Positions 1 through 64,000 of a stretch of 64,000 nucleotides of DNA are shown one piece after another; the first letter of the stretch is position 1, and every line of letters starts with the position of its first letter. The notes beneath the pieces were generated by a model. The model did no database searches. It was given only the letters and a program-made list of their open reading frames with translations, and was not told where the DNA came from. The position numbers and the translations under genes are program-made. Origin of the DNA: Methanococcoides sp. LMO-2 (lineage in GTDB: Archaea > Halobacteriota > Methanosarcinia > Methanosarcinales > Methanosarcinaceae); contig NZ_JBCAUS010000006.1 in the NCBI RefSeq assembly GCF_038432375.1, positions 124,001-188,000 on the forward strand, given 5' to 3'.

Positions 1-509
1 TTACTCCGGTGAAGATCAACATGGTCCTTCTCAAAGGAATCAATGAGAATGAGATCGATGACATGCTGGATTTCGTCAGGGGTTACAGCGGCGACCTTGT
101 GCTACAGATAATACAGGTAATGGACTTCAGGGACGGTGCCCAATATGACCTTGATGCCAAAAAGATCGAAGAGGATCTTGAAAGACGTGCAGATGATATA
201 AGGATGCGGAAGATGCATCACCGTAAAAGCTATATCATCAACGGAGCAGAAGTTGAGTTTGTAAGACCTATTGAAAATGCGGAATTCTGCGCCAATTGTA
301 ACAGGCTCAGGATAACTGCAGATGGTAAGCTAAAGCCCTGCCTTCTGGTCAAGGATAACCTTATAGACTTCACAAATGCTAAGCAGGAAGAACTTCCTGA
401 GCTACTGAGGGCCTCCATAGAACGCAGGATACCATTCTACACGAACTCTGAAGAAAAAAGGATCATTGAGAAAAAAACAATAATCGGAGATAGAAAAGAT
501 GGAAGTTGA
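1..509 (+). CDS. moaA: GTP 3',8-cyclase MoaA, C-terminal part (5' end outside window)
   Basis: The reading frame is open from the first base and stops at TGA 507-509, so this is the last ~168 residues of a longer gene. The GTG at position 9 lies inside the frame and is probably internal. The diagnostic feature is the C-terminal cluster motif CANCNRLRITADGKLKPC (C-x2-C-x13-C), which in MoaA binds the second [4Fe-4S] cluster that holds GTP. MoaA is a radical-SAM enzyme that, with MoaC, converts GTP to cyclic pyranopterin monophosphate, the first step of molybdopterin synthesis; formate and formylmethanofuran dehydrogenases need that cofactor. The N-terminal CxxxCxxC radical-SAM motif lies outside the window. 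The stop overlaps the start of the next small gene. Confidence 0.93.
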   Translation, partial: TPVKINMVLLKGINENEIDDMLDFVRGYSGDLVLQIIQVMDFRDGAQYDLDAKKIEEDLERRADDIRMRKMHHRKSYIINGAEVEFVRPIENAEFCANCNRLRITADGKLKPCLLVKDNLIDFTNAKQEELPELLRASIERRIPFYTNSEEKRIIEKKTIIGDRKDGS

Positions 510-648
510 ACTTACAGTTGACGGCAATGATATTGAGATCAACCATTTTGTGCAGAAGATCCTGGGAGCAATGGCAAGCTCTTCAGTGGAGACACTTCAT
601 GGTGTCGATACCGACTGGAAGGACATCACGATCAAACTGAAAAAGTAA
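499..648 (+). CDS. Small conserved-looking protein (49 aa) overlapping moaA
   Basis: An ATG at 499 lies inside the end of moaA and opens a 49-codon frame ending TAA 646-648. The 11-nt overlap suggests translational coupling. The peptide is acidic and regular: an N-terminal VELTVDGN/DIEIN strand-turn-strand pattern, then INHFVQKILGAMASS, which could form a helix, and a C-terminal DWKDITIKLKK strand. That beta-alpha-beta look and the alternating hydrophobic/charged pattern argue for a real gene. I do not recognise a named family. The position suggests co-expression with moaA, but a role in molybdopterin synthesis is only a guess from neighbourhood. Confidence 0.65.
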   Translation: MEVELTVDGNDIEINHFVQKILGAMASSSVETLHGVDTDWKDITIKLKK

Positions 649-706
649 AACCAATATAGTACTGCCTTTCAATTCATCACTATCTTTTTTCATCGGGCTG
701 AAAGTA

Positions 707-1504
707 TCAGACCAGATGCTCTATATCTGAGAAATCGATCGGAGATGTTGCATCCAGCGAGATCGGTGTCACGGATATGTGACCGTTCTCAATGGCATTG
801 ACATCGGTACCCTCTTCCGCTTCATGGATCAGGTCACCTGTTATCCAGTAATATGAGGTTCCCCGTGGATCATGGCGCTCTTCGACATTGGTCTCGAAGA
901 ACTTGCGTGCAAGCTTTGTGATCTCCACTTCACAGTCATCTTCTGCAAAATGAGGGATGTTAATGTTCAGAAGGTCAACATTCTCAGGAAGGCCATCCTT
1001 CAATACTTTTTTTGCCACACGGTTAACAAACTTCACGCCCACATCAAAGTCATGCTGGAAATCCCTCAGGTCATCGAATTTCAGGCCCTCCTCAGTTACC
1101 TGGATGGAAGCAGCAATAGCAGGAACACCATAACTTGCACCCTCGAGTGCAGCTCCTACGGTCCCTGATGTCGTGATAGTGTCGGTACTTATGTTCTCAC
1201 CAATGTTGAACCCGGAGAGGATCAGATCAGGCAGTCCCTTCATGATAGAAAAGATGCCCAGTATCACGGAATCCGTAGGGGTTCCGCCCACAGCATGCAC
1301 ATCTATGCCATCTATTGATGTACGGGTTATACGAAGTGGATCAAATATGGAGATCGATCGGCCCACACCGCTTTGTTGCATAGCCGGTGCTGAGACTGTG
1401 ACATCGCCAAGGTCGGACACACTCCTGTAGGCTGCCCTTATACCGGCAGCATAGACACCATCATCGTTTGTGAGCAGTATTCGCTTTGACATCGGTGTTC
1501 TCAT
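707..1504 (-). CDS. surE: 5'/3'-nucleotidase SurE
   Basis: About 265 residues, the usual SurE length. The N-terminus carries the family metal-binding signature ILLTNDDGV, followed by SGVGRSISI and the loop GGTPTDSVILGI. SurE proteins are metal-dependent phosphatases that remove phosphate from nucleoside monophosphates. Two starts are possible: ATG at 1504, with AGGAC just upstream, or ATG at 1492, which begins MSKRILLTNDDG and matches the usual length of the family N-terminus better. The gene is transcribed away from moaA, leaving a short convergent gap at 649-706. The 1505-1666 gap upstream holds a plausible TATA element for it (TATTATAG). Confidence 0.93.
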   Translation of the reverse strand: MRTPMSKRILLTNDDGVYAAGIRAAYRSVSDLGDVTVSAPAMQQSGVGRSISIFDPLRITRTSIDGIDVHAVGGTPTDSVILGIFSIMKGLPDLILSGFNIGENISTDTITTSGTVGAALEGASYGVPAIAASIQVTEEGLKFDDLRDFQHDFDVGVKFVNRVAKKVLKDGLPENVDLLNINIPHFAEDDCEVEITKLARKFFETNVEERHDPRGTSYYWITGDLIHEAEEGTDVNAIENGHISVTPISLDATSPIDFSDIEHLV

Positions 1505-1666
1505 TGTCCTTTGTCGTATTATAGTTAATGGAACAAAAAAGATGAAAAAAGTAAAAAGAGATTTGGAGTGTGGACTTAAGGACAGATGAACAAAAACAAT
1601 GTCATCAGGCAGGCATTATGCAAATACCGGATGAATGACAGAACAATATTACACGTCAAATAAAAG

Positions 1667-1951
1667 TTAGCGTGGTAGCTGATCGGATACCACTTCGGAC
1701 CTCATCCTGTTGTAACTGACGTTAAAGTTATTACCAGGATAGTCAGAGAACTGACCGCCATTGACCTCGAGCTCCATTTCAGGAACATTGCCCTCAGCCT
1801 CAGCATCATCAAGTATCGGATCACAGAGATAGATCTGCAGATCCCCGGCTGCATCAAGGAAAACAGATGGCCGGACACCTGTATTGTCGTATTCTTCTAC
1901 TGCGCCCCTGAAGACCAGGGACATATATTTGACTGCCTGCATTGTGATCAT
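1667..1951 (-). CDS. Hypothetical acidic protein (94 aa)
   Basis: A 94-codon frame with AGGA four bases before the ATG at 1951. Composition is acidic with balanced codon use, unlike the AT-rich flanks, which is why I call it coding. Visible pieces are a hydrophobic N-terminus (VKYMSLVFRGAVEEY), a central strand LQIYLCDPILDD, and an acidic middle. No signal peptide, membrane span or cysteine motif is seen. I do not recognise the family. It stands alone, between divergent surE transcription and the alaS promoter region. Confidence 0.6.
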   Translation of the reverse strand: MITMQAVKYMSLVFRGAVEEYDNTGVRPSVFLDAAGDLQIYLCDPILDDAEAEGNVPEMELEVNGGQFSDYPGNNFNVSYNRMRSEVVSDQLPR

Positions 1952-2245
1952 CTTTTCCTAACGTATAATAGCTAGTTTCTATGGACATGCATATAGCCGG
2001 TGTGTCCACGTTTTTTGCAGATAGAAAGCAAATATGTACACATAAAAAAGAGAAAAGAAATGAGCTGAAAGAAAAAGCAACATCATGAAAGGCAAAAAGG
2101 CAGGATATAAAATACGAAAATTTGTATTCACGATCAAAATGAGAAATTTATTTAAACTATTGAAGGATACGTGGTAGAACACATTATGTACTAACTATAT
2201 TGCATACAGCATGATTACAAAATAACACTTACAGTTGGAATCATT

Positions 2246-5017
2246 ATGCTTGAAGATGAATATCAAATCGATTTTTTCTCTGATAATGGATTTATCAGAA
2301 AACAGTGTCCCAAATGCGGTAAATACTTCTGGACACGGGACCTGGACAGGGAAACATGTGGAGACGCACCATGCGACCCCTATTCATTCATAGGCAATCC
2401 CGTATTCAAGAAAAAGATGGAACTTGCAGATATGCGGGAATCCTACCTCAAGTTCTTCGAAGAACAGGGACATACCCGTGTTGACAGGTATCCGGTAATT
2501 GCCAGATGGAGAGATGACATTTACCTTACCATTGCATCCATTGCCGACTTCCAGCCATTCGTAACATCAGGCCAGGTACCACCACCGGCAAACCCGCTTA
2601 CCATTTCCCAGCCATGCATCAGGCTTTCAGACCTTGATGCTGTTGGAAGGAGTGGAAGGCACCTTACGACCTTTGAAATGATGGCACACCACGCCTTCAA
2701 CAAGAAGGACAAGGAGATCTACTGGAAGGACCACACCCTTGAGCTGTGTGACGGACTTCTCAACTCCCTTGGCGCAGATCCAATGGCTGTCACATACAAG
2801 GAAGAGCCATGGGCAGGCGGTGGAAATGCAGGCCCATGTGTGGAAACACTTATCGGCGGACTTGAGGTCGCAACACTTGTGTTCATGGACCTGAAGCAGG
2901 ACAAGAAGGGAAGCATCGACATCAAGGGAGACATGTATTCCAAAATGGACAACTACATTGTGGACACAGGATACGGACTTGAGAGATTCGTATGGGCATC
3001 AAAGGGTTCACCAACGATCTATGATGCGGTCTTCCCGGGCATCGTGAATGAGCTTATGGGACTTGCCGGGATCGAGCACGAGCTTGAGAACGAAGAGTAC
3101 ACCAACATCCTTTCACAGAATGCACGTCTGGCAGGCCTTATGGATGTCAGCGAGAAAGCAAACCTCTTCGAGCTGAGGAAGCAGGTCGCATCCAGTATAG
3201 GTACAACCGTAGAAAAGCTCAGTTCCATAATGGAGCCCGTGGAAAGCGTCTATGCGATCACAGACCACACTAGATGCCTCACATTCATGCTGGGTGACGG
3301 CGGAATCCCATCCAATGTCAAGGCAGGATACCTTGCAAGACTTGTCATACGCAGGACCCTCAGGATGATGAAGGACCTTGGTATCAAGATACCGATCTCC
3401 GAGATAGTAAAGATGCACATCGACAACCTTCCTGAGTACCCCGAGTTCCAGGAGAACTTCGACGTCATCGACGATATTCTGGTCCACGAGGAACGCAAGT
3501 TCGCAGATACCCTAGACCGTGGCAGGAGAATGATGGAAAAATCTGCAAAGCACTACAAGAAGAGTGGAGAGAAGATCCCTCTTGAGACCATCATCGACAT
3601 GTACGACAGCCACGGGATCCCACCGGAAATATCAAAGTCCGTTGCATCAGAAGCAGGTGTGGAAGTAGACCTTCCGGACAACTTCTATTCACTGGTTGCT
3701 GACAAGCACAGCAAGTCCGAGGAGAAGGAAGAAAAGGTAATTCCATTTGCTGACAGGATCGTAAAACTGCCAAAGACTAAACGCCTGTTCTACGATGAGC
3801 CGAACAGGATGGAATTCGAGGGTGTCGTGCTTGACATCTTCGAGAACAATATAGTTCTTGATAACACACTGCTCTACCCCGAGGGTGGCGGACAGCCGGC
3901 AGACCACGGTTCATTGACCGTTGAGGATGTTGTGCTTAATGTGGTGGACACACAGATCTACGATGGCGTGGTGGTCCATACTATAGATAATATAGAGGAC
4001 GAGCTCCACATCAGGAAAGGCGATCTGGTGGTAGGCAAGGTCGATGAGGAGCGCCGTATGGCACATGCAAGACATCACACCGCCACCCACATCATCAATG
4101 ATGCTGCAAGAGAGGTCCTTGGAAGCCACATCTGGCAGGCTGGCGCACAGAAGTTCAGGGACAGGGCACGTCTTGATCTTTCCCACTACAAGCGTATCAC
4201 CCAGGAAGAGCTGGACCAGATAGAGCTTATCGCAAACCGCACCGTTATGGAGAACAGGCGTGTGCTGAGCGACTGGATGGACAGGACAGAGGCCGAGCAG
4301 AAATACGGATTCCGTCTGTACCAGGGCGGAGTTCCGCCAGGAAAGATGATCCGTGTGATGCAGGTGGGCAATGACATCGAAGCATGTGCAGGCACCCACT
4401 GTACGAACACAGGTCTTGTCGGACCTATAAAGATCCTGAAGACCGAACGTATCCAGGACGGTGTGGAACGTCTTGAATATGCAGCAGGAGAAGCTGCTAT
4501 CAAGGCAATGCAGGATCTAGAGTCACTTGTGCGCGATTCATCCGAAACACTCCGCGTGTCAGCAGAACAACTGCCATCCACCATCGAAAGGTTCTTCGAG
4601 GAATGGAAGGAGTTCAAGAAGGAGAACACGAGACTCAAAGAGGACCTTGCACACGCAAGAGTAAGCCAGCTGGTCACAGAAGCTGAGGATCTCAATGGCA
4701 TAAAGGTCATCGCAAAGTCGATCACGAATGCAGACAGCGATGAGCTCACCAAGACAGCAGGTGAACTTACACAGGAAACCGATGTCGTCGCTGTGCTGAT
4801 AAGCGAGATGAACGGTGTGAAGATCGTCGCAGCTGCCGGAGAGGACGCTGTAAAGAGCGGCATCAACGTAGGTGCAATAGTCAAAGAGATGTCCGCAATT
4901 GTCGGCGGTGGCGGCGGAGGCCGTCCAAACATGGCCCGCGGTGGCGGAACAGACGCATCAAAGATGGATGAAGCCCTGAACAGGAGTATTGAGCTTCTGA
5001 AAGAGCAGACCGAATGA
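2246..5017 (+). CDS. alaS: Alanyl-tRNA synthetase (archaeal type)
   Basis: 923 residues, normal for archaeal AlaRS. It charges tRNA-Ala and edits mischarged Ser/Gly. The N-terminus has the archaeal Cys-rich extension (C21, C24, C38, C43), followed by the class II catalytic core. The editing domain shows HTATH at 611-615 with the partner C714-x3-H718-C719 forming its zinc site. The C-terminal C-Ala region (from ~750) ends in a glycine-rich loop (GGGGGGRPNMARGGG) near 890-905. The ATG at 2246 follows GGAATC. The 294-bp gap upstream is AT-rich and contains TATA-like stretches near 2145 but no gene I believe. A terminator-like hairpin follows the stop. Confidence 0.97.
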   Translation: MLEDEYQIDFFSDNGFIRKQCPKCGKYFWTRDLDRETCGDAPCDPYSFIGNPVFKKKMELADMRESYLKFFEEQGHTRVDRYPVIARWRDDIYLTIASIADFQPFVTSGQVPPPANPLTISQPCIRLSDLDAVGRSGRHLTTFEMMAHHAFNKKDKEIYWKDHTLELCDGLLNSLGADPMAVTYKEEPWAGGGNAGPCVETLIGGLEVATLVFMDLKQDKKGSIDIKGDMYSKMDNYIVDTGYGLERFVWASKGSPTIYDAVFPGIVNELMGLAGIEHELENEEYTNILSQNARLAGLMDVSEKANLFELRKQVASSIGTTVEKLSSIMEPVESVYAITDHTRCLTFMLGDGGIPSNVKAGYLARLVIRRTLRMMKDLGIKIPISEIVKMHIDNLPEYPEFQENFDVIDDILVHEERKFADTLDRGRRMMEKSAKHYKKSGEKIPLETIIDMYDSHGIPPEISKSVASEAGVEVDLPDNFYSLVADKHSKSEEKEEKVIPFADRIVKLPKTKRLFYDEPNRMEFEGVVLDIFENNIVLDNTLLYPEGGGQPADHGSLTVEDVVLNVVDTQIYDGVVVHTIDNIEDELHIRKGDLVVGKVDEERRMAHARHHTATHIINDAAREVLGSHIWQAGAQKFRDRARLDLSHYKRITQEELDQIELIANRTVMENRRVLSDWMDRTEAEQKYGFRLYQGGVPPGKMIRVMQVGNDIEACAGTHCTNTGLVGPIKILKTERIQDGVERLEYAAGEAAIKAMQDLESLVRDSSETLRVSAEQLPSTIERFFEEWKEFKKENTRLKEDLAHARVSQLVTEAEDLNGIKVIAKSITNADSDELTKTAGELTQETDVVAVLISEMNGVKIVAAAGEDAVKSGINVGAIVKEMSAIVGGGGGGRPNMARGGGTDASKMDEALNRSIELLKEQTE

Positions 5018-5033
5018 ACAATTGATTCACATT

Positions 5034-5078
5034 GAAGGCTTTGCTGTTTAAGGCGAGCCTTCTTAAATTTTATTTTTG
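5034..5078 (+). terminator. Hairpin plus T-rich tract after alaS
   Basis: GAAGGCT at 5034-5040 can pair with AGCCTTC at 5056-5062 around a 15-nt loop. The downstream arm is followed by a T-rich run at 5063-5078. It lies 17 nt after the alaS stop, so it is a reasonable transcription-end signal; no free energy was computed. Confidence 0.5.
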
Positions 5079-5096
5079 GGCTTATTTTTAGTTTAG

Positions 5097-5123
5097 TTCA
5101 TTCATTCATTCATTCATTCATTC
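5097..5123 (+). repeat. TTCA tetranucleotide microsatellite
   Basis: The unit TTCA is repeated six times without interruption from 5097 to 5120, with a partial seventh copy (TTC). It lies in the 366-bp non-coding gap between alaS and the response-regulator gene, between the alaS terminator hairpin and the next promoter region. No coding frame uses it. Confidence 0.9.
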
Positions 5124-5315
5124 GTTTATTTTCTGGATCCATCTAATTTTTAGTCAATTTAATTCATTTTTTCTTTTGTTTTACATTGAATTGCTAGCTG
5201 ATGGAGTTCACTTTCGGAATTGACAGACCTTTTTATTACCAGCATAGCCAATATTTCTACCTTACCAGGAACAGGATAATGTCTGGAAAATAGACACAGA
5301 TACACATCAAAAAAA

Positions 5316-5361
5316 GGAGGTTGATTTGAAAAGATTAATATTAGAAAAAAAACAATAGTAA
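5316..5361 (+). promoter_or_regulatory. Strong Shine-Dalgarno with a 10-codon TTG-started mini-ORF in the leader of the next gene
   Basis: A near-consensus ribosome-binding site, GGAGGTTGAT, starts at 5316 but is not followed by ATG. TTG at 5326-5328 opens a ten-codon, Lys-rich frame (MKRLILEKKQ) that ends at TAG 5356-5358 directly followed by TAA 5359-5361. The response-regulator ATG is 23 bases further on with its own weaker GAGGGT site. This could be a leader peptide that couples or regulates translation, or a decayed start. The rest of the 5018-5383 gap holds the hairpin and TTCA repeat listed above and otherwise only AT-rich sequence. Confidence 0.35.
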
Positions 5362-5383
5362 GTACTGAAATTGTGAGGGTAAG

Positions 5384-6454
5384 ATGTCTGCAGAAGAAAC
5401 CGACGAGATCATGAGCACGCTTTGTAAGGAACTAACGACAAAGAATGCATTATTGTTAGCACCGGTCAATGTGTTCAGCGAGAGGATGATCTATTTCTAC
5501 ACATATTCTGCAATGAAGTGTGATCCTTCTCGTAATATTGTATGGCTTTGCCTGAAGACCTCAAGGAAACACGTGCTTGAAAGATTTGTGGAATATGGCC
5601 TGGAAGTCGAGGACCTTATGGAAAGAATATGGTTCATTGATACAGAAGGACCTGGAAAGAACGATCCGAACACGCTGTATTGTAATTCGGTAACAGACTA
5701 CATCAGGATCGGGTCACATGCTTCGAAGATATTCGGCCAGAATCCCGGATCCATCCTTGTTCTTGATGACCTCACAGTACTTTCCAAGGACAACCTGCAG
5801 ATCGTTGAGAATTTTATTAAATTCCTTGAAAGGACAGTTCGCGACAATCAGGGCAGCATAATCTCCATGCTTGGAAAAGGTGCCCTCCCAGGCGACACCG
5901 AAGGCCTCATGCGCTCCTTCTTTGACGTCATCGTTGACATCACGGAACAGGGAAAGATACATACCGATATCGGAATGAACAGCCTTGACCTGCAGTATTC
6001 CATCGTTGACGGAAAGATCGACCTGAGCTACGGCCAGCAGAAGATGAAAAAGGACAGGTTGAAGATCCTTGTCGTGGACGATGAGCCGGACATTCCTGAG
6101 CTCATAAGGCTCTCCCTTGCCACAGAACCCTATGATTTCATAATAGCATACAGCGGTGAAGAAGCCATAAAGAAGGCTACTGATGAACTTCCCGATCTTA
6201 TATTGCTTGACATCATGATGCCGGACATGGACGGATACGAGGTCGTGGAGAAGCTCAAGCAGAAGAGCGATACAACCGATATTGCAGTCATAATGGTCTC
6301 TGCAAAGACAGAGGTCGAGGACAAGCTCAAGGGAATGAAGCTTGGAATCGATGATTATATCTCAAAGCCATTCGATAAGAGGGAGATCAATGCCCGTATC
6401 AAGATGGTCATGAAGAGATTCGGCTGGGAACCAACGGAAACAAGCTCCAGCTAA
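5384..6454 (+). CDS. Degenerate RecA/KaiC-like domain fused to a CheY-like receiver domain
   Basis: 356 residues in two parts. Residues 1-225 have the strand-helix pattern of a KaiC/RadA-type ATPase core, with a Walker-B-like strand SILVLDDLTVL near residue 125. The P-loop position instead reads ALLLAPVNVFSER, with no GxxxxGK(T/S), so ATP hydrolysis is unlikely. Residues ~228-350 form a complete response-regulator receiver: acidic pocket D232-D233, phospho-acceptor D276 in LLDIMMPD, and K328 in the KPF motif. There is no DNA-binding output domain. A phosphorylation-controlled protein-interaction role is likely (inference). No histidine kinase is adjacent. The ATG follows GAGGGTAAG, 23 nt after a mini-ORF. 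Confidence 0.85.
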   Translation: MSAEETDEIMSTLCKELTTKNALLLAPVNVFSERMIYFYTYSAMKCDPSRNIVWLCLKTSRKHVLERFVEYGLEVEDLMERIWFIDTEGPGKNDPNTLYCNSVTDYIRIGSHASKIFGQNPGSILVLDDLTVLSKDNLQIVENFIKFLERTVRDNQGSIISMLGKGALPGDTEGLMRSFFDVIVDITEQGKIHTDIGMNSLDLQYSIVDGKIDLSYGQQKMKKDRLKILVVDDEPDIPELIRLSLATEPYDFIIAYSGEEAIKKATDELPDLILLDIMMPDMDGYEVVEKLKQKSDTTDIAVIMVSAKTEVEDKLKGMKLGIDDYISKPFDKREINARIKMVMKRFGWEPTETSSS

Positions 6455-6595
6455 AACCTTCTTTTTTTAACTATTTTTATTCCGGACTAAAATCAGGCAC
6501 ATATCTTAGTTCCAACCAGATATGTTTAAATAATCTTAAGCCTCTCAATCTAACAAAATACACGATAACTGTTTAACTATCATTGGAGTGTTTTA

Positions 6596-9196
6596 ATGGC
6601 GATTCCTAAAGAATACGACCCTCATGAAATAGAAGAAAAATGGCAAGACACCTGGGACATGTCAATGTATCACTTTGACTGGAAGGATGAGACCCGTCCA
6701 CAGTACATAATAGATACACCACCACCATACCCAACAGGAAATTTCCACATCGGAAATTCACTCAACTGGTGCTACATCGATTTTGTTGCGCGATATAAGA
6801 GAATGCAGGGATTCAATGTGATGTTCCCCCAGGGATGGGACTGTCACGGCCTCCCTACCGAAGTAAAGGTGGAAGAGATCCACGGCATTACCAAGAACCA
6901 GGTCCCACGTACCGAGTTCAGGAAGATGTGCGAGGAAATGACCGTCGGCAACATCGAGAAGATGCGAGCTACAATGCTTCGCCTCGGGTTCTCCACTGAC
7001 TGGAGCAATGAGTTCATCACAATGGAACCTGACTACTATGTCAAGACCCAGACATCTTTTGTCAGGATGAAGAACATGGAACGCTTATACCAGTCAGAAC
7101 ATCCTGTGAACTGGTGCCCAAGATGTGAAACAGCCATTGCTTTTGCTGAGGTCGAATACGATGCAAGGGACACAAAGCTTAACTTCCTGCACTTCGACAA
7201 ACTTGAGATCGCCACCACAAGACCTGAGTTGCTTGCAGCATGTGTTGCAGTTGCCATCAACCCTGAGGATGACCGCTACAATGAGCACATCGGACAGACC
7301 GTAAAGGTCCCGCTGTTCGGTCATGACGTAAAGGTCATCGGTGACAAGGACGTAGATCCTTCATTTGGTACCGGTGTCGTTATGATCTGTACATTCGGTG
7401 ACAAGCAGGATGTCAGATGGTGGGTAGAGCATGACCTTCCGCTGAGAAAGGCCATTGACAAGAACGGACGCATCACAGAGATCGCAGGCAAGTATGCAGG
7501 CATGACAATTCCTGAGTGCAAGGCAGCTATCATCGAGGACCTCAAGAAAGAAGGATACCTCTATGAGCAGAAGACGCTGGACCAGAATGTCGGAATGTGC
7601 TGGAGATGCAAGACACCTATCGAGATCCTGTCCGAGAGACAGTGGTTCGTGAAGATCGACAATGATGAGATCCTTGATACAGCTGATGAGATCCAGTGGC
7701 TCCCTGAGTACATGAAGGTCAGGCTCCAGAACTGGGCAGGCACCATGGAATGGGACTGGTGTATCTCACGCCAGAGGATCTTTGCAACCCCTATACCTGT
7801 ATGGTACTGTAAGAAATGTGGAGAGGTTATGGTAGCAGAAGAAGAATGGCTTCCAATAGACCCTACACAGGAACAGCCACCAGTAGCATGTAAATGTGGT
7901 TCCACTGAGTTCGAGCCGGAAGAAGATGTACTGGATACCTGGATGGACTCATCCCTTACAGCACTGCACGTGGCAGGCTGGCTGACCGATAAGGAAATGA
8001 GGAACCCGACCCAGTTGCGTCCACAGGGACACGATATCATACGCACATGGGCATTCTACAGTATCCTGCGCTCAAAAGCATTGACCGACAAGAGACCATG
8101 GGATTCCATACTCGTTAATGGAATGGTACTTGGAGAAGATGGCCACAAGATGAGCAAGTCACTTGGAAATATCATCTCACCTGAAGAGGTCATTGCGAAA
8201 TACAGTGCAGACTCATTCAGGCAGTGGGCTGCAGTGGGCGGCTCCACCGGATCAGATGTAATGTTCAGGTGGAAGGACGTTGTATCAGCATCCAGGTTCT
8301 TCACAAAAATGTGGAGTATCTACCGCTTCTCAATGTCACACCTTGAGGACAACATTTCCGAGATCGTGAACTACAAACCTGAAGACCTTGCCATTATCGA
8401 CAAGTGGCTCCTGAGCAACCTTAACAGGCTGATCATGTCAGTTACCGAAAGCCTTGATGCATACCAGTTCGATGAAGCATACAAGTCAATCAGGGGATTC
8501 GCATGGGAAACCCTTGCTGACAACTATATCGAGCTTGTGAAGTCCAGGCTGTACGGAGATGACGAGAACGCACGTAAGGCTGCACAGTACGCACTGTACC
8601 AGGCAATCGATGCCCTCGCACGCATGCTTGCACCTTTCGCACCGTTCTTTGCCGAAGAGATGTACTCAAGACTCGGTGATGAAGGCAGTGTACATGCACA
8701 GAACTGGCCGGAAGTCAATGAGGCACTGATCAGTGAGGACATTGAGACGGAAGGAGAGCTCATCAAGGAGATCGCCGGAAATGTCAGAAGATACAAGTCC
8801 GAATCAGGTATGGCACTTAACGCACCTCTCGAGAAGATCGAGGTCTACGGCACACTTGAAGATGTATCCGACCTTACCGGTGTTACAAACTCAACCGTAG
8901 AGGTAATCGAAGGCGAGCCTGACTTTGAGCATGTTCCTGTGAACATCAAACCGAACATGGGCATCATTGGTCCGAAGTTCAGGAAGCAGGCAGGAGCTAT
9001 CATCAAGACACTCACATCAATGGACCCTGTGGAAGTTGCTGACATCGCTTCAAAAGGCAATATTAACATAACAGTTGATGGCGAGGATATTGAACTTGAG
9101 CCTGAAAGCATCGTCATTGAGAAAGAGGTAATCTCAGCCGGCAGGGCTGTGGATGTCCTTGACGTCAACGGCACTGTCGTCGTGATAGTCCGCTGA
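6596..9196 (+). CDS. valS: Valyl-tRNA synthetase
   Basis: 866 residues. Class I synthetase that attaches valine to tRNA-Val and hydrolyses Thr-tRNA-Val. It carries the HIGH-type motif as HIGN at 51-54, preceded by PPPYPTGNF, and the KMSKS loop at 518-522. The CP1 editing domain lies between, with ATTRPE and a CxxC zinc motif (WCPRC). The C-terminal half has the anticodon-binding helices. The [15 protein letters not shown] stretch and overall layout fit archaeal ValRS rather than IleRS or LeuRS. ATG 6596 has GGAG nine bases upstream. The stop is followed by a hairpin that also carries the promoter of the next gene. Confidence 0.96.
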
Positions 9197-9214
9197 CCAA
9201 AACAGTTATTTTTG

Positions 9215-9255
9215 CCCCCGCTCTAGTTTTATATAACTAAAAGCGGGGGTTTTTT
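9215..9255 (+). terminator. valS terminator hairpin with T-tract running into the usp start codon
   Basis: CCCCCGCT at 9215-9222 pairs perfectly with AGCGGGGG at 9242-9249 around a 19-nt loop. Six T residues (9250-9255) follow at once, and the next three bases are the ATG of usp. This is the classic hairpin-plus-U-tract shape, 18 nt past the valS stop. Confidence 0.7.
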
Positions 9256-9258
9256 ATG
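9228..9258 (+). promoter_or_regulatory. TATA box of usp inside the terminator loop; leaderless start predicted
   Basis: TTTATATAA at 9228-9236 is a good archaeal TATA box. Archaeal transcription starts about 24-26 bases past the TATA centre, which gives 9256-9258, the ATG itself. No ribosome-binding site fits in front of this ATG because the space is filled by the hairpin arm and T-tract. The usp mRNA is therefore probably leaderless, and its promoter sits in the loop of the valS terminator. Confidence 0.55.
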
Positions 9259-9786
9259 GCAGATAAAGAGTACAAAAAGATACTGATAGCTACCGACGGG
9301 TCTGAGAACGCACAGAAAGCTGCAATGTCGGGGGTGAAGATAGCAGCTTTGAGCGGTGCTAAGGTCATTGCCCTTTATGTTGTTGAGATGGAGACCGTAG
9401 GTGTTACTCCTGAAGCTGTCCACAGGGACTATGTAGCCTCAATGAAGCTGGCGGTCAGCGAACATATGACCAGAGAGCAATGGAGCGAGTTTGCCCGGGT
9501 TGCAGATGACATGTGGAAGACCGAGAGGCACAAGCATCTTGAAGAGAAAGGCAGTGCTGTTACATCCTATGTGGAAGAGCTTTGCAAAAAGATGGGTGCT
9601 GAGGTCGAGACCAGAATTGAGGAAGGCCATCCTGCAAACGTAATCCTTGATGTCGCAGAGAAAGAGAATGTGGACCTTCTGGTAATCGGCACACTAGGAA
9701 AGACCGCCGATGGCAGGTTCAGGTTTGGAAGTGTTGCAGAAAAGGTTATCAGGAACTCACCGACAGAACTTCTGGTCGTCAGGTAA
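9256..9786 (+). CDS. Universal stress protein, UspA family
   Basis: 176 residues, slightly long for a single Usp domain because of an extra helical stretch near 60-100 (EHMTREQWSEFARVADDMW). The N-terminus has the family strand ILIATDGSENAQKAA. The ATP-binding loop G-x2-G-x9-G-S is intact at G145, G148, G158, S159, so this is likely a nucleotide-binding Usp. Such proteins help cells through stress; the specific role here cannot be told. It is probably transcribed alone from a leaderless promoter. A 70-bp purine-rich gap separates it from convergent thiDN. Confidence 0.93.
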   Translation: MADKEYKKILIATDGSENAQKAAMSGVKIAALSGAKVIALYVVEMETVGVTPEAVHRDYVASMKLAVSEHMTREQWSEFARVADDMWKTERHKHLEEKGSAVTSYVEELCKKMGAEVETRIEEGHPANVILDVAEKENVDLLVIGTLGKTADGRFRFGSVAEKVIRNSPTELLVVR

Positions 9787-9855
9787 GATATATTCTGAAA
9801 ATTCTGAAGAAGAAAAAGAAGACAAAGGGAAAATTGGGAAAGGTTAGAGGAAACC

Positions 9856-11205
9856 TTACCCCTCAAGTACTGCAAGACGGTCTGAGATCTCAATGGCAAT
9901 GCTTGCAACCTCTATTGCATCCCTTCCAAGGACACGTACCATTGGTTCTTTACCCATGCCACCTGCATCGGATATTATAGCAGGGACCCGGCCATATGAA
10001 TCAATTGCATAGGTCACACCCCAGTCCATGGTGTGGGTGTGTTCAGGTTCTTCTGCGCGGCTAAAGGAAGACATTGTGAGTCCCATGTCCTCACAGATCG
10101 CCAGCACGTTCTGTGAATACTTTATGTTGACCGATGCACGAACTTCAGGATCGAACTCCATTGTCGCAAGCACGATCCTTGCGACATGGCTGCTTGCACC
10201 AAAGCCGACACATCCCACCACCTTTGGCCTTCCCTGAAGCCTGACGATCCTGCCGTTGACAGCAGCAACATCGGATACCCTCCTTGCGTGTGGAAGGGCC
10301 ATTGCTATGTTACAGCCGACCTCTGCCACAAGCCTGCTAAAGTTAGGGCTGTCCTCAAGCATCCCCACAGCTTCCTCGGTATTAGCAAGAACTTCATCCT
10401 TTGTTGCCATCATCTGCATATAGCCCATCTGGTTCACAGGGGACACGCCTTTGCCGACGTTCCTGCTAAACAGAATACCGTATTCGACGAATTCCTTTGC
10501 TGCTATGGCAGCGTCCACGATGGAATAGCCTCTTGCAAGATAAGCAGTAAGTGCTGAAGAATAAGTGCATCCTGAACCATGTGTGCCACCCTCAATGAAC
10601 CTGCCCGGGACCTCTGCAAAGAGATCACTTTCGGATTCATAGACAAGGTCCACAGCGTCAGAGTGACCTCCTGTGATCACCACGTTCTTTACACCAAGGG
10701 CAGCAATTGCCCTGGCAGCATCCTTAGCATCCTCATGTGAATTTATGGTGATCCCGGAAAGGACCTGCGCCTCACCAATATTTGGAGTGGTTGCATAGCT
10801 TACGGGCAGAAGTTCTTCTTTCAATACGGAAACAGCATCTTCATTCAGGAGTTCCCCTCCGGCCTCTGCGGCCATTACAGGGTCCACGATGATATGAAGA
10901 CCGTATTCCTTCACGCTTCTCGCTACCTGCCTGACGATGTCGGCAGATGAGAGCATTCCTGACTTTGCCCACCTGACATCCATATCAGTACAGACAGCAT
11001 CAACCTGGTCTGAGACGACCGAAGGTGGCAGTTCATATGCACTCTTTACACCGGTGGTGTTCTGTGAGGTTACAGAGGTTATGGCGCATGTGCCGTGCAC
11101 ATATAATGAACCAAAGGTCTTGATGTCAGCCTCGATACCTGCACCACCCCCGGAATCTGAACCGGCGATCGTCAATACAACTGGTGTTATGTCCATCTCG
11201 TCCAT
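9856..11205 (-). CDS. thiDN: Bifunctional HMP-P kinase / thiamine-phosphate synthase ThiDN
   Basis: About 449 residues from the preferred ATG at 11205, which has GAAGG upstream; in-frame ATGs at 11226 and 11235 are alternatives. The N-terminal ~265 residues are Thi[18 protein letters not shown] for substrate binding and [14 protein letters not shown] for the anion hole and catalytic cysteine. ThiD phosphorylates hydroxymethylpyrimidine phosphate. The C-terminal ~180 residues are ThiN, the archaeal replacement for ThiE, which joins the pyrimidine and thiazole phosphates to thiamine phosphate; visible features are [19 protein letters not shown] and NIKYSQNVL. thiL, the last step, is at 51-52 kb. 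A palindrome next to its TATA box may regulate it. Confidence 0.95.
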
Positions 11206-11313
11206 GTTACTGCCTTCTGTGATCATGAAACACAAGATTGGATTTGTTGAATAAAAAACAAGTGGTTACACGAGAAGAAATGCGACTAATTTTAAAGAAT
11301 TATATACACACTG

Positions 11314-11330
11314 ACCTGTCTTCGACAGGT
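11314..11330. promoter_or_regulatory. Perfect palindrome between divergent TATA boxes of thiDN and lsm
   Basis: ACCTGTC (11314-11320), spacer TTC, GACAGGT (11324-11330). On its left, TTATATAC (11300-11307) read on the minus strand is a suitable TATA box for thiDN. On its right, TTTATATAG (from 11330) suits lsm. A perfect 7-bp inverted repeat exactly between two promoters has the geometry of a repressor operator. A thiamine-responsive regulator is one possibility, but nothing in the window identifies the binder. Confidence 0.5.
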
Positions 11331-11441
11331 TTATATAGAGTATTTGCAACAATGGAGAATCAAATCAGGAACTAAAGCAATAACTAAAAGCTTATTAAGT
11401 TCGGGATCAACATAACTTATCTAAATCATATAATGCATTAG

Positions 11442-11672
<231 letters not shown>

Positions 11673-11786
11673 CCTATAAGAAGAATAGGTGCATCAGGGA
11701 TAAACCCACCAATATAATTACAGCTAACATCAGTTGAAATATACTGGAACATATTACATTAAACATTTACAAAAGGTGATTAAGAG

Positions 11787-11957
11787 ATGTCAAAAGGTAC
11801 TCCATCAATGGGTAAGAGGCAAAAACGCACACACGCAAAATGCAGACGCTGTGGAAGCGTTTCACTCAACATCCATACAAAACAGTGCACATCATGCGGT
11901 TTCGGAAAGACATCACGCATGAGAAGCTACCAGTGGCAGAGAAAGTGCAAATACTAA
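11787..11957 (+). CDS. rpl37e: 50S ribosomal protein L37e
   Basis: A 56-residue, strongly basic protein beginning [16 protein letters not shown], identical in style to archaeal/eukaryal L37e. A zinc ribbon is formed by C19-x2-C22 (CRRC) and C34-x2-C37 (CTSC). It ends [11 protein letters not shown] 11787 has a very good ribosome-binding site, GGTGAT, eight bases upstream. It lies 114 nt after lsm and 30 nt before purF, probably one operon. It belongs to the large subunit and binds rRNA. Confidence 0.97.
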
Positions 11958-11987
11958 AAACAAACTAATTCTCAAAACGGAGTATAA

Positions 11988-13418
11988 ATGAAAGAAGAAT
12001 GCGGCGTTGTCGGCGTGTTGATGCATGATGCAGATGCAAAGGCTAAACCCGCTTCACTTCAAATATACTACTCCCTCTACGCTCTACAGCACAGGGGGCA
12101 GGAATCTACCGGAATAACGGTCAAATGTGGAGAGACCATCAAGTCCATCAAAGGCATGGGCCTTGTTCCGGAAGTATATTCCAAAGACGATCTTCTGAAG
12201 CTCAAAGGTAACATTGGCGTCGGACATGTCCGGTATTCCACTACCGGGGATTCTAAGATTGAGAATTGTCAGCCACTAATGGTCAAGTACAAGAGTGGTA
12301 ACGTTGCCATTGCACACAACGGAAATCTTGTGAACGGCCATGACCTTCGGGACGAACTGGAATCCGAAGGACGTATTTTCATAACTAATTCTGATACCGA
12401 GGTCATAGCACACCTTCTTGTCAAGGAACTGCTAAAACATGACCCCATCGAATCCATCAAAGCCGTGATGTCAAGGCTTAAGGGATCCTATTCACTTGCC
12501 CTTATGATCGATGACCGGCTTTTTGCTGCCAGGGATCCCCTTGGATTCAAACCATTATGCATAGGTGAGATCAGCGGCGGATATGTGGTCGCATCCGAGA
12601 GTGTGGCAATTGACACCCTCAACGGTGAGCTTGTAAGGGATGTAAAACCCGGAGAGGTCATCGAGATCACAGACAGTGGATTTGAAAGTTACCAGATGTT
12701 CAACGAAAAGAACGCTGCACACTGTGTTTTTGAATATATCTATTTTGCAAGACCTGATTCCATTATTGATGGTCAGCTTGTTTACAAGGTCCGTGAGAGG
12801 ATCGGCAGGGAGCTTGCAAAAGAGCATCCTGTGGAAGCTGATATTGTATCCCCTGTACCAGACTCCGGAATCACATCCGCGATCGGATATACCGAAGAGT
12901 CCGGTATCAATTACCAGGAAGGTCTGATGAAGAACCGTTATATCGGTCGTACATTCATTATTCCGGGCCAGGCAATGAGAGAAACAGCTGTACGTCTCAA
13001 GATGAACACCATTTCTGAGAACCTAAAGGACAAAAAGGTCATTCTTATCGACGACAGCATCGTACGCGGAACAACTTCCAAGCGTATCATTGAGATGGTA
13101 CGCAAAGCAGGTGCTAAAGAAGTACATGCAAGGATCGGAAGTCCTGCAATTATTGCACCATGCTACCTGGGAATCGATATGGCCACAAGGGAAGAACTTA
13201 TCGCTGCCAAAAAACCGATTGACAAGGTAAGGGAAGCGATAACAGCAGATTCACTTGGATACCTTAGCATAGACGGTCTTGTCAAAGCAATTGGTATTGA
13301 CAGGAGTGAACTCTGTCTTGGATGTCTCAATGAGCTTTATCCTGTAGAGATCCCCGGCGAAAAATGTCACCGCAAACAGCTCAGCCTCGATGAGTTCGGG
13401 GAAGAGGATCAATCCTGA
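11988..13418 (+). CDS. purF: Amidophosphoribosyltransferase PurF
   Basis: 476 residues. It transfers glutamine amide nitrogen to PRPP to make phosphoribosylamine, the first step of purine synthesis. The sequence begins MKEECGVVGV; the Ntn glutaminase nucleophile is C5, exposed after a four-residue propeptide is removed. The HVRYSTTG and GNL(V)N loops follow. The PRPP-binding motif VILIDDSIVRGTTSKR sits near residue 350. C-terminal cysteines (CLGC, KCHRKQL) match PurF types that carry a structural [4Fe-4S] cluster. ATG 11988 has GGAG upstream. The stop overlaps the end of the convergent PAP2 gene by 10 nt. Confidence 0.96.
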   Translation: MKEECGVVGVLMHDADAKAKPASLQIYYSLYALQHRGQESTGITVKCGETIKSIKGMGLVPEVYSKDDLLKLKGNIGVGHVRYSTTGDSKIENCQPLMVKYKSGNVAIAHNGNLVNGHDLRDELESEGRIFITNSDTEVIAHLLVKELLKHDPIESIKAVMSRLKGSYSLALMIDDRLFAARDPLGFKPLCIGEISGGYVVASESVAIDTLNGELVRDVKPGEVIEITDSGFESYQMFNEKNAAHCVFEYIYFARPDSIIDGQLVYKVRERIGRELAKEHPVEADIVSPVPDSGITSAIGYTEESGINYQEGLMKNRYIGRTFIIPGQAMRETAVRLKMNTISENLKDKKVILIDDSIVRGTTSKRIIEMVRKAGAKEVHARIGSPAIIAPCYLGIDMATREELIAAKKPIDKVREAITADSLGYLSIDGLVKAIGIDRSELCLGCLNELYPVEIPGEKCHRKQLSLDEFGEEDQS

Positions 13419-13927
13419 TCCGCTCTTTTTTCCATATACATATTTACAGCAGATCCTATCCTGATCCACATATATCCCATAACAATACCAAGCACAGCTC
13501 CTGCCATCACATCAGAGGGATAATGAACTCCAGCAAATACACGGCTGACAGCCATCAGCAGAGCACCTGCCCATAAAAGAGGACTGTACTTCCCTGCCTT
13601 TGAGTTCAGGAACATGGCCGTTGCAAATGCCAGTGCAGAATGGGTGCTCGGAAAAGAATATCCCGTTGCTTCCAACACAAAGCGAAATCCTCCAGGTCTT
13701 GGAACCATCAGGACCGATTTCAAAAAAGTAGACGTCAGCCATACAGATATTCCCATCATACCAAAATATATAGCAGTTCTCCTCGAGCCAGAGAGGAAAA
13801 GATAAGCTCCTATCAATATCCACAAAGGACCCTCACCTATCACAGAAAGGAACACCATAAGAGGATCCAGTGCCGGAAAAGAGTTCAGGATCTGAACGAT
13901 CTGAAGCTCCAGGGATGAGAACGACAT
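13409..13927 (-). CDS. PAP2-family membrane phosphatase
   Basis: 172 residues from the ATG at 13927. The frame is open further upstream, but those codons overlap the divergent hydantoinase gene and do not look like a PAP2 N-terminus. The three phosphatase motifs are present: KSVLMVPRP, YSFPSTHS and SRVFAGVHYPSD. There are five or six hydrophobic spans, so it is an integral membrane protein. PAP2 enzymes remove phosphate from lipid phosphates such as isoprenyl pyrophosphates; the exact substrate is unknown. It ends inside the tail of convergent purF and diverges from the hydantoinase gene across 55 bp. Confidence 0.9.
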   Translation of the reverse strand: MSFSSLELQIVQILNSFPALDPLMVFLSVIGEGPLWILIGAYLFLSGSRRTAIYFGMMGISVWLTSTFLKSVLMVPRPGGFRFVLEATGYSFPSTHSALAFATAMFLNSKAGKYSPLLWAGALLMAVSRVFAGVHYPSDVMAGAVLGIVMGYMWIRIGSAVNMYMEKRADQD

Positions 13928-13982
13928 AAATAATTGTAGGAACTGTATATGATAAACATTTTTGCAATAGAGGTTCCCAATA

Positions 13983-16900
13983 ATGTCCGAAAGTAAAAAA
14001 TGGCAGTTCTGGATCGACAGAGGAGGCACGTTCACCGATGTTGTTGCCAGGAGACCGGACGGAAGCATTCTCACGCACAAACTGCTCTCAGAAAACCCTG
14101 AGCACTATGAAGATGCGGCCATACAGGGCATACGCCAGCTACTCGGACTTTCAAAGGACGATAGACTGCCCACTGAAGAGATCGAGTGCATCAAGATGGG
14201 AACCACCGTGGGCACCAATGCGCTTCTGGAAAGGAAAGGTGAAAGGTCTGGACTTGTTATCACAAAGGGTTTCAGGGATGCACTGCGGATCGGTTACCAG
14301 AACAGGCCGGAGATCTTCGCACTGGACATCGAACTTCCCGGAGTACTCTATGAACAGGTCATCGAGGTGGATCAACGGTTCAGCTCAAAAGGAGAAGAAC
14401 TGGTTCCTGTTGATGAAGAAAAGACCAGAAGAGAACTCGAGTCCATTTATTCCAGCGGCATACGCTCCCTTGCAGTTGTACTCATGCACTCATACCACTA
14501 CCCTGACCATGAACTGCTCATTGAGAAAATAGCAAAGGACATCGGTTTTGAGCACATCTCACTTTCCCACAAAGTAAGCCCGCTGATAAAGATCGTCGGT
14601 CGCGGGGAAACAACAATGGTAGACACCTACCTCTCACCCGTACTGCAGAGATATGTGAACAGGATACTTGCTGCCCTGCATACCGATGAGTGCAATACAC
14701 GATTGCTGTTCATGCAGTCAAATGGAGGACTTACTGATGCGATGTCGTTCAGGGGAAAGGACAGCATCCTCTCGGGCCCTGCAGGAGGCATCGTGGGCGC
14801 TGCCAGGGTCTCGGAAATGGCAGGTTTCCATAAGATCATCGGCTTCGACATGGGAGGAACATCAACCGATGTCGCACATTATGACGGGGAATACGAACGT
14901 TCCTTTGAGAACGAGGTCGCAGGGATACACCTCTGCTCCCCGATGATGAACATACACACCGTTGCAGCCGGAGGAGGGTCCATATTACATTTTGACGAAG
15001 GACGATACCAAGTAGGACCAGATTCAGCAGGTTCTGATCCCGGACCCTCATGCTACAGGAAAGGAGGTCCGCTTACGGTCACGGACTGCAATGTGATGCT
15101 CTCAAAGGTCATTCCGGAGTTCTTCCCTGCCGTATTCGGAAAAATCGGAACACTTCCACTGGATGCAGAGGTTGTACGCTCCCGTTTTGCCGTACTTGCA
15201 GGTCGAATATCTGAAGATACCGGAGAGGATACAACTCCTGAGCAGGTCGCTGAAGGCTTCCTGACAGTTGCTGTGGAGAACATGGCGAATGCAATCAAAA
15301 GGATCTCAACCCAGAGAGGATACGACCTGAAGGATTACACATTGTGCTGTTTCGGAGGTGCCGGTGCACAGCATGCATGCCTTGTTGCAGATTCCCTGGG
15401 AATGTCGCGGGTTTTCATTCACCCCTATGCCGGAGTATTATCAGCCTATGGAATGGGACTTGCAGACCAGAGAATGATCCTTGAAAGGTCTGTGGAGGAA
15501 GAACTTAATGACAATACCATCCGAGATATCCGGAAGTTGTTCGAAGAACTGGGACTTGAAGGCATCCCTGCCATGAAAGAGCAGGGAATTGCAGAAGAGG
15601 AAGTTGTGCTCGAACGTAAGCTCCATGTGAGATACGGCGGTACTGACACCTCCCTTGAGATCGATTTCGGGAATGTTGAAAACATAAGGGAAAGTTTCAG
15701 GGAAGATCACAGGAAGCAGTTCGGCTTTGTGATAGAAGACAGGAAGCTTGTAGTATCCAATATAACACTGGAATTTATAGGACTGAATGAGATCCCGGAA
15801 GAGATCATAAATAATGCAGTTGCAGCAGGTGAATGCTCCCGCGAGACCACCGTTGAGATGTACACGTGCGGGGAATTCCACCAGACTCCTGTTTTCATCA
15901 GGAAATGCCTGAAACCCGGACATGTGGTGAGAGGACCTGCGCTTATCATTGAGGACACCACGACCATTGTTGTGGAACCAGAGTGGAAGGCTGAGATCAC
16001 GCCCCTGGACCACATTGTACTTACACGCACAGAACCCCAGGCAGAACGTATTGCCATAGGAACCGATGCTGACCCGGTGATGCTGGAAGTTTTCAACAAC
16101 CGATTCATGTCCGTTGCCGAGCAGATGGGATACCGCCTTCAGAACACCGCCCATTCGGTCAACATCAAGGAACGCCTGGACTTCTCCTGTGCCATCTTCG
16201 ACAATGAAGGCAACCTAATAGCCAACGCCCCCCACATCCCGGTCCATCTGGGTTCCATGGAGGAAGCTGTCAAGGCAACCATCCAGTCAGCGAACGGCAA
16301 CATGAGACCAGGGGATGCCTGGATGCTAAACTCACCGTATGCAGGAGGCACACACCTTCCTGACATCACAGTCATATCACCTGTTTTCTGCGGAACAGGA
16401 GAAGTGCAGTTCTACGTGGCATCCCGTGGTCATCATGCGGACATCGGAGGAGTGACACCCGGCTCCATGCCCCCCGGAAGCACGACGATATATGAGGAAG
16501 GGATCCTGATCGAGAATTTCAAACTGATGGATGAAGGAGAGTTCCGGGAAACAGAGGTTCTAGAGCTGCTGGGATCCGGCAAGCATCCCTCACGCAACCC
16601 CCTGCAGAACATAGCTGACCTCAAGGCACAGGCCGCCGCCAATGAGAAAGGAATACAGCAGCTTGAGAAGATGGTGGACAAATACTCACTGGAAACCGTC
16701 AGCTCATACATGCAACATGTGCAGGACAACGCCGAGGAAGCGGTCAGAAGGGTCATCGAAGTGCTGCATGACGGAAGATTCACATACACCCTTGATGACG
16801 GCAGCCATATCTCTGTGAACATTGCAATCGACCATGAAAAACGCTCAGCAAGGATCGACCTTACCGGCACCTCACCACAGCAGGAAAGCAATTTCAACGC

Positions 16901-17597
16901 ACCTTCCTCCATCTGCAGGGCTGCTGTGCTCTATGTTTTCCGCACCCTGGTAAAGGAGAACATCCCGCTCAACGCAGGTTGCATGAAACCACTTGAGATC
17001 ATCATACCGCAAGGGTGCCTTTTGAATCCCACATTCCCTGCTGCAGTGGTGGCAGGAAATGTCGAAACATCACAATATATCGTTGATTCGCTCTATGCTG
17101 CTTTAGGAATAATGGCAGCATCCCAGGGGACAATGAACAATTTCACATTCGGAAATCACGAATATCAATACTATGAGACCATCTGCGGAGGTTCCGGTGC
17201 GGGGAATGGCTTTAACGGGACCGATTCTGTGCAGACCCACATGACCAATTCACGGATAACCGACCCCGAGGTGCTTGAACTGCGTTTTCCGGTACTTCTC
17301 GAGGAGTTCTCGATCCGAAAGGGAAGCGGAGGCAGGGGTCGATATAGTGGTGGCGATGGTGTTGTCCGCAAAGTACGGTTCCTTGAAAAGATGAAGGCTG
17401 CGATCCTTTCATCACACAGGAAGTACGCTCCCTTCGGAATGAATGGAGCTGAGGGCGGAAAATGTGGCAGGAATGTCGTGATAAGGAAAAGCGGAGAGAT
17501 CGAGGAGATCGAAGGTACTGCTCAGGTCGATATGAATGAAGGGGATGTCTTTGTGATAGAAACGCCTGGAGGCGGTGGGTTCGGGAAAGCTGAATGA
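13983..17597 (+). CDS. Fused hydantoinase A/B, 5-oxoprolinase type
   Basis: 1204 residues containing both halves of the ATP-dependent hydantoinase/oxoprolinase family in one chain. Residues ~5-680 are HyuA-like, with two actin-fold phosphate motifs: DRGGTFTD at 12-19 and FDMGGTSTD near 288. Residues ~690-1200 are HyuB-like, starting around [22 protein letters not shown] and ending ETPGGGGFG. Family members hydrolyse 5-oxoproline or hydantoins using ATP; this single-chain layout is that of eukaryotic and some bacterial 5-oxoprolinases, while many prokaryotes keep the halves separate. The substrate is not proven. It stands alone, with AAA ATPase convergent 27 nt downstream. Base usage resembles its neighbours. 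Confidence 0.92.
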
Positions 17598-17624
17598 GAT
17601 CACAAATAAAGAGTAAAGAAGTGT

Positions 17625-18347
17625 TCAGCGGAAAAGTTCCCTGAAATACCGTTCCCTTGCATTGAGGAAATCCTTTGTGATATTGTAATGGTCTGTGTCC
17701 TCATACTCAACTTCGGTTATGCGATCGCCATCAAAGTCGAGTATCCGGAAATTCGGATAGCCCAGGAGTATGGGAGAATGTGTGGCAATTATGAACTGTG
17801 CCCTTCCACTTGATTCCATGTCGTGGATTATCTTCAGCAGGGACAACTGCCTCAACGGAGAGAGGGCAGCCTCTGGTTCATCAAGAAGATACAGACCGTT
17901 CCTGAAACGGTTATTGAAAAGGGATAGGAATGACTCTCCATGGGACTGCTCATGAAGGGATTTGCCACCATAGGCATCATAGGCCCTGCCGTCAATTTTC
18001 TGGAGTTCATCGATGTGGGATGCGAAATCGTAGAATGTTTCCGACCTAAGGAAAAAACCCTCCGTGACCTTTGGCATCCATGAGAATCGGAGATTTTCAC
18101 CAAAAACAGACCCTGACCTGTGGACGTCATACAGGTTATTGCGACTCCCACCTGCAGTATTGAAACCTGCCTGATGCGCTATGGCTTCCAGCATGGTAGA
18201 TTTTCCTGAGCCGTTCTCACCCACAAAGAAGGTTACGTTGCCTGTAAGTTCGAGCTCCCGGAAGTTCCTGATAACAGGAATGGTAAAAGGATAGCTGCTG
18301 CTATCTGTTTCTGTTGAGTCCCTCAGTGAGATCGTTCTTAAGAACAT
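17625..18347 (-). CDS. ABC/SMC-like AAA ATPase
   Basis: 240 residues. Walker A is GENGSGKST at 43-51. A signature-like SHGESFLSLF is followed by the Walker B strand GLYLLDEPEAALSP, and the switch region reads IIATHSPILL. This is the head of a stand-alone ABC-type ATPase (the AAA_21/OLD-like group) without coiled-coil or nuclease domain. Its function is not known. It starts 12 nt after the dinB stop on the same strand, so the two are very likely co-transcribed, which hints at a DNA-related role, but this is only context. Confidence 0.85.
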   Translation of the reverse strand: MFLRTISLRDSTETDSSSYPFTIPVIRNFRELELTGNVTFFVGENGSGKSTMLEAIAHQAGFNTAGGSRNNLYDVHRSGSVFGENLRFSWMPKVTEGFFLRSETFYDFASHIDELQKIDGRAYDAYGGKSLHEQSHGESFLSLFNNRFRNGLYLLDEPEAALSPLRQLSLLKIIHDMESSGRAQFIIATHSPILLGYPNFRILDFDGDRITEVEYEDTDHYNITKDFLNARERYFRELFR

Positions 18348-18359
18348 AATGAATACACC

Positions 18360-19454
18360 TCAGAAGAACTCCGCCAGCGTTTTCTGTCCCTTGCTTTCCT
18401 GAAGGCTACCCACACGCACACCGATACGCCTGAAATTAAGCGTGCTGTTATCCAGCAGCTCGCCCATTATCTGGTAAGATATCTCACGAAGCATTGATTT
18501 GTCTGCAACCGGGTGATTCAGTGTGTGGCTTTTAGTTACGGTCTTGAAGTTCGAATGAATGACAGTTACCGTAACAGACCGAAATGATACACTTCGGGAC
18601 TGCACCTTTGAGAACACATCATCTATGAGCTCGTCAAGCAGGGATAGCACAAGATCGCTCTTGCGGGTATCATGGGTCAGCGAGGCCATCCTGCCTATCT
18701 GGTCAGAGCTGGTCTTCTCCTTTACCGGACTGTCATCGATACCCGATGCAGCCATCTTGAGCCACGTACCACGGGTCTTTCCGAAAGCCCCGATGAGTTC
18801 CTGCACATCACGCCCTGCAAGCTGGCTCACGGTCTCAATGCCCATCTCTGCCAGCTTATCTTCGGTGACATTGCCTATGCCCCAGAGCTTTGAGACCGGC
18901 ATCTCGTTCAGGAAATCCCCTACATCCCCTTCCCGGATAAGAGTGATACCATCCGGTTTCTGCCGGGAGGATGCCATCTTGGCAATTATCTTGTTGGGAC
19001 CGATACCCACCGAGCAGGTAAGGCCCTCCATCTCCTTTACATCCGCTTTGATACGCTCTGCGATCTGCTTTGCCCTGTCAAAGTCACCACCTGCCCCATC
19101 GGTGATCTCTATGAAAGCCTCATCGATACTTATCTTCTCGAAAAGCTCGCCATCACCATCGGCGTATGATCTCAGGATCTCCATGATCCGGTTTGAGACC
19201 TCGGTATAGAACTCTTTCCTGACCGGTAGGTACACAGCATCCGGCTTGATGGACTTCGCAAGCCTGCAGGGCATGGCCGAATGAATACCTGCATCCCTTG
19301 CAATGTAGTTGCAGGTGCTTACCGCCCCTCCTTCCTCACCTCTGTTGGAATACATGCACACTACAACCGCCTTGTCCTTAATTGAAGGATCTTCACGCTC
19401 TTCTATGGCGGCATAAAAGTAGTCCATATCGACATGGAGGATTATTCGGGACAT
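18360..19454 (-). CDS. dinB: DNA polymerase IV (Y-family translesion polymerase)
   Basis: 364 residues, the Dpo4/DinB length. Catalytic motifs: DMDYFYAAIEE at the N-terminus and SIDEAFIEI near 110; the thumb has helix-hairpin-helix elements (LWGIGNVTEDKLAEMGI). The C-terminus is a clear PCNA-interacting peptide, QKTLAEFF, at the last eight residues, so it is recruited by the sliding clamp. It copies past damaged bases with low fidelity. It is upstream of and probably co-transcribed with the AAA ATPase. A TATA-like TACTTAAAA near 19485 would give an almost leaderless mRNA. Confidence 0.95.
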   Translation of the reverse strand: MSRIILHVDMDYFYAAIEEREDPSIKDKAVVVCMYSNRGEEGGAVSTCNYIARDAGIHSAMPCRLAKSIKPDAVYLPVRKEFYTEVSNRIMEILRSYADGDGELFEKISIDEAFIEITDGAGGDFDRAKQIAERIKADVKEMEGLTCSVGIGPNKIIAKMASSRQKPDGITLIREGDVGDFLNEMPVSKLWGIGNVTEDKLAEMGIETVSQLAGRDVQELIGAFGKTRGTWLKMAASGIDDSPVKEKTSSDQIGRMASLTHDTRKSDLVLSLLDELIDDVFSKVQSRSVSFRSVTVTVIHSNFKTVTKSHTLNHPVADKSMLREISYQIMGELLDNSTLNFRRIGVRVGSLQESKGQKTLAEFF

Positions 19455-19530
19455 TGTAAAGAGTGAATATGGAGGAAGTTGGTTTTAAGTATTTGGCAAG
19501 TGGAGTGAAAGTGAGGAGTAAAAGGAAACT

Positions 19531-19604
19531 CAACCCAATAGATGAGAACTTCCATGAACCTGAAATGCTCATGGAAAGTCTCATGAATTGTCATTATTGG
19601 GTCA
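19531..19604 (-). repeat. Compound inverted repeat in the gap upstream of dinB
   Basis: Three nested pairings: ACCCAATA (19533-19540) with TATTGGGT (19595-19602); ATGAGA (19542-19547) with TCTCAT (19579-19584); TTCCATGA (19550-19557) with TCATGGAA (19569-19576), around an 11-nt apical loop. That is 22 base pairs in one long stem with a 2x2 internal loop and an asymmetric bulge. It lies 31 nt after the stop of the minus-strand gene at 19636 and before the dinB promoter. It could be a terminator/3' UTR structure or a small mobile repeat. Confidence 0.6.
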
Positions 19605-19635
19605 ACAGTGAATTGTGCTGAACAGCATTCAACCG

Positions 19636-20376
19636 TTACTGAACTATCACACTTGCATTCTTATCGAACGGATTCGTCCTCATGGCAAGTGAGAACAGGA
19701 ACGGATAGTTGGCTTTCTGATACTGCATGTACACCAGCCATTCGCGTGCAAGTAAACTGTAAACCCTTTTAATGTCACCTGAAAGATGTATCTTATCAGA
19801 CTCCGGAAGAGCTGAAAGGTCTTCCCTGTAATCCAATTCCTCAGTCATGTGGAATACAGCCCTGAGGAGCTCGGTGAATGGCTCATGCTCGAACATTATA
19901 GGGTTCTGTAACAGAGATGCCATGTAAGCTCTTTTGCTGACCAGTGACGAAGAGAATGAGACCAGATCGATCATTCTTGCATCGACCTTGTAATCATAGT
20001 TCTTAAGGAAGGCCTCAAGATCAGAGAAGTCGCTTTCCGACCACATGTCCTTTATGACAAATTTCTCCCTTACCCTGTCAAGGTCCGGATCAGCATCAGA
20101 GATCACTGTAAGAAGGTTGGTACCAACCTCACTGAAAAAGCTCCCGATTATCATGTTCAGTTTTTCCACCTGGTGTTTTTTCTCAATACGCTCGAGGAAG
20201 TGGTGGATGATCAAAGAGGCAAGCAGGACTTCCAGTGGCACAAAGGCAATTCTTCCCACAAGATAGATGGAAATGTGGTGCATATCATGGAATATGAGGT
20301 AATGTACCAGGTGGAGGATAGCCGATGCCAGAACAAGCCCAGCTCCAAACATTAAATATTTTGAACGGACATTCAT
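19636..20376 (-). CDS. Hypothetical membrane protein with two N-terminal spans
   Basis: 246 residues. Residues ~8-28 and ~38-60 are hydrophobic membrane segments (YLMFGAGLVLASAILHLVHY and RIAFVPLEVLLASLIIHHFL), followed by a charged turn ERIEKKHQVEK and a ~180-residue soluble, helix-rich cytoplasmic domain with no cysteine or nucleotide-binding motif. I do not recognise a named family. GGGAG precedes the ATG at 20376. It starts 24 nt after the nth stop, so it is probably the second gene of an nth operon; a repair function is not implied by its sequence. Confidence 0.75.
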   Translation of the reverse strand: MNVRSKYLMFGAGLVLASAILHLVHYLIFHDMHHISIYLVGRIAFVPLEVLLASLIIHHFLERIEKKHQVEKLNMIIGSFFSEVGTNLLTVISDADPDLDRVREKFVIKDMWSESDFSDLEAFLKNYDYKVDARMIDLVSFSSSLVSKRAYMASLLQNPIMFEHEPFTELLRAVFHMTEELDYREDLSALPESDKIHLSGDIKRVYSLLAREWLVYMQYQKANYPFLFSLAMRTNPFDKNASVIVQ

Positions 20377-20400
20377 CTTAAATTCTCCCGGAAATATTGC

Positions 20401-21033
20401 TCATTCGATACTTGACGGACACAACTCTGCAACCACGCACATACCACATTTTGGCTTCTTCGCATCACAGACACGACGTCCGTGAAGGATAAGCGTCATT
20501 GAAAGGTCGTCCCATTCATGCTGATCTGCAAGCTTCATGAGGTCCTTTTCGATCTTCTTTGGATCGGTATTCTCAGTAAACCCAAGCTTACCGGAAACCC
20601 TTTTCACATGAGTGTCCACTGCAACACCTTCGACCTTCCCAAAGCCCCTCGCAAGAACTATGTTGGCCGTTTTCCTGGCAACGCCTGGAAGTGATGTCAG
20701 GTCTTCCATTGTATCCGGGACCTTACCTGCAAACTCAGAGATGATCAACTGGGAAGTCTTTTTGATGTTCTTCGATTTTGCCCGATAGAAACCTGTGGAA
20801 TAGATTTCCTTCTCCAGATCAGTGATATCGGCATCTGCGAGTGATCCTGCATCCGGATACTTACTGAACAGTTCAGCTGTTACCTTGTTCACCTGTGCAT
20901 CCGTACACTGCGCGGAAAGGATCGTTGCGATCAAAAGCTCAAACTCATTGGTGTAATCCAGTTCAGGTTGTGGATCGGGATATTCTTTTTTCAATATAGA
21001 CCATATCTGGCCGAAGTTCTCAGTGTTGTCCAT
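20401..21033 (-). CDS. nth: Endonuclease III
   Basis: About 210 residues from ATG 21033, which has GAGG seven bases upstream; the open frame extends 12 codons further to 21069 without a ribosome-binding site. This DNA glycosylase/AP lyase removes oxidised pyrimidines. It has the helix-hairpin-helix LPGVARKTANIVLARGFG, which contains the catalytic lysine, then VDTHVKRVSGKLG with the catalytic aspartate. The C-terminal C-x6-C-x2-C-x5-C (CDAKKPKCGMCVVAELC) holds a [4Fe-4S] cluster. It diverges from the symporter gene. Confidence 0.95.
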   Translation of the reverse strand: MDNTENFGQIWSILKKEYPDPQPELDYTNEFELLIATILSAQCTDAQVNKVTAELFSKYPDAGSLADADITDLEKEIYSTGFYRAKSKNIKKTSQLIISEFAGKVPDTMEDLTSLPGVARKTANIVLARGFGKVEGVAVDTHVKRVSGKLGFTENTDPKKIEKDLMKLADQHEWDDLSMTLILHGRRVCDAKKPKCGMCVVAELCPSSIE

Positions 21034-21177
21034 TGTGATCCTCACAGGTATTTTGTTAGCACAATACAAAACGTTTTCCTGAAATTCCTGAAATGAAGGA
21101 CATCCAAAATAGTATCTGTCCGGATGTTACCATGGGAAGAATAATTGAAATAAATAAAGAGACAATAGGAAAGATGC

Positions 21178-22578
21178 ATGGCCTTTACCGAATTGTTCAC
21201 TACAGGACCTGACATTCTCAGTATCCTCAAGACCATTGACAGCCTTGTATGGGGACCACCTCTCTTGCTCTTCCTTGTGGGAACAGGAGTATACCTAACA
21301 CTCAGTCTAGGACTCATACAGGTATTCAGGCTACCACTGGCATTACGTTACGTCATCAGGCCTGACTCTTCTGACAACGACCACGAGGGAGACATCTCCA
21401 GTTTCGCGGCCCTTACAACAGCCCTTGCAGCAACCATCGGAACCGGGAACATAGTGGGAGTTGCCACTGCTATCAAGGCCGGAGGTCCGGGTGCCCTTTT
21501 CTGGATGGGACTGGCAGCGTTCTTCGGAATGGCAACAAAATATGCCGAATGCATGCTTGCGGTAAAGTACAGGACAGTGGACGAGAACGGACAGATGGCA
21601 GGTGGTCCCATGCATTACATCACAAGAGGACTGGCAGATAAGTCCTACAGCAGACCCCTTGCGGTCTTCTTTGCATTTAGTGGAGTTTGTGTCGCTTTCT
21701 TTGGCATCGGCATCTTCCCGCAGGTCAATGCCATAGCAGATTCGGCTGCCATCACACTCAATGTGCCTCCGTTCTATACTGCAATCGTTATTACGATCCT
21801 TGTTGCAATGGTAACTATAGGCGGTATTAAAAGCATAGCAAAAGTAGCGCAGGTACTGGTCCCTTTCATGGCTGTGGCCTATGTGCTGGGATGTCTTATC
21901 ATAATATTTTCGAATCTCGAACTGCTGCCTTCAACCGTTTCACTGATCATACGCTCCGCATTCACACCCACGGCTGCAGCAGGAGGATTCCTAGGATCCA
22001 CGATGATACTGGCTGTCCAGATGGGAATAGCAAGAGGGGTGTTCTCAAATGAGTCAGGACTTGGAAGTGCACCAATTGCAGCCGCTGCCGCAAGGATCAG
22101 GGAACCTGCAAAACAGGGACTCATCTCCATGACAGGGACCTTTTTCGACACCATCATCGTCTGTACCATGACAGGCATCGTCCTTGTGATGACGGGGGCC
22201 TGGACAAGTGATTTCGAAGGCGCTTACATGACATCATATGCATTTTCTACAGGACTTGAAAGCTTCGGCTCCCTGATCGTCGGCACAGGCCTAATGTTCT
22301 TTGCATTCACCACAATACTCGGCTGGAACTACTACGGTGAAAGATGTGTGCAATTCCTTGTGGGTGTCCGGGGCATCATGCCTTACAGGATCATTTACAT
22401 CGCACTTGTGGGAGGGGGAGTTTACCTCACGCTGGACACCATATGGATCCTTGCGGATATCGTCAACGGGCTGATGGTTATCCCAAACCTCATAGCCATA
22501 CTGGCCTTACGCAGGATCATCGTACAGGAGACACGGAAATACTTCGACGGTCTTGAGGAAGAAAGCGATAGCTACTGA
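21178..22578 (+). CDS. Sodium:alanine symporter family protein (AGCS)
   Basis: 466 residues with about ten membrane segments. The family signature is GTGNIVGVATAIKAGGPGALFWMGLAAFFG at ~92-121, followed by TKYAECMLAVKYR. The gene shows the AGCS C-terminal GWNYYGERC motif. These transporters take up alanine or glycine with Na+ or H+. The gene is monocistronic, divergent from nth and convergent with porB. ATG 21178 follows AGGAAAG. Confidence 0.94.
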   Translation: MAFTELFTTGPDILSILKTIDSLVWGPPLLLFLVGTGVYLTLSLGLIQVFRLPLALRYVIRPDSSDNDHEGDISSFAALTTALAATIGTGNIVGVATAIKAGGPGALFWMGLAAFFGMATKYAECMLAVKYRTVDENGQMAGGPMHYITRGLADKSYSRPLAVFFAFSGVCVAFFGIGIFPQVNAIADSAAITLNVPPFYTAIVITILVAMVTIGGIKSIAKVAQVLVPFMAVAYVLGCLIIIFSNLELLPSTVSLIIRSAFTPTAAAGGFLGSTMILAVQMGIARGVFSNESGLGSAPIAAAAARIREPAKQGLISMTGTFFDTIIVCTMTGIVLVMTGAWTSDFEGAYMTSYAFSTGLESFGSLIVGTGLMFFAFTTILGWNYYGERCVQFLVGVRGIMPYRIIYIALVGGGVYLTLDTIWILADIVNGLMVIPNLIAILALRRIIVQETRKYFDGLEEESDSY

Positions 22579-22589
22579 AAAATAGCTAA

Positions 22590-22637
22590 AAAAAGAAAGT
22601 AAAAAAAAGGAATGAGTTTCGGGTTTACTGTAACCCG
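22590..22637 (-). terminator. Terminator of the por operon, overlapping the porB stop
   Basis: Read on the minus strand, CGGGTT/AACCCG form a 6-bp stem (22620-22625 and 22632-22637) whose arm contains part of the porB stop codon. The following transcript is U-rich (T runs complementary to the A-runs at 22590-22611). It would end the porGDAB transcript. Confidence 0.5.
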
Positions 22638-23500
22638 AACTTCTCAATATTCTCATCAGCAAGCGCCTGGATCTTCTTGATCATCTCGTCTCCGCCTTCC
22701 TTTGTGAAAAGGTGCTTGAAACGGCGCTGCATCTTGAGGTAATCTTCTACTGGTTTAGGGTTCTTGACCTTCTTGACCTTGGTGATCTCACCATCTTCCA
22801 TCTCATAGAGTGGCCAGAGGCATGTCTCGACTGCCATCTTTGCGACCTCTACGGTCTTGGAAGTATCAAATCCCCATCCGGTTGTACATGGTGCGTGTGC
22901 GTGCACATAGGTTGGACCTTCGACATCCACTGCTGCCTTGACCTTCCTGATCATGTCCTTTGGATATCCGATGGAAGTTGTTGCAACGTATGGTGAACCA
23001 TGTGCTGCAATGATAGCTGGCATGTTCTTCTTTGGACGGATGTTACCGAAGGATACCGTACCAGCAGGACTGGTTGTGGTTGATGCAGCAAATGGTGTTG
23101 CACCACTTCTCTGAACACCGGTGTTCATGTATGCTTCGTTGTCGATACAGACGAATGTGAAATCGTGTCCACGCTCGAATGCACCGGATACGGAGCGCAT
23201 ACCGATATCGAGTGTTGCACCGTCACCGCCCATTGCGATGATCTTGGTCTTGCCCATCTCGCCCTTTGCCTTAAGAGCAGCTTCGATTCCTGATGCAACT
23301 GCTGCGTTGTTCTCGAAGAGTGAGTGGATCCATGGGATCTCCCATGAGGATTCCGGGTATGGGGTGGTCATAACTTCAAGACATCCGGTAGGACTTACGA
23401 CAATGCAGTCCTCACCTGCTGCCATGAGAGTGAACTTTGCAGCCATTGCGTCACAGCAACCTGCGCATCCCCTGTGTCCTGGTGCTAACAGTGATTTCAT
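22625..23500 (-). CDS. porB: Pyruvate:ferredoxin oxidoreductase, beta subunit
   Basis: 291 residues. It binds thiamine pyrophosphate: [13 protein letters not shown] followed by [11 protein letters not shown] is the TPP/Mg motif. Conserved cysteines in [10 protein letters not shown] near the N-terminus bind a [4Fe-4S] cluster. With the other three subunits it interconverts pyruvate + CoA and acetyl-CoA + CO2 + reduced ferredoxin, the carbon-fixing entry in methanogens. Its ATG overlaps the porA stop (ATGA), and GGAGGAG lies upstream. Last gene of porGDAB. Confidence 0.97.
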
Positions 23501-24711
23501 AACAACTCCTCCTTCAGGTCAGTGAACTGGCTTTCGACAGTGATACCTGAATCCATTACTTTCTTTGCCTCATCGACGATATTCTCGATGGTCTCTACAG
23601 GAATATCACGACCTCCCTGACCGATCATAAAGCCGATCACAGGAACATCGATCTTGGTGTTGTACAGACTTCCCTTGGTCTCGGTGAAGAGTGCACCTTC
23701 GTTAAGACCGATAGAGATGTTCTTGTCAAGTGCAACAACGACCTTTGCATCCTTGATTACATTGTGAATAGCTTCAACCGGGAACGGACGGAAGGACCTG
23801 ACCTTAAGCAGACCGACCTTGACGCCGTTTGCCCTGAGCTTGTCGATGACATCCTTGATGGTACCTACAATTGAACCCATTGCCATGAGGATGATATCTG
23901 CATCATCTGTCTCATATGTGTCAATAAGACCACCGTAGTACCTGCCAAAGAGGTCATAGAACTCATCAGCAGCATCCTCGATCTTCTTCAATGCCTTGTC
24001 CATTGCCTGCTGCTGCAGGTACCTGAACTCAGTGTAGGAGTTTGGATCTGCGAATGCACCGAAGGTCTTTGGGTTCTTCGGGTCGAGCTTCAGTTCAGGC
24101 TCGAATGGTGGCAGGTATTCTGCTACAAGATCATCGTCAAGAAGGACGACAGGTTCGTAAACGTGGGACAGGATGAAACCGTCCATACAGGTCATTACCG
24201 GAAGCAGGATATCCGGATCCTCAGCGATCTTGAATGCCTGTGCGGTCATATCGGAAATTTCCTGTGTGTCCTCAGCATAGAGCTGTATCCAGCCGGTGTC
24301 TCTCTGGGAGATGGAATCCTGCTGGTCGTTCCAGATGTTAATAGGTGCACTGACTGCCCTGTTCGCAATGGTCATTACAACAGGTAATCTCATACCTGAA
24401 ACGTTGAAAAGGACCTCGTGCATTAGTTCAAGACCCTGTGAGGTTGTTGCAGAATAGCTCCTTGCGCCTGCTGCGGATGAACCGACCAGTGCGGAAAGTG
24501 CGGAGAACTCAGACTCGACCATTACATATTCACAGTTTGGGATTTCCCCGTCAGCAATGAACTGGGAAAGCTCTTCTACAATATGGGTCTGTGGTGTGAT
24601 AGGATATGCGGAGATAACATTTGGCCTGCATGCCTTTACAGCGCTTGCGACCGCGTACGATCCCTCAACAACGACCATATCTTTCTTCTCATTTTCATAA
24701 TCGCGACGCAT
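23497..24711 (-). CDS. porA: Pyruvate:ferredoxin oxidoreductase, alpha subunit
   Basis: 404 residues. Typical POR alpha start: [35 protein letters not shown], with the YPITP pyruvate-site motif, then [18 protein letters not shown]. The C-terminal half carries the transketolase-type domain II ([11 protein letters not shown]). Start ATG 24711 has GGAGGAG seven bases upstream. It is immediately adjacent to the porD stop, and its own stop overlaps the porB start, so translation is coupled. Confidence 0.97.
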
Positions 24712-24972
24712 TTATTTCTCCTCCAGAACCATTTCAATAGCGTCCTTTGGACATTCGTTTGCACAAATACCGCATCCTTTGCAGAAGTCATAGTTGAACT
24801 CGAAGAAACCATCGTCCCTTGGATCGATCGATGCGTCCGGACATAAGAGTTCACAGAGCTTGCATTTGATGCATTTGTCATAATCATAGACAGGTTTGAA
24901 TGTTCTCCATCCTCCGGTCTTGTTAACAAGAGTGGAACCTGGAGCACAGACTCCTCCTGGTGGGATTGCCAT
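24712..24972 (-). CDS. porD: Pyruvate:ferredoxin oxidoreductase, delta subunit (2x[4Fe-4S] ferredoxin)
   Basis: 86 residues with two complete cluster motifs, CIKCKLCELLCP and CKGCGICANECP, each C-x2-C-x2-C-x3-C-P. The N-terminal GGVCAPGSTLVNKTGGWRTFKPV is the usual PorD lead. It carries electrons from the catalytic core to the external ferredoxin. A GGAGGC ribosome site lies in the end of porG. It is the second gene of the operon. Confidence 0.97.
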   Translation of the reverse strand: MAIPPGGVCAPGSTLVNKTGGWRTFKPVYDYDKCIKCKLCELLCPDASIDPRDDGFFEFNYDFCKGCGICANECPKDAIEMVLEEK

Positions 24973-24976
24973 AAGT

Positions 24977-25519
24977 TTAAGCCTCCTTCATCATGTCGTA
25001 GGCTTTCTGGATAGCCTCTGCGTTCTTCTCACCTACTTTGCCGGGGAAACGCTCCTTAACAGCTTCCTTGATGGACTCCGGATCGATAAGACCGGAAGCA
25101 CCTGCGAAAGCACCTAAGAGAACAGTGTTCACAATAGGTCTTCCGATAACATCAAGAGCGATCTTTGTAGCGTTGACGGTCATGATCTTGGCGTTGGTGT
25201 CAAGATCGAAGTGCTCAGGATCAAAGTCACTGTTGATAAGGATAATACCATCATCCTTTGCACCGCTTTCGACACTGACTACTTCAAGAAGTGTCGGGTC
25301 CTGGACAATAACATAGTCCGGCTCATAGATCTGGGCTCTAAGTCTGATCGGTTCATCGCTGATCCTGGTAAATGCCTGAACAGGTGCACCACGACGTTCC
25401 ACACCAAAAGCAGGGAATGCCTGACTGAACTTGCCATCAGCAAAAGCTCCAACAGCCAGCAGCTCAGCAGCAGTAACAGACCCCTGTCCGCCTCTACCGT
25501 GTATTCGTATTTCTTTCAT
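24977..25519 (-). CDS. porG: Pyruvate:ferredoxin oxidoreductase, gamma subunit
   Basis: 180 residues from ATG 25519, which is preceded by GGAG eight bases upstream. The frame is open to 25621, but the extra 34 codons lack a ribosome site and do not resemble PorG. The start [22 protein letters not shown] is the family signature, followed by [17 protein letters not shown]. First gene of porGDAB, so it defines the promoter region upstream. Confidence 0.96.
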
Positions 25520-25837
25520 GCGTATTCTCCGTAAGACAGTAAATTTATGATAGTTCAATAAACAACAGCTACCAAACTCGTTCCTGGACAAGGTCCAACA
25601 GGGAAACGAAGTTGACGCCACAAGGAATTTTCCTCTGGGATGTAGCTGATCTATACATGCAATGACAGCTAAAAATATATATAGCAGTCTAAATGCAATG
25701 TTTAATTGTGTACAATCCTAATTACTATTTAGTCTTTCGGTAAATCGATAAAAAAATACAACCTGAAAAATGACAGATTGTTCAAGAAAACAGCATCATC
25801 CGACGTCAAGGATATTTGATGCACATATGCGCAAAAG
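25520..25837 (-). promoter_or_regulatory. por operon promoter and structured leader (no gene)
   Basis: This 318-bp gap has no gene. A minus-strand TATA box lies at 25672-25683 (ATATATAT core), predicting a start near 25654 and a ~135-nt leader. In the leader, 25577-25610 can fold into a bulged hairpin: CGTT/AACG, CCTG/CAGG and an apical GGAC/GTCC with AAG loop. The part from 25690 to 25837 is AT-rich and shows nothing else that I can name. Confidence 0.45.
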
Positions 25838-26794
25838 TTATGCCTGAACATCCCCGCACATATTCCGGATACATTCTATAAGAGAAGTGTGAGAATCCGC
25901 GTTACCTATTTCCAGACGAATATTTCTGCTACCCTTCAATCCACGGGTAAACCACTGAGAATGCGCTTTCATGTTCACATGTGATACCAGGTCGAACTTC
26001 TCCAGCAGCCTGATGTACTCAAGAAGATCATCCCTGCGCTGCTCACAACAGGTTCCGATAAGCTCACCATCCTCAAGGTATCGCGATATGCGATAAAATA
26101 CATGAGGATCGCCCATGGCTGCCCTCCCGATCATGAGACCATCGCAACCGGTATATTCCAGAATACGCTCTGCGGACTCACCATCCCTTACATCACCATT
26201 GGCAATAACCGGGATCGAGAGCTCCTCTTTGATACGTTTTGCATAACTATGGTCTGCAAACCCCTGGTAACCTTGCTCCCTTGTACGCCCATGGACAGTG
26301 ATCGCACAGACACCGGCTTCCTCGACCCGATTGGCAATATCAAGGGTATCATCCATGCTTTCAAGGATACGTATCTTTGCAGTCACCGGAGTGTCCACAT
26401 TCTCACAGAGGCTAGCGAAGATGCTGCTCACCACATCGGGAGAGCGAAGCAGTGCAGAACCACACCCTGCATTCGTAATAGCAGGAGAGGGACATCCAAG
26501 GTTGATATCAATGACCTCCGGATCGAACATTTCCTCAATTATAAGTGCTGCCTCAGTGATGGTCTCCGGGCAGTGGCCGAACAGCTGAACACCAAAGGGA
26601 CGCTCTTCCTCACATGTCATACCCCGAAGGAAGGATTTTTCGTTCCCGTGTACAACAGCATCCGAACTGATCATCTCAGTAAAGGAAAGGGATGCACCAT
26701 ACTTTTTGCACATCAACCTGAAGGCAAGATTCGTCACATCAGCCATGGGTGCAAGCAAAAGGTTACCAGTAAGATCAACGCCGCCCAGTCTCAT
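25838..26794 (-). CDS. dus: tRNA-dihydrouridine synthase family protein
   Basis: 318 residues, an FMN-binding TIM barrel. The N-terminus LLAPMADVTNLAFRLMCKKYGASLSFTEM, the catalytic-cysteine loop INLGCPSPAITNAGCGSALL, and the ITVHGRTREQGY and VIANGDV strands define Dus. It reduces uridines in tRNA D-loops to dihydrouridine. Which position it modifies cannot be told. It is divergent from the UPF0200 operon across 149 bp that contains TATA-like sequences for both directions. Confidence 0.93.
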   Translation of the reverse strand: MRLGGVDLTGNLLLAPMADVTNLAFRLMCKKYGASLSFTEMISSDAVVHGNEKSFLRGMTCEEERPFGVQLFGHCPETITEAALIIEEMFDPEVIDINLGCPSPAITNAGCGSALLRSPDVVSSIFASLCENVDTPVTAKIRILESMDDTLDIANRVEEAGVCAITVHGRTREQGYQGFADHSYAKRIKEELSIPVIANGDVRDGESAERILEYTGCDGLMIGRAAMGDPHVFYRISRYLEDGELIGTCCEQRRDDLLEYIRLLEKFDLVSHVNMKAHSQWFTRGLKGSRNIRLEIGNADSHTSLIECIRNMCGDVQA

Positions 26795-26943
26795 ATTAAG
26801 CTCATCTCACTCAAAGACATACTGATATATAAAATCAAAACCTTGATAATCCCGTTCACCGTACCTATAATATACACTAATGCGTGTAATGGAAAATACA
26901 ATTCCAATTTATCATTACTCAAATCACAACAGGATCACGAAAT

Positions 26944-27483
26944 ATGAAGATCATAGCTTTTGTAGGAATGCCGGCAGCAGGGAAATCCGTGGCATCAGAT
27001 GTTGTAAAGGAACAGAAGATAAATGTTGTCAACATGGGAGATGTCATACGTGACGAGGTAAAGGCCAGAGGACTTGACCCCACAGATGCGAACACCGGTG
27101 GCGTGGCCAACGACCTGAGGGACAGGGAAGGCATGGATGCCGTTGCAAAACGCTGTGTACCGAAGATAGAGGCATTGGGCAAAGACCTCGTTGTCGTTGA
27201 CGGGGTTCGCGGAATAGCTGAGGTCATCTTTTTCAAGGACCACTTCGGAGAGGACTTCACGCTGGTATTCATTGATGCGCCTCTGGAAATGCGCTTTGAA
27301 AGGGTCTCAAGCCGTGGAAGAAGCGATGATATGACCGACATAGAGGCATTGAAAATAAGGGATGAACGGGAACTCGGATGGGGTCTTGCAGAAGCTATCA
27401 AGGTTGCAAATATCACCGTTGAGAACACCAGCACCATCGATGAGTTCAAGGAAGATATCAAAACAATTCTGGAGAATGCATGA
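26944..27483 (+). CDS. UPF0200-family nucleotide kinase-like protein
   Basis: 179 residues. P-loop GMPAAGKS at 8-15; lid-like region RGRSDDMTDIEALKIRDERELGWG. It resembles adenylate/dephospho-CoA kinases but belongs to the archaeal UPF0200 group, whose substrate is not established. The stop overlaps the next start by 4 nt (ATGA), and the three-gene set UPF0200-UPF0201-TIM barrel is on one strand with almost no gaps. Confidence 0.88.
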   Translation: MKIIAFVGMPAAGKSVASDVVKEQKINVVNMGDVIRDEVKARGLDPTDANTGGVANDLRDREGMDAVAKRCVPKIEALGKDLVVVDGVRGIAEVIFFKDHFGEDFTLVFIDAPLEMRFERVSSRGRSDDMTDIEALKIRDERELGWGLAEAIKVANITVENTSTIDEFKEDIKTILENA

Positions 27484-27923
27484 TCGAAGTAAAAGTAACT
27501 ACCATCATCAATCCTACAGAAGATGAGAAAAAGGTTGAAGACGCGATCCTGAAGATGTTCCCTTTGATCGAACTGGAAACGGTCACTACCGACGAAGGAA
27601 AGTTTATCGAGGGAACCGGGGACATTGAAAGTCTCAGGGACATTCACGACCTTATCAGGAAAGAAGAGATCATAGATACTGCCCGCACCAGACTGGTAGC
27701 CGGAAGTTACAAGCATCCCACCAGGACACATTTCCTCATTAACAAGCAGGTCGCAACAAAAGGAAGGCTGAACTTTGCCCCTGCTATTGAAGAGCCCCTT
27801 GGTTCCATAAACGTTGACATAGAAGCAGATAATGCAGAGGATATGGAGATACTGATCGAGTGGCTTACACCACCTACCGAAGATGGGGTTGCCCTGTTTG
27901 AGGCTGATATGCCGGAACTTTGA
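27480..27923 (+). CDS. UPF0201-family protein (predicted RNA-binding)
   Basis: 147 residues, beginning MIEVKVTTIINPTEDEKKVEDAILKMFP and containing INKQVATKGRLNFA, features of archaeal UPF0201 proteins (COG1325). The family has an RL5/L11-like fold and has been predicted to act with the exosome; that role is a prediction, not shown. Translationally coupled to the upstream UPF0200 gene. Confidence 0.88.
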   Translation: MIEVKVTTIINPTEDEKKVEDAILKMFPLIELETVTTDEGKFIEGTGDIESLRDIHDLIRKEEIIDTARTRLVAGSYKHPTRTHFLINKQVATKGRLNFAPAIEEPLGSINVDIEADNAEDMEILIEWLTPPTEDGVALFEADMPEL

Positions 27924-27950
27924 AACTTTGAAACATAGGAAATAGAGAAC

Positions 27951-28724
27951 ATGGACGTCAGCAAGATAAGTTTCTCATCAAATGCAGTCCTTGAGGAGCC
28001 TTTCTCCTGGGCCTACAAACTTGAAGACATTGGCTTCACAGGATGGGAGATGGTGCAGGAAGGTACCCAGTGCCTCACTGAAGAAAGCATTCCAAAAGTA
28101 AGGGAAGTGCTTGAGACCACCAACCTTGTACTCACCATGCATCTGCCCTTTTCAGACATGAACATGGCTGGCCTTAATCCCGGGATACACGAGGAAGTGC
28201 TCAGGCAGATGAAGAACTATATTTCACTGGCATCCGGACTTGTAGAGGTCGCGGTGGTACATCCCGGATATCTTTCACCATACGGTAAGAAGGTACCTGA
28301 ACGTGCATGGGATACGAATGTCCGCTCCGTTCAGGAACTCTGTGATACTGCTGATGAGCACGGGATCTCCATTGCTGTGGAAAATATGCCCGATTTCCCG
28401 ATGATTTTCGGAAGGGAGCCTGATGAGATACTCAGGATACTGGATGAAGTAAACCGTGACAACGTCGGAATGACACTGGATGTTGGACATGCGAACACAA
28501 CAGGCCATCTTGAAGAATTCCTTGAAAAGTGCAGTGACAGGATCATCCACGTACACCTGCATGACAACATGGGCAAAAGGGATGAGCATCTTCCTGCAGG
28601 CAGAGGCTCTGTCAACTGGGAAGCTGTGAAAAAAGGATTATCCAGTTACAAAGGAAGACTTGTTACCGAGATGAGCAATCTGAAAGAAGGGAAGGAGAGT
28701 CTGGAATTCCTTAAAAAGCTCTGA
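27951..28724 (+). CDS. Xylose-isomerase-like TIM-barrel protein
   Basis: 257 residues of the AP endonuclease-2/sugar isomerase superfamily. Metal-ligand style residues appear in the barrel strands: VAVVHPGYL, IAVENMPDFP, VGMTLDVGHANTTGH, IIHVHLHDNMGKRDEHLPAGRG and VTEMSN. Sugar-phosphate isomerase/epimerase or endonuclease IV-like activity cannot be told apart from sequence alone. It is the third gene of the UPF0200-UPF0201 operon, starting 28 nt after its neighbour. Confidence 0.85.
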   Translation: MDVSKISFSSNAVLEEPFSWAYKLEDIGFTGWEMVQEGTQCLTEESIPKVREVLETTNLVLTMHLPFSDMNMAGLNPGIHEEVLRQMKNYISLASGLVEVAVVHPGYLSPYGKKVPERAWDTNVRSVQELCDTADEHGISIAVENMPDFPMIFGREPDEILRILDEVNRDNVGMTLDVGHANTTGHLEEFLEKCSDRIIHVHLHDNMGKRDEHLPAGRGSVNWEAVKKGLSSYKGRLVTEMSNLKEGKESLEFLKKL

Positions 28725-28766
28725 GCCAAAACCTTTCATAATTATATTTTTTAATATGTAGACCCA

Positions 28767-28946
28767 TCAGGGCCTTTCCTGATCCAGCCTTCCATGCCTT
28801 CGGTCGATATCATCCATCATGTCAAGCATCTTGCGGATGGCAGTTCTTATGGCATCGGACTGGCTGACGAACTTCCTGTCATTTCCTACATGTGCGTTAA
28901 GGTCGTCAAGAAGTTCCTGTGGAATATCAACACTTACTTTTGGCAT
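28767..28946 (-). CDS. Ribbon-helix-helix (CopG/NikR-like) DNA-binding protein
   Basis: 59 residues from ATG 28946; AGGTG lies six bases upstream and overlaps an in-frame GTG at 28955, which is why the ATG is preferred. Pattern: strand PKVSVDIP, helix QELLDDLNAHV, turn GNDRKFVSQSDAIRTAIRKMLDMM. This is a minimal RHH dimer with no effector domain, typical of small autoregulators or antitoxins. No toxin gene is next to it, so an antitoxin role is not supported. It is convergent with the TIM-barrel gene. Confidence 0.82.
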   Translation of the reverse strand: MPKVSVDIPQELLDDLNAHVGNDRKFVSQSDAIRTAIRKMLDMMDDIDRRHGRLDQERP

Positions 28947-29093
28947 TGTTCTCACCTTAAAGATGGAAATTAGTATGTAATATCATACAATGGCATGTAA
29001 TATCAATACGATACGTAAAACGGGACAAACATTATAAAATTATCCAAATGGTCGATTCGATTTGAAAAATTTCAGAAAAAGACATGATTTGAT

Positions 29094-29203
29094 AGCGGGC
29101 CGGAAGGGATTTGAACCCTCGGCCGATGGATTAAGAGTCCATCGCTCTGCCTGACTAAGCTACCGGCCCAAAGCATATGTGAGTAGTTGCTCCCATACGT
29201 ATT
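29094..29203 (-). repeat. 110-bp direct repeat, copy 1 (tRNA-Lys plus 34-bp 5' flank)
   Basis: This segment matches 30805-30914 at 109 of 110 bases; the one difference is A at 29172 versus C at 30883. It covers the whole tRNA gene, two bases past its 3' end and 34 bases of 5' flank. Outside these limits the flanks are unrelated. Confidence 0.95.
29096..29169 (-). tRNA. tRNA-Lys (anticodon CUU), copy 1
   Basis: 74 nt without encoded CCA. The acceptor stem GGGCCGG/CCGGCCC is perfect. The anticodon stem ATGGA/TCCAT closes the loop CTCTTAA, giving anticodon CTT (Lys, codon AAG). The T-loop TTCAAAT is normal and the discriminator base is G. A TATA box (GATATATAG, ~29209-29217) lies about 40 bases upstream on the minus strand. 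The mature sequence is identical to copy 2. Confidence 0.97.
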
Positions 29204-29267
29204 TTCATGATATATAGATTTCGGAAGAAGATAAGCTTCAAAACTCTGAAATCTGCACAATCCCGGT

Positions 29268-30560
29268 TCATTTGTGCCTTTTCCACAGATAAACAAGTAT
29301 CAACAGTATAATAAGTGGGATGGCAAAAATCTGCAACAGAGCAAACAGATACATCACTATGAAACCGATAGATGAAATAACATCCATCATACGGGACACA
29401 CTCCTTGGCGGAGGAGTCATCCTATCTTCACCGGTGTTGCCTTCAGCATCGGTCTTGATCAGGAAGGCATCTTCCCCGTAAGAGTATGTTCTACCGGTGA
29501 GAACGTATCCCCCATCAGAGGCCTGCTTAACGGAAAAACCCCGGTCTTCACCAACATCCCCAAACGATCGATCCCATTCTTTATTTCCTTGCGCATCGGT
29601 CTTAATTAGATAAGCATCGATCTTGTCCTAGCCTGCATAATAACTGCCGGTTAGGATGTAGCCACCATCGAACGTTCCCTGAACATCATTGCAACTCCCT
29701 GAGCCAAAATCATCAAATGTACGAGTCCATTCTTCATTACCGGCATGATCGATCTTGATGATCTCTACATCGTAACTGTCGACAGCTATAACATAGCCAC
29801 CATCCGGAGCCTGGCAGATGGAACGTCCTCCAAAACTTGTTGTGTTCCACTCTTCATTACCTTCAGGATCTGTTTTAATAAGCCAGTTGTCTCCGGTTAA
29901 AATATAACCGCCATCCGAGGTCTGAAGAACAGATCGCCCACTTGCAAATTTTGAGCCACCGAATATTTTCTCCCATTCTTCATTGCCATCAGCATCGGTC
30001 TTGAGAAGATAGATATTTTGCCCATAAGAAGTGGTACCGGTGACAATGTATCCACCATCCGAGGTCTGCTTGACATCATAGCCGACCTGTTTGCCGGAAC
30101 CTCCGAAGGTCTTATCCCATTCTTTTGTTCCTTGAGCATCGGTCTTGATAAGCCAGACATCAAGCGAATCATCCACATAAGATCCGACCATTACGTAGCC
30201 ACCATCAGACGTTTGCTGAACGGATCTGGCCGCATTCGGAAAGGTATCATAATCCGCATCGAAGACCCTGAACCACTGGAGAGTGCCATTAGAATAGGTC
30301 TTGATCAGGCAGGCACCTTCCACAACCTGGTCTTCGTAATCGGATTCATTCACAAAGGATTCAGGCCAGCTTTTGTAGTAGCCTGTAATTACATAGCCTC
30401 CGTCAGAGGTCTGCTGAACAGAATAGCCACCTGCCCAAACATTAGAATTTTCGAAAAATATCTGCACCCATCCCTCATCATCGGATTGCTCCATTTCCCC
30501 ACTTGCGATACCCGCTGAAAATACGAGGAAGAGGACACATGTGAAAATGCACGCTTTCAT
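29268..30560 (-). CDS. Secreted membrane-anchored beta-propeller-like repeat protein with an in-frame TAG (candidate pyrrolysine codon)
   Basis: From ATG 30560 the frame encodes a signal peptide (MKACIFTCVLFLVFSAGIASG) and about seven ~45-residue repeats with the pattern YVLTG...LIKTD-x-x-GN-x-EW...SVQQTSDGG. At 29628-29630 there is one TAG (codon 311). The same frame then continues for 119 codons to TGA 29268-29270: repeats six and seven are completed, then a linker and a C-terminal membrane helix (~residues 397-425) ending WKRHK. If UAG is read as pyrrolysine the protein is 430 residues; if not, it is a 310-residue product without anchor, or a pseudogene. GTG/ATG at 30587 is an alternative start, but the TATA element at ~30592 favours 30560. 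It is a surface protein of unknown ligand, bracketed by the duplicated tRNA-Lys genes. Confidence 0.75.
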
Positions 30561-30804
30561 TACCGGGATGAGATCTGTTCGTACCATAAATATACCACAT
30601 TAAAACTAAATTTTGTAACTAATATTATTTTGTTATATGATTGATAACATCCGATAAAAAGTCATTGTGTACTGTGGAATGTAGCGTATATTTAGATCGT
30701 TACTGATATTACAGAAAAAACGAAGATCCCGAAGTCAAAAATAGATAGAATACAAACTGTTAGCTAAACACTTGAAGTTATGAAAAAAATCAGTAATAAT
30801 AAAA

Positions 30805-30914
30805 AGCGGGCCGGAAGGGATTTGAACCCTCGGCCGATGGATTAAGAGTCCATCGCTCTGCCTGACTAAGCTACCGGCCCAACGCATATGTGAGTAGTTG
30901 CTCCCATACGTATT
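30805..30914 (-). repeat. 110-bp direct repeat, copy 2 (tRNA-Lys plus 34-bp 5' flank)
   Basis: Second copy of the repeat at 29094-29203, same orientation, 1711 bp away. Between the two copies lies only the propeller gene. No integrase, resolvase or transposase frame is present in the bracketed segment. Confidence 0.95.
30807..30880 (-). tRNA. tRNA-Lys (anticodon CUU), copy 2
   Basis: Identical over all 74 bases to the tRNA at 29096-29169. It has its own, different TATA region upstream on the minus strand (CTATATATAC, ~30919-30928), so both copies can be expressed independently. Confidence 0.97.
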
Positions 30915-30955
30915 AGGCCTATATATACGTATCGCAAGAGAGGTTCAAAAAACTC

Positions 30956-32788
30956 TCAGATATGCTTTACAACGCATTTTGAAAGCCCTGTGATCTCCAC
31001 TACATCACTGTTATCAGGACTCTGGATGATCATCTGACCTTTCTTAAGGTATGGAATACGTTTTTCATATTCCTTTTTGACCTTCATAGCACTTATTGCG
31101 GCATCATTTGAAAGGTTCAGAATCACACGACTGTTGACCTGCTTGAACACGGTCTCATCGATGTCCTGGGGGTCCTGCGTGATCAGGAACAGTCCAAGGC
31201 CTTCCTTACGCCCCTGACGGGCTGCATCCGCGAACTTGGAAATGATACGCTTGGAGTGCTCGCCGGAACCTTTCGCAAGGTACCTGTGTGCTTCATCCAG
31301 CACAAGGATGATCGGTGTTTCCTTTACCAGTGCAGCGCCTGAAGTGCTCAGTTTGTTGTCCACCACAATGGTCATGAGTGTAAGTGTTATGAGATCACGT
31401 ATCCTGCTGTTCGAGATGTACTCGGTGGGGAACACACAAACCTGTCCCGCTTTGAAGATATCCGCAAGCATCTCGGTTATTGGTGTTGCCGGCTGATCAA
31501 AGACACGCCTGAAGGCCTGGTTCTTCACCTTCCTTACGATACCGTCATAGGATGATTCATGCACCTTCCCGTTGTCAACATAGGTTCCCCTCACGCCTGC
31601 ATCATCGATGTGTTCGATAAAGCCGTTGTACGTATGCGTGCCGGGTCTTCTGAAGTAATCCTCAAGCAGGAGTTCCAGGGCAATTCCCTGCAATTCAGTC
31701 AGCCCTGCTGCAGCGATAAGCCAGGAATTGTTCCTGACCATCTCGAAGGGGATCGTAAATTCTGCCTGCTCGGCACGGGACCTTCCATTGTAATTGTGAC
31801 CATCCACCTTTGCCACAAAGGTCTTAGTGGAAGGAACACCACCAAACATGACACTCTCGGAGTTCATATTATGCTCATCGGAAGAAACAAGTTCAGGGTT
31901 GTCTTCGAGAAGTTGTGAGTATTCATCCTGAGGATCCATTATCACAAGGCAAGGCATCCTGTTCTTTTTCACACCCTCTCCATTATCACGCACCTGATAC
32001 ATGTTTTCCTCGCTCATGAACTGGCGCAGGATGTTCTTTGTAAGGAAGGTCTTACCCGTACCGGTACTTCCACATACAAGCATATGCCGGAATATCAGCG
32101 GATCGCCCATAGAGTAATCGTTCCTCAGGTAGTATGGAACCGTTGGGGGTGATGCATGGGTATGTACAAGTTCACCTCCCACGCTCAGATGCCCGAGGAA
32201 GATACCTTCGCGGGGAATGTTCAGACCGGTCTGGATCTTCAGTTTCTCTGTGACCGGCAATATCGGAGTGTTCGGCCGGGGGATGCGGTCTGCCATACGA
32301 CGCATCAGTGAATCGGCATTTCCCGGCTCCTGCTCATACAGGATGCAAATGGGATCCAGGTATGCAAGGTACTTGTAGTCAAGCTCTGCTGTGGTATTGC
32401 TCCTGAGCATCCTGCGTGAGTGGATCTCAGTGGCGTCATCCACCTCGAACTGCTGCTGGTACTGGAGCTTCCAGATGCGTGCAAAGAGATGCTCATCCTC
32501 ATACGGAACTATAACATATGTACCCAGACGCACCTGCGACCTATGTTCCGTGGTAATGTAGCCTGCGATCTTTGAACCTGACTCCGTGACCTCCAGCGGC
32601 TCAAAACCTGTTGTAATGATACCAAAGGCATTGTTCACATCACCTTTCAACATATCAGCCGTAAACCCGGTATCATACTCTTCGAAAACAGTTCCATCCA
32701 GAGACTTACCATTTTCCGTTGACAGCTGTTTCTCTTCATCAAGAGAACTTCCTGATGCATATGCCAATATATCTGTATCATTGATCAT
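30956..32788 (-). CDS. herA: HerA-family DNA translocase/helicase
   Basis: About 610 residues. The N-terminal HAS-barrel region is followed by Walker A GSTGTGKTFLTKNIL, the strand LVIMDPQDEY, and Walker B ILVLDEAHRYL; a C-terminal arginine-finger region is FADAARQGRKEGLGL, followed by ITQDPQDID. HerA hexamers work with NurA to resect DNA ends for recombination. ATG 32788 is preferred because GGGGTGA lies eight bases upstream; GTG 32800 is in frame but overlaps that site. The start overlaps the nurA stop by 11 nt. Mre11 and Rad50 are not in this window. Confidence 0.92.
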   Translation of the reverse strand: MINDTDILAYASGSSLDEEKQLSTENGKSLDGTVFEEYDTGFTADMLKGDVNNAFGIITTGFEPLEVTESGSKIAGYITTEHRSQVRLGTYVIVPYEDEHLFARIWKLQYQQQFEVDDATEIHSRRMLRSNTTAELDYKYLAYLDPICILYEQEPGNADSLMRRMADRIPRPNTPILPVTEKLKIQTGLNIPREGIFLGHLSVGGELVHTHASPPTVPYYLRNDYSMGDPLIFRHMLVCGSTGTGKTFLTKNILRQFMSEENMYQVRDNGEGVKKNRMPCLVIMDPQDEYSQLLEDNPELVSSDEHNMNSESVMFGGVPSTKTFVAKVDGHNYNGRSRAEQAEFTIPFEMVRNNSWLIAAAGLTELQGIALELLLEDYFRRPGTHTYNGFIEHIDDAGVRGTYVDNGKVHESSYDGIVRKVKNQAFRRVFDQPATPITEMLADIFKAGQVCVFPTEYISNSRIRDLITLTLMTIVVDNKLSTSGAALVKETPIILVLDEAHRYLAKGSGEHSKRIISKFADAARQGRKEGLGLFLITQDPQDIDETVFKQVNSRVILNLSNDAAISAMKVKKEYEKRIPYLKKGQMIIQSPDNSDVVEITGLSKCVVKHI

Positions 32789-34070
32789 CTGTTGATTCAC
32801 CCCATCTCACATCATTATAAATTGTATCGATCTTCTGATCCTTGAACATACCTTTGATCAGCTTTTTTTCCACGATCCTTATCTTCGCAAGCGAGTCCGC
32901 CTTTGAAAGGGTCATGGGAATGCCATTAACGGCAATATCATGCAGGACCTTCCTCGTCATCAGGTCCCTCATCTGCTCATCTTTGGTGATCCCGTAAGGC
33001 GCCTCTACCTTGAAAAGAACGTCAAGAGACGGAACGAACACCATGAAGAATGTAATAGCATAGTCCTCTTTCGGGAACCTGTGCTCCAGCTCCATTTCAG
33101 GAGCCAGCATAAGGGAAGTGCTGTCCATCATGTTCTCGTAGAACTGGTTTGGCTGCAGGAACCAGTTGGTATATGTGATCCACCGGCTGCTTTTTCCTTC
33201 AGGAACTCCCTTTCCCCGACCTTCCTCTGCACCGGAGGAGAGCACGTTCTTGAAGAACTGGGAATCCCTCAGCCAGGGCAGGTCTGACATGCCATGCTTC
33301 TTTCGAAGAGTTATCATGATCTGCATGTCCTCCGGGTTCTTCACAAAACCGATGAGAGGTCTTCTGTTACCAATGTGATGGTCCATGATGTCAACATAGT
33401 TCTGCAGGATCTGCTTTGCGTTCTCATCGTCCCTGATCTGCACATCTTCGGATTCCACAACCATCCAGTACATCAGCTGTTTTGGATAGATGGGACCATC
33501 CATTATGAAAAAACTGTCTTCATCAAACCTGTCCATGAGCCAGAGGATGTGCTCCGATTCCGAAAGGTACAGTGCAATGTTATGCACCATCCGGTCAACC
33601 CTTTTCTTAAGCAGTCCGGGCCTGATCCTCACAATGGATGCACGGCCTTCATTTCCGTCGAACCTCTCCCATCCGCCTGTAGTATCGATGACCATTGCAG
33701 TGGATGGGGAGTACGATGACATAACCATGGTCCACTTTGAATGCATTTCGATGTCTGTGGGCGTTGAAGCAATACTGCAATGGCAGAGGTCTATGTAGAG
33801 ACCGCTGTTGAAGGATATCGGATTGGTACTACCACTGTCACAGGAATATGTCTTCTCAAAAGGGTCTTTTGCAAGTGACATTCGGTCAATGTCAACCTTC
33901 CCGCGGAAAAGTTTCCCCAGGGCCTTGAGAACTACCTTCCCGTCGTATTCCAGCTCACTGAGGAGTTCAAAGATCTCAGGTGCCTTCTCCGGATCCTCGT
34001 CCTCTGACATGCTGTCGATACGGGCTACCATACTGGAAATGGCCTTTATGTGAACCGGCTCAAGGGTCAT
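32778..34070 (-). CDS. nurA: NurA-domain 5'-3' nuclease
   Basis: 430 residues. The N-terminal catalytic aspartate motif reads SCDSGSTNPISF, a second conserved stretch is FFIMDGPIYPKQ near 205, and HDIAVNGIPMTLSKADSLAKI near the C-terminus is a typical NurA ending. NurA is a Mn2+-dependent nuclease that digests DNA with HerA at breaks. Directly upstream of, and overlapping, herA. It is somewhat longer than the ~340 residues of well-studied NurA proteins, with a mid-protein insertion around 270-330. Confidence 0.88.
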   Translation of the reverse strand: MTLEPVHIKAISSMVARIDSMSEDEDPEKAPEIFELLSELEYDGKVVLKALGKLFRGKVDIDRMSLAKDPFEKTYSCDSGSTNPISFNSGLYIDLCHCSIASTPTDIEMHSKWTMVMSSYSPSTAMVIDTTGGWERFDGNEGRASIVRIRPGLLKKRVDRMVHNIALYLSESEHILWLMDRFDEDSFFIMDGPIYPKQLMYWMVVESEDVQIRDDENAKQILQNYVDIMDHHIGNRRPLIGFVKNPEDMQIMITLRKKHGMSDLPWLRDSQFFKNVLSSGAEEGRGKGVPEGKSSRWITYTNWFLQPNQFYENMMDSTSLMLAPEMELEHRFPKEDYAITFFMVFVPSLDVLFKVEAPYGITKDEQMRDLMTRKVLHDIAVNGIPMTLSKADSLAKIRIVEKKLIKGMFKDQKIDTIYNDVRWGESTDDQ

Positions 34071-34155
34071 AGGGAACAGATGTACAGGAACATAGATATA
34101 TTTGTTTATTTAATTACCAACTGCTTAATTTGTGAGATGAAAGGGGCTATTTTCG

Positions 34156-34260
34156 AACATTATAATGTTCCTGAGTTCCGTAAACTTTAACTATAAACAT
34201 TACATCTAAAGGGAACCTATAACATTGTATTTACCAGGTCACAAAGTTCGAGAACTTGTG
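34156..34260. promoter_or_regulatory. Two GAAC/GTTC palindromes upstream of nurA
   Basis: The 276-bp gap between nurA and the next gene has a perfect 16-bp palindrome GAACATTATAATGTTC (34156-34171) and an imperfect one at 34240-34260, CACAAAGTTC-GA-GAACTTGTG, off by one base. They share the GAAC/GTTC core. A TATA box for the plus-strand small gene is CGTATAAATA (~34305). Operator function is an inference from the shared half-site. Confidence 0.4.
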
Positions 34261-34346
34261 CCAATTACAAATATAATATATCAGAGGCGACTACGGGCCT
34301 TAAAACCGTATAAATAAAATTAACAAAATCACAGAGAGGACTGATA

Positions 34347-34520
34347 ATGGGCAAAACAGGAAGCATTGAATGGGTAAAGGTAAAGGGAAGAAAAGGAAGG
34401 ACAATCAAAGTGGAGAAGGCTTTTGGAGCAAAGGCACACCCAGGTCCTGCACAGAGATACGCATCCAACGGATCCAAGAGGCGTTTCTTTAAGAGATCAC
34501 CAAAAGCCATTGTCAGCTGA
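34347..34520 (+). CDS. Small basic conserved protein (DUF5350-like, 57 aa)
   Basis: 57 residues, very basic, beginning [18 protein letters not shown] and rich in Lys/Arg to the end ([15 protein letters not shown]). It looks like a small RNA- or ribosome-associated protein. The sequence fits the methanogen family I know as DUF5350, but I am working from memory. GAGAGGA precedes the ATG, and a TATA box ~40 bases upstream would give a very short leader. The stop codon TGA is the loop of a perfect 7-bp hairpin. Confidence 0.78.
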
Positions 34521-34527
34521 GCTGACA
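34511..34527 (+). terminator. Perfect hairpin whose loop is the stop codon
   Basis: TGTCAGC (34511-34517), TGA (34518-34520, the stop), GCTGACA (34521-34527). The 3-nt loop and 7-bp stem are exact. A weakly T-rich stretch (GTTCTTTTCTC) follows at 34533-34543. It may end transcription or influence termination of translation. Confidence 0.4.
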
Positions 34528-34851
34528 AGCGGCGTTCTTTTCTCAGGACTGTAATGACAAATGTTACAGCCCTTCACAAAAAAGGTCTCTTGAATTATTT
34601 CTTGAATTAATAATAGGGGCCAACTATCTTTTTTTAGATTTTTTTCAGAGCCCTATGAAATTCGATCATAGACGATCATACCTGCATTTAACAGGATTTA
34701 TTGAACCAGATACATGCTCAAAAGGTACCTGTACCTGAAGGCTCAAAAAACAAAAAATCAGTTAACTTTATATAGAACCACAAACATGTAAAAACGGCCT
34801 GAGACACAGGCAGTTATATTGATCTATGTTTAATATAGGAGGTTAAAATAA
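34521..34851 (+). promoter_or_regulatory. Gene-free gap with thermosome promoter
   Basis: No gene seen in these 331 bases. CTTTATATAG at 34766-34775 is a strong TATA box, placing a start near 34793 and a leader of about 60 nt that ends in the ribosome site GGAGGT, about ten bases before the ATG. The rest is T-rich, including a T7 run near 34630. A heat-shock operator could not be recognised. Confidence 0.5.
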
Positions 34852-36492
34852 ATGGCAGGACAGATGTCAGGACAGCCTATCTTCATTTTAAGAGAAGGTA
34901 ACCAGAGAACAAAGGGCAGGGATGCCCAGAGCAACAACATCATGGCAGCAAAGGCAGTTGCTGAAGCAGTAAGAACAACACTTGGTCCAAAAGGTATGGA
35001 CAAGATGCTTGTAGACTCCCTCGGAGATGTAGTAATCACCAACGACGGTGCAACTATCCTCAAAGAGATGGACATCGAGCACCCAGCTGCAAAGATGATC
35101 GTCGAGGTCGCAAAGACACAGGACGATGAGGTCGGAGATGGTACAACATCTGCAGCTGTCATTGCAGGCGAACTTCTCAAGAAAGCAGAAGAGATGATCG
35201 ACCAGGACGTACACCCAACAATCATTGCATCCGGATACAGGATGGCTTCCAAGAAGGCAGGAGAGATCCTCAAGACCCTTGCAAAGCAGGTCACATGTGA
35301 CAACAAGGAAATGCTCACCAAGATCTCAGACACCGCAATGACCGGAAAGGGCGCAGAAGCATCAAAGGAAGTACTTTCCAAGATCGCTGTAGACGCAATT
35401 ACCAGCATCGTTGACCAGGATGACGGAAACAAGGTCGGTATCGAGAATGTCAAGATCGAGAAGAAGGTCGGCGGACGTATCGACGACTCCGAGCTCATCG
35501 AAGGTATGATCCTTGACAAGGAAAGGGTACACGCCAACATGCCAAAGAAGATCGAAGGTGCAAAGATCGCACTCCTCAACACTGCTATCGAACTCAAGGA
35601 AACAGAAGTCGATGCAGAGATCTCCATCACATCCCCTGACCAGCTCCAGTCCTTCCTCGACCAGGAAGAGGCAATGCTCAGAAACCTTGTGACCAGCATC
35701 ACCAACAGTGGCGCAAACGTCGTATTCTGCCAGAAGGGAATCGATGACATGGCACAGCACTTCCTTGCAAAGGCAGGTCTCTTTGCAGTCAGGCGTGTCA
35801 AGAAGAGCGACATGGAGAAACTTGTCCGCTCCACAGGTGCAAAACTTGTAACCAACATCGAAGAGATGAACGCAGACGACCTTGGACAGGCAGACCTCGT
35901 CGAAGAGAGAAAGATCGGTGGCGACAACATGGTATTCATCACCGGCTGTGTCAATCCAAAGTCAGTTTCAATCCTCCTCCGTGGCGGTACAGAGCACGTA
36001 ATCGACAACATCGAGAGAGCACTCGAAGATGCACTCCGTGTAGTCGCTGTTGCTATTGAAGATGAAGAGCTCGTCGCTGGTGGCGGAGCACCTGAAGTAG
36101 AGGTTGCACTCAGACTCAACGAGTATGCAGCAACCCTCAGCGGAAGGGAACAGCTTGCAGTCAAGGCATTCGCAGAAGCTCTCGAGATCATCCCAAGGAC
36201 ACTTGCAGAGAACGCAGGTCTTGACCCAATAGACATGCTTGTTGAACTTCGTTCACACCACGAGAAGGGCACAAAGACCGCTGGTCTCAACGTTTACACC
36301 GGCACTGTCATCGACATGTGGGAGAACGCAGTTGTTGAGCCACTCAGGGTAAAGACCCAGGCAATGAACTCAGCAGCAGAAGCAGCAGTCATGATCCTCA
36401 GGATCGACGACATCATTGCATCCACCAGAGCACCACCAATGCCAGAAGGCGGCATGGGTGGCATGGGCGGCGGAATGCCTCCAATGATGTAA
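34852..36492 (+). CDS. ths: Thermosome subunit (group II chaperonin)
   Basis: 546 residues, standard length. ATP-site motifs: [11 protein letters not shown], the NDGATIL loop, [15 protein letters not shown] and [14 protein letters not shown]. The C-terminal tail is Gly-Met rich ([14 protein letters not shown]), as in CCT/thermosome subunits. It forms a double-ring folding chamber with a built-in lid. Codon use is strongly biased to preferred codons, as expected for a highly expressed gene. Strong TATA box and GGAGGT ribosome site upstream; perfect terminator hairpin downstream. Confidence 0.97.
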
Positions 36493-36518
36493 ACCTGAAA
36501 ATAAAATAACAAAAATAT

Positions 36519-36550
36519 GGGCGCATCCTGCGCCCTTCAATTCTTTTTTT
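36519..36550 (+). terminator. Thermosome terminator
   Basis: GGGCGCA (36519-36525), loop TCC, TGCGCCC (36529-36535): a perfect 7-bp GC-rich stem followed within six bases by TTCTTTTTTT. Good hairpin-plus-T-tract terminator 26 nt after the stop. Confidence 0.75.
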
Positions 36551-36637
36551 AATATACATTCTGAACATTGGCTTAAATTAGGATAGCAATAGCTATGGGG
36601 TTTCTTGCCAGCTATTCAAAAAACAAAAAAGATCATA

Positions 36638-37417
36638 TTACTGATCGATCTCCAGATCAAGTCCTATAGGACAGTGATCTGAACCCATAACGTCCGGCAA
36701 TATGTAAGCTGAAGTTATCCTGTCCCGGAGGCTTTCACTTGCAAAGAAGTAGTCGATCCTCCAGCCAACATTGCGATCCCTCGCACGTGTTTTCAGGTCC
36801 CACCAGCTATACTGCCCTTCTTCCTGATTGAACATCCGGAAAGTATCAACGTATCCGTGATCAAGGAATTTGTCGATCCATTCCCTTTCCATAGGCAGGA
36901 ATCCGGATGATTTCTCATTCGGTTTAGGTCGTGCAAGATCGATCTCTTTGTGAGCGGTGTTGACATCCCCGCATACAATGACGTTCTTGCCATTATCCTT
37001 GAATTCATCTGCCCTTCCCATAAATGCATCATAAAAATCCATCTTGTACTGGAGCCTCTCATCAGAAGCCTTCCCATTGGGGAAATATATGTTGAAAAGA
37101 ACGAAATCCTCATATTCTGCGATGAGCGTCCTGCCCTCCACATCAAAACGTTTCTCACCGAGCCCGTATTCAACGTTCACAGGCTGAGCCTTCGTATAGA
37201 CCGCAACACCGCTGTAACCCTTACGTTCGGCTGAAAAGAAATATGGAATATAACTATCGATATGTCGAAGTTTTGTGGGAAGCTGCCTTTCCTGTGCCTT
37301 GGTCTCCTGAAGGCAGAGAATATCAGGCTGGGCTTCAGCAACCCATTCCAGAAAACCTTTCTTCACCATGGACCTCAGGCCATTGACATTCCATGAAAGG
37401 ATACTAATAGAGCTCAT
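36638..37417 (-). CDS. xthA: Exodeoxyribonuclease III / AP endonuclease
   Basis: 259 residues, the XthA/Ape1 type. Starts [19 protein letters not shown]; catalytic motifs include [39 protein letters not shown] and the C-terminal [12 protein letters not shown]. It cuts DNA at abasic sites. The ATG directly follows the TAA of the ModE-like gene (no gap), with GGTGAGG in that gene's end as ribosome site. Third gene of orc1-modE-xthA. Confidence 0.95.
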
Positions 37418-37993
37418 TTATTCATCCTCACCTTCATCAGGCATACGGGACGGTTTTGCAAGCATGACCTCAGTGGATTTGATGATAGCGAACAATTCAT
37501 CACCCTCTTTTACATCAAGCCTTTCCACTGCCTCTGCTGTTACAATGGATGTAAGGATTGCCGGGTCTACCTCGATCTTCACTTTGGACACAATGTCCCC
37601 TTTCTCTACCTTAACAACCCTGCCAAGCAGTTTGTTGCGGGCAGACAATTTGAAAGAGATGTTCTCCCATGATGTATCATCACCAACCGTTTCATCAATG
37701 TAGGTGCGGCTTGCTTCATATTCGTCGATCAGTTGCTTACCGTATTCGGTCAGGAAAGTACCCTGATCTTTCCCACCCCTGACAGTGTAAACGACCTCGT
37801 GATCAACTCGTTCGTTCATCTTTTTCAGGATGAGCCATGCGTGCTTGTAGGAGATACCAAGTTTTTTGCATGCTTTGCTCAAAGAACGTTCTTCATCAAT
37901 TACTTTAAGAAGGTTTACTTTTCCAGCACCGATTATGTGCTTCCCATCCTCAGTGAGCCATACTTTGGTCCTTGTTTCCATCATCCCACCCAT
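37418..37993 (-). CDS. ModE-like regulator: winged helix plus TOBE/Mop domain
   Basis: About 191 residues. Residues ~8-110 form the LysR-type winged helix of ModE (AGKVNLLKVIDEERSLSKACKKLGISYKHAWLILKKMNE). Residues ~112-180 form one TOBE/Mop molybdate-binding unit (SARNKLLGRVVKVEKGDIVSKVKIEV). Bacterial ModE has two such units, so this is a one-unit form that would pair in a dimer. It probably senses molybdate/tungstate. ATG 37993 is the longest start; GGGTGGG just inside suggests 37981 instead. Two bases separate it from the orc1 stop. Confidence 0.85.
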   Translation of the reverse strand: MGGMMETRTKVWLTEDGKHIIGAGKVNLLKVIDEERSLSKACKKLGISYKHAWLILKKMNERVDHEVVYTVRGGKDQGTFLTEYGKQLIDEYEASRTYIDETVGDDTSWENISFKLSARNKLLGRVVKVEKGDIVSKVKIEVDPAILTSIVTAEAVERLDVKEGDELFAIIKSTEVMLAKPSRMPDEGEDE

Positions 37994-37995
37994 AA

Positions 37996-39108
37996 TTATT
38001 CAAGACATTTGAGAATATCTTCCGGATGATATCTTGGCTTCACGATCCTGGTTCGACCACGTGTACCCTTGCCGGAAAAATCAGTGGTCACATAACGTGC
38101 ATCGTTGAGCTTGTTGACCATATCATAGAAGCGAGTATACCCAAGACCTGTCAATTCATGGAAGAGCTTGTAAAGATCACCGGTCTGGCACTCCTTTTGC
38201 TTTGCAATAAGCCCCAGAAGGGCCTTCTCATCCGATGTGAGAGACATGATGCTCCTCCCAAGATGCAGCAAACGGGATTTTTCGTATGCTTCCTCCACGT
38301 CGTCAACGGATATTGTCCTGCTGGCCCGTCTTTCAGCATTAAGGCCGGAACGTTTCAGAAGGTCGATACCCACACGCAGGTCGCCTGTCATATCAACATA
38401 TTCCACAATAGAATCCTTTACATCATCTGATACGACATTCGGATAGAACGCAAGGTCGATCCTCCTGCCAAGGATATCCTGGAGTTCATCATATTCATAT
38501 CTCGGGAATGCAACCTCTTCAGGAAGGAACACCGAGTTCACCTTGGGATCGAACTGGTAGAGCTTCCCCGTATCACTGACGATGGCGATAACACCCACCC
38601 TTGCCCCCGGGAACTGTTCGTGGGCCCTGAGCATGGAATACATGACATCATCGGCATTTCCTTCGTGATAAAGATAATTGATATCGTCAAGACACAATAC
38701 AAGGGTCTTCTCGTTCTCGATCAGGAAGTTCATGACCTTCTCGAAAAGTTTCCTGAATGCAACACCGGATGCAGGAGGAGATACTTTGAAAAGTGCCTTG
38801 TAAACCCTTGCAATAACAGCGAACTTGGTGGAGTCCATCTGGCAGTTGACCTTTACGAAGACAACATCTTTCGTATGTTTTTTCATCTCCTCGAACACTT
38901 TCATGACCGTGGTCGTCTTTCCGGTGCCCGGCGGACCGCTGAGGAGGCTGTTGACAGGGCGCATTCCCCGAAGCGCAGGGCGCAGGCTGTACATAAGGGA
39001 CTGCACCTGCGAGTCACGATGGGAAAAATGATCAGGAAGATGGTCCAGTTCAAGAACACTACCGTCCCTGAAAATGGTCTCGTCCCACATCAGCATGTCC
39101 TTATCCAT
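37996..39108 (-). CDS. cdc6: Orc1/Cdc6-family replication initiator
   Basis: 370 residues. AAA+ module: Walker A GPPGTGKT at 58-65, Walker B LVLCLDDINYL near 148, sensor region GVIAIVSDTG and arginine-rich lid. C-terminal winged helix from ~285 (LTSDEKALLGLIAKQKECQTGDLYKLFHE). It binds origins or acts as a second, non-origin paralog; I see no origin-recognition repeats in the 188-bp upstream gap, so origin linkage is not supported. GAGGAG lies nine bases before ATG 39108. First gene of a run with modE-like and xthA. Confidence 0.92.
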   Translation of the reverse strand: MDKDMLMWDETIFRDGSVLELDHLPDHFSHRDSQVQSLMYSLRPALRGMRPVNSLLSGPPGTGKTTTVMKVFEEMKKHTKDVVFVKVNCQMDSTKFAVIARVYKALFKVSPPASGVAFRKLFEKVMNFLIENEKTLVLCLDDINYLYHEGNADDVMYSMLRAHEQFPGARVGVIAIVSDTGKLYQFDPKVNSVFLPEEVAFPRYEYDELQDILGRRIDLAFYPNVVSDDVKDSIVEYVDMTGDLRVGIDLLKRSGLNAERRASRTISVDDVEEAYEKSRLLHLGRSIMSLTSDEKALLGLIAKQKECQTGDLYKLFHELTGLGYTRFYDMVNKLNDARYVTTDFSGKGTRGRTRIVKPRYHPEDILKCLE

Positions 39109-39314
39109 ATACAGTATCTCCTCAATGAGTTCTAATATAGTAACTATGAAAATACATAATAGCCTTTTGCTTATCGGGATTCTGTAACCCTTTCTTTATG
39201 AAAGCATAGACCGGAATAATATATAAACAGATGATATTGAGCAAATGTGAATAAATATAAAAGGGTTGTGGGAATTACTTATATAGATGCTAAAATATGA
39301 GAGGATACGATGCT

Positions 39315-39638
39315 ATGACATGCAGAGGAAGACCTAAAAGCCCCAGAAGGGTCAAATGTAACCCTGAGGGATTCTATTTTAAGCCACGAGGAGTGGCACT
39401 TTCAGAACTTGAAGTGATCTCCGTTGCAGTGGAAGAGCTGGAAGCATTAAGACTTGTGGACTATGAAGGACTCCAGCAACAGGAAGCAGCAACACAAATG
39501 GGGATATCAAGGCGTGCATTCTGGGAAGATCTTAAGAGTGCAAGAAAGAAGATAGCCTTTGCATTGACCACAGGCAAAGCAATAGAGATCAAAGGCGGGA
39601 ACTATGTCAGCATCAAAGACCAGAATGAATCGAACTGA
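39315..39638 (+). CDS. DUF134 / UPF0251 helix-turn-helix protein
   Basis: 107 residues from ATG 39315 (GAGAGG ten bases upstream); ATG 39297 is in frame and possible. Begins [19 protein letters not shown], then [41 protein letters not shown], a sigma-70 region 4-like helix-turn-helix. DUF134 proteins are typically found beside Mrp/ParA-type ATPases or nitrogenase-cofactor-like proteins, and here mrp is 38 bases downstream. Likely DNA-binding; target unknown. Confidence 0.88.
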
Positions 39639-39676
39639 TCCTCTGGTCGCTCAAAAATAATAAAAGGAGATGTAAA

Positions 39677-40513
39677 ATGTCATCCAATATTCAATCACCT
39701 GAAAGTCTGCTTAGCGCAAAGCCAGAGGAGCCAAAGCTCGTATCCAATCTCAGAGGGATAAAGAACAAGATCATGGTCATGAGCGGAAAAGGCGGTGTGG
39801 GAAAAAGCACAGTCTCCGCTAATCTTGCTGCAACCCTTGCAGACCGCGGTTACAAGGTCGGCCTTCTTGACAGCGACATACACGGCCCTACCATCCCGAC
39901 AATGTTCGGCGTGGAAGGTCAGAGACCGGTCGTCGGGGAAAACGGTATCGTTCCGGTTCCGGTCAACGATAACCTGAAAGTGATGTCCGTAGGTCTACTT
40001 CTCGACAGCGATGATTCACCGATCATCTGGAGAGGTCCTGCAAAGATGAGTGCTATCAAGCAGTTCCTGGAAGAAGTTGACTGGGGAACACTTGACTATC
40101 TGATCATTGACCTGCCTCCTGGAACAGGAGATGAACCACTGAGCATTGCACAGCTCATCGGAAACCTTGACGGTGCCGTTGTGGTCACAACACCACAGGA
40201 CGTTGCACTTACAAGCGTCAGGAAGTCACTCAACTTCGCAAACATGATCGAAGTTCCTGTTATCGGAATGGTAGAGAACATGAGCGGAATTATCTGTCCA
40301 CACTGTGATGAGATGATACACGTGTTCGGATCAGGCGGAGTATCAAAGGCAGCAGAGGACTTTGGTGTCAAAGTACTGGGCACATTGCCTATCGAAACAG
40401 AAGTTGCAGCAACCAGCGACAGTGGAAAGGTCCACGAGGATATCAAAGGCGATTCCGAATGGTATAAGGTCTTCAATGAGATCGTCGATGCTGTGGAAGA
40501 GTTCGTAAAATAA
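39677..40513 (+). CDS. apbC: Mrp/NBP35-family iron-sulfur carrier ATPase
   Basis: 278 residues. Deviant P-loop GKGGVGKST at 37-45; second motif LLDSDIHGPTIPTMFG; C-terminal CxxC in IICPHCDEMIHVFGSGG, which binds a bridging [4Fe-4S] cluster in a homodimer. It assembles or carries iron-sulfur clusters for apoproteins. ATG 39677 has GGAGAT eight bases upstream. Probably co-transcribed with the DUF134 gene. Confidence 0.95.
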   Translation: MSSNIQSPESLLSAKPEEPKLVSNLRGIKNKIMVMSGKGGVGKSTVSANLAATLADRGYKVGLLDSDIHGPTIPTMFGVEGQRPVVGENGIVPVPVNDNLKVMSVGLLLDSDDSPIIWRGPAKMSAIKQFLEEVDWGTLDYLIIDLPPGTGDEPLSIAQLIGNLDGAVVVTTPQDVALTSVRKSLNFANMIEVPVIGMVENMSGIICPHCDEMIHVFGSGGVSKAAEDFGVKVLGTLPIETEVAATSDSGKVHEDIKGDSEWYKVFNEIVDAVEEFVK

Positions 40514-40675
40514 TAATAGTGATCTCAGGAAAGGCATTGCTGAAAGATTCAATTTGGGTCTTTTTTGGCATGCCTCACGACCTCTTTTTTGAATATATTG
40601 CCCACACATAATGGGTTTTTTATTATTCCGGCTATTTAAATAAATATATAAAGCTTGACTTCCAGACATTTAGTC

Positions 40676-42484
40676 ATGGGTGGGAGCACAGGCAAAGATG
40701 AGATAAACCGTCTTGATTTTGAAGACACCGGTGAGCTGATAGACGATGTCCTGTATGACAGGAACTGGCTTCTCAGGGAGAACGCGAACACGCGGCTTAG
40801 CCCTTCTGTCATCGATATGCATATTGCATCACAGCTCAAAAAGAGATATGCGCTTGAGAAACTGTACTCAAAGGAAGTTGCAAACGCACACATTGAGGGC
40901 ATTATACAAATACATGACCTGAGCGAACCATTCAAGCCATACTGCAATGGTATCGATGGCAGGATCTTCCTCATGGACGGACTGAAGTTCCCGGATTCCA
41001 GAAGTGCCCCTGCCAAACAGTTCAATGCAGCCATGTTCCATGCCATGTCCTTCATGCTGCATTCACAGCAGTTCTTCGCAGGGGCACAGGCCATTGATAT
41101 GTTCAACTGGCTGCTTGCACCACATCTCCACTATTCGGATATCGATGAGGAACAATTGCTCCGGATAGTACAGGGATTCATGTTCCAGATGAACCAGTCC
41201 AACCGTATCGGTGCACAGAGCGCCTTCACGAACATCGGCCTTCGTATCAACTGTCCTTCTTCCCTTGCAAATGAACACGCGGTCTATGACGGGAAGTTCA
41301 TTGACAGGACGTACTCGGAATTTGAAAAGGAGGCACGTGATATCTACAATGCCTTTATGGAGGTCGCAGCAAATGGCGATGCTGACGGCCTGCCATTCAC
41401 TTTTCCGCTGATCACCACTGCCATAACAAAAGACCTTGACCTTGAAGATCCGCTGTGGAAAAAGACAATGTATGCCACATCTTCAACAGGGGCTCCATAC
41501 TTCCTGAACCTGACCACGGACTATCTTGAAGAGAATACCGTTCAGGCCATGTGTTGTCGCCTTCTTGCCCGACATTCCGGAGGCGTGTGGACAGCCGGAG
41601 GAATGGGAAGTGGTTCCAACAAGATAGTTACGGTCAACCTCCCCGGAATTGCACTTGAAAGCGGAGATATCGACGGGTTCTTTGACCGGCTGGATGAGAT
41701 CCTTGAGATAACAAGGAAAGCCCTGCTTGAAGGACAGGAGATCGTCAGGAAGTCCCTGTATGAATGGAAGATACTTCCCTGGCTGCTTCAGAGAACTGAA
41801 AATGACCTGCCTTATTTTGACTTTGGTTCAAGGCACCTGACCTTCGGCGTGGTGGGCCTCAATGAATGTCTGCTCAACCTAACAGGGGAAAGCATGATAG
41901 AGCAACATGAACTGGGTATGAAGATCATCCGCCACATGCTTGCAAAGATCGAGACATACTCAAGAGAGGACGGGATCGAATATACTTTCGAACAGACACC
42001 TGCAGAGAGCACCGCACACCGACTGGCAATGCTTGACCGATCCCGGTTCGGCGATAAAGCACATGTGCAGGGAACTGATCGTGATGCTTACTACACGAAT
42101 TCCACGCATGTGCCCTACAGCTCAAGTATATCCCTTGCAGAGAAAATAAAGATAGAAGCAGCTTTCCATCCATATTTTACCGGAGGCACCATCAGTCACA
42201 TCTGGATGGGGGAGAGTTTCCCGGACCCGGAAGGAATGAGCGAACTGATACAGAAACTTGCAGGGACGGAACTTGCTTACTTCTGCTTCTCACCTGACTT
42301 CTCGGTCTGCGAGAACCGGCATGTCTCACGTGGAATGAACCTTAAGTGCCCCATCTGCAATAAGCCTGCAATTGACCATGTTTCAAGGGTCACAGGCTAT
42401 TTCGGACACGTGAAACAGTGGAACCCCGGAAAACAGAAAGAGTATGAGGAAAGGCACCGCTACAACCTCCATGAAAAACACTAA
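40676..42484 (+). CDS. NrdD-like glycyl radical enzyme lacking an ATP cone
   Basis: 602 residues from ATG 40676; an upstream in-frame TTG at 40655 lies at the predicted transcription start and is less likely. It aligns in order with class III ribonucleotide reductase: HDLSEPFKPYCNG with the barrel cysteine, the finger-loop-type motif QAMCCRLLARHSGG with the candidate thiyl cysteine, KIVTVNLPGIAL, a C-terminal zinc-type CPIC, and the glycyl-radical loop RVTGYFG with G574. It has no N-terminal ATP cone, unlike the NrdD at 54-56 kb. No activase is adjacent. Probably a second anaerobic nucleotide reductase or a relative with altered regulation; TATA box TAAATATATAA just upstream. Confidence 0.85.
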   Translation: MGGSTGKDEINRLDFEDTGELIDDVLYDRNWLLRENANTRLSPSVIDMHIASQLKKRYALEKLYSKEVANAHIEGIIQIHDLSEPFKPYCNGIDGRIFLMDGLKFPDSRSAPAKQFNAAMFHAMSFMLHSQQFFAGAQAIDMFNWLLAPHLHYSDIDEEQLLRIVQGFMFQMNQSNRIGAQSAFTNIGLRINCPSSLANEHAVYDGKFIDRTYSEFEKEARDIYNAFMEVAANGDADGLPFTFPLITTAITKDLDLEDPLWKKTMYATSSTGAPYFLNLTTDYLEENTVQAMCCRLLARHSGGVWTAGGMGSGSNKIVTVNLPGIALESGDIDGFFDRLDEILEITRKALLEGQEIVRKSLYEWKILPWLLQRTENDLPYFDFGSRHLTFGVVGLNECLLNLTGESMIEQHELGMKIIRHMLAKIETYSREDGIEYTFEQTPAESTAHRLAMLDRSRFGDKAHVQGTDRDAYYTNSTHVPYSSSISLAEKIKIEAAFHPYFTGGTISHIWMGESFPDPEGMSELIQKLAGTELAYFCFSPDFSVCENRHVSRGMNLKCPICNKPAIDHVSRVTGYFGHVKQWNPGKQKEYEERHRYNLHEKH

Positions 42485-42510
42485 ATAAAGATGCCTGCAT
42501 CATCTATCGC

Positions 42511-43257
42511 ATGGAAGATGCAATAAAAAGGGCATTTGCATGGACAGAGGTGCAGGATGCATCCGGTACAAAGGAACTTGCACGCCTTATTACTGCATGC
42601 AGGATCTGGAATGTTGAAAATGACTATTCTTCCCGACTAGTACAGCTCAGAAGTGAAGATAACTGGGAAGGGTCCATAAGGGAAACCTCAAGAGCCTGTT
42701 CAGCCCTTGCAGCATTGGACATTGGATCGAATATTAATAGCAACTTTAACATCGGGGATAGCCTGCACTGGATGGCCTCCAGACAACAGGACAACGGGTC
42801 CTGGGATAATGATGTTTATGACACCACCTACGCCCTGATAGCACTGGCAGATATGGATGTTCACGAGCCGAATGGCTGCAGGTGGCTTGTTGAGAACTAT
42901 GGTGAGAAATGGGAACATGTGGGAACCACCTCTCTTATCATAACTGCCCTGATAAAACAAAGTGACCTCGTTCAAACTAATATGTATCCGGATTTCGTCA
43001 GGGAACGTGCCGGATGGATATTCTCAGAAAGGAACGAGGATGGAGGGTGGAAATTCATATCCACAAGCAACCTCGTTATCCAGGCATTGTCCATTGCAGG
43101 GTTCAATAAAGAGCTTGAAAGATCAGGGGAATGGCTGCTTAGGAAGCAAAATCCAAATGGTTCATGGGGAAAAGGAGAAGGCGACATTACAGCAACCGCA
43201 CTCTCGCTTATAACGCTGGGATTTTTGAAGGACAATCTAATAAATAAGAGGAAGTAA
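42511..43257 (+). CDS. Prenyltransferase / terpene-cyclase-like alpha-alpha repeat protein
   Basis: 248 residues with repeated helix pairs, each containing a QW-like motif: RQQDNGSWDNDVYDTTYALIAL, ERNEDGGWKFISTSNLVIQAL, RKQNPNGSWGKGEGDITATALSLI. This is the repeat fold of squalene cyclases and protein prenyltransferase beta subunits. It has only about half the usual length and lacks a DxDD catalytic motif, so enzyme activity is unproven. It starts 26 nt after the NrdD-like gene and may be co-transcribed with it. Confidence 0.75.
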   Translation: MEDAIKRAFAWTEVQDASGTKELARLITACRIWNVENDYSSRLVQLRSEDNWEGSIRETSRACSALAALDIGSNINSNFNIGDSLHWMASRQQDNGSWDNDVYDTTYALIALADMDVHEPNGCRWLVENYGEKWEHVGTTSLIITALIKQSDLVQTNMYPDFVRERAGWIFSERNEDGGWKFISTSNLVIQALSIAGFNKELERSGEWLLRKQNPNGSWGKGEGDITATALSLITLGFLKDNLINKRK

Positions 43258-43364
43258 GAGAAACTAAAAGAGAGTCAGAAAAAGAAAGATTAATACGCTA
43301 CAGATCGCAATTATATTGAAGGACAGTACCGATCCGCGTTTAAGGCCATGGATGTGGAGCATAA

Positions 43365-43799
43365 ATGGATAAGAGATTTATCAAATATCACCCGGAAACA
43401 AATACATACATCGTTCGCAGGAAAGCATTCTTTGAAGACAGTGTCAGGATAGATGGTAACATGATCATCGGTTCAGGTGCAAACTTCTGGAAGGACCTTG
43501 AGGTAACCGGGTCTCTTGAACTTGGTAAAGCTTCCCTTGTAAAAGGAAGCGTCAAAGCCAGCGATGCACTGATCAGCACACGCTGTGAGATCAGAGGGAA
43601 TGTTGATGTTGTCCACAACCTTACGATGCTTGACAATGTAGAGGTCGCAGGCCATGCAATATGCGGAAATCAGATGTCCATCAGACCCGGCTGTAAGGTG
43701 GCTTTTGCAAAAGCTGATAAAGCGCTTGAGCTTATCGGGAAAGTTGACATAAAAGAAATTGAATCCGGAACAAAACTCGTTGTCCGTTCCGATATGTAA
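43365..43799 (+). CDS. Bactofilin-like polymer-forming protein
   Basis: 144 residues with a right-handed beta-helix repeat pattern: short strands rich in V/I/G at about six-residue spacing (VRIDGNMIIGSGANFWKDLEVTGSLELGKASLVKGSVKASDALISTRCEIRGNV shape). This is the polymer-forming cytoskeletal/bactofilin type. No signal peptide or transmembrane segment. ATG 43365 has GGAG nine bases upstream. Role in the cell is not known; bactofilins usually make filaments near the membrane. Confidence 0.75.
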   Translation: MDKRFIKYHPETNTYIVRRKAFFEDSVRIDGNMIIGSGANFWKDLEVTGSLELGKASLVKGSVKASDALISTRCEIRGNVDVVHNLTMLDNVEVAGHAICGNQMSIRPGCKVAFAKADKALELIGKVDIKEIESGTKLVVRSDM

Positions 43800-43935
43800 T
43801 GTCGGCAACAAATATTGATCCTTGATAGTTAATTCCCAGTTTCGATCATTGAGCATCAATTCCTGATATCGACCAATGATCAGGCATGATTAACTGAAAT
43901 AGCTAGAATCCAATTGATCGAAAATCTTTGCGGGA

Positions 43936-44694
43936 TTAATCCCGCCTTTCCTCTGCAAGCATCCTGAGCAGTTTGTGACGTAGTTCATTAGCTTCACTAC
44001 TTGTCCTGTCACGAGGCCTTGGGAGCTCCACATCAATGACCTTTTTGATCTTTCCAGGCCTTGCGGTCATTACAACGATCTTGTCTGCAAGGAAAACTGC
44101 TTCATCCACGCTGTGGGTGACAAATATGATAGTGATCTGGTCCTTTGCCCACACATCCAGAAGTTCGTTCTGCAACGTGTTCCTTGTCTGTGCATCCAGC
44201 GCACCGAAAGGCTCGTCCATGAGAAGGACCTTGGGTTCATTTGCAAGAGCACGTGCAATAGCAACCCTCTGACGCATTCCGCCTGAGAGCTCATACGGGT
44301 AGCTGTTCCTGAACTGCTCAAGACCGACGAGCTTCAGGTATTTTTCCCCTTTTTCAAGAGATTCATTTTTACTTAAGCCCTTCATCTGGAGACCAAATGT
44401 GATATTCTGGATAACAGTTCTCCAGGGGAACAGGGAATATTCCTGAAACACCATGCCCCTCTTGGAATCAGGGACAGTGATCTTTTCACCGTCAAGGGTG
44501 ATCTCTCCGGAATCCGGGAACTCAAGACCCGCAATGGTCCTCAGAAGAGTTGTCTTACCACAACCGGAGGGACCGATGAAACAGACGAATTCTTTGTCTT
44601 TTATCTCAAGGGTTACATTGTCCAATGCAAGGGTGGATTCCCCGTTTTCCTTTTCGAATTCCAGTGAAACACCGGATACTTTTACTTCACCCAT
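43936..44694 (-). CDS. ABC transporter ATPase (SsuB/TauB/NrtD type)
   Basis: 252 residues. Walker A GPSGCGKTT at 41-49, Q-loop VFQEYSLFPW, signature LSGGMRQR, Walker B VLLMDEPFGALD, switch FVTHSVDEAV. It powers the import system whose permease and binding protein are directly upstream. Its ATG shares bases with the permease stop. Last gene of the operon; substrate not known. Confidence 0.93.
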   Translation of the reverse strand: MGEVKVSGVSLEFEKENGESTLALDNVTLEIKDKEFVCFIGPSGCGKTTLLRTIAGLEFPDSGEITLDGEKITVPDSKRGMVFQEYSLFPWRTVIQNITFGLQMKGLSKNESLEKGEKYLKLVGLEQFRNSYPYELSGGMRQRVAIARALANEPKVLLMDEPFGALDAQTRNTLQNELLDVWAKDQITIIFVTHSVDEAVFLADKIVVMTARPGKIKKVIDVELPRPRDRTSSEANELRHKLLRMLAEERRD

Positions 44695-45482
44695 TATACC
44701 ACGACCCCTTCACGCCATTTGAGGAGGCGACCATCCACATACCACCTGAATATCCTGTCTATCAGAAGACCAAGGAATCCGAGGATCAGCATATAGACAA
44801 GTACAAAGTCCATCTGGTGCAGGTAATAATGCCACCAGATCTTGTAACCAAGACCACTGCTACTCACTCCGAACATTTCTGCAGCTACAAGACACATCCA
44901 TCCAACTCCCATTGCTATGCGGATACCAGACGCGATGGAAGGAAGGGCTGAAGGGAAAGCAACGTGACGGATAAGGGACCTGCTTGACATGCAACCGAGA
45001 ACCTTTGCTGCTTCCACATAGACCTTGGGTACACTTTTGAAACCATCAAAAGTGTTGATTATTATCGGGAAAACAGCACCTACAAAAACCACAAATCCTG
45101 CAGATATATGCGTAAGCCCGAACCATATTATAGCAAAAGGAATCCATGCAAGAGGCGGAATCGGTCTTATGATCTCAATAATAGGATCAAAAGCACGGTT
45201 TGCGGTCTTGAACCAGCCCATTGATACACCTATGGGGATTCCAATAACTAAAGCTGAACCAATACCAATTCCAAAATGTAACAGACTTATAGCAAGATCA
45301 GTAAACAGTGCACCGGTCTCAATAGTCTTAAAAAAAGCGAAAAGAACATCAGTAAAACTCGGAAGCTTGAATTTATTAGCAACAATATAGTCAGCCACCA
45401 GTTGCCACACAATGATAGTACTAGCAAGAGAAAGTAGTTCTATACCCCTGCCTGAAATTCTTTTTGTGCTGTCTTTACTCAT
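44694..45482 (-). CDS. ABC transporter permease (SsuC/TauC type)
   Basis: 262 residues, six membrane spans. The EAA loop EAAKVLGCMSSRSLIRHVAFPSALPSIASGIRIAMGVGW contacts the ATPase. GGAGGC precedes the ATG. It is the membrane channel of the nitrate/sulfonate/taurine-type importer. It lies 76 nt downstream of the binding-protein gene. Confidence 0.93.
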   Translation of the reverse strand: MSKDSTKRISGRGIELLSLASTIIVWQLVADYIVANKFKLPSFTDVLFAFFKTIETGALFTDLAISLLHFGIGIGSALVIGIPIGVSMGWFKTANRAFDPIIEIIRPIPPLAWIPFAIIWFGLTHISAGFVVFVGAVFPIIINTFDGFKSVPKVYVEAAKVLGCMSSRSLIRHVAFPSALPSIASGIRIAMGVGWMCLVAAEMFGVSSSGLGYKIWWHYYLHQMDFVLVYMLILGFLGLLIDRIFRWYVDGRLLKWREGVVV

Positions 45483-45558
45483 GTTGCCTCCGGATGACTG
45501 AGGGGATTAACCCTCAGGTCCGGCAATATATATTTTGTTCATTAATGTATGTTTCTAT

Positions 45559-46554
45559 TTATTCTTCGGATACAGCTTCATAGAAACTTACATCAAAGAT
45601 GTCTTCTGCTGTAAGTTCTTCATTAATGAACCCAAGCTCGTACTGTATATTTGCATAATCAACTGTTGAATCTACAAGCGGACGTGGATCTGCAGACCAG
45701 ACACCATCCCAATCCTCAAGGGATTCAAGGACAATCTCCTGATCAGCGGTAAGCTTGGTACCGTATGTTTCCGCAGCTTCTTCAAGGTTTGCAGAATCGT
45801 ATTCTACAGCCTTTATGTGGGTCATAACGATCTGTTCGACCATTTCAGGATTGTTCCTGATAAGGTCACCGCTTACAACCAGTACACAGCATGGGTGATC
45901 CGGCATGATCTCACCTGATGCAAGGACAGTACGACCATTTCCTTCTGCTTCAATGAAAGTTGGTGAAGGGTGTGGCAGGAATACACCATCTACCTGACCT
46001 GCTGCAATTGCTGCTTTAGCAGGTCCCGGTCCCATAGCCTTTATTTCAAGATCATTAACAGGGTCAATGCCGTTTTCAATAAGCCAGTTCCTGAACAGTG
46101 TATCCTGAATGGTTCCCGGAGGGAAGGTTGCAATGGTTAATCCTTTAAGATCTTCAGGACTTTCATAAGGAACTTCAGGTCTAAGTACAAGATCGGAACC
46201 CTGTGTGTTGACTGCTGCAACGATCTTAGCATCCAGACCGGTAGCCAGTGCAGAGATAACAGGAGCAGCACCGACGTAAGCAACATCGAGCTCTCCTGCG
46301 AGCATTGCCTGCATCTCAGGAGCACCTGTTGGGAACTCGAACTCGTTCACAGTCTCAACACCAAATGGTGCAAGATCCTCTGCCCACCAGCCTTTCTCCA
46401 TGGCAGTCATGTGGGCGATCTGGTGTGTACTTGGCTGATAGCCGATATTGATCTCTGTGATCGCAGCATCTTCCTCAGGTGTAGAAGTACATCCTGAAAG
46501 GAATACAGCTGCAACCAGCATGATAGAAATAAATGCAATTGTTGTGATTTTCAT
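45559..46554 (-). CDS. ABC transporter substrate-binding lipoprotein (NMT1/SsuA-like)
   Basis: 331 residues. Signal peptide with a lipobox, VFLSGC at about residues 18-23, then a two-lobed periplasmic-binding fold of the NMT1/SsuA group (EINIGYQPSTHQIAHMTAMEKGWW and ELDVAYVGAAPVISALATG). This group binds sulfonates, nitrate, bicarbonate or thiamine precursors; the bound ligand cannot be inferred. AGGAGG is directly upstream of the ATG. First gene of the operon, divergent from a regulator. Confidence 0.92.
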   Translation of the reverse strand: MKITTIAFISIMLVAAVFLSGCTSTPEEDAAITEINIGYQPSTHQIAHMTAMEKGWWAEDLAPFGVETVNEFEFPTGAPEMQAMLAGELDVAYVGAAPVISALATGLDAKIVAAVNTQGSDLVLRPEVPYESPEDLKGLTIATFPPGTIQDTLFRNWLIENGIDPVNDLEIKAMGPGPAKAAIAAGQVDGVFLPHPSPTFIEAEGNGRTVLASGEIMPDHPCCVLVVSGDLIRNNPEMVEQIVMTHIKAVEYDSANLEEAAETYGTKLTADQEIVLESLEDWDGVWSADPRPLVDSTVDYANIQYELGFINEELTAEDIFDVSFYEAVSEE

Positions 46555-46718
46555 ATAAAAACCTCCTGATAAATTATATTGTAACTCTTAGTAACATAAC
46601 ATTTCGTCAAAATGAACTATTTAAGTCTTACCACATATCCCATCATTATGTCCTAAAAGTATTAATACGAAGGAAAAGATATCCTAAATGGAAATTGGAT
46701 TGTATTGGAGGAGTGAAC

Positions 46719-47240
46719 ATAAGTGTTGCAAACAAAGTGATAGATGCTGCTTTTGAATCAGATGAGGCATTTCAGAATACACTTTTAAAAGTCATAAAAG
46801 AGGATCTTGAGCTCACAGCTATAGAGTTCTCAGAATATGCAAACATTCCCCCAAGCACACTATATAAGTTGATGTCAGGTAACAGGGAACCAAACATGAG
46901 GACACTTCGCCAGATAGTGAAGACCATCAGGACGATAGAAGGCTCAGAAAAAGGGGAGTTCATTGCAGTCATCGCTGCACGCCCCGTACTGGATAACATC
47001 AACGAAACAAAGAGAAAGATCTCCGGCACTCTTTGCACGATCAGAGAATACTCCGCCACATCAATGGAAGAAGCCATCATAGCCGCCGTCCGTGCCGAAA
47101 GGGAAGGTGCCAAAGCACTTGTTTGTGCACCGATCGTCAGCAGCACCGTTGAAAAGATAATCCGCATACCTGTTGCAACGATAATGCCAAAGAACAGTCT
47201 TGTCGAAGCTATCGAGACTGTGGCACGTAAGATCGAATGA
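46719..47240 (+). CDS. HTH transcriptional regulator, probable regulator of the ABC operon (ATA start candidate)
   Basis: About 174 residues. The N-terminal half has an XRE-like helix-turn-helix (LTAIEFSEYANIPPSTLYKLMSGNREP). The C-terminal half (EEAIIAAVRAEREGAKALVCAPIVSSTVEKIIRIPVATI) resembles the ligand-sensing alpha/beta domain of PrpR-like regulators. GGAGG at 46707-46711 is seven bases before an ATA codon (46719). In-frame TTG 46695 lies upstream of that site and GTG 46713 only one base after it, so the ATA fits best. It diverges from the ABC importer, and a 10-bp palindrome GTATTAATAC (46659-46668) lies between. Confidence 0.75.
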   Translation: MSVANKVIDAAFESDEAFQNTLLKVIKEDLELTAIEFSEYANIPPSTLYKLMSGNREPNMRTLRQIVKTIRTIEGSEKGEFIAVIAARPVLDNINETKRKISGTLCTIREYSATSMEEAIIAAVRAEREGAKALVCAPIVSSTVEKIIRIPVATIMPKNSLVEAIETVARKIE

Positions 47241-47396
47241 ACGATCTTTCACTTTTTTAATCCCACCTGTTTTTCATATCCAATTATTGGACTTTTGAAA
47301 GCGATTGCTCAATTCATGCAAACAGAATAATTGGTCCTTATGAATTGAGAAATCTTAAGATCAAAAGTCAGGTCTATCGATCAGACATTGAATAAA

Positions 47397-47471
47397 TAAT
47401 AAAAAAGAAAAGAGAGGCTGCCGACCAATTACTGCCAGCAGCTTACCGGACCAAAGGGCCCGGCCATTTGG
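47397..47471 (-). terminator. S-layer gene terminator region
   Basis: On the minus strand, after the S-layer stop, come CCAAATGGCC/GGCCCTTTGG (47451-47471; GGCC arms with one mismatch) and then GCTGC/GCAGC (5 bp) followed by a T-rich run complementary to 47397-47412. Two hairpins ahead of a T-tract suggest a strong terminator for a highly expressed gene. The rest of the 47241-47482 gap shows nothing more. Confidence 0.5.
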
Positions 47472-47482
47472 TTCATTTTCAG

Positions 47483-50400
47483 TTATTCCTTTCCTCTAGA
47501 AAGCAGATTGGATATCCTTTCGGAAAGTGCAGCCATTGCTTCACTTGCCTTTGGACCTGCAGTCTCAATTGTCCAGCCACCTGCTGTGAAGAGATATGCT
47601 GCACCACCAAGGACGATGACAGCCAGCCCACCAAGTGCATAGACTATTGTACTTACACCTTCAACTACTTCGAGGGTTGCAGTCATTCCTCCAACCTTCA
47701 CAAGATAGCTTCCAGGTTCTCCTGCAGTGTAATCGAACGTTACCTCAGTGGTTTCGTTAACACCTAGAACGATCTCCTGGAAATCGGTCACATTGTCGTT
47801 GACCCTCAGTTCAACTGTGTAGCTTCCCTCTGCATTACCATTGTTAACAGCATTTAATGTGATCTCCACATTCTTACCGGACTTTACCTCAATAGGATCA
47901 AGTACAAGATCACTGAACTCGAACTTTGCCTGCATTTCCTTGACCTCGATGTTCAGTTCAGCTTCCAGGAAGCCGGACTTCTCAGCAACGATCTTGTGCA
48001 TGCCAGGCTCAGTTATGACATCAGTCACAACACCGTCACTGCCGGTCTGACCGATGGTCTTGCCATCAAGGGAAATTCTGACATCTTCCATTGGATCTCC
48101 ACCAATGGCCTTTACGATGGTAAATGTCACAAGGTTACCCTCATAAATGACCTCAGGAGTTACTTCGATACTCATCTTCCTGCTAAGGTCGTCAGGTGAG
48201 ATCACCTCAACTTCAGCAGTTCCTGTAGCATATCCATCCTTTTCAGCAGTTATCTCATAGGTGCCATCAGAGGAGAACTCGTATTCCACTATACCTTCAT
48301 CGTCTGTGGTACCAAGAGTAAGACTTCCTGCTTTGACGGTTGCATCACTGATAAGGGAACCACGTGATGTTACGGTTATGACTACCTCATCGCCTTCAAC
48401 GGTCACTTCTGGATCAACCTCAACATCAAGGGCCTCATCGGGCTCGACGGTTACTTCGACGAATGGATAGTAGCGAACAACATCGTCGTCGTCAGCGACC
48501 TTGAACATGATCTCACCCATGACCTCTATCTCGTCACCCTCTGAAAGTGATATAGAATCTTCATTTTCCATTTCGATATAGTTAGAAGTAATGGAAGATA
48601 CTGTCATCTCACCAAAGTCATCGCCAGCCTCTATCTCAAGATAATCTTCAGATATCTGGAATATGCCTCTTATGAAGACAGCTGTGGATTCCCTTCCACT
48701 GAATATCTCGTCGAAATTAATGACTAATATCGGTACATCGTCGACATCTCCAAGATCCCTTTCATAAACATATGGGGTTCCGGAAGACAGAACTGTGGAA
48801 TCTACTTCATCGCCGTCCTTTGTGAGTTCTACAAAGACCTTGTCACCGTTTATGTCGACCTCAATGATGTCCAGTGCATAACCTTCTTCCAGAATAAGTG
48901 AGGTACCACCAAACACGGATTTCTTATCATCTTCATCGATAAGGACCTGTGAGAGCTGACCTCTGGACATAAGGCTGACAGCATCGGTATTGGTGTTGAA
49001 TGCATCTTCAGGGTAACCGGCAAAATACTTCTCCGCCATGAAACCAATGACCTCGTAGTCCTCCCACCCATTGTATTCAAAGGAGACTGACTCAGGAGTG
49101 GTGGTATAGACAAGTTCTCCTTCATCTATCTTACTTCCATCAAGGCTAAGCACTTCAAGGGTTTCGGTGCCTATACCTTCATCAATGTTGTAGTAGAAAC
49201 CTTCAAAGTTCAACGGGGTCCAGTTGAAACCTGCATCCTCTACAACAGTACCTCTGAGTTCGTAAGTACCCGGGTCGGTCATATCAACAAATGGTGCAAA
49301 CCTTAAGGTGTCATCATCTGCAACAATGAACTTTAATTTGCCCATTACGTCGACAATGTCTCCTTCACCAAGTGAAATTGAATCTTCATTTGACATCTCG
49401 ATCCTCTTAGAGGTAACTGTGCCAACTTCCATTGCTCCGAATTCATCACCTGATTCGACCTCAATATATTCATCTGAGATCTGGAAAATACCCTTTATGA
49501 AAACGGCATTTGTTTCAATACCACTAAATATCTCATCGAAATTAACGGCAATTATAGGTACATCATCAACAGAACCAAGGTCTTTCTCATAGATATATGT
49601 GGAACCTGAAGAAAGGATAGCCTCATCCATCTCATCCCCATCTTTCGATAACTTGACGAATACCCTGTCACCGTTTATATCGACCTCTACAATATTCAGA
49701 ACATATCCTTCTTCAAGTACAAGTCCCGCACCTGAAAAAACAGATTCCTTGTCATCATTGTCGATAAGGACCTTTGAAAGCTGACCCCTGGACATCATGC
49801 TCACAGCATCATTACCGTCATCAAATGCATCCTCAGGATAACCGGCAAAATACTTCTCAGCCATGAAACCAATGACCTCGTATTCATTCCAGCCGTTATA
49901 TTCGAATCCTGTAGGAATGACAGTTGTTTCATATTCAAGATCACCATCATCGATCTTTCGACCAATATCTTTGATGGTCATAGATTCGGAGCCTTCGCCT
50001 GTGTCAAGGTCATAATAGAATCCTGAATAACTCAAAAAATTCCAGGTGTACTCATCTTCGGACTGAATACCTTGTTCCCAGATGCGGTCGCCTGAGAAAT
50101 AGGTTTTGGGCTGGACTTCCCAGATCCATTCTTTGGAATCTTCCCCATTTGCATTTGATACATTGACAGTCACAGTGTAAGTTCCAATTGAAGGATCTGT
50201 GACATTATAGAAAGATGATGAAACAGAAGATTCGGATTTTACAGCTGAACCACCGTCCACATACCATTCAACATCACAATCCTGATCAATTTCTATGCTA
50301 AATTCCTGTAGATTTCCTTCTATGGATTCAAAGCTCAGATCAGATGGATCAAAAGAGGTGATCTCTGGACCAGGAGTTGCAGAAACGGTCCAATCCCAGG

Positions 50401-51241
50401 ATAATTCAACGCTACCGTTTGCAGATGTAGCATTTGCAACTACAGTATAAGAGCCTTCGGTTGCACTATTATTAGTATAGGTACTTGAAGTAACTCCTGT
50501 ATCAGAGTCGACAGATGAACCATCAATATACCATTCAACATCGCAAACCTGATCAATGTCTATGCTAAATTCCTGAGAAGTGCCTTCTACAGATTCAGGA
50601 CTTAAATCAGATGGATTAAAAGAGGTGATCTGTGGGCCAGAAGTTGCAGAAACGGTCCAGTCCCAGGATAGTTCAACACTACCGCTTGCAGATGTAGCAT
50701 TTGCAACTACAGTATAAGAACCTTCAGTTGCACTAGTATTAGTGTAGGTGCTTGAAGTAACTCCTGTATCAGAATCGACAGATGAACCATCAATATACCA
50801 TTCAACATCGCAAACCTGATCTATGTCTATAGTAAATTCTTGAGAAGTACCTTCTACAGATTCAGGACTTAAATCCGATGGATGAAAAGAAGTAATCTGT
50901 GGGGCAGGAGTTGCAGAAACGGTCCAATCCCATGATTTCTCAGTACTACCAGTTGCAGATGTAGCATTTGCAACTACTGTATAACTACCTTCAGGTGCAG
51001 TATTATTAGTATATGTACTTGAAATCACCCCAGTTTCGGACTGAACAGGTAAACCATCAATATACCATGTAACATTAGATGTTTCAGTTATATGTACAAA
51101 GAAATCTACCGAATCACCGGCATCACTTGTATGAGGTGAAGCCGGATTCGAAATATCTATTGTAGGTGCAGCCATCGCCACCCCACAGCTCATCCCAAAG
51201 ATGAGCAAACTCATTAATAATAATTTAAAACCTTTATTCAT
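47483..51241 (-). CDS. S-layer protein with tandem S-layer domains and four Ig/PKD-like repeats
   Basis: 1252 residues. Signal peptide 1-25 (ends VAMAAP). Residues ~26-375 hold four ~89-residue Ig/PKD-like repeats, each with WYIDG and STYTN...GSYTVVANATS; repeats two and three are nearly identical. Two Methanosarcina-type S-layer domains (DUF1608 group) follow, each with EYNGW-EVIGFMAEKYFAGYPEDAF and SRGQLSQVLID. Then two transthyretin-like domains, a CARDB-like domain, and one membrane helix at ~1205-1227 with a short charged tail. It is very acidic with many N-x-S/T sites. Likely a main cell-surface sheet protein. It lies 26 nt after thiL but has TATA-like sequence (ATATAATCATATAATA) in the thiL end. 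Confidence 0.92.
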   Translation of the reverse strand: MNKGFKLLLMSLLIFGMSCGVAMAAPTIDISNPASPHTSDAGDSVDFFVHITETSNVTWYIDGLPVQSETGVISSTYTNNTAPEGSYTVVANATSATGSTEKSWDWTVSATPAPQITSFHPSDLSPESVEGTSQEFTIDIDQVCDVEWYIDGSSVDSDTGVTSSTYTNTSATEGSYTVVANATSASGSVELSWDWTVSATSGPQITSFNPSDLSPESVEGTSQEFSIDIDQVCDVEWYIDGSSVDSDTGVTSSTYTNNSATEGSYTVVANATSANGSVELSWDWTVSATPGPEITSFDPSDLSFESIEGNLQEFSIEIDQDCDVEWYVDGGSAVKSESSVSSSFYNVTDPSIGTYTVTVNVSNANGEDSKEWIWEVQPKTYFSGDRIWEQGIQSEDEYTWNFLSYSGFYYDLDTGEGSESMTIKDIGRKIDDGDLEYETTVIPTGFEYNGWNEYEVIGFMAEKYFAGYPEDAFDDGNDAVSMMSRGQLSKVLIDNDDKESVFSGAGLVLEEGYVLNIVEVDINGDRVFVKLSKDGDEMDEAILSSGSTYIYEKDLGSVDDVPIIAVNFDEIFSGIETNAVFIKGIFQISDEYIEVESGDEFGAMEVGTVTSKRIEMSNEDSISLGEGDIVDVMGKLKFIVADDDTLRFAPFVDMTDPGTYELRGTVVEDAGFNWTPLNFEGFYYNIDEGIGTETLEVLSLDGSKIDEGELVYTTTPESVSFEYNGWEDYEVIGFMAEKYFAGYPEDAFNTNTDAVSLMSRGQLSQVLIDEDDKKSVFGGTSLILEEGYALDIIEVDINGDKVFVELTKDGDEVDSTVLSSGTPYVYERDLGDVDDVPILVINFDEIFSGRESTAVFIRGIFQISEDYLEIEAGDDFGEMTVSSITSNYIEMENEDSISLSEGDEIEVMGEIMFKVADDDDVVRYYPFVEVTVEPDEALDVEVDPEVTVEGDEVVITVTSRGSLISDATVKAGSLTLGTTDDEGIVEYEFSSDGTYEITAEKDGYATGTAEVEVISPDDLSRKMSIEVTPEVIYEGNLVTFTIVKAIGGDPMEDVRISLDGKTIGQTGSDGVVTDVITEPGMHKIVAEKSGFLEAELNIEVKEMQAKFEFSDLVLDPIEVKSGKNVEITLNAVNNGNAEGSYTVELRVNDNVTDFQEIVLGVNETTEVTFDYTAGEPGSYLVKVGGMTATLEVVEGVSTIVYALGGLAVIVLGGAAYLFTAGGWTIETAGPKASEAMAALSERISNLLSRGKE
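50376..50909 (-). repeat. Two adjacent 267-bp tandem repeat units in the S-layer gene
   Basis: The phrase GTTGCAGAAACGGTCCA recurs at 50376, 50643 and 50910, an exact period of 267 bp (89 codons). Units 50376-50642 and 50643-50909 are nearly identical at base level. More diverged units lie on either side. The period is a whole number of codons, so copy-number change keeps the frame. Confidence 0.85.
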
Positions 51242-51267
51242 AGTTTAGTTCTCCGAATATTATATGA

Positions 51268-52263
51268 TTATATGTTATCAAATCTTCCTAAATGCACATA
51301 ACCTTTTCGATATATCGAAACTTCTGTATCCCCTCTGTTTATCATAGTTATTAAAGTGTCATCAATAACTTCGCCTACAACATTTAAATAACAAACGGAT
51401 TTCGCGGCTTCCAGCATCGAAGGTGAGACCGTGAAAAGAAGCTCGAAATCTCCTCCTGTGTAAAGGGCAAGTTCAAGAGCATCATCGTCGCCTACAAGAG
51501 AGCGAACCTCATCGTCTATAGGAATTTTGTCTTTATATATTCTGAAACCGGTTCCATTGGCATCCATCAGATCGTAAAGGGACATTGCCAGACCGTCACT
51601 TGTATCCATCATGGAAGTGACCGCACCGGTAGCTGCAAGCTTCTGGCCCTCTTCCGTGCGCGGTACAGGTTCAAGCAATGTGTTAAGCAGTTCATCGCTG
51701 ACATCAAGGTCGTGCTGAATCGCCAGCAGTGAAGCGCCCGCTGAGCCTGCATTTCCTGTAACACAAACAAGGTCGCCCGGTTTTGCCCCGGTCCTCCTTA
51801 AAAGGTGTTCTTTCTTCACCATTCCGAGGGCGGTTCCTGTTATTGTCAACTCGTCGTGGAGATCGATATCCCCGCCGATCACAGATGTATCACAGAACTT
51901 TGCACAGGCAGCCATGCCACGGGAGATATCCTCGGCCTCGCCAAGCTGCATGTCCTCCGTAACACCGAAAGCGGAAAGGAAACCCACAGGCTTTGCACCC
52001 ATGGAAGCCACATCGCTCAGGTTGACAGCGGCAGACATCCAGCCGATCTGCCATGGCGTCATCACGTCAGGAAAATCGGTCTTCCGGTGCAGCATGTCCG
52101 TTGTGATGACCATGCAGTCCTCATCCAAGACATCCAGAACAGCACAGTCATCCTTTCCTGCACCTGCCATTATGGAGCCACATTCATCCTGACTGAAGAT
52201 ACCGCATAGTCTGGAAACAAGCTCACGTTCATCTATACTTGAAATCAGATCAGACCTATCCAT
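51268..52263 (-). CDS. thiL: Thiamine-monophosphate kinase
   Basis: 331 residues, PurM-like fold. GAGKDDCAVLDV and VITTDMLHRKTDFP bind metal and ATP; MSAAVNLSDVASMGAKPVGFLSAF is the family signature; MDTSDGLAMSLYDL follows. It phosphorylates thiamine phosphate to thiamine diphosphate, the cofactor needed by porB here. The fused thiDN is 40 kb away, so thiamine genes are dispersed. Confidence 0.95.
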   Translation of the reverse strand: MDRSDLISSIDERELVSRLCGIFSQDECGSIMAGAGKDDCAVLDVLDEDCMVITTDMLHRKTDFPDVMTPWQIGWMSAAVNLSDVASMGAKPVGFLSAFGVTEDMQLGEAEDISRGMAACAKFCDTSVIGGDIDLHDELTITGTALGMVKKEHLLRRTGAKPGDLVCVTGNAGSAGASLLAIQHDLDVSDELLNTLLEPVPRTEEGQKLAATGAVTSMMDTSDGLAMSLYDLMDANGTGFRIYKDKIPIDDEVRSLVGDDDALELALYTGGDFELLFTVSPSMLEAAKSVCYLNVVGEVIDDTLITMINRGDTEVSIYRKGYVHLGRFDNI

Positions 52264-52323
52264 AGGAATACCATATAGTTTTAATATTTAATATCAATGT
52301 GGTAAAAAGCAGGGAAAAGAGAG

Positions 52324-53199
52324 TTACCTCCAGACCCTTCTCTTAACGAATATAACTATACTTCCAACAACTGCCAGGAATATCACTATTGGAATGGCAA
52401 CTCCGATAAAGACGATTATACCATTGACACTGCCAATGAAACCACGTACCGAATCGGACAACGCATCACGAAGTCCCCATGAGTGGGTTATGTTGCGGGG
52501 CTCAGAGACACTTACTGTTATTGTGGAGAAGTCGATCCTGTCATTAAGGTAATTGAGCCGTCCCATGAGGCTTTCTATCTCACCGCGAACACGTCCAAGT
52601 TCTTTTTCCACTTCGAGGACCTCTTCGACGGTTGTGGCCATGTCAAGGATCTCCTGAAGGCGCTGTTCCTGCTTTTCCAGGTTTGACAGACGTGCCTCTA
52701 CATCGATGTACTCCTCGGTCACATCGACTCCACTGGTGCTCTTTGAGGTCACCTTTCCGAGAGCTTCAATATCGTTGATCACGATGTCGTGATCAGCAGC
52801 CGGAATACGGATGGTGATATATCCGGCCATGCTCTCACCGTCACCATAGTAAGTATCATAGACAGATGAAGAAGAAACATAACCATTATATTCGAAAGCT
52901 ATAGCAGCGACCGAATCAATGGCTTCCTGAGCATCATTTACCTCAAGGGAAACATCAGAAGTGGTGATCACCTTACGAGTTATGCTGCTGCCTGAGGATT
53001 CACCACTGTCTGCCACACTGGACGGACTGTCACGGGCAACATCCCATTCATCATCAAGGGCCATTTTGCCCATATCGTTCCCAAAGGAAAAGCTCTCTTC
53101 CTGCGGTGCATACTGCGTATTAGTGTCCGATGAGAGGCATCCTGCCGCAATGACGCAGGTGAGCAGGAAAATAAATAGTAATGGATATGTTCGCTTCAT
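52324..53199 (-). CDS. DUF4349 membrane lipoprotein
   Basis: 291 residues. Lipoprotein signal with lipobox VIAAGC at ~16-21. The middle has a DUF4349-type domain (ITTSDVSLEVNDAQEAIDSV, GYVSSSSV, GYITIRIPA) and a coiled coil at ~160-215 (LSNLEKQEQRLQEILDMATTVEEVLEVEKELGRVRGEIESLMGRL). A C-terminal membrane helix ends in KRRVWR. Anchored at both ends to the outside face of the membrane. Function unknown. AGGAGC lies seven bases before the ATG. Confidence 0.88.
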   Translation of the reverse strand: MKRTYPLLFIFLLTCVIAAGCLSSDTNTQYAPQEESFSFGNDMGKMALDDEWDVARDSPSSVADSGESSGSSITRKVITTSDVSLEVNDAQEAIDSVAAIAFEYNGYVSSSSVYDTYYGDGESMAGYITIRIPAADHDIVINDIEALGKVTSKSTSGVDVTEEYIDVEARLSNLEKQEQRLQEILDMATTVEEVLEVEKELGRVRGEIESLMGRLNYLNDRIDFSTITVSVSEPRNITHSWGLRDALSDSVRGFIGSVNGIIVFIGVAIPIVIFLAVVGSIVIFVKRRVWR

Positions 53200-53272
53200 G
53201 TTGATAGCTCCTTACAACTGTATAAATAGAGCTACACCGCAAACATATAAAAGAATTGCTTAAACTTCAGAT

Positions 53273-54052
53273 TCATTCGAAGTTAACCTGCTCGTTGCCG
53301 CCTTCTTTTGTCCTGATCCACACATTGTCGACAAACTCGTGAGCACGTTCGGCAAGCTCCAGCATTTCCTCACGGGAGAAAGGCACGATATCATGCAGAT
53401 CTTCCCTCATTGAATGGGCTGGCTGGCCTTGCTGGATAACATACGGAGCATCCGAAACCGAAACATAAGGTACAATGGACCTTGCGATCGCTGCAATATC
53501 ATCAGGGTCTCCTACAAAACCACGTATAGCAGTGGTGCGGAGTTCGTATTCCACTTCCCTGCCCGTTACAATGGATATTGTCTGCCTGACCTTCTCCACG
53601 ACATCCACCGGATCAGGAACAACAGGATCATCACCATACCCGATGGCTTTACCGTACATCCCAGGATCGTCCAGAGGAGCCTTGACGTCAATGAAGAACT
53701 TGTCCACAAGACCGCCATCGATCAGTTCCTCCACCACTTCCGGATAGTAGCCGTTCGTATGAATACCCACAAGCAGCTTTTTCTTCTTTGCATAGGCAGC
53801 AAGGTGCATCACGGCTTTCTTTTGCACAAGAGGTTCACCGCCTGAGAAAACAACGCTGCTCACAAACAGGGAAGATGAATCGATCTTTGCTTCAAGCTCC
53901 TTTGCTTCAAGCATATCAGAACCTGTGAGTATCTCATAGTTCTGGCAATATGGACACCTGTAAGGACAATTACGTAAAAAAAGAACGACTGACGCTTTTC
54001 CGTGCCAGTCAACAGTAGAAATGGGGATGATCTCCCCAAAGTTCACATTCAT
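53273..54052 (-). CDS. nrdG: Anaerobic ribonucleotide reductase activase
   Basis: 259 residues, radical-SAM enzyme. CPYRCPYC (C-x3-C-x2-C) binds the [4Fe-4S] cluster; VVFSGGEPLVQ is the SAM-binding GGEP motif. It creates the glycyl radical on NrdD. It is the last gene of grx-nrdD-nrdG, 22 nt after nrdD, and may also activate the second NrdD-like enzyme at 41-42 kb, which has no activase nearby (inference). Confidence 0.93.
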   Translation of the reverse strand: MNVNFGEIIPISTVDWHGKASVVLFLRNCPYRCPYCQNYEILTGSDMLEAKELEAKIDSSSLFVSSVVFSGGEPLVQKKAVMHLAAYAKKKKLLVGIHTNGYYPEVVEELIDGGLVDKFFIDVKAPLDDPGMYGKAIGYGDDPVVPDPVDVVEKVRQTISIVTGREVEYELRTTAIRGFVGDPDDIAAIARSIVPYVSVSDAPYVIQQGQPAHSMREDLHDIVPFSREEMLELAERAHEFVDNVWIRTKEGGNEQVNFE

Positions 54053-54074
54053 CAGATACCAGACACCCGATATA

Positions 54075-56462
54075 TCAGATCATGTCAGCTGAAGCGTAGC
54101 GCTTACGGTCTTCCAGTTCCTGCTTCTTTGCAGCATTCCAGCCACCTACGGCCTGGATGTATCCGGTGACCCTTGAGAGCTGTTCAACGTGATCTGAACC
54201 ACAGTTCTCACAGGCATCCTTAAGACCTGACATCATGTGGAAGTCATCCATACATACTGTCATATCCTTGGTGAAAGCAAAGTATCCTACCTGGGTGTTC
54301 CTTGCAATGTTCATTGCAAACTCCTTCAGGCCCTTTGCATCAGGTGAACCCTCGCCCATCCAGATGTGCATGATATCTCCACCGTCAACGATAGGGAAGA
54401 ATACATGCTCGATGTTGATCCTGTCTATCAGGGAAACATCGGCCCCAGGTGGTACGTGAGTACCATTGGTGTAGTAAACAGGCAGGTCGTGGGTGTTCTT
54501 GATGCCATCAACTGCTGCATTCACATCGCCTTTTACAACGGAGAGGACCTTTTCACGGTACTCCTCGTGGAGCATATCGGAAACTGCAAACCTCTGGCCG
54601 GTGGTCTCTGCAGGTGTTCTTGCAAGAGCGATCTCCATGCCGTACTTCTGGGAAAGCTCCCTTCCATACATCTCCATCTCTGTCATGGCACGGATACCAA
54701 CCTTGAAAGCTGCCTTTGACTCGTGCATCTGTGATCCTGTGTGATACTGGACCATCTCGTTGAGACCTACAACACCGATGGTGAACACAAGGGAATCAAT
54801 ATCCACAGCAATTGCGCCTTTCTTGCCGGTTACCGGGTCCTTTGGCTGCTGTGTTGCAAATGGCATCCTTCCATTCTCAATGATAGGTGTCATCCATTTG
54901 ACCTTTGTACTGAACACATCCATTGCCTCATCCATGAGGTGTTTCAGGTGAGCGAACAGTTTCTGGTCATCCCCATCTGCCTCATATGCTGCCCTTGGAC
55001 AGTTAAGTGAAACTACCTGCCAGGAACCCATAGAGAAGTGCTTTCCATCCTTAAAGTACATCTTGTCCTCGAACTCAGCATCCTCTTCAGGAGTTGCTGA
55101 GAACTGGTATGCACAGCACTGGTAACAGGATATTCCCTCGCCTGCTCCCCTGTATTCAGGAAGCTGGTTGTCAAAGTAAGGAGTTCCGTATTTTGCAGTC
55201 AGTTCAAAGGTGAGATCATAAAGTTCATCATACGTAAGGAGGTCAGGATGTGCACGGTTGAACATCTCATCCTCTACCATGAAATCAGGCTCAATGGAGA
55301 TCTCCGGTTTCGGGAAGTTGAATGGCTTACCCCAGTAGTCACCCTCAAGCATGACGTTCATGAGTGCCTGGAATCCAAGCCTTACCTCACGCTCATAGTC
55401 CCCGTAGACACGCCTGTCGGTACCGTCGGTACCATCCCAGACACGACCCCTGTAGACCACCGGTTTGTCCTTCCACATCTTCGGGACACCTGGTGAGAGC
55501 TGTACTGAGGAGAACACGAGCTGACCGCCACGGGCAACCATCATCTGTGTCATCTCATAGACGAACATCTGCATGAGCTGCTCTATCTCCTTGTAGGACT
55601 TGCCTTCAAAGTATGGAGCGCAGAAAGTAAGGAAGTTGTAGAATCCCTGTCCGCCCGCAAAGTTGGTCTGGGCGCTTCCGAGGGCCTTGACTGCGTGGAG
55701 CATTGCGACCTCTGCTTTCATGGAAGGACCTGCAACGCTTGCCTTTGCGCCTGAACCGTCAGGCATCAGTCCGTAGTAGAAGAAATACCTGAGATCCCAG
55801 TCCTGGCAGAAAGCACGGGTACCGAAGTACTCAAGATCATGAATGTGAAGGTCACCGTTGAGGTGAAGGTCTGCTACCTTTGGCGGGAGCAACAGCAGGT
55901 ACTGTTCCTTTGATATCTTGTCAGCTTTCTTCTTGTGGGAGGTCTCGGCATTTTCCTGAAGGTTGGCATTCTCATTGGCCTCAAAGCCTGAGCCCTGGTC
56001 GATCTCACATGCATCGAAAACAGGAGAACCTACCCTGGTTGAGATATTGCGCCATTCAAGATGGCCGCGCTCCAGCAGGATCATATTTACAAGTTCCCTG
56101 ATAAGCGGACCTGAGAGGAACTTGATGTTCATGCTGCGGACACGTTTCTCGGTCTCCCTGGCAATCTCATGGGCTTCCTCTTTTGTGATAGAATCGATTC
56201 CGTGATACCACTCGCTAAGTGTAGTTTCCTTGAGCAACTGGTTGACCACAATGTTGCGATCCCAGTTCACCATATGCCCATCGGTCGTCCTGACCTTTGG
56301 CATTGTTGAGATAAACTGGCCATCAAGTGTCTGCTGCATTGACTGTGGTTCGGTAAGAGGCATCATCCCATCTTCCATATTACCTGAGTCCTGCGTCTGT
56401 TCCTTTGTACCCACTTCTATTTCCCCTTCGGGATCATCGATCAGCTTTGTATTAGATGTCAA
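54075..56462 (-). CDS. nrdD: Anaerobic (class III) ribonucleoside-triphosphate reductase with ATP cone
   Basis: 795 residues. ATP-cone domain at ~54-150 (PKVRTTDGHMVNWDRNIVVNQLLKET). Catalytic barrel with HDLEYFGTRAFCQDWD, the double-cysteine stretch SCYQCCAYQF, and the glycyl-radical loop RVTGYIQ with G767; zinc cysteines CENC precede it. It reduces NTPs to dNTPs under strict anaerobic conditions. The start is TTG 56462, supported by AGGTGG six bases upstream inside the end of grx; the next ATG lies 28 codons in. Class III enzymes of Methanosarcina type take electrons from a glutaredoxin-like protein rather than formate, which fits the neighbouring grx. Confidence 0.95.
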   Translation of the reverse strand: MTSNTKLIDDPEGEIEVGTKEQTQDSGNMEDGMMPLTEPQSMQQTLDGQFISTMPKVRTTDGHMVNWDRNIVVNQLLKETTLSEWYHGIDSITKEEAHEIARETEKRVRSMNIKFLSGPLIRELVNMILLERGHLEWRNISTRVGSPVFDACEIDQGSGFEANENANLQENAETSHKKKADKISKEQYLLLLPPKVADLHLNGDLHIHDLEYFGTRAFCQDWDLRYFFYYGLMPDGSGAKASVAGPSMKAEVAMLHAVKALGSAQTNFAGGQGFYNFLTFCAPYFEGKSYKEIEQLMQMFVYEMTQMMVARGGQLVFSSVQLSPGVPKMWKDKPVVYRGRVWDGTDGTDRRVYGDYEREVRLGFQALMNVMLEGDYWGKPFNFPKPEISIEPDFMVEDEMFNRAHPDLLTYDELYDLTFELTAKYGTPYFDNQLPEYRGAGEGISCYQCCAYQFSATPEEDAEFEDKMYFKDGKHFSMGSWQVVSLNCPRAAYEADGDDQKLFAHLKHLMDEAMDVFSTKVKWMTPIIENGRMPFATQQPKDPVTGKKGAIAVDIDSLVFTIGVVGLNEMVQYHTGSQMHESKAAFKVGIRAMTEMEMYGRELSQKYGMEIALARTPAETTGQRFAVSDMLHEEYREKVLSVVKGDVNAAVDGIKNTHDLPVYYTNGTHVPPGADVSLIDRINIEHVFFPIVDGGDIMHIWMGEGSPDAKGLKEFAMNIARNTQVGYFAFTKDMTVCMDDFHMMSGLKDACENCGSDHVEQLSRVTGYIQAVGGWNAAKKQELEDRKRYASADMI

Positions 56463-56472
56463 ATGACCACCT

Positions 56473-56724
56473 TCATAATATATCCTTTAATGAATCGAGG
56501 TTCACGCCCTCGCTGTTAAAGAGCTCGTCATATGTCAGGAAGTCATCTTCTATCTGTAACACCGGAGCTGTAACAGTGAATACTCCATTGACACGCAACT
56601 CTGTCAATGATTCAGGAGTTGACATGTCAGCCTCAGTGAAAGCCACATCGTTCGCTTTGAGTACCTTCTTCAGCTGCACACATTTCGGGCATGTTTCCGT
56701 TGTATAGATAATTACACCAGGCAT
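56473..56724 (-). CDS. Glutaredoxin/NrdH-like redoxin of the class III reductase operon
   Basis: 83 residues from ATG 56724. Thioredoxin fold with active site CPKC at 12-15, conserved TAPVL cis-proline loop. The longer frame to 56859 has a non-family N-terminus and is rejected. It is the first gene of grx-nrdD-nrdG; nrdD starts 10 nt after its stop. In Methanosarcina an NrdH-type redoxin reduces the class III enzyme (established for M. barkeri), so this is the likely electron donor. Confidence 0.9.
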   Translation of the reverse strand: MPGVIIYTTETCPKCVQLKKVLKANDVAFTEADMSTPESLTELRVNGVFTVTAPVLQIEDDFLTYDELFNSEGVNLDSLKDIL

Positions 56725-57102
56725 AGTTCTTCCATCCGTTTGATCTTTAAACATAATCAAGAGACCCATCACACAAATCCCCTCAGCAACTGAAAAAATG
56801 ATAATCGCATTCAGCAGCCATATTATAATGCGGGAAAGACCTCTATACGAGTAAACCAATAGTATGGAGTTCTCAGTTAATAATGCTTTTTACACCTACA
56901 ATTGAATACCAATGAAACATTAATGATAACAGATATGGTAACAAACAAATAGATTCATCATTATAATAATGAGATGAAAGTATCCAACTTAGTTACCAAT
57001 ATAGATACAAAAGAAAATGAGTTAGAAAAAATCTCTTTGCCAAAAGATGTATATCATAAATTCCATAATACCAGATACATTCCACGAGCAGAGGTGTAGA
57101 AA
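56725..57102. other. Intergenic gap upstream of radB and grx, with an in-frame 41-codon open stretch
   Basis: TATA-like CATATTATAATG (56817-56828) suits grx on the minus strand. TGTATATCAT (~57047-57056) suits radB and would place a start near 57077. From ATG 56974 a 41-codon frame (ending PRAEV) runs to TAG 57097-57099 and is in phase with radB. Its AT-rich composition and lack of a ribosome site argue for non-coding sequence, but read-through would fuse it to RadB. Nothing else is recognised. Confidence 0.45.
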
Positions 57103-57771
57103 ATAAACAAACAGCTAGCATCAGGCTGCCACCCCATAGATGAACTTCTGGGAGGCGGATTCGAATCAGGTGTAGTAACCCAGATATTCGGAGAAGCGGG
57201 CAGCGGGAAAACGAACATATGCCTCCAGCTTGCTGTTGAATGCGTGAAGAAAGGAAAGAAGGCGATCTTCATAGATACGGAAGGGATCTCCGCCGACAGG
57301 TTCAGGCAAATTGCCGGAGAGAATGCCAAAGAGATCGCACAGGATATAATAATCTTTGAGCCGCATACATTCGAAGAACAGTATTCGGCAGTAAGGGAAA
57401 CCGAGAAAATAAGCACAGAGAACGTAGGCCTTATTATACTGGACTCTGCAACAGCATACTATCGTTTCGAACTGGACGATGACGATTCAAGCATCAGGAC
57501 CAGAAGAGAGCTTTCGAACCAGATAGGGTTCCTTCACAGCCTTGCACGCAAAAGAGGGATCGTGGTTGTAATAACCAACCAGGTCTACTCAGATATAAAT
57601 ACCAATACACTCAAACCCATAGGCGGAAGCGGTCTTGAACATATATCCAAGACAATAGTCCAGCTTGAAAAAACAGGAACTGGCAACCGTCGTGCAAAAC
57701 TCTGGAAACACCGCTCCCGACCTGAAGGTGCCACCTGCGAATTCAGCATAACCGCAGACGGCGTCAGATAA
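57103..57771 (+). CDS. radB: RadB, RecA-family recombinase paralog (ATA start candidate)
   Basis: 222 residues if started at ATA 57103, which is the normal RadB length and start (INKQLASGCHPIDELLGGG). Walker A GEAGSGKT is at 30-37, so the first usual start codon, GTG 57244, would delete it and cannot be right. GAGGTG at 57091-57096 is six bases before the ATA. There is no ATG, GTG or TTG between the upstream TAG 57097 and Walker A. Walker B is LIILDSATAYYRFE, and the C-terminus shows GGSGLEHISKTIVQLEK. RadB assists RadA in recombinational repair. The gene could use AUA, could be read through the TAG from ATG 56974, or ATA could be an error for ATG. Confidence 0.9.
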   Translation: MNKQLASGCHPIDELLGGGFESGVVTQIFGEAGSGKTNICLQLAVECVKKGKKAIFIDTEGISADRFRQIAGENAKEIAQDIIIFEPHTFEEQYSAVRETEKISTENVGLIILDSATAYYRFELDDDDSSIRTRRELSNQIGFLHSLARKRGIVVVITNQVYSDINTNTLKPIGGSGLEHISKTIVQLEKTGTGNRRAKLWKHRSRPEGATCEFSITADGVR

Positions 57772-57843
57772 ATTCCTTTTTACAATCTCGCTTGATTACG
57801 TGCCTACCATACGTGCTATCACATACAGTCTCTTTTTACACAC

Positions 57844-58596
57844 TTACAGTCTTGCAATGGTAATATAGCCAGTATGACCTACGCGGGAAGTGGACGGGCG
57901 TGTGCCGCGGTCTGAAAAGGACATGGCACGCTCGATACACTCAATTGTCCTTACTTCAAAGAAACCTGCCTCATCTATTGCTTTTCTTATCTGTCCGGTC
58001 TGCTCAAGGAAAGGAGAATATGTTACAAGGAAGCCACCAGGAGTTAGTATTGAAGGAATATGAGGCACAACTGAAGGTGTATCCATTGTGTCAAGTACCA
58101 CAGCATTGAACTTTTCGTCAAAACCCTTAACCTCATCAACGATGTTACCACAGCGGACCTCCACGTTCTCCAGACCTGCTCGTCGGATATTCTCACGAGC
58201 CACATCAACGAAATCTTCCCTGATCTCAAAACTGAGGACCCTCTTTGCGATGGAACCCAGGTACATGGCAAGGATACCTGAACCTGTCCCTGCATCAAGA
58301 ACAACATCGTTCCTGTTGATGCCGGTATAGCCAAGTATCATACCGATATCCTTGGGCATGATGGGAGCACCGGTGCGCTTTGCATGCCTGAAGAAATCCG
58401 GCATCCTTGGAAGCTGGATAACAAACTCCTGACCCATGTGGGAAACCACTTTGTCCCCGGGCTCTTTTTCCAGAAGTTCTGACATCTCGATCATACCAAA
58501 ATCTGTGTGGAACTTATCATCAGATACCGATGTTATGAATTCCCTGATCTTTCCTCTGTGGCTGGTCTTTAACAGCACTACTTCACCTAACTTCAT
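57844..58596 (-). CDS. trmI: tRNA (adenine-N1)-methyltransferase TrmI
   Basis: 250 residues, class I SAM methyltransferase. N-terminal beta domain, then VVLDAGTGSGILAMYLG (SAM motif I), FEIREDFVDVARENI, and VVLDTMDTPSVVPHI with motif IV. Methylates A57/A58 in archaeal tRNA T-loops. Its ATG overlaps the HD-hydrolase stop by four bases, so the two are translationally coupled. Confidence 0.94.
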   Translation of the reverse strand: MKLGEVVLLKTSHRGKIREFITSVSDDKFHTDFGMIEMSELLEKEPGDKVVSHMGQEFVIQLPRMPDFFRHAKRTGAPIMPKDIGMILGYTGINRNDVVLDAGTGSGILAMYLGSIAKRVLSFEIREDFVDVARENIRRAGLENVEVRCGNIVDEVKGFDEKFNAVVLDTMDTPSVVPHIPSILTPGGFLVTYSPFLEQTGQIRKAIDEAGFFEVRTIECIERAMSFSDRGTRPSTSRVGHTGYITIARL

Positions 58597-60443
58597 CTGT
58601 TTGCACCTGATGTTCCTTTTTTCCTGTCCCTCTGGTATCTTGCCAGAGGAATTGTTACGATATCACGAGGTATTGAATGTTTGTTCATTGAAAGATGATC
58701 GGTTATCATCCCGAACTCACGACCATAGGAATCCACGATTGAAGCTGCGTACTGCACACCAGCATCGGTGAATACGTACTCATACCGCTGCCTGAAACGT
58801 CCTTCAGACTCATAGTAGCGCAGGTCCTCGTCCACGATACCCATGGCGACCAGCAACTGGATGTCCTCGTAGACCTTGTTGCTGTAAGGGAAACCGTATC
58901 TTGTGTGGAAATCATAGTCGAACAGGTATTTTAACCTGCTGTCCTCCTTAAAGAAGACCACATTCCGATATAGCCAGGTAATGTTCCTGATTCGCGGAAT
59001 AGAGATGTAGCCATCCTTTTCGACCTCGAACAGCTTATGTACAGCATAAAGAAGAAGGATAAGACCTTCGATTGGAAGATACTGGTCACCTCTTATGTAA
59101 TTCAGTAACCTCGGAGAGAGGTCATCGACAATATCACGCATCTTCTCCTGTGCAGAAGCAAGCTCTGAATCCATCACTGCATCAGGATGGGCAAACGCCG
59201 TCAGGGACATCTGCCGGGATATGGCTCGCACTAACCCATTGGCAAGAGCTGATTCATCATAGAAGAAGTTCTCATGTCCCCCTGCCATCACACGGGCACT
59301 TTTCGGAACACCCGTTGCAATGCTCAGGTCCACAAGTACATCCCCGAATTCCTTCTCCAGCCCGTCCTCCAGCATCTTTGTTGCCACACCATTGTGTGCA
59401 ATTGTGGAAAGGGCCATCCTCGTGCCAGGAGAAAGGGTCTTCTGGTTGAACCTTGCAACCGGAGCATATATCGTGCCATCACGGATATTGTTCAGCAGTT
59501 GTCTTGCAGCATCGTCCCCGTTCCTGTTGATGAGGTCGAGCAGATCAGCATCATTGTATTTTGTAAAGAAATCTGCCACCATCCCAGCTACTTTATCGTC
59601 TCCGATACTACCCCTCAGACCTGAGAGGGTACTTTCAAGAGCATTCAGGAGCATCACCCTGACAGACTGGGTTCGTGGGTGATGGATGATAGCAGTGTAA
59701 TGATGGGAACGGGCAATAAGCATGGACTCTGCAGCTGCAAGGGTAAGCTCCTCATCGAAGCTGCCGGCATCAGGATCGCCAAGGACCACATTGTCACCTC
59801 TTATGGAGAGGCATTGTATGATCTGGTCAAGGTCGATGAGGCCAAGAGATACGCCTGTGTGATACGAATCCCTGAGAAGGAAGTCGATCCTGTCCGCGTC
59901 GATATCCCCTGACATCAGCTGAGAAAGATAAGGATGTTCAACGAACAGGTCACCAGTGGCGATCTTTGAGATCTCGGAAAAGAACTCATATGGATCATGA
60001 CCAAGCTCATCACTTACAAATCTGGAAATAACAGAACTTTCCGGCAGGACCTCTGAGACGATGTGTCTTGTGAAAGCCTCATGTTTAAGGAAGCTTTTCC
60101 CGTTGATCTTCGGACGGATCGCAGGATCCCTTTTGAGCACACTTTCAACGGCATGCGAGAAGGCAGAGTGACCGACATCATGAAGCAGGCCTGCCAGCCT
60201 TAGCTTCAATATTGACTCATCATCAAGTTCAAGATAGTTACCTAAAAGGGACGCTGTGTGCATGGTACCGACACTGTGCTCAAAACGTGTGTGATTGGCA
60301 CCGGGAAATACAACGTCTGCAAGACCTAGTTGCTGTATGCCACGAAGTCTCTGGAACTGCGGAGTATCGATCAGAAGCTGTTCAAGTTCGGAAAGTATGA
60401 TAGTTCCGTGAACAGGGTCATGGATCACCCTGGGTTTTGTCAT
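58593..60443 (-). CDS. HD-domain phosphohydrolase (SAMHD1/dGTPase-like)
   Basis: 616 residues from ATG 60443; the preceding in-frame GTG 60446 is at the predicted transcription start. Metal motif: H in TRFEHSVGTMH, then LLHDVGHSAFSHAVE, then D in SGDIDADRIDFLLRDSYHTG. The N-terminus IHDPVHGTIILSELEQLLIDTPQFQRLRGIQQLG is typical of this superfamily. Members cleave dNTPs or other phosphoesters. A TATA box TTTATATGG about 25 bases upstream predicts a leaderless mRNA. Coupled to trmI; substrate unknown, although dNTP control would fit. Confidence 0.88.
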   Translation of the reverse strand: MTKPRVIHDPVHGTIILSELEQLLIDTPQFQRLRGIQQLGLADVVFPGANHTRFEHSVGTMHTASLLGNYLELDDESILKLRLAGLLHDVGHSAFSHAVESVLKRDPAIRPKINGKSFLKHEAFTRHIVSEVLPESSVISRFVSDELGHDPYEFFSEISKIATGDLFVEHPYLSQLMSGDIDADRIDFLLRDSYHTGVSLGLIDLDQIIQCLSIRGDNVVLGDPDAGSFDEELTLAAAESMLIARSHHYTAIIHHPRTQSVRVMLLNALESTLSGLRGSIGDDKVAGMVADFFTKYNDADLLDLINRNGDDAARQLLNNIRDGTIYAPVARFNQKTLSPGTRMALSTIAHNGVATKMLEDGLEKEFGDVLVDLSIATGVPKSARVMAGGHENFFYDESALANGLVRAISRQMSLTAFAHPDAVMDSELASAQEKMRDIVDDLSPRLLNYIRGDQYLPIEGLILLLYAVHKLFEVEKDGYISIPRIRNITWLYRNVVFFKEDSRLKYLFDYDFHTRYGFPYSNKVYEDIQLLVAMGIVDEDLRYYESEGRFRQRYEYVFTDAGVQYAASIVDSYGREFGMITDHLSMNKHSIPRDIVTIPLARYQRDRKKGTSGANR

Positions 60444-60586
60444 CACACAACAATATGAGAAGATACCATATAAAAAGAATCTCAGAACGATGAGAAAAAT
60501 GCTGAGTATTAAATGTAAGTTGACAGAGGATAAAATTGAATACTTTTTTATGTGGAACTGCCATTAGAACACAACAAGTGGTTCAC

Positions 60587-61606
60587 ATGAGGACAATAGA
60601 CTGGAACGATGAATCCAAAAATATCGTATTGGTAGACCAGACGTACCTGCCAGTAGAGCTCAAGATCATTGAATGCGACAACCTTGCCTCCATCTGCGAA
60701 GCAATAAGGTCACTGAGGGTCAGAGGTGCCCCCGCACTGGCTGCAGCCGGAGGTTTTGGAATGGCACTTGCAGTAAACTTAAGCAGCGCAACTTCTATGG
60801 AAATGCTGCTCAAGGACCTGAAGGTCGCCGCTGACACTCTCAAGGCAACAAGACCAACTGCAGTGAACCTTGCATGGGCTGTGAACAGAGTGCTTAAGGC
60901 AACAGAGGATGCCTATGACCTTGACAGCATCAAGGACATTGTGATATCCGAAGCAATAAGGATCGCAGACGAGGATGTGAAGATCAACAAGTCCATCGGA
61001 AAGCATGGCCACAGGCTGCTTGAGGACGGTGACAGGGTCATGACACACTGCAATGCCGGCAGGATGGCCTGTGTGGACTGGGGCACGGCACTGGGAGTCA
61101 TCAGGTCCGCTGTGGAAAAAGGAAAAGAGATAGAGGTCATCGCCTGTGAGACACGTCCCCTGAACCAGGGAGGGCGCATCACCACATGGGAACTCATGCA
61201 GGACAATATCCCGGTCACCCTGATCACAGATTCAATGTCCGGTCACGTGATGAAGAACGGTATGGTGGACAAGGTCATCGTAGGTGCTGACAGGATCACA
61301 CAGGATGTTGTCTTCAACAAGATCGGAACCTACACACATTCAGTACTCGCAAGGGAACATGATATCCCATTTTTTGTTGCAGCGCCGATCTCCACATTCG
61401 ACCCCAACGGCTGGGAAGAGACCGTGAAGATAGAAGAGAGGGATGCAGACGAACTTCGCTACATGGCTGGTCAGCAGATCGCACCTGCAAATGTCAGGGT
61501 CTACAATCCGGCATTCGATGCCACACCTATGGAGAACATCACGGCCATTGTTACTGAAAAAGGAATATTCCAGCCACCGTTCCTGCTGGATGAAGTAATG
61601 ATGTAA
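60587..61606 (+). CDS. mtnA: Methylthioribose-1-phosphate isomerase family (MtnA/aIF2B-like)
   Basis: 339 residues from ATG 60587. The frame is open from TTG 60536, but MRTIDWNDESKNIVLVDQTYLP is the family start. Motifs: RGAPALAAAGGFGMALA, THCNAGRMACVDWGTALGVIRSA with the catalytic Cys, and VGADRITQDVVFNKIGTYTHSVLA with the catalytic Asp. It isomerises methylthioribose-1-phosphate in methionine salvage; ribose-1,5-bisphosphate isomerase is a related option, but the N-terminal region suits MtnA. Confidence 0.92.
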   Translation: MRTIDWNDESKNIVLVDQTYLPVELKIIECDNLASICEAIRSLRVRGAPALAAAGGFGMALAVNLSSATSMEMLLKDLKVAADTLKATRPTAVNLAWAVNRVLKATEDAYDLDSIKDIVISEAIRIADEDVKINKSIGKHGHRLLEDGDRVMTHCNAGRMACVDWGTALGVIRSAVEKGKEIEVIACETRPLNQGGRITTWELMQDNIPVTLITDSMSGHVMKNGMVDKVIVGADRITQDVVFNKIGTYTHSVLAREHDIPFFVAAPISTFDPNGWEETVKIEERDADELRYMAGQQIAPANVRVYNPAFDATPMENITAIVTEKGIFQPPFLLDEVMM

Positions 61607-61657
61607 CACCAATTGCACCCACAAAGCTTAAAAATCTAAAAGACAATCGGAGAGAAT

Positions 61658-61831
61658 ATGGCTAAACAAAAATCTGGCGGAAGCGGACTTATGTCATCCG
61701 CAGGTCTCATGAGGTACTACGATGCGGATAAAAGAGCAATTCACCTGCAGCCAAAGACAGTTATGATCTTTGGAGCACTCTGTGGAATCGTTATTCTCGC
61801 ATTAAGTGCAGGTTTTGGCCTCTGGCCATAA
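61658..61831 (+). CDS. secG: Preprotein translocase subunit Sec61-beta
   Basis: 57 residues. N-terminal Gly/Ser-rich cytosolic part (MAKQKSGGSGLMSSAGLMRYYDADKRAI), then one C-terminal membrane helix (VMIFGALCGIVILALSAGFGLW). This is the archaeal Sec61-beta/SecG pattern. It is a small subunit of the SecYEG channel. CGGAGAG lies seven bases before the ATG. It follows mtnA by 51 nt and is convergent with srp19. Confidence 0.95.
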   Translation: MAKQKSGGSGLMSSAGLMRYYDADKRAIHLQPKTVMIFGALCGIVILALSAGFGLWP

Positions 61832-61950
61832 CCTAATTAACACTATTTTAGTTTCAGAGTCTTTTTTTAAATACGTACATTTCTTACGTAATTTGTGCAG
61901 ATAGTTTAAAAGTTATAGAATAGGTGCTGGAAGAGTAATAGCTCCAGCTA

Positions 61951-62238
61951 TTATCCGCCACGTGCTTCTTTAATTGCTTTTGCGAGCTTTCTCGCAACCA
62001 TGGTCTTTGGTTCCTCGTTATCCACAAGGACACGACCGCTTGCTTCCCACCAGGAGCGAGGATATTTCTTATCAGCTTCCACTTCAGGATGCAGGTTCAG
62101 CTTCTCAGCGGCTTTTGAGATCTCCCTTAGCTCCGGATTCTCCACAGAACTTTTTCTGGAGATGATCCTGCCATCTCTTCTGGACCTGGACCTGTCCAGG
62201 TTTGCCGGCCAGATAACCAGTTTCCCTTTGTCACGCAT
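61951..62238 (-). CDS. srp19: Signal recognition particle 19 kDa protein
   Basis: 95 residues from ATG 62238 (MRDKGKLVIWPANLDRSRSRRDGRIISRK). In-frame ATGs exist at 62241, 62244 and 62265, but a TATA-like TTTAAATTATA just upstream of 62265 predicts a start near 62245, favouring the downstream ATGs and a leaderless mRNA. Conserved RRDGR and KYPRSWWEASGRVLV bind SRP RNA. It helps assemble the particle that targets nascent membrane proteins. Confidence 0.93.
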   Translation of the reverse strand: MRDKGKLVIWPANLDRSRSRRDGRIISRKSSVENPELREISKAAEKLNLHPEVEADKKYPRSWWEASGRVLVDNEEPKTMVARKLAKAIKEARGG

Positions 62239-62354
62239 CATCATGGGGCATAGATTGGAACTCATATAATTTAAACTTGGTCAAAAGTCATACTTCAAAA
62301 ATATAAAATAGTGTCAGAGCCCATATGCAAGCAATTGTAAAGAGGAGATATCAA

Positions 62355-63698
62355 ATGGCGTTTTTTGGTACAAACGGAGTAAGGGGCATTGCCAATGAAT
62401 ACATCACACCGCAGCTTGCAATAGATGTTGCAAAAAGCCTTGGGACCTACATGGGCTCAAAAGGAATTATCGCTATCGGACGTGACACAAGAATTTCCGG
62501 AGAGATGCTTAAATCTGCAGCTATTGCAGGAGCACTTTCCACAGGAGTGACAGTTATAGACATCGGGACGGCACCAATACCTGCAATACAGTACTACGTC
62601 AGGGACCATGCTGACGCAGGCATCGGGGTTACCGCATCTCACAACCCAAGAGAATACAACGGAATAAAACTGGTTGCAGGAGATGGAAGTGAGTTCTCAC
62701 GTGAAGGAGAGAAGGCCGTCGAAAGGATCTACATGTCAAAGGAGTTCTCCACTGCAACCTGGGAGAGGACAGGCAACTTCCACAAGGACAACAATGCTAA
62801 CGAATATTACATCAACGGCATCATCAACTCAGTGGAAGCTGAGAACATACGGGAAAAGAAGTTCAGGGTCGTTGTGGATACAGGCTGTGGCGCCGGCTCC
62901 CTTACACTGCCTTTCCTGCTCAGGAGACTTGGCTGTGAGGTCATAACCCTCAATGCACAGATCGACGGCACATTCCCATGGAGGAACCCTGAACCAACAC
63001 CAGATGTCCTGACAGAACTTGCGGACATCGTGAAGAGCAGAGGCGCAGATATGGGTGTCGCACAGGACGGAGACGCTGACAGGGCGGTTTTCTTTGATGA
63101 GAATGGGGACTTCATCGATGAGGACGTGCTCCTTTCCATGATGGCAAAGTACATCCTTGAAGATAACAAAGGTCCGATCGTCACCCCGGTAAGTTCTTCC
63201 CAGCGCATGCTGGACGTTGCCGAGGAAGCAGAAGTCGAGCTTCACTGGACCGCCGTCGGTTCGATCAATGTGGCAAGAAAGATGATGGAGACCGGTGCGG
63301 TCTTCGGAGGAGAGGGTAATGGCGGCCTCATTTTCCCTGAGCACCAGTACTGCCGCGACGGCGCCATGGCAGCTGCAAAGCTGCTTGAGATCATGGCCTC
63401 AGGAAAAACGCTCTCATCCCTTGTGAAAAGCGTTCCTGAATACTTCAACTCAAAGACAAAGGTCCACTGCAGCAACCTTAAGGAAGCCATGGAGAGCATC
63501 AAGGAACACGTCATGGGCGGAGAGCACGAAGTTGATACCACCGATGGGGTCAAGATCTGGCATGAGGACGGCTGGCTTCTCATCAGGCCATCAGGAACAG
63601 AACCCATTATCCGCATATTCGCAGAAACAAAGACAAAAGAGAGAGCTGAACAGCTCATGAACGAAGGTGTGGAACTGGTAGAAAAATTCAAGGCCTGA
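62355..63698 (+). CDS. glmM: Phosphoglucosamine mutase / phosphohexomutase
   Basis: 447 residues from ATG 62355 with GAGGAG eight bases upstream; the frame extends to 62325 without support. Motifs: FGTNGVRG at the start, TASHNPREYNGIK with the phosphoserine, DGDADRAVF for Mg2+, EGNGGLIFP for sugar specificity, and RPSGTEPIIRI for the phosphate. Archaeal members interconvert glucosamine-6-P and -1-P (or mannose phosphates); GlmM-type is favoured but not proven. The stop sits in a palindrome shared with the convergent gene. Confidence 0.93.
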   Translation: MAFFGTNGVRGIANEYITPQLAIDVAKSLGTYMGSKGIIAIGRDTRISGEMLKSAAIAGALSTGVTVIDIGTAPIPAIQYYVRDHADAGIGVTASHNPREYNGIKLVAGDGSEFSREGEKAVERIYMSKEFSTATWERTGNFHKDNNANEYYINGIINSVEAENIREKKFRVVVDTGCGAGSLTLPFLLRRLGCEVITLNAQIDGTFPWRNPEPTPDVLTELADIVKSRGADMGVAQDGDADRAVFFDENGDFIDEDVLLSMMAKYILEDNKGPIVTPVSSSQRMLDVAEEAEVELHWTAVGSINVARKMMETGAVFGGEGNGGLIFPEHQYCRDGAMAAAKLLEIMASGKTLSSLVKSVPEYFNSKTKVHCSNLKEAMESIKEHVMGGEHEVDTTDGVKIWHEDGWLLIRPSGTEPIIRIFAETKTKERAEQLMNEGVELVEKFKA

Positions 63699-63710
63699 TG
63701 ATCAGGCCTT
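63690..63710. terminator. Bidirectional terminator palindrome holding both stop codons
   Basis: AAGGCCTGAT (63690-63699), centre G, ATCAGGCCTT (63701-63710): a perfect 10-bp inverted repeat. The glmM TGA (63696-63698) and the minus-strand TGA of the next gene (63702-63704) both lie inside it. Minus-strand transcripts would continue into a U-rich stretch (T-run complementary to the A's at 63682-63686), and plus-strand transcripts into CCCCTTG. Confidence 0.6.
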
Positions 63711-63983
63711 TCCCCTTGACTCACCACAAATGATGCCGGTGGAGATCAAATGGGCAACGCGCAATGGTTCGGGTATGTTACTCCTTGTGGAGGACAGACG
63801 AACTATATCGCATGCCAGACATACATCGATTCCTGCACACTGAATGAAAACAGGATTTGAGGCATCTTTTGATATTGTTTTAATGACACGTCCTGCACGC
63901 AGCATCATCTCCATCCGTTTATCGGCCTCAGGCAGATGATGCAGTGCCGTCTTTATTTTTTCAAAGTCCGGGAGCTCACGCAT
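63702..63983 (-). CDS. Unidentified small protein with a CxxxxxCxxC motif
   Basis: 93 residues from ATG 63983, which has GGTGATC six bases upstream; an in-frame GTG at 63995 overlaps that site. Features: a helical N-terminus (LPDFEKIKTALHHLPEADKRMEMMLRAGRVIKTI), a CAGIDVCLACDIVRL segment that could bind metal or form a disulfide, and a Gly/Ser/Arg end. I do not recognise the family. It is convergent with glmM and is otherwise alone at the window edge. Confidence 0.7.
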   Translation of the reverse strand: MRELPDFEKIKTALHHLPEADKRMEMMLRAGRVIKTISKDASNPVFIQCAGIDVCLACDIVRLSSTRSNIPEPLRVAHLISTGIICGESRGKA

Positions 63984-64000
63984 GAGAACGATCACCGGAA

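Follow-up and report, generated by a model that had tools for sequence, protein, structure and literature searches.

An in-frame TAG codon in a gene for a surface propeller protein of Methanococcoides sp. LMO-2 is very probably read as pyrrolysine (Pyl), at a position where this residue is tolerated; the identity of the residue is indicated by the decoding machinery that the genome encodes. The gene lies in a 64,000-nucleotide stretch of contig NZ_JBCAUS010000006.1 (the window). On the minus strand, its frame opens with ATG at 30587 (or 30560), meets the TAG at 29628-29630, and stays open for another 119 codons until a TGA at 29268-29270, confirming the layout given in the original prediction; the same TAG and open frame were present in two other species. 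The open reading frame before the TAG encodes 319 amino acids from the ATG ending at 30587 and 310 from the ATG at 30558-30560 that had been chosen originally, so that a longer N-terminus (MVRTDLIPV...) is possible, in slight deviation from that start. Standard gene calling would truncate the protein at the TAG, and its anchor would be lost. Coordinates are listed in Table 1.

Table 1. Features of the propeller gene and its locus (window positions), and other TAG-containing genes outside methylamine metabolism (positions in the studied genome, G000)
Feature	Position	Strand	Evidence
Complete gene with read-through of the TAG, encoding 430 residues: predicted signal peptide, seven-bladed beta-propeller and C-terminal membrane helix; stop TGA	29268..30560	-	sequence, AlphaFold2/Foldseek, orthologs
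In-frame TAG, codon 311, putative pyrrolysine	29628..29630	-	same codon in G010 and G001; Gly in g4/g12 orthologs
Part before the TAG: predicted signal peptide, blades 1-5, half of blade 6	29631..30587	-	ORF, structure model
Part after the TAG, 119 codons: remainder of blade 6, blade 7, linker, membrane helix	29271..29627	-	dN/dS, start-codon scan, Fisher tests
C-terminal hydrophobic helix, residues 386-429, KRHK end, predicted membrane anchor	29274..29405	-	AlphaFold2, sequence
N-terminal hydrophobic stretch, residues 1-21, predicted signal peptide	30498..30560	-	sequence; helix 2-19 in AlphaFold2 model (low confidence)
tRNA-Lys(CTT), upstream copy	30806..30880	-	
tRNA-Lys(CTT), downstream copy	29095..29169	-	
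135-nt direct repeat, copy 1 (tRNA-Lys and 5' flank)	30805..30939	-	
135-nt direct repeat, copy 2 (92% identity with copy 1)	29094..29228	-	
Non-methylamine TAG genes, jointly	G000:C2:237209-239926, 433363-435246, 777493-778848, 916933-918426		
Non-methylamine TAG genes, jointly (continued)	G000:C3:13886-18250, 122696-123691; C6:76551-77723, 392469-393914		

The protein consists largely of seven copies of one repeat (family D2, DGGY...LIKTD..G..EW), which stay in register through the TAG, as had been noticed from the sequence at the outset. An AlphaFold2 model built on an alignment of ten orthologs (mean pLDDT 79) had strands over the whole of residues 31-370, followed by a helix (386-429); residue 311, the TAG position, falls in a short turn that links strand 301-308 to strand 314-321. 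When the model was searched with Foldseek, CylK (E 5.5e-17, 19-20% identity) and designed or lectin beta-propellers led the list; CylK was also the best solved match in a profile search of PDB sequences (E 5e-12). The repeats, the model and the Foldseek matches thus all describe seven beta repeats that close into a seven-bladed beta-propeller. The delta-60 repeat of NCBIfam (TIGR02608) is similar (E 1.5e-8), but its score of 34.4 bits is below the curated cut-off of 76.5 for that family. Pfam gave no match above its cut-offs, and thus no MtmB, MtbB or MttB domain. A search of genome_contigs sequences for relatives of the propeller returned distant bacterial propellers only. The modelled product would be an exported, membrane-anchored seven-bladed propeller that faces outward, perhaps serving as a surface binding or scaffold domain. 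It resembles CylK and other seven-bladed beta-propellers in sequence profile and fold; in contrast to CylK, it adds a signal peptide and a C-terminal membrane helix, and we claim no catalytic residues for it.

We surveyed 112 genomes of the family for orthologs. Two congeners of the studied genome (G000) had a full-length gene with one internal TAG, namely G010 (92% protein identity) and G001 (63%). The TAG aligned at the identical codon in all three species and its surroundings, SYYAG-O-D, were identical as well, although this conservation depends on effectively one deep comparison, that of G000 and G010 with G001. Because the same TAG was found in independent assemblies, including two single-contig genomes, an assembly error was ruled out. 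Six further orthologs lacked a TAG: one came from g12 and five from genus g4, of which one was a fragment. Full-length copies occurred in both genera. Glycine occupied the aligned position in 6/6 sense-codon orthologs from g4 and g12, with blade 7 and the helix retained; G082, of g4, lacked that stretch. Alignment of homologs had been proposed as a check on the original prediction, as had a comparison of Ka/Ks on the two sides of the TAG, and both favored the predicted reading.

The Nei-Gojobori dN/dS ratio over the 119 codons after the TAG was 0.22 between G000 and G010 and 0.34 between G000 and G001, indicating purifying selection downstream. These values were much like those before the TAG (0.34 and 0.25, respectively); dS between G000 and G001 was 0.99 before the TAG and 0.59 after it. 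Synonymous changes were in significant excess after the TAG in each of the three species pairs (p = 7e-5, 4e-5 and 8e-7, Fisher tests), and the downstream region contained no second stop and no frameshift. The first 69-72 codons after the TAG had no in-frame ATG, GTG or TTG in any of the three species, which rules out a separate downstream gene. When the start-free propeller portion was considered by itself, the synonymous excess was again significant for the three pairs (p = 5e-5, 8e-5 and 1e-6). Because the constraint after the TAG exists without a start codon, it can only come from ribosomes that passed the TAG. The comparison of sequences therefore indicates that the TAG has been read through over evolutionary time. 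The proposed read-through of UAG was in this way borne out by the conserved downstream frame, the purifying selection on it and the start-free stretch, and the anchored product of 430 residues was upheld.

A search for pylTSBCD, likewise suggested at the outset, found the complete cluster in the genome. The gene for tRNA-Pyl(CUA), followed by those for PylS, PylB, PylC and PylD, is on the same contig as the propeller gene and ~57 kb from it; each of the four proteins exceeded its NCBIfam cut-off, and PylS was present in 10/10 congeners searched. From this complete cluster and the in-frame TAGs in six methylamine methyltransferase genes, we infer that residue 311 is pyrrolysine. No stable PYLIS-like RNA structure was detected after the TAG (fold z = 0.48, -0.33 and -0.44). 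Such a structure is not required for UAG decoding (PMC9499178, PMC2933860); it is an accessory reported for some genes only. A local signal is probably unneeded, given how rarely this genome uses TAG as a stop. A UAG in a reporter was read at only 20-30% in M. acetivorans (PMC2933860), and partial termination may occur at the propeller UAG. In the mechanism we propose, tRNA-Pyl(CUA), charged by PylS, would decode codon 311 as pyrrolysine, and its insertion would compete with release factor with no local signal involved. A mutation in the common ancestor of the three species, at a permissive turn, is the most likely origin of the TAG. The codon would persist since pyrrolysine is tolerated there, and the propeller would not need the residue for any known chemistry.

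The pylB gene (G000:C6:212051-213292; L096:12051-13292) itself ends in TAG, and 42 more open codons follow that overlap pylC. TAG as the end of pylB has already been reported in other Methanosarcinaceae (PMC2933860). If this TAG were read, a pyrrolysine-making enzyme would be extended, which makes it a possible feedback point.

We then counted stop codons in 1.99 Mb of the 2.31 Mb assembly, with coding ORFs called by a dicodon model. Of 1709 coding ORFs, 958 ended in TGA, 728 in TAA and only 23 (1.3%) in TAG, although TAG accounts for 17% of all stop triplets. A strong coding extension past the stop was seen at 15/23 TAG ends versus 146/1686 TAA or TGA ends (p = 6e-11). The propeller extension scored lower (8.4) and is not counted among these 15; once it and the 15 strong extensions are removed, seven TAG ends remain. 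A local two-flank coding scan of stops was set aside, because same-frame neighbours joined at TAA or TGA scored alike, and the first census was used. Apparent true TAG stops were those of pylB, hypF, a PfkB-like kinase and a nucleotidyltransferase; in hypF and the kinase, a second stop directly follows the TAG. TAG has thus been almost eliminated as a stop, as in a Pyl code genome, and behaves here as a rarely used sense codon.

Six methylamine methyltransferases were among the TAG extensions. Five were confirmed as MtmB, Dimeth_Pyl and MTTB, and the sixth was a second, nearly identical MtmB. The others were IorA, an acetyl-CoA carboxylase-type biotin carboxylase, a fumarase/aspartase-family lyase, an NAD(P)H-hydrate repair enzyme, CcmF-like and FrhB/FpoF-like proteins, and two histidine kinases, although both histidine kinase entries, on C3, come from a single gene that has two TAGs and was counted double. 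The genome appears to hold at least a dozen TAG genes of this kind, the propeller gene among them. Two TAGs 150 bases apart were also seen in one GYGYGYG-rich frame (G000:C2:306158 and 306308), coding-like on both sides, possibly another exported pyrrolysine protein. In three congeners (L048, L049 and L050), TAG stands where the studied genome has CAG, upstream of a HerA-type ATPase gene; a GTG lies a short way ahead of this TAG, and the ATG that is the likely ATPase start lies just beyond it.

The main alternative in the original prediction was a recent nonsense mutation, in which the TAG truncates the protein and the remainder decays as a pseudogene. A single genome alone would look the same in that case, and the gene is dispensable in the genus, being absent in seven congeners and reduced to a remnant in G007. 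However, the same TAG occurs in three species, with a dS of ~1 for the deepest pair, the frame after it has acquired neither a second stop nor a frameshift, and the sequence there, including its start-free part, is under purifying selection. A pseudogene is for these reasons practically excluded. It is also very unlikely that an ordinary near-cognate tRNA, rather than tRNA-Pyl, reads the TAG, because the pyl cluster is complete, including a dedicated CUA tRNA, and the methyltransferases of the same genome have in-frame TAGs of their own.

Among genus-specific residues of the propeller, 48/146 (33%) were the same in all three species, so that retention of the TAG alone is no argument for a pyrrolysine-specific role. 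The glycine-bearing g4 orthologs occur in genomes that have PylS. In other genes, the distribution of TAG varied among species. For IorA, a TAG is present in G000 and another somewhere in the G005 gene, but G010 and G001, although much closer to G000, have none; the TAG of the NAD(P)H-hydrate repair enzyme is confined to G000. The biotin carboxylase gene contains a single TAG in six species of the genus (G000, G010, G001, G004, G005 and G007) but no TAG in the M. burtonii-like group. TAG sites thus come and go, as would be expected where pyrrolysine is tolerated at many positions, and the comparison of sister species shows that TAGs have been gained as tolerated substitutions in ordinary enzymes.

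With these data, a regulatory or chemical role, either as a substrate-dependent UAG switch or as a pyrrolysine on the propeller face that reacts with or binds an amine ligand, seems unlikely. In a switch, cells with little charged tRNA-Pyl, as when methylamines are absent, would make a soluble fragment, and cells supplied with methylamines the full anchored propeller, so that substrate would set display. UAG decoding is described as substrate-dependent in Acetohalobium in the passage of PMC8211752 that cites Prat et al. (2012), read-through is partial in M. acetivorans (PMC2933860), and the TAG precedes the anchor. If this were true, only pyrrolysine-making cells, those on methylamines, would finish blade 6, blade 7 and the anchor, and an element of the genetic code would control surface display. 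The truncated form, however, has five and a half blades and probably would not fold; the near absence of TAG as a stop suggests routine decoding; no special structure was found near the TAG, as the z scores above show; and the orthologs in g4 and g12 manage without any TAG. We therefore regard such a switch as improbable. A pyrrolysine kept by selection for binding or chemistry at site 311 is comparably improbable: SYYAG-O-D is identical in the three species, but a third of genus-specific residues are equally well kept, which makes retention of the TAG unexceptional. In addition, glycine takes its place in orthologs of pyl-carrying genomes, and the IorA and NAD(P)H-hydrate repair TAGs are confined to one or two species, as for tolerated changes. 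Read-through with pyrrolysine at a tolerated position thus remains the preferred reading. The original prediction had also suggested that pyrrolysine may have a role outside methylamine metabolism. For the propeller, such a role is possible but unsupported, given the glycine orthologs in pyl-carrying relatives and the general, if sparing, use of TAG for sense in this genome, where it is no signal peculiar to the propeller gene.

Methylamine methyltransferases make up the majority of proven pyrrolysine proteins. The propeller gene is like those of MtmB, MtbB and MttB in that conserved coding sequence continues beyond an in-frame TAG, in a genome with pylTSBCD. It differs from them in that pyrrolysine is catalytic in the methyltransferases, whereas in the propeller it would sit in a turn that has Gly in orthologs of other genera, and in that the propeller is not an enzyme of methylamine metabolism. 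Kivenson and colleagues are said to have described, in Science in 2025, an archaeal 'Pyl code' in which TAG stops are nearly absent genome-wide, TAG is a sense codon in many genes and all TAGs are pyrrolysine. The stop usage of this genome fits such archaea, and the present analysis adds one gene and the census of one genome. A similar case is Thg1 (tRNA-His guanylyltransferase) of Methanosarcina acetivorans, a non-methylamine gene that is described as having gained a TAG that is read as pyrrolysine and is unneeded for activity (PMC2933860; Heinemann et al. 2009 as cited in PMC8211752). The TAG of Thg1 is in one species, whereas that of the propeller is common to three with 63-92% protein identity. 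With tRNA-Pyl(CUA), PylS and PylBCD encoded and an in-frame TAG in coding sequence that is constrained on both sides, the propeller would be a well-supported Pyl protein outside methylamine metabolism, a kind of protein that is already known. No mention of this propeller gene was found in the literature searched. It offers a clean comparative case beyond the methylamine pathway, combining a conserved TAG, constrained start-free sequence, sense-codon outgroups and a genome almost without TAG stops, and it is a concrete protein to seek in existing proteomes of the genus.

The locus also bears on the history of the gene. In 3/3 species that have it, the propeller gene is flanked by two tRNA-Lys(CTT) genes. 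Seven congeners have a single tRNA-Lys and no propeller gene, and G007 (L049) has two, between which lie only the final codons of the propeller gene. This pattern of tRNA-Lys copies indicates that the gene was either gained at, or lost between, duplicated tRNA-Lys genes, and the propeller gene is dispensable at the level of the genus.
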